Shown here in pieces: positions 1 to 33,157 of a DNA stretch of 33,157 nt (position 1 is its first letter; each line of letters begins with the position of its first letter). The position numbers were made by a program, and so were the translations under genes. The stretch lies in the NCBI GenBank assembly GCA_025463365.1, contig JAOBWM010000186.1, positions 1 to 33,157 of the forward strand, given 5' to 3'. The notes beneath the pieces are model-generated. The model saw only the letters and a program-made list of their open reading frames with translations. It made no database searches and was not told the DNA's origin. This DNA is from Acidimicrobiales bacterium (GTDB lineage: Bacteria > Actinomycetota > Acidimicrobiia > Acidimicrobiales > Iamiaceae).

Positions 1-841
1 CTGACCTGACGACCGCTGGCCTGACGGCGTGGTGGCCGGCGGTGTGGTCGTGGACGTGCCAGGCATCGTCGTGGCGGTGGGCGTGGTGGTGGACGAGGTT
101 GACGTCGCGCAGCAGGTCGATGTCGTCGAGGATCGCGGCCGACTCCCCAACCGCGGCGATGCGGTGGTCCTCACCGAACACGACGCAACGGTCGGCCACG
201 ATCGGCAGCAGGCTCAGGTCGTGGGTGGCGACCACGATCGTCTTGCCGGCCCCGCTGAGCTCCACGATCAGCTCGAGGAGCCATTGCTGGGCCCGGGGGT
301 CGAGCGCGGCAGTGGGCTCGTCGAAGAGCAGCACCTCGGGGTTCATGGTCAGCACCGACCCGATCGCCACCCGCTTCTTCTGGCCTCCCGACAGCTGGAA
401 CGGAGCGCGATCGGCGAGGTCCGCGATCTCCAGGATGGCGAGGACATCATCCACCCGGGCTTGGGCCTCGTCGCGGTCCAGGCCCAGGTTGAGGGGGCCG
501 AACGCCAGCTCCTCGCGCACGGTCGGGGAGAACACCTGTGCGTCGGAGCTCTGGAACACGAAGCCGACCCGGCTGCGGAACCCCTCGGCGAACCCTTCGT
601 CCTCCAGGTCGCGCTCGGTGACGTCGGAGCCGAACGCGTGGAAGGTTCCCTCGTCGGGGAACACGAGGCCGTCGAGGACCTTCAGCAGCGTCGACTTTCC
701 ACACCCGTTGGCGCCGACCAGTGCCACCTTCTCGCCTCGCCCGACCTCGATCGAGACATCGACCAAGGCCGGGAAGCGACCGAGGTACGCGTACGACGCA
801 CCGCGGACCTCGAGCACCGGCTGGGTGTTCGGCTGATCCAC
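1..841 (-). CDS. cbiO: Nickel/cobalt ECF transporter ATPase CbiO (C-terminus cut by window edge)
   Basis: ATP-binding subunit that powers uptake of Ni2+ or Co2+ with CbiM and CbiQ. Translating the minus strand shows Walker A GANGCGKST near residue 43, the ABC signature LSGGQKKR, and Walker B LLFDEPTAALDP followed by the switch histidine in ATHDLSL. The last visible residues are strikingly His-rich (HHHAHRHDD, then HVHDHTAGHH), a feature that fits transition-metal handling. No stop codon is reached before position 1, so the extreme C-terminus is missing. The GTG at 841 lies 4 nt after the cbiQ stop; an in-frame GTG at 853 would overlap cbiQ instead. Last gene of the cbiMQO operon. Nickel versus cobalt cannot be decided from this subunit. 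Confidence 0.9.
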   Translation of the reverse strand, partial: MDQPNTQPVLEVRGASYAYLGRFPALVDVSIEVGRGEKVALVGANGCGKSTLLKVLDGLVFPDEGTFHAFGSDVTERDLEDEGFAEGFRSRVGFVFQSSDAQVFSPTVREELAFGPLNLGLDRDEAQARVDDVLAILEIADLADRAPFQLSGGQKKRVAIGSVLTMNPEVLLFDEPTAALDPRAQQWLLELIVELSGAGKTIVVATHDLSLLPIVADRCVVFGEDHRIAAVGESAAILDDIDLLRDVNLVHHHAHRHDDAWHVHDHTAGHHAVRPAVVRS

Positions 842-845
842 CGGC

Positions 846-1799
846 TCACCCACCGAGCGACCGATCGATGCCGATGGCGGTGGCCGCGGCAGCGCAGCAC
901 GAGACGGTCCAGACGAGGTCCCGCCAGGTGGCCCGCGGGGCGCGGAGCGTGCGGGCGTGGCCGGTCCAGCCCCGCGAGACCATGGCGTCGTGCACGTCCC
1001 CCGACAGGGCATGGGCCTTGCCGAACACCGCCCCCGCGGTGGCCGCGACGAAGCGCTGGTCGGCCCGCACGTCGCGGCTCGGCTTCACCATGCGCGCCTT
1101 GCGGGCCACGTACAGGTCGTCCACCACGTCGAGCAGCACGAACACGTACCGGTACGTCATGCCCAGCACGAGCACGAAGATCTTGGGCACGCCGACCGAC
1201 CGCAGCGACGCGAGCAGGCGGGTCCACGCCGTCGTCAAGGTGAGCAGCACGACGAGCGAGATGGAAGCGGCCACACGGGTGACGATGATCCCGGCGCCGG
1301 TGAGGCCCTGTCGGGTCATGCCGAGGTGGTGCCCGAACCAGGTGCCGAGCGGCACGACGACGTGGCCCGGCGTGATCACGTCGAGGGTTGCCGGCAGCAC
1401 GACGATCCCCGTGAAGATCGGGACGAACAGCCAGACCCGCTTCACGAAGAAGCCCATCGGGATCGCCGACGCCGCCGCCAGCCCGAGCGTTGCGACGCAG
1501 AGCGCGGCGAGCACCGGGAGGTGGTGCACGAACGACGCCGTCACGAGCAGGCCCAGGACCGTCACGAGCTTCACGCGCGGGTCGAGGCCTTGGAGCAGGC
1601 CGTCGGCTCGAGCCACGTCGTCAGCTCGGAGCGCCTGGCGCACCACGTCGGCACCGCCGGTCAACGTCTTGTCGACGAACCCGCGCTTCGAGCGACGACC
1701 GGTGCACCCGCACGGGCAGAGCCCGACCTCTGGCGAGAGCAGCCAGTCGGGGGTGGCGGTGACCGGTCTTGGGGCGGGCACTGGTCGCGTGGCGGTCAT
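846..1799 (-). CDS. cbiQ: Nickel/cobalt ECF transporter transmembrane subunit CbiQ
   Basis: Coupling (T) component of the CbiMQO transporter, 317 aa, linking the substrate-capture protein to the ATPase. It has several hydrophobic helices beginning near residue 70 (LDPRVKLVTVLGLLV) and the T-component coupling motif region around SRGW near the C-terminus (AMVSRGWTG). The start ATG overlaps the cbiM stop as ATGA, which fixes the start and implies translational coupling. The N-terminus is extended by about 60 residues and carries a C-P-C-G-C cluster (Cys28, Cys30, Cys32) followed by basic residues. That cluster could bind metal, but this is inference. Function assignment is firm from family similarity and gene order. 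Confidence 0.92.
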   Translation of the reverse strand: MTATRPVPAPRPVTATPDWLLSPEVGLCPCGCTGRRSKRGFVDKTLTGGADVVRQALRADDVARADGLLQGLDPRVKLVTVLGLLVTASFVHHLPVLAALCVATLGLAAASAIPMGFFVKRVWLFVPIFTGIVVLPATLDVITPGHVVVPLGTWFGHHLGMTRQGLTGAGIIVTRVAASISLVVLLTLTTAWTRLLASLRSVGVPKIFVLVLGMTYRYVFVLLDVVDDLYVARKARMVKPSRDVRADQRFVAATAGAVFGKAHALSGDVHDAMVSRGWTGHARTLRAPRATWRDLVWTVSCCAAAATAIGIDRSLGG

Positions 1800-2920
1800 C
1801 GGTCGGCCGACGCCAGCCGCACGACGGTCGCGACGCCCCAGACCACCGCGCCGGTGACGAGCAGGCCGAACGCCGCCGACGCGAGGTATCCGAGGGCCGG
1901 GTGGGCATCGTTCGTGAAGTCGTAGCCGTCGAAGAGCGCGTGGTGGAAGAAGCCGGCGTAGTGGCGGAGGCCCGAGGGCACGGCGTCGAGGTGGTACCGC
2001 CGCACGTCGAGATCCTGGGGTGCGTCCTCGCCGAACGCACGGCCCGGGGCCAAGAGGCCCAGCGGCGTGAGCACGACCATCACCCCGAGGCCCACGAACG
2101 CCCACCGCCACCCGGGTCGCGGGGTAGCGCCGGCGTCGGCTGCCCCGTCGGTCCCGTCGGTCCCGTCGGTCCCGTCGGTCCCGTCGGCCCCGACCGCCCC
2201 AACCTCGGCGCCGCGCCCGCCGTTGCCGCCGTCGGGAACGCGGGGGTGGTTGATCCGCAGGACCGCCACGTTGGCGCGCTGGAGGTACCGGACCGCCCCG
2301 ATGGTCAGCACCATCTCGACCAGCCCGGCCACCACGAGGTGCGTGCCGACCATGGCCGGGATCGTGTGGGCGAGGTGGAACGGGGCGTAGAGCGGAGTGC
2401 CGTCGGCCCGGTGGAACAGGTCGGGTTGCACGCCGAACTCCACCGCTGCGCACAGGGCAGCCGCGTTGATGCCGACGTAGCCGCCGAGCCCCGCGGCCAC
2501 CGCCCGGCGAGGCGATGTCAATGACGCGTTGCGCGCGGCGAGGCGGTACACGCCGTAGCCGACGAACGGCATGACGACGGCCATGTTGAAGGAGTTGGCG
2601 CCATAGGCGAGCACGCCGCCGTCACCGAAGAACAGGGCCTGGATGGCCAGGGCCACGCTCACCGCGATCACCGCGGCCCACGGTCCCAGCAGGACGGCCA
2701 CGAGGACCGCCCCGACGGCATGGGCCGTGGTGCCGTCGGGGACAGGCACGTTGAACATCATCACGAGGAAGCACGAGGCGGCACCGACCGCGAGCAGCGG
2801 CACGTACTGGGTGGTCACGACCCGCTTCACCCGCCGACTGGCCATCGCCCAGAACGGCACGGTGGCGGCCGTGATCGCGGCGCACGTCTGCGGGCTCAGG
2901 TACCCGTCGGGGATGTGCAC
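1796..2920 (-). CDS. cbiM: Nickel/cobalt transport protein CbiM with C-terminal CbiN/PDGLE-like domain
   Basis: Substrate-specific membrane component (S component), 374 aa. It begins at a GTG giving M-H-I-P-D-G-Y-L-S, the invariant N-terminus whose Met-His coordinates the metal; this decides the start. Residues 1 to about 225 are the multi-helix CbiM domain. A Gly/Asp/Thr-rich linker with a repeated GTD tripeptide follows, and then a second part with two hydrophobic segments (VGLGVMVVLTPLGLL and GLLVTGAVVWGVATVV) in the position of a fused CbiN/PDGLE domain. No separate cbiN is present, which is consistent with the fusion. First gene of the operon; a Nur-like palindrome overlaps the promoter. 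It overlaps cbiQ by 4 nt. Confidence 0.92.
   Translation of the reverse strand: MHIPDGYLSPQTCAAITAATVPFWAMASRRVKRVVTTQYVPLLAVGAASCFLVMMFNVPVPDGTTAHAVGAVLVAVLLGPWAAVIAVSVALAIQALFFGDGGVLAYGANSFNMAVVMPFVGYGVYRLAARNASLTSPRRAVAAGLGGYVGINAAALCAAVEFGVQPDLFHRADGTPLYAPFHLAHTIPAMVGTHLVVAGLVEMVLTIGAVRYLQRANVAVLRINHPRVPDGGNGGRGAEVGAVGADGTDGTDGTDGTDGAADAGATPRPGWRWAFVGLGVMVVLTPLGLLAPGRAFGEDAPQDLDVRRYHLDAVPSGLRHYAGFFHHALFDGYDFTNDAHPALGYLASAAFGLLVTGAVVWGVATVVRLASADR
2144..2188. repeat. In-frame 9-bp minisatellite in cbiM linker
   Basis: Four perfect tandem copies of CCCGTCGGT plus a fifth ending in C. They encode the repeated Thr-Asp-Gly of the CbiM linker on the minus strand. Because the unit is a multiple of three, copy-number change would lengthen or shorten the linker without a frameshift. 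Confidence 0.85.
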
Positions 2921-2960
2921 GCCGGCAGTGTCCCACCTGTTGCGAACAACTCGCAATAGG
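2921..2960 (-). promoter_or_regulatory. cbiM promoter with Nur-type palindromic operator
   Basis: TTGCGA-N5-TCGCAA lies at 2940-2956 and extends to 10-bp arms (2936-2945 and 2951-2960) with one mismatch. It fits the Streptomyces Nur box tTGCaa-N5-ttGCAA, bound by the Fur-family nickel sensor Nur. On the minus strand a -35-like TTGCGA (2951-2956), an 18-nt spacer and a -10-like GACACT (2927-2932) end 6 nt before the cbiM GTG. The transcript would therefore be leaderless and the operator would cover the -35 and spacer, as expected for repression. The palindrome is seen directly; the regulator is inferred. Confidence 0.65.
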
Positions 2961-3008
2961 CGGTCTGACCGGTCCGAGATCCCCGCCGACTCGAAGTCCC
3001 GCCGGGAA

Positions 3009-4133
3009 TCAGGTGAAGAGGACCTCGGGTGCGGAGCCCGGCTTGTACCAGACGATCTCGTGGGTGCCGAACCAGTTGCCGACGATCGGGATGTAGCCGA
3101 CACCGAACTCGGTGTTGTGGGCCGCCATGATCTCGCCGTCGCTCCACACCATGTCGGGATGGGTCTTCGACCAGAGGAACACGGTGAGGTTGCCCTTGCC
3201 AGGGAGCAGGGTGCCGTCGGCCCCGACGACCCCGACGCTGGGGATCTGATCCCAGCCCCCGTCCGTCCGGCCGTACCAGATGCTGCTCGCGCCGCCGGGC
3301 TTGAACCAGAAGATGTCGTCGGTCGCGATGGGGCTGAAGCGGCCGCCGCTCGACGGGTGGTGGGACTTGGTCGGACCTCCGCCGTCGAGCTCGAGGACGA
3401 GCGGCTGGTAGGTGCCCCCCACGGACTGCGTCGTCACCGCGAACGTGCCCGAACCGTTGCCCCGCCAGAGCTTGTCCACCACCACACCGGGTCCGTACCA
3501 GAACACGTCCGCGAGGAGGTCGCCGTTGAAGTCGCCGACGAGCGGCTTGGTGTCGGCCGGGGTGGTGACACCGTGGGTGACGTGCTGGGAGCCGGTGCCG
3601 GTGAACGACCACACGCTGCCGACGCCGCCACCAGGCTTGCTCCAGATGATGTCGTCCTTGCCATCGCGATCGTCGAGCACGACCGGGGCGTAGGTGCCGT
3701 TGATGGCCACCGGGTACGAGGTCCAGGTGGCCTTGCCTGAGGTCTTCCACAGCGAGTCGGCCCCGGAGCCCGGCGAGTACCAGAGGATGTCGTCGAGGTC
3801 GTCGCCGGTGAAGTCCCCGACGATCGGCGTGTAGGTGCCGTTCACCTTGTTGCCGAGCGACTTGGGGGTGAAGATCTTGTCGGTCGTGTCGGTCCAGAAC
3901 TGCTCGGCGCCGGCCCCGGGTGCGTACCAGAGGATGTCGTCGTAGCTGGAGCTGTTCTCGAAGTCGCCCACCACAGGCGTGTAGGTGCCCGACAACTGGG
4001 GAAGCGACGACTCGTTGTAGAACGGCGAGGGTTCCGTCCGGGGAGCGGCGCCGGCAGGCGCCGAGGTGCCCACCGTTCCTCCCACGAGGGAGAGGGCGAG
4101 CGCGATGGCGGCGAAGGTGGGGCGAGGACGCAT
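3009..4133 (-). CDS. Secreted FG-GAP/VCBS-like repeat protein
   Basis: 374 aa protein with a classic signal peptide: basic MRPRP start, hydrophobic AAIALALSLVGG, cleavage around AGA-AP near residue 30. The rest is about seven degenerate repeats of 45-50 residues, each with a core like GTYTPVVGDF then DDILWYxPG and an aromatic near LW. The Asp-rich loops resemble the calcium-binding blades of FG-GAP/VCBS beta-propellers. No catalytic motif is visible, so an extracellular binding or adhesion role is plausible but unproven. It lies 39 nt downstream of the phoD-like gene on the same strand and may be co-transcribed with it. Repeat family assignment is reasonably sure, biological role unknown. Confidence 0.8.
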   Translation of the reverse strand: MRPRPTFAAIALALSLVGGTVGTSAPAGAAPRTEPSPFYNESSLPQLSGTYTPVVGDFENSSSYDDILWYAPGAGAEQFWTDTTDKIFTPKSLGNKVNGTYTPIVGDFTGDDLDDILWYSPGSGADSLWKTSGKATWTSYPVAINGTYAPVVLDDRDGKDDIIWSKPGGGVGSVWSFTGTGSQHVTHGVTTPADTKPLVGDFNGDLLADVFWYGPGVVVDKLWRGNGSGTFAVTTQSVGGTYQPLVLELDGGGPTKSHHPSSGGRFSPIATDDIFWFKPGGASSIWYGRTDGGWDQIPSVGVVGADGTLLPGKGNLTVFLWSKTHPDMVWSDGEIMAAHNTEFGVGYIPIVGNWFGTHEIVWYKPGSAPEVLFT

Positions 4134-4172
4134 GGGGGAGGACTCCGGATCGATGGACGGTTGGGGTGGGCG

Positions 4173-5714
4173 TCAGGCGCCGGTGGCGGCTGACTGGCGA
4201 AGGGTCGGGCTGCTCACGGCCTGGAGGCGGGAGCGGCCGCGGGGCACCTGGTAGGCGGCGGCACAGAACTCGTCGTCGCTGCGGGTGAGCACCTCGTCGA
4301 CGAACCACCACTGGCCTTCGAGGCGCTCGGCGTCGACGTCGATGAGCACGTAGCCGTGGCCGTCGAAGTCGGCCCAACGGGCATGGGGATAGGCGGCGAC
4401 GAAGCGCTGCTGGGCATGGCGCGATCCGCCGTACGCGTAGCCGAGCTTGTCGTCGAGGTTCTGCGATGTGACGCTCGCCGTCACCAACTCGACCGCGAGT
4501 GGCTCGGCGTCGCCGGCGCCGAAGGGGTCACGGTGGACCTCGCAGGCGAGGCCGACGTGGATGTCGCCGGACAGCACCACGAGGTCCTCGACCCCGGCCT
4601 CCTCGAAGCGGGCGAGGATCGCGTCGCGCTCGGCCGGGTAGCCGTCCCACTGGTCGTGGTCGACGGCCGTGCCCTCGGGGTTGCAGAGCTTCAGCTTCTT
4701 GAGGGGGGTCAGCACGTCCTCGGGGACGCCGCTGTGGAACGTGGTCGAGAGGATCGAGGGGTTGCCCCACAAGCGCCATGCCGCGGTGGACGAGGTGACC
4801 GTGTCGAGCAACCACTCGCGCTGCTGCAGGCCGAGGGCGGTGCGGGCCGGCTCGTGCATCTCGGGCCCCGGCACCGGCCGGTCCCGGCGGCTGCGCGCAT
4901 CGGTGAGGACGAGATCGGCGAGGTCGCCCAGGGCGACCGAGCGATAGACGCGGGTCGGATCACCGGCGTCGGGCCGCCGCATCGGCAGCCACTCCTCTCG
5001 GGCCTGGAAGGCGGCCGCCTTGCGGACCGACCACGGGCCGAACACGGCCTCGTCGTGGTTGTCCGCGCCGTCGCGCCAGGCGCCGTCGGCGAACTCATGG
5101 TCGTCGAGGGTTGCGATCAGCGGGATCGAGGCGCGCATCCGCAGGACTGACGGGTCGAGGCCGTACTGGCGGTACCGGGTGCGGTAGTCGTCGAGGGTGA
5201 CGCATTCGCCGAGGGGGGCGAAGGGTCGGCCGATGTCGGCCCCCGGGGTCTGCGGTGGTGGCGGGTTCTGGGCGGCCTCGTAGATGTAGTCGCCGAGGTG
5301 CAGGAGGAAGTCGAGGTCGCCGGCATCGGCTCGGTCGGCGATGCGGTCATAGGCGTTGAAGTAGCCGGCGTTGAACTTGGCGCAGGACACCATGGCGAAC
5401 CGGGCCCGGTCGACGTGGCCGGCGGGCAGCGTCTTGGTGCGCCCCACCGGCGAGCGGTGCCCGAGCGCCTCGAAGCCGTAGAAGTACGTGGCGGCGGGGT
5501 CGAGACCCGCCACGTCGACGTGCACGGTGTGATCCCGTGCCGCCTCGGCCAAGCCCGTCCCCGTGGCCACCACGTCGGCCAAGGCGGGGTCGCGCGCCAC
5601 GGTCCAGTCGACCGGGACGTCGTCGTCCTCCCCGGACACGTGGGTCCAGATCATCACGCGATCGGCGAGCGGGTCGCCGCTGGCGATCCCGTAGGAGAAG
5701 GTGTCCGCATCCAT
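4173..5714 (-). CDS. phoD: PhoD-type alkaline phosphatase/phosphodiesterase
   Basis: 513 aa metallophosphoesterase of the PhoD family. An N-terminal Ig-like PhoD_N segment begins at FSYGIASGDP (residues 6-15) and runs to about residue 97. The catalytic part shows SCAKFN around Cys111, LHLGDYIYE with Asp142, TLDDHEF with Asp204/His206, and LSGDIHVG with Asp384/His386, the expected metal ligands. Secreted PhoD proteins normally carry a Tat signal; here the protein starts directly at the PhoD_N domain and no twin-arginine signal is encoded upstream. It may therefore be cytoplasmic, or the start may be incomplete. A palindrome shared with the globin gene sits 34 nt upstream of the ATG. Substrate unknown. 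Confidence 0.88.
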   Translation of the reverse strand: MDADTFSYGIASGDPLADRVMIWTHVSGEDDDVPVDWTVARDPALADVVATGTGLAEAARDHTVHVDVAGLDPAATYFYGFEALGHRSPVGRTKTLPAGHVDRARFAMVSCAKFNAGYFNAYDRIADRADAGDLDFLLHLGDYIYEAAQNPPPPQTPGADIGRPFAPLGECVTLDDYRTRYRQYGLDPSVLRMRASIPLIATLDDHEFADGAWRDGADNHDEAVFGPWSVRKAAAFQAREEWLPMRRPDAGDPTRVYRSVALGDLADLVLTDARSRRDRPVPGPEMHEPARTALGLQQREWLLDTVTSSTAAWRLWGNPSILSTTFHSGVPEDVLTPLKKLKLCNPEGTAVDHDQWDGYPAERDAILARFEEAGVEDLVVLSGDIHVGLACEVHRDPFGAGDAEPLAVELVTASVTSQNLDDKLGYAYGGSRHAQQRFVAAYPHARWADFDGHGYVLIDVDAERLEGQWWFVDEVLTRSDDEFCAAAYQVPRGRSRLQAVSSPTLRQSAATGA

Positions 5715-5748
5715 GATCCAAGAGGACCACGGACCCGATCGGCGGACA

Positions 5749-5765
5749 TGAGCAACCGCTACTCA
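5749..5765. promoter_or_regulatory. Palindromic operator upstream of phoD-like gene
   Basis: TGAGCA-N5-TACTCA, one mismatch from a perfect inverted repeat. Its near edge is 34 nt from the phoD ATG and its centre about 43 nt upstream. The same motif with the same spacing precedes the globin gene; the shared block runs 25 nt, with ten identical bases (TGCTCATGTC, minus strand) on the gene-proximal side. Probably a common transcription-factor site. Confidence 0.6.
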
Positions 5766-5773
5766 AATCGGGG

Positions 5774-5794
5774 ACCGGGTCCCGGGACCCCGGG
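5774..5794 (-). terminator. GC-rich hairpin after globin gene
   Basis: A 14-bp perfect palindrome (GGGTCCCGGGACCC at 5777-5790) with extra G/C pairing on both sides lies downstream of the globin stop and just ahead of the phoD operator. It could stop globin transcription. There is no T tract, so termination is an inference. Confidence 0.35.
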
Positions 5795-5800
5795 CCCTTG

Positions 5801-5830
5801 CTCACCCGACCGCGGCTCACCCGACCGCGA
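5801..5830. repeat. Tandem 15-bp duplication
   Basis: Two adjacent copies of CTCACCCGACCGCG(G/A) lie in the globin-phoD intergenic region, differing only in the last base. No function evident. Confidence 0.75.
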
Positions 5831-5845
5831 CTCGGATGGCGCGAC

Positions 5846-6253
5846 TCAGATGACGGCGCCGTCCAGCATCGACTGGGTCATCAGCGCGAAGACGAGGCGC
5901 CAGGCCGCGGCGACGTCGTCGTTCCACTCGTCGCCGAGGGCGTCGGCCAGGGCATCGGTGAGCGACGGGAAGAACACCTGGTAGTGGCGGGCCGATGCCC
6001 CGGACTGCTTGTGGACCCTGCCGGCCGACGCGGCCCGCTCTCGGAACGACGGCAGGTCGGTGACGCGGGAGATCAGTTCGGAGAGCGTGGCGGTCGGGTC
6101 GGACTCAGCGGGGCGGGGGTCGAACGGCAGCGCCGGTCCGAGCTCGGGATGGGTCGCGGAGATCGTGTGCCTGACCGCGACGACCAACTGATCGAGCCCT
6201 GGCGCGACGAGCTGATGGGTGGACCGCACGAGGGCGATCTGTTCGGGGCTCAT
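5846..6253 (-). CDS. Small single-domain globin-like protein
   Basis: 135 aa. The opening MSPEQIALVRST matches the A helix of bacterial globins and flavohaemoglobin haem domains. GRVHKQSGASARHY corresponds to the F-helix region with the proximal haem ligand, His in GRVH. The C-terminal helices (LADALGDEWNDDVAAAWRLVFALM) fit G/H of that family. The middle, where the CD-corner Phe and distal E-helix residues should be, is short and Asp/Pro-rich, so the distal pocket is not recognisable. There is no reductase domain. Ligand chemistry (O2, NO) cannot be inferred. The gene sits between a LuxR regulator and a phoD-like gene and shares an operator motif with the latter; a -10-like TACGTT lies 6 nt before the ATG. 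Confidence 0.75.
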   Translation of the reverse strand: MSPEQIALVRSTHQLVAPGLDQLVVAVRHTISATHPELGPALPFDPRPAESDPTATLSELISRVTDLPSFRERAASAGRVHKQSGASARHYQVFFPSLTDALADALGDEWNDDVAAAWRLVFALMTQSMLDGAVI

Positions 6254-6259
6254 GGACGC

Positions 6260-6304
6260 AACGTACGGAGTTCGTCCCGATCCGACATGAGCAGCGATTG
6301 CTCA
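6260..6304 (-). promoter_or_regulatory. Globin promoter with palindromic operator (leaderless)
   Basis: A perfect TGAGCA-N5-TGCTCA inverted repeat spans 6288-6304. A -10-like TACGTT (6260-6265, minus strand) ends 6 nt before the ATG, so transcription would start at or next to the start codon. The palindrome is then centred near -43, the usual place for a class II activator such as a LuxR-type protein. Palindrome and spacing are seen; activation is inferred. Confidence 0.6.
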
Positions 6305-6315
6305 ATTCCTGCTGG

Positions 6316-8952
6316 TCAGACGCCCAGAGCGTGGGCCAGCTCGGCTCGGCTGGTGACGCCGAGCTTGGTGTAGGCCCGCTGCAGGTGGTTGTTCACCGTG
6401 CGGATCGACAGGAACAGCCGGTCGGAGATCTCCTTGCTGGCGATCCCCTGGGCGGCGAGGAGGGCGATCTCGCGCTCCCGGCGCGACAACGGCACGACCC
6501 CGCCGATGCGCGTGAGCGCCGGGGTGCGCGCCCCTTCGCACTCCAGCACCAGGGCGTCGGCCCTGCGGTCGAGCGTGGCCGCCGAACGTTGGTCCTCGGC
6601 TCGGCGGAACGCCTCAGCCGCCGCGATCGCTGTCTCGGCGGCGTCGATGTGGGCGCCCAGCTCGACCCACCGGTCGACCATGGCGGCGAGCTCGTCGCCC
6701 CGTCCGCTTGCGAGTGCCGCCGCCTGCGCCGCCCGCGCGTCGATGAGGCTGCTGTCGGTGTCCGCGGCCAGGTCGGCCAGGCGGCCCTCGAGGCCCGTGG
6801 CCCCCAGGCGCGTGGCGTCGTGCAGCAGCCAGGAGGCCGACACCCGGTGGCCGGTCTCCAAGGCGCGGTCCGCGCCGTCGAGCAGCAGCTTCTTCGCCGC
6901 GATCGGGTCGCCGTTGGCCTGCTCGACCCAAGCTGCCGCCGCGATCTGCTCCGGGAACACGAAGTCGAACACGGGCAGCGCGTCTCGCTGGGTGAGCACG
7001 GCACGGGCCTCGGGGCCGTCGCCGAGGAGCGCGTGGCCCATGGCCAAGCCCGAGAGCCCGAGGCGGAGCGGCCCGTCGAAGTGGCTGGCGCGAGCGAGCG
7101 CCGTCCCCTCCAGGTACCACCGGACCGCCGAGCGGGGGTGCCCGCGCAGGAGCTCGATCCGGCCGAGGTCGAGGATGAACCAGATCCGGGCGATCGGTGC
7201 CGATTCGTCCGACGTCGCCTCGTAGCCCGCGGTCGCGAGGGCGTTGGCCTCGTCGAAGCGGCCGGCGTCCATGAGGGCGAAGATCTGGGAGATCAGGTGA
7301 CTGCCGGGGTGGGCGAGGGCGAGCGGCTCGGTCAGGGCGAGGTGTTCGGAGAAGGCACGCTCGGCCACCTCGATCGCCCGGCTCGTGTGGCCCATCAAGG
7401 CCAGCGACGGAGCCTCCGACAGGGCCCGGATCACGCGGTCACGAGGGTCGGTGAGCTGGCTTCCGTCGCCCAGGTCCTCGAACAGGGCGAGGGCAGCGAG
7501 CGGGTTGCCGGAGAACAGCTGGATCGACGCCTCATCCGCGATCATCTCGGGCATCTCCTTCGGGCCCACGCGGGGGCGGGCGGCGAAGTTGACCGCCAGG
7601 GCCCCGTCGGGATCGCAGTGCCCCCAGTGGAGGTTCTTGCAGCGCATCACCGTGACCTGCAGCACCTGATCCGGGTCGAGCCCGGACAAGGCGTCGACGG
7701 CGGCGAGGACCTGGCCGGCCTCGTCGAACGAGCCCAGCTCGTACAGGGCCTCGCCGAGCAGCAGGCCACCCTGGAAGCTCGGCGCCACCGTGTGGGCGGC
7801 GCGGGCCAAGCGCTCGGCCTGGCGGTGGTCGTTGGCGTGGCGGGCCACCATCGCCCCGCGGAGCAGGAGCTCCGGATCAGCGTGGCCGTCGGCGTCGAGC
7901 CGCCACGTCGCGATCCGCAGGGCATCGGCTCGTCGCAGGGCGCCGTGAGCCTCGATACGGGCGATGTGCTCACGCAGGATCCGGCGAGATCGCAGGCGGG
8001 GCAGCGCCGCCCGCAATGCCTCGGCGTACAGCGGGTGGGCGAGGGAGACGAACTGGCGCCGGCGATCGATCGTGACCTGCAGGAGCCCGGCCTCCTCGAG
8101 GTCCTCGAGGAGGGTCGACGATGCGAGCTGTTCGAGGTCGGTCGCCCCGACGGGCTCGCAGAGCGCGAGGAGGTCGAGCACGCCCCGGGAGGTGTCGTCG
8201 AGGGCACCGATGCGGTCGGCGACGAGCTCGACGAGGCGGCGGCTGCCGGTGGGGAGCTGCTCGGCCCGCCACTCACCATCGACCTCCTGCAATGCGCCGG
8301 TGCCGATGGCCTCCAACACGAGCTCGCGCAGGAACAGCGCGTTCCCCTGGCTGGCCTGCCACATCCGGTCGGTGACATCGGCGGCGACCGGCCCGCCGAG
8401 GGCGAGGTGCAGCACGGTGGCGACGTCGTCGGGCCCGAGAGCGCCGAGGTCGACGCGGGTGACGGTGCCGTTGCGCCAGAGCGCCGACACGGCATCGGGC
8501 ACGGGTTCGCCCTCGCGGATCGTGCCGATGAGGAAGGCGAGACCGGCGGCCAGCAGTTGGCTGACGAGGGTCGCCGACGTGACGTCGAGGAGGTGGACGT
8601 CGTCGACCGACAAGATCAGCGGTTTGCCGCCGAGCCGGGATTCGAGATCCTCTCGGACGTGATCGAACAGCCGCACGGGGTCGAACGCCAGGCCGCTCGC
8701 GAGGTCCGGCGGGATGAGGTGGGCCAGGGCGCCGAGGGGGAGTTGCGCCGCCGTGCGGCTCGCCACCGCCACGGCCGTGGTGTGACCCAGCCGCTCGGCC
8801 ACCGTTCGGCACTCCTCGGCCAACCGTGTCTTGCCGACGCCGGCCGGGCCGTGCACGAGGAACCCGGCCGAGGGCCCGGCCAGGGCGCGTTCGAACGCTT
8901 CGAGATCCTCGTGTCGCCCCACGATGGGCCAGCGATCCAGCGCGCTCGTCAT
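6316..8952 (-). CDS. Large ATP-binding LuxR-family regulator (MalT/LAL type)
   Basis: 878 aa. An N-terminal AAA/NTPase module starts at IVGRHEDLEAFERAL, with Walker A GPAGVGKT at residues 35-42 and a Walker B-like LILSVDDVHLLD. A long alpha-helical middle resembles TPR-like signal-integration repeats. The last about 65 residues form a LuxR helix-turn-helix: PLSRREREIALLAAQGIASK, then ISDRLFLSIRTVNNHL. Such proteins are typically ATP- and ligand-dependent activators. The ATG is preceded by a purine-rich GGAGGGGAG stretch. It lies 62 nt upstream of the globin ATG, and the palindromic operator occupies that gap, making this the first candidate for the factor that binds it. Ligand unknown. Confidence 0.9.
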   Translation of the reverse strand: MTSALDRWPIVGRHEDLEAFERALAGPSAGFLVHGPAGVGKTRLAEECRTVAERLGHTTAVAVASRTAAQLPLGALAHLIPPDLASGLAFDPVRLFDHVREDLESRLGGKPLILSVDDVHLLDVTSATLVSQLLAAGLAFLIGTIREGEPVPDAVSALWRNGTVTRVDLGALGPDDVATVLHLALGGPVAADVTDRMWQASQGNALFLRELVLEAIGTGALQEVDGEWRAEQLPTGSRRLVELVADRIGALDDTSRGVLDLLALCEPVGATDLEQLASSTLLEDLEEAGLLQVTIDRRRQFVSLAHPLYAEALRAALPRLRSRRILREHIARIEAHGALRRADALRIATWRLDADGHADPELLLRGAMVARHANDHRQAERLARAAHTVAPSFQGGLLLGEALYELGSFDEAGQVLAAVDALSGLDPDQVLQVTVMRCKNLHWGHCDPDGALAVNFAARPRVGPKEMPEMIADEASIQLFSGNPLAALALFEDLGDGSQLTDPRDRVIRALSEAPSLALMGHTSRAIEVAERAFSEHLALTEPLALAHPGSHLISQIFALMDAGRFDEANALATAGYEATSDESAPIARIWFILDLGRIELLRGHPRSAVRWYLEGTALARASHFDGPLRLGLSGLAMGHALLGDGPEARAVLTQRDALPVFDFVFPEQIAAAAWVEQANGDPIAAKKLLLDGADRALETGHRVSASWLLHDATRLGATGLEGRLADLAADTDSSLIDARAAQAAALASGRGDELAAMVDRWVELGAHIDAAETAIAAAEAFRRAEDQRSAATLDRRADALVLECEGARTPALTRIGGVVPLSRREREIALLAAQGIASKEISDRLFLSIRTVNNHLQRAYTKLGVTSRAELAHALGV

Positions 8953-9060
8953 GCGATTGCCCGCTCCCCTCCGTCTTGCCGGTCGGCCGCCAGGGTACGG
9001 CCCCGATGAGTGTCGGGCGAAGGCACCGTCTCCACCATGTCGCGCCGAGAGAAGGTCACC

Positions 9061-9792
9061 ATGACATTGCCCAAGGTCGTCACCCGAGACGAGTGGCTGG
9101 TTGCCCGCAAGGAGCTGCTGGCCGAGGAGAAGGAGCTGACCCGGGTGCGCGATGCACTCAACGCCGAACGTCGGCGCCTCCCGATGGTCCGCGTCACCGA
9201 GCCCTACGAGTTCGTCGGGCCGGCCGGGACCGCGACCCTGCTCGACCTGTTCGAAGGCCGCCACCAGTTGATCGTGCGCCACTTCATGTTCGATCCGTCG
9301 TGGGAGGACGGGTGTCCCAGCTGCACGGCCGGCGCCGACGAGCTGTGTGACGGCCTCCTGGACCACCTGCACACGCGGGACACGTCGGTGGCTGTGGTGT
9401 CGCGAGCGCCCATCGGGAAGATCGAGCGTTACCGGGCCGAGCGGGGCTGGACCTTCCCCTGGTACTCCTCGTTCGGCAGCCGCTTCAACCACGACTTCGG
9501 CGTCACCGTCGACGACTCGGTTGAGCCGGCGGCCTACAACTACCGCACGCGCGCCGAGTTCGAGGCGGGCGGCGCCCAGCTGGCCGACGGTGAGTACCCA
9601 GGTCAGAGCTGTTTCGTGCGGGTCGGCGACGACGTGTTCCACACGTACTCGAACTACGCCCGCGGCGCCGAGATGACCGGCGGGTCCTACTACTACCTGG
9701 ACCTCACCGTGCTCGGTCGCCAGGAGGACTGGGAGGAGCCGAAGGGCCGCGCCGACGACGTGCGCGGCGCCCGGCCCGACTTCTCGTCCTGA
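9061..9792 (+). CDS. DUF899 thioredoxin-like family protein
   Basis: 243 aa from the chosen ATG, which follows GAGAAGG with a 5-nt gap and yields the typical MTLPKVVTRDEWLVARK opening of DUF899 proteins; in-frame starts at 9010 (GTG) and 9037 (ATG) lack such a site. DUF899 proteins have a thioredoxin-like fold of unknown activity. Visible here are RHFMFDPSWEDGCPSC with a CxxC pair, and later FPWYSSFGSRFNHDF and YNYR, all characteristic of the family. It is divergent from the LuxR-type regulator with a 108-nt gap, so the two may share control. A redox role is suggested by the fold and CPSC motif but is not established. Confidence 0.85.
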   Translation: MTLPKVVTRDEWLVARKELLAEEKELTRVRDALNAERRRLPMVRVTEPYEFVGPAGTATLLDLFEGRHQLIVRHFMFDPSWEDGCPSCTAGADELCDGLLDHLHTRDTSVAVVSRAPIGKIERYRAERGWTFPWYSSFGSRFNHDFGVTVDDSVEPAAYNYRTRAEFEAGGAQLADGEYPGQSCFVRVGDDVFHTYSNYARGAEMTGGSYYYLDLTVLGRQEDWEEPKGRADDVRGARPDFSS

Positions 9793-9840
9793 CCGGGGGT
9801 CAGCGCGCCGACCTCGGGGCCCGGGCTAGACCAGGCAGCC

Positions 9841-10581
9841 GTGGAAAAGGTCCTGTACGTCGTCGAGGTCCCTTCGCCGCCGAATCCGACGGGCGGTGAT
9901 CAGGTCCGATCCCGGCTGCTCGACGACCTCGGCCCTGGGCTCCTGGGCACCGGCGCGGTCCGGGCGCTGTCGTTCGCGGTGCACGACACCGACGCGGCCG
10001 CGGCGCCATCGCCGGCTCCGTCGGCCGACGGTGTCCTCGTGCCGCTCGCGGTGGTGTCGGCCTGGGTCGACAACTACCAGCGGCGAGAGTCGCTCGATGA
10101 GGCGGTGGCGTCGTTCGGCTTGGCGTCCTCCGCGTACCTGGTGGCCGAGTCGCTGGTGGAGGACTACGGGACGACACCGCACGGGGAGCGGCGCGACTGG
10201 CCTGACGGCGAGCGGTCGCCCGGCGTGCTCACGGTGGCTGCTCTCAACCGGCCGGCTGGCATGGACGAGGCCACGTGGCTGCACAACTGGCACGAGATCC
10301 AGTCGCCCCGATCGCTCGAGCTCCAGCCCCGCTGCCGTTACGTCCGCAACCGGGTGGTCCAACGGCTGAGCCCCGGGGCCACCGACGTCGACGGCATCGT
10401 GGAGGAGGCCTGGGCCTCGCCGGCGGTCGTGGCCGACCCGATGCAGTTCTTCCTCACCGGCGGCGATCCCGACCGCCTCGGGCCGATGGTCACCGAGATG
10501 TTGACCAACGTCGAAGGCGCCCTCGACCTGGCCCGCCTGCGCAGCACCACCATGAGCGAGTACCTGCTCCGCACCCTCTGA
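9841..10581 (+). CDS. EthD-like dimeric alpha-beta barrel protein
   Basis: 246 aa starting at GTG (MEKVLYVVEV). The protein looks like two tandem ferredoxin-like repeats. The first begins at KVLYVVEV. The second begins at GVLTVAALNRPAGMDEATWLHNWHEIQSP, which closely resembles the EthD pattern of a Trp followed by a conserved H-x(3-8)-P segment. Related proteins occur beside aromatic or ether degradation genes but many are uncharacterised. No degradation genes flank it here. No Shine-Dalgarno is visible; a TAGACC lies 8 nt before the start. Convergent with the small membrane gene, 24 nt apart. Family call moderately sure, substrate unknown. Confidence 0.65.
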   Translation: MEKVLYVVEVPSPPNPTGGDQVRSRLLDDLGPGLLGTGAVRALSFAVHDTDAAAAPSPAPSADGVLVPLAVVSAWVDNYQRRESLDEAVASFGLASSAYLVAESLVEDYGTTPHGERRDWPDGERSPGVLTVAALNRPAGMDEATWLHNWHEIQSPRSLELQPRCRYVRNRVVQRLSPGATDVDGIVEEAWASPAVVADPMQFFLTGGDPDRLGPMVTEMLTNVEGALDLARLRSTTMSEYLLRTL

Positions 10582-10605
10582 GCTGGCGGTTGCCGGCTCG
10601 ACGCG

Positions 10606-10890
10606 TCAGTGGCCGGAGCTGAGACCCTGGTCTTCGCGCTCCGCTGCCTTGACCGCGTAGCCGAACACGATGGCCGGCGCGAGCACCGCCGATCCGCCGA
10701 ACAGGCAACCGACGACGAGCCGCACGAGGCCCTCGGTGTAGTGGGTCGCGAGCCCCACGAAGAAGGCCACGGTGGCCACCGCGAAGAGGAGGTAGCCCAG
10801 CCGTTGGCCGATCGAGACCGCCCTGGCGATGCGGGCCCGGCGCACGAGGACCGGGTCGGCCGCCGGCGCGGCTGGGGTCGGGTCGGGCAC
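10606..10890 (-). CDS. Small two-helix membrane protein, uncharacterised
   Basis: 94 aa with a GTG start. The N-terminus is Pro/Ala-rich, a basic patch (VRRARIARA) follows, then two hydrophobic segments (LGYLLFAVATVAFFVGLA and VVGCLFGGSAVLAPAIVFG) and a charged C-terminus. No recognisable domain. A -10-like TAGCCT ends 6 nt before the GTG, so it probably has its own leaderless promoter although it follows folP by only 23 nt on the same strand. Confidence 0.7.
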   Translation of the reverse strand: MPDPTPAAPAADPVLVRRARIARAVSIGQRLGYLLFAVATVAFFVGLATHYTEGLVRLVVGCLFGGSAVLAPAIVFGYAVKAAEREDQGLSSGH

Positions 10891-10913
10891 GGGCGCAGGC
10901 TACCGGGACGGGC

Positions 10914-11843
10914 TCAGGTGGCCGTGGTGCCGTCGGGGCGTCCCGCTGCCCACCGGAGCTCGTCGGTCAGGCGGAGCTCCGGGTCCACCGGCTCGGTGCC
11001 GCCGAGCGCGTCGAGCACGGCGAGGAACCGCCGGACCTCGCCCACGTCGTGAACCCGCAAGATCACGCCCGCCCCACTCCCCACAGCGGCGACGGCAGCC
11101 AGCGTCCCGGCCAACCGCTCGCGGGGTCGGGTCTGGGTCAGCGCGCCGATGAAGTCCTTGCGGGAGATGGCGAGCAGCGTGGGCAGCCCGTCGGGGTTGA
11201 GCTCCGGGAGGTGCCGCAACAGCTCGACGGTCTGGGCGGGGGTCTTGGTGAAGTCGGGCCCGGGGTCGACGACGATCGAATCGGGATGCACGCCGGCGGA
11301 CAGCGCCTCGGCCACCTTCTCAGCGAGGAACAGTCGGACCTCGGCCACCACGTCGCCGTAGAGGTCGGTGGCCTGGAGCCGCTGCTTCGGGGGCGCCGCA
11401 GTGTGCATGACCACCAGGGCCGCACCGTGCGCGGCCACCAGCGGAGCGAGCTCGGGTGACCGCAGCCCGCTGACGTCGTTCACGAGGTGCGCGCCCGCCT
11501 CGAGCGCGGCTCGGACCACGGCGGGCTTGTAGGTGTCGACCGAGACCACGACCTCGGGCAGGTCCCGGACGATCGCCTCGATCAGCGGGACGACCCGATC
11601 GATCTCCTCCCGGGCGTGGATCTCGGGCACGTTGGTGATGCCTGACTGCCCACCGACGTCGATCACGGTCGCTCCATCGGCGACTAGCGCTCGGACCTGG
11701 TCGAGCTGGACCTCGAGCGGCCGGTGGCCGGGGTCCGAGAACGAGTCCGGGTTGGCGTTCACCACGCCCATCAGGACCGGGCGGGACAGGTCGAGCGTGC
11801 GGTCGGCCAGGCGCAGGGTCGGTCGGAAGGACGGGGACGTCAC
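10914..11843 (-). CDS. folP: Dihydropteroate synthase homologue, atypical pterin/sulfonamide loop
   Basis: 309 aa TIM-barrel protein of the DHPS family, which in the canonical case joins p-aminobenzoate to a pterin pyrophosphate in folate synthesis. Recognisable motifs: MGVVNANPDSFSD (25-37), IDVGGQSG (61-68), SVDTYKP (101-107), NDVSG (122-126), VDPGPDFTKT (192-201), SRKDFIGAL (227-235) and RVHDV (263-267). Compared with the usual NVTPDSFSD and GGESTRPG, the Thr of the first motif and the Glu, Thr, Arg and Pro of loop 2 are replaced. That loop contacts the pABA/sulfonamide site, so activity may differ. GTG start; 47-nt divergent gap to the next gene. No other folate genes are in view. Confidence 0.8.
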   Translation of the reverse strand: MTSPSFRPTLRLADRTLDLSRPVLMGVVNANPDSFSDPGHRPLEVQLDQVRALVADGATVIDVGGQSGITNVPEIHAREEIDRVVPLIEAIVRDLPEVVVSVDTYKPAVVRAALEAGAHLVNDVSGLRSPELAPLVAAHGAALVVMHTAAPPKQRLQATDLYGDVVAEVRLFLAEKVAEALSAGVHPDSIVVDPGPDFTKTPAQTVELLRHLPELNPDGLPTLLAISRKDFIGALTQTRPRERLAGTLAAVAAVGSGAGVILRVHDVGEVRRFLAVLDALGGTEPVDPELRLTDELRWAAGRPDGTTAT

Positions 11844-11890
11844 CGGGTCAGGTTCGCACGTCGGCGCTCGCGGCCGGGCAGGCTGCAGGG
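11844..11890. promoter_or_regulatory. 47-bp divergent promoter region between folP and cysteine-rich gene
   Basis: For the plus-strand gene a CAGGCT (11879-11884) ends 6 nt before the ATG. For folP, GAACCT (11850-11855 on the minus strand) ends 6 nt before the GTG. Both fit xAnnnT -10 elements of leaderless transcripts, with no Shine-Dalgarno on either side. Inferred from position only. Confidence 0.45.
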
Positions 11891-12556
11891 ATGGAACCGG
11901 GATCGGAGGGCATCGAGGAGATCGAGCGCGACGGCGTCGTATGGCGCTTCGACCGTGCCTTCCTCCGCTCGAACTGGACCTGCATCTGGGGGCGGGGCTG
12001 CCTCGGCATCCTCGCCGAGCCGGCCGAGGAACTGAACCAGGGCTGCTGCTCGGTCGGCGCCCACATCGACGGCCCCGACGAAGCCGGGATGACCGCCACG
12101 CTCGCGGCCGTGCTCGACCCCGAACGCTTCCAGTTCCACGCCGAAGCCGACGCCGGAGGCGTGTTCAGCGACGAGACGCGCACCAACACGCGCGTCGTCG
12201 AGGGTGCCTGCATCTTCCTCAACCGCCCTGGGTTCCCCGGCGGCGCCGGATGCGCGCTGCACCTCCAAGCCGAGGCCGACGGCGACCGGCCGATCGACTG
12301 GAAGCCTTCGGTGTGCTGGCAGCTCCCCGTGCACGTCGACTGGGAACCGCTCGACGGCGACCGCGAGCAGGCGACCGTGCGGGGATGGAACCGGGCCGAC
12401 TGGGGCGACGACGGCGATCCGATGCACTGGTGCTGCACCGAGGGCGACCGCGCCTACGTCGGGGACCGGCCCGTGGTCGAGTCGCTCGGCGAGGAGCTCG
12501 AGACCATCACCGGCCACGAGGTCTACGTCGAGCTCCGCCGCCGCCTCGCCGACTGA
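11891..12556 (+). CDS. Cysteine-rich conserved hypothetical protein
   Basis: 221 aa, not assigned to a named enzyme. Cysteines are arranged as C31-x5-C37, a C52-C53 pair, C107 in ACIFLNRPG, C121 in GGAGCALH, a further Cys in PSVCWQLP and another pair in HWCCTE. His residues (AH, ALH, PVH, HW) lie next to several of them. The FLNRPGFPGGAGCALH block recalls the Cys-cluster proteins related to YkgJ/UPF0153, which are thought to bind zinc or an iron-sulfur cluster, but this is only a resemblance. No signal peptide or membrane segment. Its stop codon lies inside the first unit of a 35-bp tandem repeat. Confidence 0.75.
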   Translation: MEPGSEGIEEIERDGVVWRFDRAFLRSNWTCIWGRGCLGILAEPAEELNQGCCSVGAHIDGPDEAGMTATLAAVLDPERFQFHAEADAGGVFSDETRTNTRVVEGACIFLNRPGFPGGAGCALHLQAEADGDRPIDWKPSVCWQLPVHVDWEPLDGDREQATVRGWNRADWGDDGDPMHWCCTEGDRAYVGDRPVVESLGEELETITGHEVYVELRRRLAD

Positions 12557-12638
12557 TCCACCCACCGCTTGCGGGTCGCCTCGCCCACTGATCCACCCAC
12601 CGCTTGCGGGTCGCCGCGCCCACTGATCCACCCACTGC
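12554..12638. repeat. 35-bp tandem repeat between convergent genes
   Basis: Two full units and one partial unit start at 12554, 12589 and 12624 (each beginning TGATCCACCCAC). Each full unit holds the self-complementary CCGCTTGCGG. The first unit begins with the stop codon of the upstream gene, and the upstream coding end CGCCTCGCCGACTGA resembles the unit's own CGCCTCGCCCACTGA, so the array may have arisen by duplication of the gene's 3' end. May act as a bidirectional terminator or REP-like element. Confidence 0.8.
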
Positions 12639-12715
12639 CTGTCGCGGCGGCACTCGATCTGACGGCGGCCACGCGGGCGGCGACCCACGGCCGCGCCGCG
12701 ACTCCACCGTGTCGG

Positions 12716-14023
12716 TCACCCTGGTGGTGCTGGGTCCTCGTCGTCGTGCTGATCGTCGTGGCGGTCATCCCGGTCCTCGGAGTGGCCGTGGTCGGGTGGC
12801 GCTCGGTCCTCGTCGTCGTGGGTGTGATCGTCGTCCTCGTCGTCGTCGTCGTCGTCCCCATCCCCGTCGTCGTCGCTTGGGGCTCTGGGGCGGCCGGGGC
12901 GTTGGCGGTTGTGGGTGGGGCAGCGGAGGCGGCCGTTGTCTTGGGTGGTCTCGCCGTCTTGGCCGTACTCGACGATGTGGTCGACATCGCACACCTCAGC
13001 GCGTTCGCGACAACCCGGAAAGGTGCAGTGCCGATCGCGGACCACGATCGCCCGCCGCAACGCCCCGGTGAAGAACCGGGTCCGACGCCCGACCTCCAAC
13101 ACGCGGGCGTCGCCGCCGAACACGATCCGTTCCATATCTGCTTCGGACAGGTACGGCACGATCTGGCCCGGAGCCACGACGGTGCCATCGAGCAGCTCAC
13201 AGATCCGCCCCGTGGTCGTGGGGTGATCGATGAGCACCGACACCAACACCCGACCCTCCTTCGCCCCCGCCGGCTTGGCGGCCGAGCGGCGGGCCATCTC
13301 CACCAGGGCGTCGGCACGGCGCTGCGCCGACGTCCGCGCCAACACGTCGAGCTTGGTGTTCGGCCCATGCACCTCCGCAGCATCCGCCCAGTCAGCCAGG
13401 AACAGCTGCCGTTCCAGGCGGGCCAGCTCGTTCTCGAAGATCGCCCCACCGATCGGATCCAGGCGGGCCTGGACATCACGGATCCCCCGGCTGGTGTGAG
13501 CCACCGACGCCCGACGGCTGTCCCGGTCACGCTGCGCCCGGTCCTCCGCGGCGACATCGTCAGCCAACTGCATCCAGTAGTGCACCGCCCGGCGGAAGTC
13601 CTCGAACGACAGATCCAGGCCGTAGCCGACCAGCAGCGATTCGTCCCGGGCGAACAACTCGGCCAAGCCCTCCCGATTGGCCGCGATCAACACGTCGACG
13701 TGATCCACCGACAACAACCCCGCCTCCAACGCCTCCCCCGTGACCGGCATCGACCGCAGCTTGCGGGCCCGCCGCACCTGGGCCCGCACCGCCGCCGGGC
13801 ACTGACGGGCATCCCGAGCCAACCGCGCCGACGCCGACCTCGACCCGTCCGCCGCCCAACCACCCCGCCTCTCCCACTCCGCCAACTCACTCGCCTGCAC
13901 CGCCGCCAACCGGGCCATGTGCACCGGCCGCCCCACCACCCGCTCGTGCAACTCCTCATCCGACAACGCCGCCACGTCCACCGCCAACTCGTCATCGATC
14001 GCCTCCGCCAACCCAGTCGCCAT
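12716..14023 (-). CDS. DUF222 / HNH endonuclease (13E12-family) protein
   Basis: 435 aa from the ATG at 14023 (MATGLAEAIDDE). Residues 1 to about 300 form the helical DUF222 region (HMARLAAVQASELAEWERRG). An HNH nuclease motif follows: CTFPGC, then VCDVDHIVEY and RCPTHNRQ, with zinc-type Cys pairs and the catalytic His of DVDH. The last about 60 residues are an extreme Asp/His/Glu tail encoded by GTC-rich microrepeats (around 12829-12880), possibly tuning DNA affinity or binding metal. The family corresponds to mycobacterial REP13E12 proteins, often multicopy, of unclear cellular role. An SOS-box-like site lies on its promoter. The ORF extends upstream to 14140 but promoter placement argues against that start. 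Confidence 0.88.
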   Translation of the reverse strand: MATGLAEAIDDELAVDVAALSDEELHERVVGRPVHMARLAAVQASELAEWERRGGWAADGSRSASARLARDARQCPAAVRAQVRRARKLRSMPVTGEALEAGLLSVDHVDVLIAANREGLAELFARDESLLVGYGLDLSFEDFRRAVHYWMQLADDVAAEDRAQRDRDSRRASVAHTSRGIRDVQARLDPIGGAIFENELARLERQLFLADWADAAEVHGPNTKLDVLARTSAQRRADALVEMARRSAAKPAGAKEGRVLVSVLIDHPTTTGRICELLDGTVVAPGQIVPYLSEADMERIVFGGDARVLEVGRRTRFFTGALRRAIVVRDRHCTFPGCRERAEVCDVDHIVEYGQDGETTQDNGRLRCPTHNRQRPGRPRAPSDDDGDGDDDDDDEDDDHTHDDEDRAPPDHGHSEDRDDRHDDQHDDEDPAPPG

Positions 14024-14059
14024 ACCCCTGACCGTACACACGTTCGATCGACAACGCAA
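14024..14059 (-). promoter_or_regulatory. HNH gene promoter with SOS (LexA) box-like site
   Basis: On the minus strand, TTGCGT (14054-14059), a 17-nt spacer and TACGGT (14031-14036) form a good -35/-10 pair ending 7 nt before the ATG, implying a leaderless transcript. Across the spacer and -10 lies CCGTAC-ACAC-GTTCGA (14032-14047, plus strand), 10 of 12 positions matching the actinobacterial SOS box TCGAAC-N4-GTTCGA. LexA repression is inferred. Confidence 0.6.
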
Positions 14060-14254
14060 GGAAATGACTGCAAGGGGCAGAAAGTGTCCGAAACATCGCA
14101 ATCGTCGGGGGCCATGCCGTGACGCACCACGACCATGCAACCTGGCGCTCGGATCGATACCTTGGGTCGTCTCCGCTGACAGGCTCCCCAGTGGGCCCGC
14201 GAACGCACAGGGCCACCACCACTGACGCGCGTTCCGCCGGGCTCGACGCGGCCC

Positions 14255-14287
14255 CGATCGAACCGACCGAACCGATCGAACCGACCG
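14255..14287. repeat. 9-bp tandem repeat abutting a stop codon
   Basis: CGATCGAAC and CGACCGAAC units alternate for about three and a half copies, ending at the stop codon of the minus-strand winged-helix gene. No T tract. It forms its 3' flank. Confidence 0.6.
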
Positions 14288-15424
14288 TTACGAGCGGGAC
14301 GCGGCGGAGGTGAAGCGGATGTCGTGGTGGGGGAGGGCGGGCTCGTGGAAGGTGAGGAGGCGGCGGCCCTCGGCGGTGATCGAGGCTGCGGCCCGCTTGG
14401 TGAGGGAGCCCATCTGGTCGACCAGGAGGGTCGCGCGGCCGACCTCGCGGTCTCGCTCGATCGACCAGGTGCCGACCATCCGACCGTCGTGGAGGACCGC
14501 GCCCAGGACCGCCGAGCTCATCGACGAGTAGGCCTTGCGCTCGGCGTCGTCGACGAACCGGGAGCGGTCGGCGTGGGACAGGAGGACGTTGTCGTAGGTG
14601 GGCAGGAAGCGCACCGGGGCGGGCACGGAGGGATCGGGCCGCGGGGCATCGGGGAGGTCGAACAACTCCTGGCCCCGCTCGTTGCGGAACGTGCGGAGCA
14701 GTGGGCGGAGCCGCTCGACCACCTCCCGCATCCCGGTCAGGCCCGACCAGGACGCCGCATCGGCGACGGTCGCCGGTCCGAAGGCGCCGAAGTAGCGCAG
14801 GAGCAGCGCGTCGATCGACGGGGAGGACGATTGCGGCCGCCCCAGCCACGATTCGGCGGTGATGACGGTGACCCCGAGGGACCTGCCCCAGACGCCTCGC
14901 GGCGGGACCTGGACCAGGGCGAGGTGGTTGCGGCACGCGAGGGCCATGGCGGCGGCATCGACGTCGGGGAACCGCGCCGCGATGGCCGACCGCAGCTGGT
15001 TCCCGTTGAGTGGTGCGTCGGCCAGCACCCCCCGCATGGCTGCCACGATCGGACGCGCGTCGGTGGCGGCCAGGGCCTCCTTGTGCTGGCCGTGCATCCG
15101 CATCTCCCGGTCGAGGATCGGCTGCACCAGTGGCCGGATCTCGAGGGCGTCGTCGGCGGTGACGAGGTGGATCGTCCCCCGCATGAGCACGATCCGCACC
15201 AGTTCCCGATCGATCAGCGGACGGGCGAGGTCGTCGGGCCCGAACTCCGCCAGGCGCGACCACAGGCCGGTGTAGGGGTCGAGCGGTAGCTGGGCCTGCA
15301 TGCCCACGAGGTGCGAGACCACGTCGACCACCGGCCAGTCGTCCCGCGCTTCCCGCTTCAGGAGGAACTGGCGCGCCAACGTCGCCCGGTTCAACGCCCG
15401 CAGGGTCAGGACCTCGTCGCTCAC
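14288..15424 (-). CDS. Winged-helix DNA-binding protein (HTH_42 / AlkZ-like family)
   Basis: 378 aa. The GTG at 15424 follows a GAGGATGAGG purine run, and translation gives MSDEVLTLRALNRATLARQFLL, a normal opening for this family. Characteristic segments: VVSHLVGMQAQLPLDPYTGLW, LVRIVLMRGTIHLV, and LPTYDNVLLSHADRSR with VGTWSIER near the end. The family includes bacterial AlkZ/YcaQ glycosylases that unhook DNA crosslinks, but many actinobacterial members are uncharacterised. The QAQ-like motif region is present (GMQAQ), which in AlkZ lies in the active site. A DNA repair role is plausible and would fit the SOS-controlled neighbour, but they have separate promoters and the link is speculative. 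Confidence 0.75.
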   Translation of the reverse strand: MSDEVLTLRALNRATLARQFLLKREARDDWPVVDVVSHLVGMQAQLPLDPYTGLWSRLAEFGPDDLARPLIDRELVRIVLMRGTIHLVTADDALEIRPLVQPILDREMRMHGQHKEALAATDARPIVAAMRGVLADAPLNGNQLRSAIAARFPDVDAAAMALACRNHLALVQVPPRGVWGRSLGVTVITAESWLGRPQSSSPSIDALLLRYFGAFGPATVADAASWSGLTGMREVVERLRPLLRTFRNERGQELFDLPDAPRPDPSVPAPVRFLPTYDNVLLSHADRSRFVDDAERKAYSSMSSAVLGAVLHDGRMVGTWSIERDREVGRATLLVDQMGSLTKRAAASITAEGRRLLTFHEPALPHHDIRFTSAASRS

Positions 15425-15788
15425 GCCCTCATCCTCGCGAGCGGAACCGGCCATGAGGTGACCGGTCCACGGCGACGCGACGGCGGGCCACGAGAGGTGC
15501 CCGGGGCGGTGAGCGGTTGATCTACAGTCGCCGAGTCGGATCGCCATCGTCGGCGCCCGCCCCCTTCGGCCGACGATCGCGATGTCCCGGTGCCATCGAC
15601 GTCGCCGGGCCTCTGTCCGGCGCCCGCCCGTCCCTGCCCGAAGGTCCCGCCCGCCCGTGAGCTGCTCCCTTCCACGCGTCTGCCGTGGATCGATGCCACC
15701 GGTCGGTCTCGTCGCGCCTGGTCGCGCCATGACGTCTCGAGCCACCCATCCCGCCCGGCCCGGACCGGCGAACCCCTGGAGGAATCCC
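15425..15788. other. 364-bp divergent intergenic region and structured 5' leader
   Basis: This lies between the winged-helix gene and the lipoprotein gene. I see no convincing gene: the open frames are Arg/Pro-rich shadows. It holds a TACAGT -10-like element (15523-15528), a strong hairpin (15540-15583), a further C/G-rich segment with weaker pairing (for example CCCGG at 15586-15590 with a CCGGG about 15 nt on) and the lipoprotein Shine-Dalgarno at 15778-15784. Confidence 0.55.
15540..15583 (+). promoter_or_regulatory. Strong stem-loop at start of lipoprotein-OmpA 5' leader
   Basis: Arms 15540-15554 and 15569-15583 pair over 15 positions with a single mismatch around a 14-nt loop. If TACAGT at 15523-15528 is the -10, the RNA would begin within a few bases of the stem. 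It does not resemble a riboswitch class I recognise. It could stabilise the transcript, attenuate it, or be a small RNA. Confidence 0.5.
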
Positions 15789-16442
15789 TTGCCGAACTCC
15801 CATCTGATCCGGCGGCTCGTCGCCGCCTCTGCGACCGCCACCTTGTTGCTCGCCGTCGCAGGCTGCGCTGGCGGATCTGGCGGATCTGGCGGATCCGACG
15901 ACCAGGCCGACACCAAGCACCCAGCGTCTCGCACGACCTCGCCCGCCACCGCAACATCTGGGTCCTCGTCGAGCGATGCGGCGTCGGAGACCACCCAGGC
16001 GGCCGAGGATGAGCCGGTCCTGGGCACCGCCACCGGGCAGCGACGAGCGGGTCCCAACAAGCGCGCCATGGTTCCCCTCCGCCTCGACGTGCGCTCGGTG
16101 AAGCGGCTCGACGGCGACACGATCGAGGTCCGGTTCACCATCACCAACACCTCGGAGGATGGCCCCACGTTCGAGCCGTTCAAGAGCCTCGGGGAACCGG
16201 TCTCACCGAAGTACGACGTTGCCGGGGTCGCCCTCATCGACCGGCCTCACGACAAGAAGTACCTGACCCTCGTCGGCTCCGACGACGTGTGCCTCTGCTC
16301 CGGCGACCTGAACGCCCTCGACGTGGCACCCGGGGAGTCGGCATCGATGTATGCGGACGTCACCGCCCCACCGGCATCCGTGGACAAGGTCGACCTGACG
16401 GTCCCCGGCTTCGACCCGATCGTCGGACTGGAGATCCGATGA
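15789..16442 (+). CDS. Lipoprotein preceding an OmpA-domain protein
   Basis: 217 aa. The TTG start is set by GGAGGAA ending 4 nt upstream. The product has a short basic n-region (RR at 8-9), a hydrophobic stretch and a lipobox LAVAGC with Cys26 as the lipidated residue. A Gly/Ser and Ser/Thr-rich linker follows (to about residue 75), then a beta-rich domain: PLRLDVRSVKRLDGDTIEV, VRFTITNTSEDGPTF, and a CLC pair in SDDVCLCSGDL. This resembles the extracellular immunoglobulin-like lipoproteins found upstream of OmpA genes in actinobacteria. The stop overlaps the OmpA start (ATGA), so the two are translationally coupled. Likely attached to the outer face of the membrane; ligand unknown. Confidence 0.82.
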   Translation: MPNSHLIRRLVAASATATLLLAVAGCAGGSGGSGGSDDQADTKHPASRTTSPATATSGSSSSDAASETTQAAEDEPVLGTATGQRRAGPNKRAMVPLRLDVRSVKRLDGDTIEVRFTITNTSEDGPTFEPFKSLGEPVSPKYDVAGVALIDRPHDKKYLTLVGSDDVCLCSGDLNALDVAPGESASMYADVTAPPASVDKVDLTVPGFDPIVGLEIR

Positions 16443-17059
16443 GCACTCGCCGGCCATGCCGCACCACCGCGGCCCTCGCCGTGATGGTCTTGGGCACCCT
16501 CGGCGTCGTCGGCTCGCCCGCCAAGCCCGCGACGGCCCATGGCCGAGACCGAGACCGAGACCGAGGCCAAGGCCAAGGCCAAGGCCAAGGAAACGGGGAG
16601 CCCCGGGTCGTCGCCATCAAGCGCCGGACGGTCGTCATCGTGCGTCGGGTGGAGTCGATCTCGGGCGATGTCCGAACCGAGGAGACGCCGAAGCAGGTGC
16701 AGGTGACCCTTGCCGCCGACGTCCTGTTCGCGTTCGACCGTGCCGATCTGCCGCCGGAGACCGCCGCCCGCATCGCCGAGGTGGCGAACGAGATCGAGCA
16801 CCGCGCCAAGGGACCCGTGGCCATCGTCGGGCACACCGACGCCAAGGGGAGCGCCGCCTACAACGCGGACCTCTCGCTGCGACGTGCGACGGCGGTTCGC
16901 GATGCCCTGGCCGCCAAGGCGCCGGGGCATCGGTTCACGGTGGCCGGCAAGGGCGCCACCGAACCGGTCGCCCCGAACCAGAAGGAGGACGGGAGCGACG
17001 ATCCGGCCGGTCGTGCCCGCAATCGCCGGGTCACGATCACCTATGCGCGGCGTGCCTGA
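16439..17059 (+). CDS. Secreted OmpA/MotB-domain peptidoglycan-binding protein
   Basis: 206 aa. The signal peptide spans residues 1 to about 33 (TTAALAVMVLGTLGVVGS, cleavage near ATA-HG). A low-complexity RDRDRD-GQGQGQG segment follows. The OmpA C-like domain is in the C-terminal half: ADVLFAFDRADLPPETAARI, VAIVGHTDAKGSAAYN, LSLRRATAVRDAL and a terminal GRARNRRVTI. The Asp of HTDAKG and the Arg of LSLRRA are the residues that bind diaminopimelate in OmpA proteins, so wall anchoring is likely. Co-translated with the upstream lipoprotein by a 4-nt overlap; the pair may bridge membrane and cell wall. Confidence 0.88.
   Translation: MSTRRPCRTTAALAVMVLGTLGVVGSPAKPATAHGRDRDRDRGQGQGQGQGNGEPRVVAIKRRTVVIVRRVESISGDVRTEETPKQVQVTLAADVLFAFDRADLPPETAARIAEVANEIEHRAKGPVAIVGHTDAKGSAAYNADLSLRRATAVRDALAAKAPGHRFTVAGKGATEPVAPNQKEDGSDDPAGRARNRRVTITYARRA
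16544..16591. repeat. Adjacent 6-bp microsatellites in OmpA-like gene
   Basis: CGAGAC repeats three times (16544-16561), then CAAGGC three times (16568-16585) with degenerate flanks, encoding Arg-Asp and Gly-Gln dipeptide runs. The hexamer unit keeps the frame, so slippage would vary only the linker length. Confidence 0.8.
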
Positions 17060-17061
17060 GC

Positions 17062-18600
17062 TCAGCCGTTCAGCCGGGCGTGGATCGGCTTGTGGGCCTT
17101 GTAGAGCTTGAGGAACTCCTGGTACAGCGGCGCGTAGACGGCGCGGGCCTCGGGCTCGGGCTGGAACTCGCGCTCGATGGTGATGGCCTTGTTGAGGTCG
17201 TCGAGCGTCTGGCGGCCGAGCGCGAGCCAGGCCACGAAGGCGGCGCCCCGGGTGTTGGCGTGCTGCGGCTCGGCGACCTGGCGAACGACCCGGTCGCACA
17301 CGTCGGCATGCATCTGGCACCACAGGTCGGACCGGGCGCCGCCGCCGATGAAGTTGAAGCCGTCGAGCGGCCGCTTCACGAAGTTCTCCACCGTCTCGAG
17401 CAGCCACCTGCTGTTGTACGCAACGCCCTCGAAGACCGAGCGGACGAGGTCCGCGCGGTTCGTCGTGAGCGACACGTTGTTCCAGCCGCCGCGGATCGAG
17501 TGGTCGTCGACCGGGGTCCGCTCGCCGTTGAGCCATGGCGTGAAGATGGCGCCGTGAGAGCCGGGCACGGACTGCAACGCGAGGTCGTTGGCTTCGTCGA
17601 CGTCGCGGATCATCCCGGCCTGGTCGCGCAGCCAGATCAGGGCGCCGCCCCCGACCTCGTGCTCGTTGGCGAGGAAGTACCGGCCCGGCACGGCCGACGG
17701 GAGGGCCGCCTGGTTGTGGAACAGGTCGGTCTTCTTCTTGGGCAGGTGGCAGGACAGCCACGACGAGGTCCCCATGTAGAGGTGACCCTCGTAGTTCCCG
17801 AGGGCACCTGAGCCCACCACCGCCGAGTGCACGTCGCCGGTGGCCGTGACGACCTTGGTGCTGGGCGAGATCCCCCACTCCTCGGCCACGCCGGCGAGGA
17901 CGGTGCCGACCACCGTCGCCGACGGGACGAGCTCGGGGAACTGCGACTCGCTGAGGCCGCACCACGCCAGGAGCTGCGGGTCGTAGCGGACGTTCGTGAG
18001 GTCGCGGTTGTCGGTGAGCCAGTGAGCGACGATCGAGTCGAACGAGGCGACCTGGCGGCCGGTGATGCGGGCGTTGAGGTAGTCGCACGGCTCGAGGAAC
18101 GCGTGCGCGGCCGCATAGATCTCGGGCCGTTCGTTGCGCAGCCAGAGGATGTGGGCGATCGGATCCTTGCCCGAGTGGCTCGGGATGCCGCCGGTCCGGG
18201 AGATCCAGTGCTGCAGTCGGCGGGCGTCGTACCCGGCCACGTTGACCTTCCCGGTGACGAGCTCGTGGACGTACGGCGCGCCCCGCGAGTCCATCCAGAT
18301 CACCGCCGGGTACAGGTGCGTGCCGGCTGCGTCGACGGCAACCGTGCCGGACCACTGGCTCGTGACGGCGACGGCCACGATGTCGTCAACCGGCACGTGA
18401 CCGCCCGCGAGCAGACGGCGCACCGCGGTGGTGATCGCCGCCCACCAGCCGTCGGGGTCCTGCTCGGCACCGCCGCCGCCGAGCAGCTCGAGCGGCGTCG
18501 GCTCGAACTCGTGGGCGGCGATGCGACCCTCGGTCGTGACCAGCGCGGCCTTGGGCCCACCGGTCCCCAGATCGATCGCCAGGACGTGCTCGGTTCCCAT
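17062..18600 (-). CDS. FGGY-family carbohydrate kinase (xylulokinase-like)
   Basis: 512 aa, normal length for FGGY kinases, which phosphorylate sugars or polyols using ATP. The N-terminal actin-like domain shows AIDLGTGGPKAALV (residues 8-21), EQDPDGWW, VAVTSQWSG and WMDSRG. The second domain has the ATP site motifs YMGTSSW, TPWLNGERTP and FIGGGARSDLWCQM. It is closest in pattern to xylulokinases, but substrate cannot be fixed and no sugar isomerase, transporter or dehydrogenase is adjacent. The ATG at 18600 follows GGAGAGG in the leader and gives the canonical start; the longer open frame to 18903 is not needed. Convergent with the OmpA-like gene, 2 nt apart. Confidence 0.88.
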   Translation of the reverse strand: MGTEHVLAIDLGTGGPKAALVTTEGRIAAHEFEPTPLELLGGGGAEQDPDGWWAAITTAVRRLLAGGHVPVDDIVAVAVTSQWSGTVAVDAAGTHLYPAVIWMDSRGAPYVHELVTGKVNVAGYDARRLQHWISRTGGIPSHSGKDPIAHILWLRNERPEIYAAAHAFLEPCDYLNARITGRQVASFDSIVAHWLTDNRDLTNVRYDPQLLAWCGLSESQFPELVPSATVVGTVLAGVAEEWGISPSTKVVTATGDVHSAVVGSGALGNYEGHLYMGTSSWLSCHLPKKKTDLFHNQAALPSAVPGRYFLANEHEVGGGALIWLRDQAGMIRDVDEANDLALQSVPGSHGAIFTPWLNGERTPVDDHSIRGGWNNVSLTTNRADLVRSVFEGVAYNSRWLLETVENFVKRPLDGFNFIGGGARSDLWCQMHADVCDRVVRQVAEPQHANTRGAAFVAWLALGRQTLDDLNKAITIEREFQPEPEARAVYAPLYQEFLKLYKAHKPIHARLNG

Positions 18601-18652
18601 CGGTGCCTCTCCCTGTGCCCGGACCGGCGGGGACCCTACTTCCGCCCCTCGG

Positions 18653-18665
18653 TAGCGTTCGCCCC
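18653..18665 (+). promoter_or_regulatory. -10 element TAGCGT for a possible leaderless transcript
   Basis: TAGCGT at 18653-18658 ends 7 nt before an ATG. The same hexamer precedes the next gene with nearly the same spacing. No clear -35. Confidence 0.4.
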
Positions 18666-18809
18666 ATGGCACAGGTGCTCGGGGTCGCAGCGGTGGCGGT
18701 GCTGTTGGCCGCGGTGCAGTGGAGGCGGCGCGGCAGCCGGCTCCGGCGAGGCGACAACGCGCCGCCGGGCCACCCTCGCCAGCCGGGCGACGGCACCGAA
18801 GGCCATTAG
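18666..18809 (+). CDS. Possible small membrane peptide (47 aa)
   Basis: A short frame starting MAQVLGVAAVAVLLAAVQW, one hydrophobic helix, followed by a basic, Gly/Pro-rich tail. It is preceded by TAGCGT with leaderless spacing and ends 11 nt before the crotonase ATG. I recognise no family. The tail has the composition of noncoding high-GC DNA, so it may not be a gene. Confidence 0.35.
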   Translation: MAQVLGVAAVAVLLAAVQWRRRGSRLRRGDNAPPGHPRQPGDGTEGH

Positions 18810-18820
18810 CGTCGTCCGCC
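18807..18820 (+). promoter_or_regulatory. -10 element TAGCGT for the crotonase gene
   Basis: TAGCGT at 18807-18812 ends 8 nt before the ATG and there is no Shine-Dalgarno, suggesting a leaderless transcript for the crotonase-moxR unit. Confidence 0.45.
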
Positions 18821-19618
18821 ATGACCGACGAGGGGAACGAGCTGCTGGTGGATGTGGCCGACCACGTGGCCACGATCACCATCAACCGCCCGGCCAAGCG
18901 CAATGCGCTCTCGTGGGCGCTGATGGGCCGGCTGCGCGAGGCGGTCGCCGACGCGAAGGCCGATCCTGCCGTCCGCGTCCTGGTGCTGACGGGCGCTGGT
19001 GATCAGGCCTTCTGCGCGGGCGCCGACCTGGCGGGGATGGCCGACGGGGCCTCCTACGGCGACCTCCACGACGCCCGCGGTGAGATGGCCCGCCTGTTCC
19101 GGGCGCTGTGGGAGCTCGGCAAGCCCACCATCGCCCGGGTCCGGGGCTACGCACTCGCCGGCGGGTTCGGCCTCGCGCTGGCGTGCGACCTCGTGGTGGC
19201 GTCAGACGACGCGGTGTTCGGGACGCCCGAGATCGACGTGGGCCTGTGGCCTCACATGATCACGGTGCCGCTGACGCGTTCCATGCCCCCGAAGAAGGCC
19301 CTCGAGCTGATGATGACCGGCCGGCGGGTCGGCGCCGTCGAGGCGGAGCGGATCGGGTTCGTGAACCAGGTGGTGTCGCCCGCCGACCTCGATGCCGCCG
19401 TGGCCACGCTGGCCGCCACGCTGCGCGCCAAGAGCCCGGTGGCGCTGAAGCTCGGACGCGACGGCTTCTACGGCGCGTGGGACCTCGCAGCTGAGGACGC
19501 CCTGCGCCTCTTGCATCCGCTGCTCACCGTGACGGCCTCGACCGAGGACGCCGCGGAGGGCATCGCCGCCTTCCGAGCGAAGCGCCCACCCCGATGGAGC
19601 ACCGACGATGAGCATTGA
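18821..19618 (+). CDS. Enoyl-CoA hydratase/isomerase (crotonase) family protein
   Basis: 265 aa crotonase-fold enzyme. Seen: TINRPAKRNALSW, CoA/oxyanion-hole segment FCAGADLAGM, and GYALAGGFGLALACDL followed by FGTPEIDVGLWP. In true hydratases two glutamates do the chemistry; here the second (TPEI) is kept but the first, usually in G-C-E-L, is Gly in G-F-G-L. It may therefore be an isomerase or another crotonase activity rather than a hydratase. The 3' end overlaps the moxR start by 11 nt, so it is the first gene of that unit, an unusual partner for a MoxR operon. Confidence 0.85.
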   Translation: MTDEGNELLVDVADHVATITINRPAKRNALSWALMGRLREAVADAKADPAVRVLVLTGAGDQAFCAGADLAGMADGASYGDLHDARGEMARLFRALWELGKPTIARVRGYALAGGFGLALACDLVVASDDAVFGTPEIDVGLWPHMITVPLTRSMPPKKALELMMTGRRVGAVEAERIGFVNQVVSPADLDAAVATLAATLRAKSPVALKLGRDGFYGAWDLAAEDALRLLHPLLTVTASTEDAAEGIAAFRAKRPPRWSTDDEH

Positions 19619-20588
19619 GCAGACCGTGGCCGCTTCCGCGGCGACCCCCGACGGGCCCGAGGCGGCCATCGAGTTGGCCTCCGACCTGTTCCGCACGGTC
19701 GCGTCCGCGGTCCGGGGCAAGGACGAGGTCGTTCGTCTGTCGATCGTCGCCCTCCTGGCCGGCGGCCACCTCCTGGTCGAAGACCTCCCGGGCACGGGCA
19801 AGACGCTGCTGGCCAAGAGCCTGGCGGCGGCGCTGGGCGGCAAGTTCGGTCGCATCCAGTGCACGCCCGACCTCCTGCCGTCCGACATCACCGGCACCTC
19901 GGTGTACTCCCAGGGCGACGGATCGTGGACGTTCCGGCCGGGGCCGTTGTTCGCCAACGTGGTGCTCGTCGACGAGATCAACCGAGCGTCGCCGCGCACC
20001 CAGGCCGCGCTCCTCGAGCCGATGGAGGAGCACCAGGTCAGCGTGGACGGACTCACCCATCCGCTGCCCGACCCCTTCTTCTGCGTCGCCACCCAGAACC
20101 CGCACGGCCAGGTGGGGACGTTCCCGCTCCCCGAGAGCCAGCTCGACCGGTTCGCCCTCGTCTTGGCGATGGGCCTGCCCGACCGGGAGGCGGAGCGTGA
20201 GATCCTGACCGGGCGCGGCGGCAACGACGTGTTCCCCGACCTGCGGGCCGTGGCGGACCCGCAGCGGGTGGCCCGGGCGATCGCCACGGTCCACCACGTG
20301 TACTGCGCGCCCGCCCTCGTCGAGTACGTGCTGGACCTCGTGGCCGCCACCCGACGCCATCCCGAGCTCGCGGTCGGCGCCTCTCCCCGGGCCACCGTCG
20401 GGCTCGTGCAAGCGGCCCGGGCTCACGCGATCGTGGCCGGCCGCCACCACGTCACCCCCGACGACGTCCAAGCCGTCGTCGTCCCGGCCTTCGCCCACCG
20501 CGTGAGCGTCGGGGGTGTCGTCGACACCGTCGGGGCCGGCCGCGTGGTGGCGGACATCGCCCAGCGGACGCCCGTCCCGAGGCCGTGA
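19608..20588 (+). CDS. MoxR-family AAA+ ATPase
   Basis: 326 aa. Walker A is in LPGTGKTLLAKSLA (residues 60-73), Walker B in VVLVDEINRASPRTQ, sensor 1 in FFCVATQNPHGQVG, and the FPLPESQLDRF arginine-finger region follows; all are textbook MoxR. MoxR ATPases act as chaperones, often loading metal or maturing partner proteins, and typically sit next to DUF58 and transglutaminase genes as here. The ATG overlaps the crotonase end, and its stop overlaps the DUF58 GTG (GTGA). Cytoplasmic; client unknown. Confidence 0.93.
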   Translation: MSIEQTVAASAATPDGPEAAIELASDLFRTVASAVRGKDEVVRLSIVALLAGGHLLVEDLPGTGKTLLAKSLAAALGGKFGRIQCTPDLLPSDITGTSVYSQGDGSWTFRPGPLFANVVLVDEINRASPRTQAALLEPMEEHQVSVDGLTHPLPDPFFCVATQNPHGQVGTFPLPESQLDRFALVLAMGLPDREAEREILTGRGGNDVFPDLRAVADPQRVARAIATVHHVYCAPALVEYVLDLVAATRRHPELAVGASPRATVGLVQAARAHAIVAGRHHVTPDDVQAVVVPAFAHRVSVGGVVDTVGAGRVVADIAQRTPVPRP

Positions 20589-21622
20589 CCGCGCCATTGG
20601 GGCCCGGACCACAGCGGCGGATCCGCGTGTCGCCGCCCCCACCGGTGCCTCCGCCCCGGCCGGCGGTCACGAACCCGTCGCTGCTGCGTTCGCGGCCCTA
20701 CGACCGGGTCGGTGGGAGCCGGCTCACCGGGATGGGAGGGATCCTGTTGAGCGCGGTGCTGATCGGGGCCATGTCGCCACCGCAGACCGCAGATCGCCAG
20801 GTGTTCGCCCTGGTTTGGCTCGTCCTGCTGGCAGCGCTCGTGCTCGGCATCGCGCTCCCGCTGGTTGCCGTGCGCCAGGTGTCGGTCTCGGCGACCTCGC
20901 CGCGCGATGCCACCGTGGGCGAACTGGTGCCGTTGCGGGTGATCGTCACGGGCCGATCCTCGGGCTGCGAGGTGCGGGTCCTCGATCCCACCGGGCCCTG
21001 GCACCGGACCGCGGCGCCCGGCGAGGGCGAGCTCCTGCACCTGGCTGATCGCCGCGGGTTGTTCCAGGTGGTCCGCATCGAGGTCCGGGTCACCGGTCCG
21101 ATGGGCGTGCTCGCCGCCCACCACGTGCACGCCGTCGAGCTCCCGGTGGTGGTGGAGGTCGCACCCCGGCCACTGGACATCAGCTGGCAGCCGGCCCCGT
21201 CACCGGTCGACGGGGGCACCGACCCGATCGCCCTCGGGCTGCCGGGGGTCGATCTCGTGCGGTCCGTGCGGCCCTACACCTCGGGCGATCCGGCGCACCT
21301 CGTCCACTGGCCCTCGACGGCCCGGGCCGGTTCGCTCGTGGTACGGGAGATGGAACCGCCGGCGCCGGTCGGCCAGGCGATCATCCTCGACCTCCAAGGG
21401 CTCGGGCCCGACACCGAGCGCGCCGCGGCCTACGCCCTCGGGGCGGCTCGGTCCGTGTTGGCGGCGGGTGGCCAGTTGGTGCTGTGCACCTGCGAGCGGG
21501 GCGGCCCGACCACCGGCCGCGTGCGGACGACGGTGGATGCCGGTCGCCGGATCGCCCGTGCCGTCGTGGGTCCGCCGGGAGAGGCGCCCGCGGGATGGCC
21601 GATCGTGGAGATCGGCCGGTGA
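20585..21622 (+). CDS. DUF58-domain membrane protein
   Basis: 345 aa. A Pro-rich N-terminus is followed by two hydrophobic segments (GGILLSAVLIGAM and FALVWLVLLAALVLGIALPLV), then an extracytoplasmic or cytoplasmic beta-rich part and the DUF58 signature VRPYTSGDPAHLVHWPSTAR with LVVREME. A von Willebrand A-like fold is typical downstream; AIILDLQG is the place of the usual metal-site Asp. DUF58 proteins are the standard partners of MoxR ATPases. GTG start overlaps the moxR stop by 4 nt and its own stop overlaps the transglutaminase GTG, so all three are translationally coupled. Confidence 0.9.
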   Translation: MTAPLGPGPQRRIRVSPPPPVPPPRPAVTNPSLLRSRPYDRVGGSRLTGMGGILLSAVLIGAMSPPQTADRQVFALVWLVLLAALVLGIALPLVAVRQVSVSATSPRDATVGELVPLRVIVTGRSSGCEVRVLDPTGPWHRTAAPGEGELLHLADRRGLFQVVRIEVRVTGPMGVLAAHHVHAVELPVVVEVAPRPLDISWQPAPSPVDGGTDPIALGLPGVDLVRSVRPYTSGDPAHLVHWPSTARAGSLVVREMEPPAPVGQAIILDLQGLGPDTERAAAYALGAARSVLAAGGQLVLCTCERGGPTTGRVRTTVDAGRRIARAVVGPPGEAPAGWPIVEIGR

Positions 21623-23475
21623 GCGCCGTCTCGCGCCACCCTGATCGCGAGGGCATCCCGCCCTGGCTGCTCACGTCGCTGCTGCTCTCGGCCGGCTTGG
21701 CATCGGGTCTCGCCGGCCAGATGGCGGCCCGCGGGCGGCTGGATCCGTCGACCGGCTTCTTGGTCGGTGTCTTGGTGACGCCGCTCGCGATCCTCGGTCT
21801 GCCCTCGCTGTCGATCCGGCTCGTGGCCCGAGGCGTGCTGGCGCTGTCGGCGCTGATGCTCGTCCGCTTCGGGATCGCGGTGGGCGGTGTGGGCATCGGC
21901 GGCCAGGCCCTCGTGGCATGGGCCGTCTGTGCCGTGGCCGTGTTCGTCCTGACCGACCGCATCGGCACCGACGCCAATCCGGCGCTGGGCGGCGTCGCCG
22001 CTGGGGCGCGACCGGTCGGGTCCACCCTCCGGTCCGGCGTGCTCATCGCCCTTGCCGTCGTCATCTTCGCGGTCCTGGCGACGCCGACCGTGGCCCGCCA
22101 CGTCGGCCACGACGCCCGGGTCGGGAACGGACCGACCCTCGGCGAGAGCGGCAGCCAGACCGCGCTGCGCGCCGCTCGCTCGCTCGACATGACGACCCGC
22201 CCCGCCCTCACCGACGAGGTCGTCTTCACGGTCGACGCCAACCGGAAGACGTTCTGGCGAGGCGAGACCTTCGACCGCTGGGACGGCCGGAGCTGGACCC
22301 GGTCCGACACCAGCCTGCACCAGCTCGGACTCGGCGATGAACTGACCCACGAGGCCGACGACCTGGGCGCCGGCGGCTCCGACGTGGTGACCCAGACGTT
22401 CCGGATCCAGGTCGACTACGCCAACGTCTTGTATGCGGCGGCATCGGCCTCGTCGGTCGACACGAAGGCGGCGGTGGTCCAGCACCCCGACGGGACCATG
22501 GTCGGTGGGCCGCTCGGGAAGGGCGCGGTCTACACCGTGCGCAGCCAGCGGATCCCCTACTCCGAGAGCCAACTCCGCCGGGCCGACGGCCCGGTCCCGG
22601 CTGCGATCCGGCGCCGGTACGCGTCGCCGCCGGTCGCCACCGACCGGGTGCGGGCGGCAGCCTTGCGCGCCACCCGCGGCGCCACGTCGACCTACGACAA
22701 GATCGTCGCGCTCGAGGCGTGGATGGGCGGTCGCACCCACTACTCGCTGGACGCGCCGCTGGCGCCGAAGGGCGTCGACGTGGTCGACCACTTCCTCTTC
22801 ACGTCCAAGGAAGGCTGGTGCGAGCAGATCGCCTCCAGCCTCGTCGTACTGGCCCGGTCGTCGGGGATCCCTGCCCGTCTCGTGACCGGCTTCGTGCCCG
22901 GTGAGCAGGACTCGATCACCGGGCAGTTCACCGTGCGGGCCCGCGACGCCCACGCGTGGGCCGAGGTGTGGTTCCCCACGATCGGCTGGGTGCCCTTCGA
23001 TCCCACCGCCGACGTTCCGTTCGCCGGCGCCGACAAGCCCAGCGGGACCTGGGCGAACTGGCTGGCCCACCACTGGGCGTACCTCGCCGGTGGCCTGGCC
23101 ATCGCGCTGGTCGCGGCCGGGCCGCTGCGAGCGCTGGTCCGGCGGGGCCGAGCCCGCCGAGCCGCCCGCCCGACGACCTGGATCACCAAGACGGATCGCG
23201 CCTTCGCCCGGCTCGGCGAGCGCGCCGATCGGCCACGCCTGCCCGGTGAGACGGCCACCGCCTTCGGTACCGCGCTCGCCGTGCGGTACCGCGACGAGCG
23301 CCTGGCCGAGGTCGGTCGGTGCCTCGACGACGCCCTGTACGACCCCGACCCGCCGACGGCTGCACGCCAGGCCGCAGCCGACGCCGTGTTGGCCGAGGTG
23401 GCCGCCGCCGACGTGCCTCCGGCGGACGAGCCGGCGCTGCCGGCCCCCCAGCCCGCCGGCGCGCCGACCGGGTAG
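21619..23475 (+). CDS. Membrane-bound transglutaminase-like protein
   Basis: 618 aa from the GTG that overlaps the DUF58 stop. Five hydrophobic segments lie in residues 14-156, a large extracytoplasmic region follows, and a last helix is near 486-504 before a cytoplasmic tail of about 110 residues. The transglutaminase-like catalytic triad is visible: Cys401 in KEGWCEQIASS, His445 in ARDAHAWAEVW, Asp461 in GWVPFDPTAD. The long N-terminal membrane part and position after moxR and DUF58 match the TgpA-type architecture. Such proteins are presumed to act on envelope proteins or peptides; the substrate is not known. Confidence 0.9.
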   Translation: MSAVSRHPDREGIPPWLLTSLLLSAGLASGLAGQMAARGRLDPSTGFLVGVLVTPLAILGLPSLSIRLVARGVLALSALMLVRFGIAVGGVGIGGQALVAWAVCAVAVFVLTDRIGTDANPALGGVAAGARPVGSTLRSGVLIALAVVIFAVLATPTVARHVGHDARVGNGPTLGESGSQTALRAARSLDMTTRPALTDEVVFTVDANRKTFWRGETFDRWDGRSWTRSDTSLHQLGLGDELTHEADDLGAGGSDVVTQTFRIQVDYANVLYAAASASSVDTKAAVVQHPDGTMVGGPLGKGAVYTVRSQRIPYSESQLRRADGPVPAAIRRRYASPPVATDRVRAAALRATRGATSTYDKIVALEAWMGGRTHYSLDAPLAPKGVDVVDHFLFTSKEGWCEQIASSLVVLARSSGIPARLVTGFVPGEQDSITGQFTVRARDAHAWAEVWFPTIGWVPFDPTADVPFAGADKPSGTWANWLAHHWAYLAGGLAIALVAAGPLRALVRRGRARRAARPTTWITKTDRAFARLGERADRPRLPGETATAFGTALAVRYRDERLAEVGRCLDDALYDPDPPTAARQAAADAVLAEVAAADVPPADEPALPAPQPAGAPTG

Positions 23476-23476
23476 G

Positions 23477-24496
23477 TCAGTACCCCGGGTTGGGCCGGAA
23501 GAGGTCGAAGCGGCGGCCTTGGTCGTCGGTGCAGGCGGCGTTGCCGCCCGAGGGGTGGTCCTCGACCGACAGCACCTGGCCGCCGAGCTCGACCACGCGT
23601 GCGGCGTAGGAGTCGATCTCGTCGACCCGGAAGTAGATGGTTCCGCCCTGGCCGACCTCGTCGTTCATGGGGGCCAGGCCCATGGGGAAGTGGGTGTTCG
23701 CGATGTGTCCGCCGCCCGGCACGCTCCCGTCGGTGATCTCCCAGTCGAACAGTGCGCCGTAGAACGTGCGGGCTCGGCCGAGGTCGGGGGTGTGCAACGT
23801 GAGGTAGGCCGGCTCGACCGGCTTGCGACCGGTGACCGTCCAGTCCTTGCCGTCGCCTCCTTGCCCCGCCACCGCTGCGGCGGTCTGGGCCCGCGCCGCG
23901 TCGATCGGCTGAGAGAGCATCCAGCGGTGCCCGAACGGGTCTGTGATGGTGGCGTTGCGGTTGCCGTGGCCCTGGTCGGCGGGTTCGCGGTCCGCGTGGG
24001 CACCGGCACCGACCGCTCGGCCGTACGTGTAGTCGACGTCGACGACCTCGAGGTGGAGCGACACCGTGGTGCCGCCTCGATGGGTGGGGCCGATCACGTC
24101 GATCTCGGGGTACTCGTCGGCGAGCATCACGCGGGCCGTGCCGATGGCGAGCTCGGCATGGCCGATGCGGCCATCGTCGCCGGCGAAGCGCAGCGTCTCG
24201 ATGGCGCCGAACACGTCGCGATACCAATCGATGGCAGCGGCGGCACCGTCGACGGCGAGGTAGGGCGTGAGCGCCGAGGTGGCGCTCGGGTGGTCGGTGG
24301 TGGGCACGTCGGTGTTGGACGCGTCGGTGGTGGACATGGTGGCCTCCGTGGTGGTGTGTCGGGCGGCGGGTGCAGGGGTGTTCGGACCGAGGGCGGCTTC
24401 GAGGCGGGCCCGGAGCTCGCCGGCGAACGCGGGTCGCGGGGCAAGGGGGGCGGCCGGCAGGCGCAGGTCCATGAAGGGATCGGTGGGATCAGGCAT
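23477..24496 (-). CDS. Double-VOC (glyoxalase-fold) protein coupled to an ECF sigma gene
   Basis: 339 aa. The start ATG lies inside the sigma gene end (ATGCCTGA, 8-nt overlap), which supports it over the internal ATG at 24337. The N-terminal about 55 residues are unlike VOC domains: PFMDLRLPAAPLAPRPAFAGELRARLEAAL, resembling a short helical segment seen in proteins encoded next to ECF sigma factors, then a Thr/Pro-rich linker. VOC module 1 covers about 75-195 (LTPYLAVDGAAAAIDWYRDVFGA, ITDPFGHRWMLSQP). Module 2 covers about 220-339 (YLTLHTPDLGRARTFYGALFDWEI, DDQGRRFDLFRP). Enzyme or ligand-binding activity unknown; it may sense a signal for the sigma factor, by inference from coupling. Confidence 0.82.
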   Translation of the reverse strand: MPDPTDPFMDLRLPAAPLAPRPAFAGELRARLEAALGPNTPAPAARHTTTEATMSTTDASNTDVPTTDHPSATSALTPYLAVDGAAAAIDWYRDVFGAIETLRFAGDDGRIGHAELAIGTARVMLADEYPEIDVIGPTHRGGTTVSLHLEVVDVDYTYGRAVGAGAHADREPADQGHGNRNATITDPFGHRWMLSQPIDAARAQTAAAVAGQGGDGKDWTVTGRKPVEPAYLTLHTPDLGRARTFYGALFDWEITDGSVPGGGHIANTHFPMGLAPMNDEVGQGGTIYFRVDEIDSYAARVVELGGQVLSVEDHPSGGNAACTDDQGRRFDLFRPNPGY

Positions 24497-25046
24497 CGAC
24501 GGTCCCTCCTTGGTCGGTCTCGTAGGCGGTGCGGAACGCGCGCCGGGCTCGCACGAGCAGCGCCTCGGTGGCGTGCAGGGTGCGGTCGAGGGCCATGGCG
24601 ACCTCGGCCACCGCCAAGCCGTCGAGGTAGCGCAAGGTGAGGGCGCTGCGGTGGTGGGGGCCGAGGCCGGCGAGGACCTCGCGGGCGTGGGCGATCTCGA
24701 GCCGGACGGTCCACGGATCGTCGACGGTCTCGGTCAGGTCGGCCACCGCGCTGAGCCGCCGTTCCTCGCGGCCCTGGCGTCGCCAGTGGTCCACGAGCTT
24801 GTGGCGCGCGACGCCGATCAGCCACGCGGTGGTTGGCTCGCGCAACGTGCCGCGCCCGATGGCGTCGACCGCGGCGAGGTAGGTCTCCGACGTGAGATCC
24901 TCGGCCACGGCCGGCACGCCGACCCGGGCCACGAGGTAGCCGTAGACCTGCGGCAGCGACCGGTCGTAGGCCGAGAGCAGGGCCGCACCGGCGGCGCCCG
25001 GGTCGCCGGCGCCCCTGGTGGGCCGGGGGGTGGCCGTCGGGCTCAC
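24489..25046 (-). CDS. ECF-type RNA polymerase sigma factor
   Basis: 185 aa. The GTG at 25046 has GGAGG six nt upstream; an ATG at 25091 would add 15 residues and lacks a better site. Sigma-2 region: YDRSLPQVYGYLVARVG, AEDLTSETYLAAV, TAWLIGVARHKLVDHWRR. Sigma-4 region: LGPHHRSALTLRYLDGLAVA, EVAMALDRTLHATEALLVRARRAF. No C-terminal extension and no anti-sigma gene nearby. The overlapping partner is a VOC protein instead, an arrangement akin to ECF groups whose neighbours are DGPF/YCII or VOC-like proteins. A GGAAC-N16-CGTC promoter upstream suggests autoregulation. Confidence 0.88.
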   Translation of the reverse strand: MSPTATPRPTRGAGDPGAAGAALLSAYDRSLPQVYGYLVARVGVPAVAEDLTSETYLAAVDAIGRGTLREPTTAWLIGVARHKLVDHWRRQGREERRLSAVADLTETVDDPWTVRLEIAHAREVLAGLGPHHRSALTLRYLDGLAVAEVAMALDRTLHATEALLVRARRAFRTAYETDQGGTVDA

Positions 25047-25112
25047 CGCCTCCCTCCCCGTCCTGCGCCGCGTCGTCCCATACCCCTCCATCGTCCCTCG
25101 GATCCCACCTCC

Positions 25113-25137
25113 GACGCCCCGAACCCGAGAATGTTCC
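25113..25137 (-). promoter_or_regulatory. ECF-type promoter (GGAAC-N16-CGTC) upstream of the sigma gene
   Basis: On the minus strand GGAAC (25133-25137) and CGTC (25113-25116) are separated by 16 nt, the classic ECF -35/-10 arrangement. A transcript would start near 25107, giving a leader of about 60 nt to the GTG start. It indicates the sigma factor probably transcribes its own gene. Confidence 0.6.
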
Positions 25138-25206
25138 GGATGGGTCCGATCGAGCGGCGTTGAGGCGTGGCTAGGGTCGGCCGGTCCTGATCAGCCGGAG
25201 GTGGCC

Positions 25207-25947
25207 GTGACCGTGCACGTGGAGACCCGAGGCGCCGACGAGGCGATCAGCATCGTGACGCTCGACCGGCCCGAGCGGCGCAACGCCCTCGACCACGCCA
25301 CCCTCGGCGAGCTCACCGACGTGTTGGCCCAGGTCAGCGCCCGTCCGACTCGGGTGCTGGTGCTCACCGGTTCGGGCGGCCACTTCTGCGCCGGCGCCGA
25401 CCTCACGGGCGTGGAGGATGCCTCGTTCGCCACGTTGCTCCAGGGCGTGCTCGACCGCCTGCGGGACGTCGCGTTCCCCACCATCGCCGCCATCGAGGGC
25501 GCCGCGCTCGGAGCCGGCAGCCAGCTCGCGGTGGCGTGCGACCTGCGGGTGGCCACGGCCGGCGCCAGCTTCGGCATCCCGGCCGCCAAGCTCGGGCTGA
25601 TGGTCAACCACTGGACCGTGCAGCGGGTGGCATCCCTCGCCGGCCAGAGCACCGCTCGGGCCATGCTCCTCACCGCCGAGGTGGTCCGCGGTGACGCCGC
25701 CTTGCGGATGGGTCTGGTCAACCGGGAGGGAGCGCTGCCCGAGGCGCTCGAGTGGGCCGATCAGATCGCCACCCTCGCCCCGCTCACCATCGCGGGCCAC
25801 AAGCTCATGTTGAACCGGCTCGAAGCGGCGCCGGCCGACGATCCCGACGTGGCGTCGGCGTTCGCTCGGGCATGGGAGAGCGCCGACTTCGCCGAGGGCA
25901 TCGACGCCTTCCGCAGCCGGCGCACGCCGACGTTCAGGGGCCAGTAG
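25207..25947 (+). CDS. Crotonase-family protein lacking both catalytic glutamates
   Basis: 246 aa from the GTG preceded by GGAGG at a 5-nt gap; an upstream in-frame GTG at 25201 lies within that site. Crotonase features: TLDRPERRNALDHATL, FCAGADLTGVEDASF, AIEGAALGAGSQLAVACDLRV, and FGIPAAKLGL. The two catalytic Glu positions of hydratases are Gln (GSQL) and Ala (IPAAKL), so classical enoyl-CoA hydration is unlikely. Another CoA-dependent reaction or a binding role is possible. The 3' end overlaps the convergent fabZ stop by 14 nt. A TAGGGT -10-like element is at 25172-25177. Confidence 0.85.
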   Translation: MTVHVETRGADEAISIVTLDRPERRNALDHATLGELTDVLAQVSARPTRVLVLTGSGGHFCAGADLTGVEDASFATLLQGVLDRLRDVAFPTIAAIEGAALGAGSQLAVACDLRVATAGASFGIPAAKLGLMVNHWTVQRVASLAGQSTARAMLLTAEVVRGDAALRMGLVNREGALPEALEWADQIATLAPLTIAGHKLMLNRLEAAPADDPDVASAFARAWESADFAEGIDAFRSRRTPTFRGQ

Positions 25948-26365
25948 GGGCGTCGACCACCACGAACAAGAGGCGGGCGACGCAGGTCTCCTCGTCCTCC
26001 ACGGTGGCCCGGCCGCGGCCCCAGCCCCCGCGCCGGCTGAGCCGCTCGATCTCGAGGTCGAGGCGGATCTCGTCGCCCGGTCGCACGGTCCGCCGGAACC
26101 GGACCTCCTCGACGCCCCCGAACAGCGGGAGCCGCCCCGCGTGGTCGGGATGGCTCAGCAGGGCGACCGCCCCGGCCTGGGCCAGTGCTTCGAGCTGGAG
26201 CACGCCCGGCACGACGGGGTTGCCGGGGAAGTGGCCCGCGAGCCACGGCTCCTCGCCGGTGATGCGCCAGCGTGCCGACACCGATCGGCCCGGATCGCAC
26301 CGGTCGACGTGGTCGAGGAAGCGGAACGGCGGGCGGTGGGGGATTCGGTCCAGAAGTTCGTCCAC
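25934..26365 (-). CDS. fabZ: 3-hydroxyacyl-ACP dehydratase FabZ-like
   Basis: 143 aa hot-dog-fold dehydratase removing water from 3-hydroxyacyl-ACP in the elongation cycle. GTG start gives MDELLDRIPHRPPFRFLDHV. The catalytic segment AGHFPGNPVVPGVLQLEALAQAGA carries the His of GHFPG and the Glu of LEALAQ typical of FabZ. RFRRTVRPGDEIRLDLEI matches the conserved C-terminal strand. Divergent from fabD with a 150-nt gap containing two palindromes, so both directions may be controlled together. It supplies the dehydration step absent from the fabD operon. No clear Shine-Dalgarno. Confidence 0.85.
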   Translation of the reverse strand: MDELLDRIPHRPPFRFLDHVDRCDPGRSVSARWRITGEEPWLAGHFPGNPVVPGVLQLEALAQAGAVALLSHPDHAGRLPLFGGVEEVRFRRTVRPGDEIRLDLEIERLSRRGGWGRGRATVEDEETCVARLLFVVVDAPTGP

Positions 26366-26406
26366 GGGTTGATCGGACCGCCGGCTCGACGTCGTGGTGA
26401 CACGTG

Positions 26407-26431
26407 ATCGAGACGAATCGGCAATCTCGAT
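26407..26431. promoter_or_regulatory. Inverted repeat ATCGAGA-N11-TCTCGAT in fabZ-fabD intergenic region
   Basis: Perfect 7-bp arms at 26407-26413 and 26425-26431, upstream of fabZ (about 42 nt from its GTG). Could be an operator; no regulator recognised. Confidence 0.45.
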
Positions 26432-26444
26432 GAAACGAACGCGG

Positions 26445-26459
26445 CAGACACTGTGTCTG
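26445..26459. promoter_or_regulatory. 15-bp palindrome CAGACAC-T-GTGTCTG upstream of fabD
   Basis: Perfect 7-bp arms around a single base, 56 nt before the fabD start. This compact symmetry fits a TetR- or GntR-family operator. It is placed to control the whole fatty-acid operon; the binding protein is unknown. Confidence 0.55.
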
Positions 26460-26515
26460 AACCATCGACCGCCCACCCCCCGCCGCGGTCGACCCCCAAC
26501 CTGAGGAGCACCGGC

Positions 26516-27430
26516 GTGAGCATCGCCGTCGCCTTCCCGGGTCAGGGTGCCCAAGCCCCTGGCTTCGGCGCGTCCTGGCTCGAACATCCCGCATGGTCCG
26601 TGGTCATCGAGGCCGAGCGCGCCACCGACCTCCCGCTCGCGCACCTGCTGCTCGACGCGACCCCTGACGAGCTCGCCGACACGCGGGCGAGCCAGCTGTC
26701 GGTCCTGGTCGGCTCGCTGGTGGCCTGGCAGGCCTTCCGGGCCGAGCTGGACGAGCCGGTGGTGGCGATGACCGGGCACTCGCTCGGCCAGATCACCGCG
26801 CTGATCGCATCGGGGGCGGTGGACCTCGAGGCAGGGATCCGGCTTGCCGCCGCCCGTGCTGAGGCGACGGCAACGGCCCAGCGCGAGCGAGCTGGCGGCA
26901 TGGTCGCCCTGCTCGGGGCAGATGAGGAGCTGGCCGTCCGTGCGTGCGACGCCGCGCCCGGCCGGGCATGGGTGGCCAACCTCAACGGCGGCGGCCAGGT
27001 CGTGGTCGGCGGGGAGGTGGACGCCCTGGACGACGTCGCCGACCGAGCCTTGGAGCTGGGCGCCCGCCGGGCCCGGCGCCTGGCCGTGGGCGGTGCGTTC
27101 CACACGCCGCTCATGGCTCCCGCCGCCCGCGCCATCGGCCCCGCGTTGGATCGGACGCCGTTCACCGCCCCGAGCCTCCCGGTGGTCACGAACCACGACG
27201 CCGAACCGGTGACGTCGGACGCCGGGTGGCCCGACCGGTTGCAGACCCACCTCGTGTCGCCCGTCCGCTGGGGCGAGGTCGTCGCCACGCTCGCCCGGCT
27301 GGGCGCCCGGACGGTCGTGGAGGTCGGCCCGGGCACGACGCTGACGGGACTGGTCCGCCGGATCGACCCCGAGCTCGCCGTCGCTCAGGTCGCGACACCC
27401 GACGACCTGCCGATCGGGGCGTCCCGGTGA
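26516..27430 (+). CDS. fabD: Malonyl-CoA:ACP transacylase FabD
   Basis: 304 aa. The GTG is chosen because GAGGAG ends 7 nt upstream and translation starts MSIAVAFPGQGAQ; an in-frame GTG at 26453 would lie inside the palindrome. The enzyme transfers malonyl from CoA to ACP. GQGAQ (near residue 10), nucleophile Ser in GHSLGQ, and His in GAFHTPLMAPA are all present; the residue after GHSLG is Gln where Glu is usual. VSPVRWGEVVATLA and VEVGPGTTLTGLVRR complete the acyltransferase fold. First gene of the plus-strand operon; stop overlaps the fabH GTG (GTGA). Confidence 0.93.
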   Translation: MSIAVAFPGQGAQAPGFGASWLEHPAWSVVIEAERATDLPLAHLLLDATPDELADTRASQLSVLVGSLVAWQAFRAELDEPVVAMTGHSLGQITALIASGAVDLEAGIRLAAARAEATATAQRERAGGMVALLGADEELAVRACDAAPGRAWVANLNGGGQVVVGGEVDALDDVADRALELGARRARRLAVGGAFHTPLMAPAARAIGPALDRTPFTAPSLPVVTNHDAEPVTSDAGWPDRLQTHLVSPVRWGEVVATLARLGARTVVEVGPGTTLTGLVRRIDPELAVAQVATPDDLPIGASR

Positions 27431-28704
27431 GCGCCGTGGTCGAGGCCGGCCCCGACGGTGACGGCATCCGCCTCGACGTCCGGATGGTCGTCGCTCCGTG
27501 TGCGGGCATCTTCCGCCCGGCGCCCGCGGGCGACGTCACGACCGAAGCCGAGCTCGTCGTGGCGGGCACGGTGCTGGGTTGGGTCGAAGGCCCCGGCATG
27601 CAGGCGGAGGTCGCGAGCTTCTGCCGTGGGTTCCTCGTGCGGATGCTCGCCCAGCCGGGCGAGCGGGTGCGGGCCGGCCAGCCGCTGGCCTGGGTCCATC
27701 CCGCCGACGCCGTCGTCCCGCGGGCCGTCGCCCCGGATCCGCTGCGGCTCCGACCGACGCTCCCGGCTCGGTTCCTGGGCATCGGCGGCCATGTCCCCGA
27801 TCGTCGGCTCACGAACGACGACCTGGCCCAGGAGCTCGACACGACGGACTCCTGGATCGTGGAGCGGACCGGCATCCATGCTCGGCGGGTCGCCGGCCCC
27901 ACCGACACGACCACCGAGCTGGCGGCATGCGCCGCTCGGCGGGCCTTGGCGGACGCCGACCTGGACGCCGACCAGGTCGATCTCGTCGTCGTGGCCACCG
28001 CGACGCCGGACTCGGCGTGCCCTTCCACCGCCTCTCGGGTGGCGGCTGCGCTCGGGATCCAAGCCGGCGGCTTCGACCTCAACGCCGCCTGCTGCGGGTT
28101 CGTCCACGCGCTGCACACGGCCATCGCCTTGGCGTCGGACGGGTCGGTCTCGACGGTGCTGGTGATCGGCGTCGATCGGTTCACGACGCTCGTGGATCCG
28201 GCCGATCGCAACACCGCCGTGCTGTTCGGCGACGGCGCCGGCGCGGTGGTCGTCGGCTCGACCACGGGGACGCCGGGCGGCTGCGGGATCCTCGGAAGCG
28301 AACTCGGCGGCTCGCCCGCGCCGCGTGTGCTCGAGGTTCCGCCGGGCGCACCGCACCTGCGCATGGACGGCCCCGAGCTCTACCGGCGGGCGACCCGCGC
28401 CCTCGCGGCATCGGGCCGCGGGGCCCTAGAGGTGGCCGGTGCCTCGCCCTCCGACGTGGACCTGTGGATCCCACACCAGGCGAACGCGCGGATCATCTCG
28501 GCCGCCGCCGAGCGCCTCGGCATCGAGGAGGGCCGGGTGGTGGTCGACGTGGCCGAGCGGGCGAACACGTCCGCGGCCTCGGTCCCGCTCGCGCTCGCCT
28601 CCGCCCGGGCCGACGGCCGCCTGGTCGACGGGGCGATCATCTTGCTGAGCGCGGTCGGCGCCGGCCTGGACTGGACGAGCCTCCTGCTGCGGTGGGGCCG
28701 GTGA
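27427..28704 (+). CDS. fabH: FabH (3-oxoacyl-ACP synthase III) fused to an N-terminal biotin-carrier-like domain lacking the lysine
   Basis: 425 aa, about 100 longer than normal FabH. Residues 18-92 resemble a biotinyl/BCCP domain: VVAPCAGIFRPAP matches AccB's SPMVGTFYRTP, then VLGWVEGPGMQAEV, and GERVRAGQPLAWVHP. The AMKM motif is G-P-G-M, so biotin lysine is Gly57 and the domain contains no lysine at all. A Pro-rich linker leads to FabH from about residue 115 (FLGIGGHVPDRRLTNDDL). Catalytic Cys222 (NAACCGF), His (WIPHQANARI) and Asn (ERANTSAAS) are intact. Condenses acyl-CoA with malonyl-ACP to start chains. Overlaps fabD and fabG by 4 nt each. The domain may dock carboxylase or ACP; inferred. 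Confidence 0.9.
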   Translation: MSAVVEAGPDGDGIRLDVRMVVAPCAGIFRPAPAGDVTTEAELVVAGTVLGWVEGPGMQAEVASFCRGFLVRMLAQPGERVRAGQPLAWVHPADAVVPRAVAPDPLRLRPTLPARFLGIGGHVPDRRLTNDDLAQELDTTDSWIVERTGIHARRVAGPTDTTTELAACAARRALADADLDADQVDLVVVATATPDSACPSTASRVAAALGIQAGGFDLNAACCGFVHALHTAIALASDGSVSTVLVIGVDRFTTLVDPADRNTAVLFGDGAGAVVVGSTTGTPGGCGILGSELGGSPAPRVLEVPPGAPHLRMDGPELYRRATRALAASGRGALEVAGASPSDVDLWIPHQANARIISAAAERLGIEEGRVVVDVAERANTSAASVPLALASARADGRLVDGAIILLSAVGAGLDWTSLLLRWGR

Positions 28705-29450
28705 CCGCCGACGGTCGGGTGGCGCTCGTCACCGGCGCTTCCGGTGGCATCGGTGCTGCCGTGGTCCGTGGCCTGGCCGCGGCCGGCAATCCGGTGGCCG
28801 TCCTCTACCGGACCGGGGCCGAGCCGGCCCGGCAGCTGGTCGACGAGGTGTGCGCCGCCGGAGGCCAGGCGATCGCGGTGGCGGCCGACGTCACCGACCG
28901 GGCGGCGGTCGATGCCGCCGTCGACGAGGTCGAATCCCGGCTCGGCGCCGTGGCCATCGCCGTGAACAACGCGGGCTGCACCGCCGACGGGCTGGTGCTG
29001 CGCATGACCGAGGACCAGTGGCGCCGCCCGCTCGACACCGGGCTCGACGGGACGTTCCACGTGGTCCGCCGGGTGGCGCCCGCCATGGCCCGGGCCCGAT
29101 GGGGCCGGGTCGTCAACGTCTCCTCCGTGGTGGCGCTCAGTGGGTCGGCGGGCCAGGTCAACTACGCCACGGCCAAGGCCGGTCTCGTCGGGCTCACCCG
29201 GTCGTTGGCCCGCGAGCTCGCGTCCCGTCAGGTGACCGCAAACGTCGTCGCCCCGGGCCCGATCGACACCGCGATGCTCGACGCCACCGGCCCGGAACGC
29301 CGCGACGAGCTGGCGGCGACCGTGCCGCTCGGCCGCGTGGGCCGCCCCGAGGAGGTCGCGGCCGTCATCACGTTCCTCTGCAGCGAGGCGGCGTCCTACG
29401 TCACCGGCGCGGTCGTGCCCGTCGACGGCGGCCTCGGCATGGGCCACTGA
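28701..29450 (+). CDS. fabG: 3-oxoacyl-ACP reductase FabG
   Basis: 249 aa short-chain dehydrogenase that reduces 3-oxoacyl-ACP with NADPH. The GTG overlaps the fabH stop. Motifs: TGASGGIG cofactor loop (residues 11-18), NNAG, catalytic Ser in NVSSVVALSGS, Tyr-x3-Lys in NYATAKAG, and PGPIDTAML. C-terminal YVTGAVVPVDGGLGMGH is standard for FabG. Third gene of the fabD operon; 78 nt separate it from acpP, the largest gap in the operon. Confidence 0.92.
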   Translation: MTADGRVALVTGASGGIGAAVVRGLAAAGNPVAVLYRTGAEPARQLVDEVCAAGGQAIAVAADVTDRAAVDAAVDEVESRLGAVAIAVNNAGCTADGLVLRMTEDQWRRPLDTGLDGTFHVVRRVAPAMARARWGRVVNVSSVVALSGSAGQVNYATAKAGLVGLTRSLARELASRQVTANVVAPGPIDTAMLDATGPERRDELAATVPLGRVGRPEEVAAVITFLCSEAASYVTGAVVPVDGGLGMGH

Positions 29451-29528
29451 CCACCTCCGCCCCTCATCCACCCCACACCCCGATCCCACCCACCCCGCAA
29501 GCCGAACATCCGACAAGGAGCACTGACC

Positions 29529-29780
29529 ATGGACCGATCCGAGATCCTCACCGCCGTCTACGACGCGTGCGTCGAACTGCTGCACGCCGACCCCAGCGAC
29601 CTGCAGGAGTCGACGCACTTCGCCGACGACCTCGATGCCGACAGCCTCGACCTGGCCGAGGTGGTGATGGCCCTCGAGGACCGCTTCGCCGTCGAGATCC
29701 CCGAGGACGACCTCGAGCCGGTTCGCACCATCGGCCAGGCCGCGGACGTGGTGGCCCGTCGGCTCGGCGTGGCGGCCTGA
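29529..29780 (+). CDS. acpP: Acyl carrier protein
   Basis: 83 aa acidic protein with the phosphopantetheine site DADSLDLAEVVMALED (Ser in DSLD). The ATG follows AAGGAG with good spacing, the strongest ribosome site in the operon, consistent with a need for abundant product. The preceding 78 nt are C-rich and show no gene. The stop lies 1 nt before the fabF GTG. It carries the growing acyl chain for FabD, FabH, FabG, FabF, FabZ and FabI. Confidence 0.95.
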   Translation: MDRSEILTAVYDACVELLHADPSDLQESTHFADDLDADSLDLAEVVMALEDRFAVEIPEDDLEPVRTIGQAADVVARRLGVAA

Positions 29781-29781
29781 C

Positions 29782-31035
29782 GTGGCCGGGCGCCCCGACG
29801 TGGTGATCACCGGACTCGGTGCCCTCACCCCGGCCGGGCCCGACGCGGCCTCGACGGTCGAGGCGGTGCTCGCCGCCCGACCGGCCGCCGGGCCCATCAC
29901 GGCGTGGGACGCCGCCGACCAGGCCGTGCCCTTTGCCGCATCCATCCCCGACTTCGACCCGACTCCGTGGGTCGATCCGCGCCAGGCCCGGCGGATCGAT
30001 CGGGTCGCCCTGTTCGCCATCGCCGCCGCCGAGGAAGCGCTGGCCCAGGCAGGCCTGCTGGTCGCGGCCGGTGAAGGACCCGCCGTCGACCCGGCGCGGG
30101 TCGCGGTGGTGATCGGGACCGGTGTCGGGGGCATCACGTCGCTGGAGGACCAGATCGCGGTCCGGGTCGAGCGGGGACCGGCTCGGGTGAGCCCGCTGCT
30201 GATCCCGATGATGATGGCCAATGCGGCGGCCGGCCTGGTGGCGCTGCGCCACGGCTTCTCCGGGCCGAGCTTCTGCGTGTCGACGGCGTGCGCGTCGGGC
30301 GCGAACAGCATCGGCGAGGGCGTCGAGCTGATCCGGTCGGGTCGTGTCGACGTCGTGGTCGCCGGGGGAGCGGAGGCGTCGATCACGCCCACCGCGATGG
30401 CTGCCTTCGCCCGCATGGGGGCGCTGAGTCGCCGCGTCGACGACCCGGCGACGGCCTCGCGGCCGTTCGACCGCGGGCGCGACGGGTTCGTGATGGGCGA
30501 GGGGGCCGGGATCCTCGTCCTCGAGTCGGCCGATCACGCCGAGCGTCGCGGAGCCCGGCCGCTCGGTCGGGTGGCGGGTCATGCCGCGACCTGCGATGCC
30601 CACCACATCACCGCCCCTGATCCCGACGGCAACGCCGCGGTGGCGTGCATGCAGCTGGCCCTCGACGACGCCGGCGTCGCGCCGGGGGCGGTGGGCCACG
30701 TCAACGCCCACGGCACCTCGACGCCGCTGAACGATGCCGCCGAAGCTGCGGCGTTGGCCAAGGTCTTCGGCTCTGCCGGCCCGGCCGTCACGTCGACCAA
30801 GGGCGTCACCGGTCACCTCGTCGGCGCGGCCGGAGCGGTCGAGGCGGTGCTGGCCCTGGCGGCGGCCACGACCGGCACCGTCGCTCCGGTCGCCAACCTC
30901 GTCGACCCCGACGTCGACCCGACCGTCGACCTGGTGATCGGCGTGCCCCGACAGATCGGCCCGGCACCGGTGCTGTCGAACTCGTTCGGGTTCGGCGGCC
31001 ACAACGCCTCGCTCGTGTTGGCGCCGCCGGGGTGA
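29782..31035 (+). CDS. fabF: 3-oxoacyl-ACP synthase II FabF
   Basis: 417 aa elongating condensing enzyme (KasA/FabF type). Starts at GTG 1 nt after the acpP stop (MAGRPDVVITGLGALTPAG). Catalytic Cys in VSTACASGANSIG, His in NAHGTSTPLND, and Lys/His in KGVTGHLVGAAGA form the usual triad; FDRGRDGFVMGEGAGI and SNSFGFGGHNAS are conserved. Only one KAS II is present, unlike the kasA-kasB pair of mycobacteria. Its stop overlaps the accD GTG by GTGA. Confidence 0.94.
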   Translation: MAGRPDVVITGLGALTPAGPDAASTVEAVLAARPAAGPITAWDAADQAVPFAASIPDFDPTPWVDPRQARRIDRVALFAIAAAEEALAQAGLLVAAGEGPAVDPARVAVVIGTGVGGITSLEDQIAVRVERGPARVSPLLIPMMMANAAAGLVALRHGFSGPSFCVSTACASGANSIGEGVELIRSGRVDVVVAGGAEASITPTAMAAFARMGALSRRVDDPATASRPFDRGRDGFVMGEGAGILVLESADHAERRGARPLGRVAGHAATCDAHHITAPDPDGNAAVACMQLALDDAGVAPGAVGHVNAHGTSTPLNDAAEAAALAKVFGSAGPAVTSTKGVTGHLVGAAGAVEAVLALAAATTGTVAPVANLVDPDVDPTVDLVIGVPRQIGPAPVLSNSFGFGGHNASLVLAPPG

Positions 31036-32399
31036 CGCTGCTCCCGACGCCGCTCGGAACCCATCGCCCGGCCGCGGCCCGGGCCGACCTGCGCGAGTTG
31101 GACGGGCGACTCGTGGCCTGGGCCGAGGTCGACGGGATGCGGCCCGGGGGCTCCGGTGAAGCCGAGGCCGACGTCGTCGATCGAGCGCTCGAGATGGCGG
31201 GCAACGTCGGATGCCCGGTCGTCGTGGTGCTGCGCTCGGTGGCGGTGGATCCGGGCCCCGAGGGCCTGGCCGGTCTCGCCGCGTGGGGCCGGGTGGCGCA
31301 TCGGGCGGTCCGACTGTCGGGGGTCGTCCCGCTCCTCGTCGTGGTGACCGGGCCGGTCCACGGTGGGCTGACCCCGGTCCTCGGCCTCGCCGACCACGTG
31401 GTCGTCACGCGCGACGCCACGGCCTACCTGAACGGCCCGCAGCCAGTCCGTCAGGTAACCGGCATCGACGTCGATGCTTCGACGCTCGGCGGGAGCCAGA
31501 TCCACGCCACCCGCACCGGCCTGGCGTCACTGGTGGCCGAGGACCTCGACGATGCGGTGCACGCCGTCGCCGAGCTGCTCGGGTACCTGCCCGACAACCA
31601 CCTGGCGGAGCCGCCGTCCGGGGACCTCACGGACCCGGTCGATCGCCGGTCCAGCCGTGCCGCGGCCATCGTCCCGGCCGAGTCGCGGCGGGCCTACGAC
31701 GTGCGCGCCGTCCTCGAGGACGTGTTCGACCGCGGGTCGGTGCTGGAGGTCCATCCCGACCACGCGCCCAACCTGGTGTGCGCCTTCGCCCGCCTCGGCG
31801 GGAGGTCCGTCGCCGTCGTCGCCAACCAACCGGCCGTGCGGGCGGGGACGCTCGACATCGCGGCGTCGTGCAAAGGGGCCCGGCACGTCCAGGGGGCCGA
31901 CGCCCTCGGCATCCCGCTGGTGACGTTCGTCGACACGCCCGGCTACGAGCCCGGTCGCGACCTCGAATGGCGGGGCATGATCCGCCACGGCGCCAAGTTG
32001 GTGCACGCCTACGCGTCGGCGAGCGTGCCCCGGCTCGGCGTCGTGCTGCGCAAGGCCTATGGCGGCGCCTACATCGTCATGGACTCGCGCACGATGGGCA
32101 ACGACCTCGTGCTCGCCTGGCCGCGGGCCGAGATCGCCGTGATGGGCGCGCCGGGAGCGGTGGCGATCCTGAACCGGCGGGAGGTCGCTGATGCCACCGA
32201 TCCCGACACCGCCCGCGTCCTGCTGGAGGACCAGTACCGCCAGCGCTACTGCACCCCCGAGATCGCCGCCGAACGCGGGTACGTCGATGCCGTGATCGAC
32301 CCGGCCGACACCCGCCGGCTGCTGGCCTCGGCCCTGCGCCGCCTGGCGGCCAAGCGACCGACCACTGCCCGACGAGCCCACGACAACGGGCCCCTCTGA
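31032..32399 (+). CDS. accD: Acyl-CoA carboxylase carboxyltransferase (AccD6-like), degenerate N-half
   Basis: 455 aa, shorter than the usual 510-530 aa and close to mycobacterial AccD6. The C-terminal half is canonical: YDVRAVLEDVFDRGSVLEV, FVDTPGYEPGRDLEWRGMIRHGAKL, LRKAYGGAYIVMDSRTMG. The N-terminal half starts late, and the expected SGGAR-type oxyanion segment is not recognisable (LRSVAVDPGPEGL stands there); GPVHGG replaces the GPxAGG turn, though LNGP and LGGSQIHATRTG remain. Carboxylates acetyl-CoA to malonyl-CoA with a biotinylated subunit encoded elsewhere. Position after fabF matches fabD-acp-kas-accD6 in mycobacteria. GTG overlaps the fabF stop. Confidence 0.87.
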   Translation: MTLLPTPLGTHRPAAARADLRELDGRLVAWAEVDGMRPGGSGEAEADVVDRALEMAGNVGCPVVVVLRSVAVDPGPEGLAGLAAWGRVAHRAVRLSGVVPLLVVVTGPVHGGLTPVLGLADHVVVTRDATAYLNGPQPVRQVTGIDVDASTLGGSQIHATRTGLASLVAEDLDDAVHAVAELLGYLPDNHLAEPPSGDLTDPVDRRSSRAAAIVPAESRRAYDVRAVLEDVFDRGSVLEVHPDHAPNLVCAFARLGGRSVAVVANQPAVRAGTLDIAASCKGARHVQGADALGIPLVTFVDTPGYEPGRDLEWRGMIRHGAKLVHAYASASVPRLGVVLRKAYGGAYIVMDSRTMGNDLVLAWPRAEIAVMGAPGAVAILNRREVADATDPDTARVLLEDQYRQRYCTPEIAAERGYVDAVIDPADTRRLLASALRRLAAKRPTTARRAHDNGPL

Positions 32400-32414
32400 A
32401 CCCCTGGAGCAACC

Positions 32415-33157
32415 GTGCTGCTGTCCGACCGCGTCGTCCTCGTGACCGGCGTCTTGACCCCGTCCTCGATCGCCTTCTCATGTGCCCGGCTGGCCCAGGA
32501 GCAGGGCGCCACCGTGGTGCTCACCTCCTTCGGCCGCGCCCTCTCGCTCACCCAGCGATCGGCGCGCCGGCTGCCGGTAGAGCCCGAGGTCCTGGAGCTC
32601 GACGTGACCGACACCGACCACCTGGCGGGCCTCGCCGGCCAACTCGGCGAGCGGTACGAGCGGATCGACGGCGTCGTGCACGCCATCGGCTTCGCGCCGG
32701 CGGATTGCCTGGGCCACGAGTCCGGCCTGCTCGGGGCGTCCTGGCCGGACGTGGCGGTGGCGATGCAGGTGTCGGCCTGGTCGTTGCCCGCCCTGGTCGG
32801 CGCGGTACGACCGCTGCTCGGCCCTGACGCGTCGGTGGTCGGCCTCGACTTCGACGCCTCGGTCGCGTGGCCGGCCTACGACTGGATGGGCGTGGCCAAG
32901 GCTGCGCTCGAGTCGACGGCGCGCTACCTGGCGCGGGACCTCGGCCCGTCGGGCACCCGCGTCAACCTGGTCGCCGCCGGCCCGCTGCGCACCGTGGCCG
33001 CACGCGCCATCCCGGGCTTCGCCCGCATCGACGAGGTCTGGCAGGAGCGGGCGCCCCTCGGCTGGGACGTCGACGATCCCGAGCCCGCGGCCAAGGCGGT
33101 GGTGGCGCTGCTGTCGGATTGGTTCCCGGCGACCACCGGCGAGATCGTCCACGTCGA
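32415..33157 (+). CDS. fabI: Enoyl-ACP reductase FabI/InhA-like (3' end beyond window)
   Basis: At least 247 aa, cut by the window edge. GTG start with GGAG upstream gives MLLSDRVVLVTGVLTPSSIAF, the FabI-type cofactor loop in which Ser-Ile-Ala replaces the usual GxGIG. IDGVVHAIGFAP and the Tyr-x6-Lys pair of AYDWMGVAKAALES mark the FabI/InhA active site. Completes the elongation cycle by reducing enoyl-ACP. 15 nt after accD, last visible gene of the operon. The closeness to InhA suggests NADH use; this is from family knowledge. Confidence 0.92.
   Translation, partial: MLLSDRVVLVTGVLTPSSIAFSCARLAQEQGATVVLTSFGRALSLTQRSARRLPVEPEVLELDVTDTDHLAGLAGQLGERYERIDGVVHAIGFAPADCLGHESGLLGASWPDVAVAMQVSAWSLPALVGAVRPLLGPDASVVGLDFDASVAWPAYDWMGVAKAALESTARYLARDLGPSGTRVNLVAAGPLRTVAARAIPGFARIDEVWQERAPLGWDVDDPEPAAKAVVALLSDWFPATTGEIVHV

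Follow-up and report, generated by a model that had tools for sequence, protein, structure and literature searches.

Genes and palindromes at the locus

The window, i.e., the whole stretch of DNA that was analyzed, comprises 33,157 nt of an Acidimicrobiales contig (JAOBWM010000186.1). The part of interest reads on the minus strand from the gene for a LAL regulator through a globin gene and a phoD-like gene to a gene for an FG-GAP repeat protein, with one palindrome ahead of the globin gene and another ahead of phoD. The features are as follows.

6316 to 8952, minus strand: LAL regulator with an AAA_16 ATPase (Walker A GPAGVGKT), a TPR-rich middle, a C-terminal LuxR/GerE HTH, and the recognition helix RTVNNHLQ
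6288 to 6304, minus strand: predicted operator 1, TGAGCAATCGCTGCTCA as read on the minus strand, 11 nt beyond the LAL stop codon, with the globin ATG 34 nt on
6260 to 6265, minus strand: −10-like hexamer of the globin gene, TACGTT, at −12 to −7 of the ATG, a perfect fit to the composite promoter pattern (predicted leaderless)
5846 to 6253, minus strand: single-domain globin, 135 aa (Pfam Globin, E = 1.1e-7), proximal-type His H81 retained
5749 to 5765, minus strand: predicted operator 2, TGAGTAGCGGTTGCTCA as read on the minus strand, with the phoD ATG 34 nt on
5721 to 5726, minus strand: candidate −10 of phoD, TCCTCT, at −12 to −7, with the A at −11 missing
4173 to 5714, minus strand: PhoD-like phosphatase, 513 aa (Pfam PhoD 6e-89, PhoD_N 5e-28)
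3009 to 4133, minus strand: FG-GAP repeat protein, starting ∼40 nt past the phoD stop codon

The gene for the FG-GAP repeat protein probably lies within the phoD transcript. The LAL carries an AAA_16 domain (E = 1.7e-11) and, as expected of its class, a LuxR/GerE HTH at the C terminus (GerE, E = 1.6e-16). The GxxGxGK(T/S) and DD motifs (Walker A/B), which mark an ATPase, are invariant in nine aligned orthologues. Read from ATG 8952, the protein has 878 aa, within the ∼850 to 1000 aa of the class, and its orthologues have 843 to 909 aa. Its score against the NCBIfam AbsR2 equivalog is 209.8 bits, compared with a curated cut-off of 850, so the protein is related to AbsR2 and was not filed as such. 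The longer reading frame from GTG 9642 (1108 aa) was rejected because its codons 1 to 230 lie antisense to a DUF899 gene, which leaves ATG 8952 as the probable true start. The DUF899 gene (9010 to 9792, plus strand) is divergent from the LAL, and the longest mechanical LAL ORF is a mis-started overlap with it.

The letters at 6288 to 6304 (TGAGCAGCGATTGCTCA) take the form TGAGCA-N5-TGCTCA, and those at 5749 to 5765 (TGAGCAACCGCTACTCA) take the form TGAGCA-N5-TACTCA. The first-pass annotation had placed the two palindromes at an identical distance from their start codons, and both the positions and the 34-nt gap were confirmed. Measured from the palindrome center to the A of the ATG (6253 for the globin gene and 5714 for phoD, both on the minus strand), the distance is 43 nt at both, in agreement with the claim of a center near −43.

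The palindrome in related genomes

A search for the class TGAGYA-N5-TRCTCA, which allows only the C/T variation that distinguishes the window's two sites, gives eight sites in the 4.31-Mb genome, compared with zero for the reversed control pattern (Poisson P(≥8 | 0.45) ∼3e-8). Most of the 397 Acidimicrobiales genomes contain ∼0 to 1 site, like the control, and a few contain 6 to 12 (12 in G003, 10 in G279, 9 in G010, and 6 each in G027, G153, and G347). Sites with two mismatches (165, compared with 204 for the control) are noise and were uninformative. In G010 and G015, the operator likewise stands at exactly 43 ahead of phoD orthologues that are 69% identical, which makes PhoD a target in three related genomes; the more distant PhoD homologues (37 to 47% identity) did not coincide with the listed sites.

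Over 91 sites, the core reads TGAGYA-RCSGY-TRCTCA. A match of the flanks had also been claimed. The letters ATGTC are indeed common to the window's two sites, but they are weakly conserved over the 91 sites and lie outside the motif; a TGTC flank was likewise rejected as part of the motif, since it shows no conservation across the same sites. An abundant motif, sites unrelated to gene starts, or a lack of conservation in relatives had been named beforehand as outcomes that would speak against shared control, and genome scans of the order found none of them. Judged by sequence, the palindromes are real operators.

Promoter geometry

The geometry was analyzed in the DNA around the sites of motif-bearing genomes through a tally of start codons for each distance from the operator center. 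In set A, which contains the two window sites that prompted the test, an ATG stands at offset 43 in 21 of the 96 oriented sites, where ∼1 is expected (binomial P ∼8e-22). Set B is independent, was drawn from genomes chosen later, and does not contain the two window sites; here, nine starts lie at 43/44, compared with ∼2 expected. The raw offset counts of both sets were made without a gene caller. Across the motif-bearing genomes, the distance from operator center to ATG is 43 nt in 24 cases and 44 nt in 11 (∼1 expected per offset), a tally that leans toward these values since gene starts in the relatives come from a simple purpose-made caller whose second version gives 43/44 starts a bonus. 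The phased spacing recurs in dozens of unrelated genes.

A −10 element, NANNNT, is found at center +31. At the 24 sites with a spacing of 43, A occupies +32 in 79% and T occupies +36 in 96%, which correspond to −11 and −7 of the −10 hexamer. Since these are the key −10 bases, the start site is predicted at the A of the ATG, and the hexamer thus spans −12 to −7 relative to the start codon, as in leaderless promoters. With the start site predicted from the −10 and ATG phase, the operator center would lie near −42 with a fixed −10 phase, as at class II promoters. Target mRNAs should then start at the ATG itself, in the geometry of a class II activator, and the constant 34 nt would reflect leaderless transcription, in which the ATG doubles as the start site and the operator stands at about −43.

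Some targets have a start codon 60 to 180 nt off. In these, NANNNT occurs at ∼+30/31 in 20 of 51 cases, compared with 5 of 75 gene-less control sides, which is consistent with the same promoter followed by a leader, and a Shine-Dalgarno-like stretch is often present. The −10 of phoD is non-canonical, and its GTCCTCT/GTCCCCT stretch is kept in the two orthologous phoD promoters. A −35 consensus was not seen at the operator-bearing promoters. A composite promoter search of the window's own genome with three mismatches gave no clear leaderless members beyond the known sites and one possible extra member (C128 681-734, GTG start).

Leaderless mRNAs are abundant in Mycobacterium tuberculosis, with TANNNT and without a −35 consensus (PMC3898074). 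The promoters described here resemble these in the hexamer 7 to 12 nt upstream of a start site that is also the start codon, in the C at −1, and in the absence of a −35 consensus (PMC3898074). They differ in that an operator is phased on the promoter, so that the leaderless genes would form a regulon. A second point of comparison is the LuxR/TraR-type quorum regulators, which bind lux boxes centered at −42.5. The system here would share with them a GerE HTH dimer, a palindrome abutting the target −35, and class II geometry, and it differs in its 17-bp odd palindrome of other sequence, in an ATPase sensor that replaces the autoinducer domain, and in its leaderless targets.

The same geometry bears on whether the site could instead be the operator of a repressor that blocks the −35 region from about −43. 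The site does overlap the −35 position, and the Streptomyces coelicolor LAL SCO6993 has been reported as a self-binding repressor (PMC9628970). However, a repressor would be free to bind at any position over the promoter, whereas the fixed 43/44-nt phase to the −10 and the absent −35 are marks of class II activation; leaderless actinobacterial promoters often have no −35 anyway (PMC3898074). We consider a repressor unlikely and favor an activator site.

The LAL regulator as the probable binding protein

The gene that was screened systematically for co-occurrence with the motif was the LAL gene. Orthologues (E ≤ 1e-100) are found in 20 of the 397 genomes and are present in the motif-rich ones. 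At least two sites occur in 14 of the 20 genomes with a LAL orthologue and in 35 of the 377 others (Fisher P = 7e-10, with kinship ignored). Operators lie ∼6 to 40 nt beyond the 3′ end of the LAL in nine loci and 5′ of it in many, and they bracket it on both sides in G003, G051, G135, G153, and G209. A consensus site is missing from the region 5′ of the window's LAL, no site lies within 600 nt of the LAL in G015, G021 (C142 copy), G008, G018, and G027, and no sites were found in G013, G096, G143, G159, and G162, which have moderately similar LALs.

Fourteen motif-bearing genomes have LALs with the recognition helix RTVxNHLQ, and SHL, THL, NHLG, or NHLS prevail in motif-poor ones. As a strict rule this was rejected: G006 has an NHLQ LAL and zero sites, G027 has sites together with NHLA LALs, and one G347 copy (C28) is also NHLA. 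Tandem LAL gene pairs with the NHLA variant helix are present at L286 (G027 C17) and on G008 C92. A helix scan of named genomes returned LALs from Streptomyces, Pseudonocardia, Actinospica, Dactylosporangium, Micromonospora, and others; the exact palindrome stands near the LAL in several loci of the first four genera and near none of the Micromonospora LALs in the loci examined. The LAL locus of G003, a relative from the same genus, is also present in Aquihabitans sp. G128. At L212, L223, L229, L243, L266, and L282, which come from Streptomyces, Pseudonocardia, Dactylosporangium, and an Acidimicrobiaceae MAG, an exact TGAGTA/TGAGCA-N5-TACTCA lies ∼80 to 330 nt upstream of the LAL genes.

From these sequence patterns, the LAL at 6316 to 8952 is probably the protein that binds the operator and activates from it. 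A regulator of another kind, e.g., TetR-, GntR-, or CRP-type and encoded elsewhere, could bind the sites with the LAL merely a conserved target, given that 17-bp odd palindromes fit several families, that sites adjoin the LAL as they do any target, and that some LAL orthologues have no adjacent site. That explanation is quite unlikely in our estimation, because in several families sites occur both 5′ and 3′ of the LAL, genomes of the order that have the LAL tend to be those rich in the motif, LALs of distant actinobacterial orders also have the motif next to them, and the residues of the recognition helix co-vary with the presence of the motif.

The position of nine sites just 3′ of a LAL stop codon, together with a possible 6-bp stem, would also suit an RNA hairpin (a terminator of the LAL or an mRNA element) whose match to the start codon is incidental. 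A T-tract is absent and no terminator was called, on which grounds this reading was rejected. In addition, conservation concerns the identity of the bases and not compensatory pairing, CA and TA half sites mix freely, and most sites are distant from LAL 3′ ends and are phased to the −10 and the ATG; a leaderless mRNA would moreover leave the operator itself outside the transcript. A hairpin is thus very improbable. Coincidence, or an origin of the two upstream regions as local duplicate copies, has next to no probability: the flank TGCTCATGTC is common to both, but beyond it the two intergenic regions are unrelated, six further sites lie elsewhere in the genome, and the operator is kept in the orthologous phoD promoters, so that the genome counts, the relatives' sites, and the conserved phoD promoters already refute it.

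Predicted targets of the operator

The operators of the window's own genome precede genes for the globin, PhoD, a DUF4214/PD40 protein, a large Calx-beta/cadherin-like surface protein, a collagen-like protein, a small lipoprotein, a 163-aa PH-like protein, and a small protein that starts with MGLFK. In relatives, the targets include LPxTG-like surface proteins, lipoproteins, an Rce1-like protease, and others. Among leaderless targets, 17 of 31 have an N-terminal hydrophobic segment, compared with 64 of 324 in the background (P = 5e-5). The first-pass annotation had proposed one regulator, which it did not name, for the globin and PhoD as a pair. The shared operator supports the common regulator, but the pair is not special: with eight sites that mostly serve exported or envelope proteins and small conserved proteins, globin and PhoD are two members of a wider set.

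Two of the small families are unannotated. The first (MGLFKxxKDMKxMVHEAP..., L045:416-850 and relatives, alignment A2) mostly has the operator ∼75 to 91 nt upstream of the start codon, and among the 61 genomes searched, its close homologues occur only in those with both the LAL and the operator. Structure prediction gives a small helical bundle with low confidence in the N-terminal half. The second, of 163 aa (L046:4434-4925, minus strand, and relatives, alignment A3), is recurrently preceded by the operator and is predicted to be PH-like (pLDDT 76; best Foldseek match 5e-4, to a PH-domain protein).

The globin and its link to the LAL

The globin matches its family above the cut-off and has the proximal His, as a single-domain globin should; H81 is invariant across seven aligned homologues, one row of which is partly out of frame. 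The Pfam Globin match and the RHxxYGV motif with a proximal-type His are shared with single-domain and flavohemoglobin-type globins, and the difference from known single-domain globins is that the gene here adjoins or overlaps the gene for a LAL regulator. Homologues are few among 60 relatives and stand beside the LAL in G018, G008, and G035, to which a profile search adds G328. In all, five genomes have a globin gene next to the LAL gene, and the two genes overlap in two of them: in G018 and G008, the letters GTGA combine the GTG of the globin with the stop codon of the LAL. The G008 locus (L111:60-4515, on C14) has an operator, a lipoprotein, an apparently frameshifted globin-like frame, a LAL, and a second globin in a row, with stop and start codons that overlap. 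The LAL-globin gap of G328 contains TGGGTAGCCGTTGCTCA, with one mismatch, 20 nt past the LAL and followed by a correctly spaced CACCAT −10, which is the layout of the window. In G051 and G255, which belong to the same genus, a TPR protein rather than a globin lies downstream of the LAL, with an operator in the gap (L192:5785-6417 and L161:2273-2929).

The adjacency in five genomes suggests an output or feedback role for the predicted heme globin, i.e., a partner or feedback output of the LAL switch. Neither a globin-LAL pairing nor a published consensus for such an operator was found in the literature searched, with subscription journals mostly outside its scope.

Proposed mechanism

Taken together, the motif enrichment, the 43/44-nt geometry, the −10 element, the co-occurrence with and bracketing of the LAL, and the content of the regulon support the assignment of the operator to the LAL. 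As a whole, the explanation that we consider best, and probable on this genomic evidence, is that the palindrome is an operator of the LAL, centered ∼43 nt upstream, from which RNA polymerase would be recruited to the −10. A dimer of the C-terminal GerE HTH would bind TGAGYA-RCSGY-TRCTCA ∼43 nt upstream of the start site, over the −35 position, and the bound LAL would direct RNA polymerase to NANNNT, with transcription predicted to start at the A of the ATG or, in leadered targets, ∼40 nt upstream of the start codon. The ATPase/TPR part of the LAL may sense a signal. The globin would be an output or feedback partner, with PhoD and the small conserved and secreted proteins as other putative outputs.

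A more specific reading, a globin-coupled LAL switch, is tentative, and we lean against its parts holding jointly. In it, the globin would feed a heme-based signal (O2, NO, or redox) into the ATPase regulator; its place under the regulator's own operator would provide feedback, while the switch would drive leaderless genes for envelope proteins and a phosphatase as its regulon; and the TGAGTA-N5-TACTCA/RTVxNHLQ code would be used by LALs throughout Actinomycetota, Streptomyces among them.

Actinomycetes contain many LAL regulators, which often control metabolite clusters and whose binding sites are poorly defined. The present analysis offers a precise predicted operator with a promoter phase, a likely regulator, and targets, each of which can be tested in Aquihabitans sp. 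G128 and in several strains of Streptomyces. It further points to a regulon built from leaderless promoters and to a link between a globin gene and a regulator of the STAND type. The S. coelicolor LALs SCO6993, SCO0877, and SCO7173, which are MalT-like STAND ATPases, share the architecture of an AAA_16 domain with Walker motifs, a middle rich in TPRs, and a GerE HTH. SCO6993 was reported to target itself, and its authors could predict no consensus (PMC9628970). Its footprints are unlike TGAGYA-N5-TRCTCA (PMC9628970), whereas the operator described here is precise, genome-wide, and phased, as determined computationally. In contrast to the S. coelicolor LALs, the targets here are mostly envelope genes and not an antibiotic cluster. 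SCO0877 and SCO7173 modulate phosphate-starvation genes (PMC3282765), which recalls the phoD gene at this locus.
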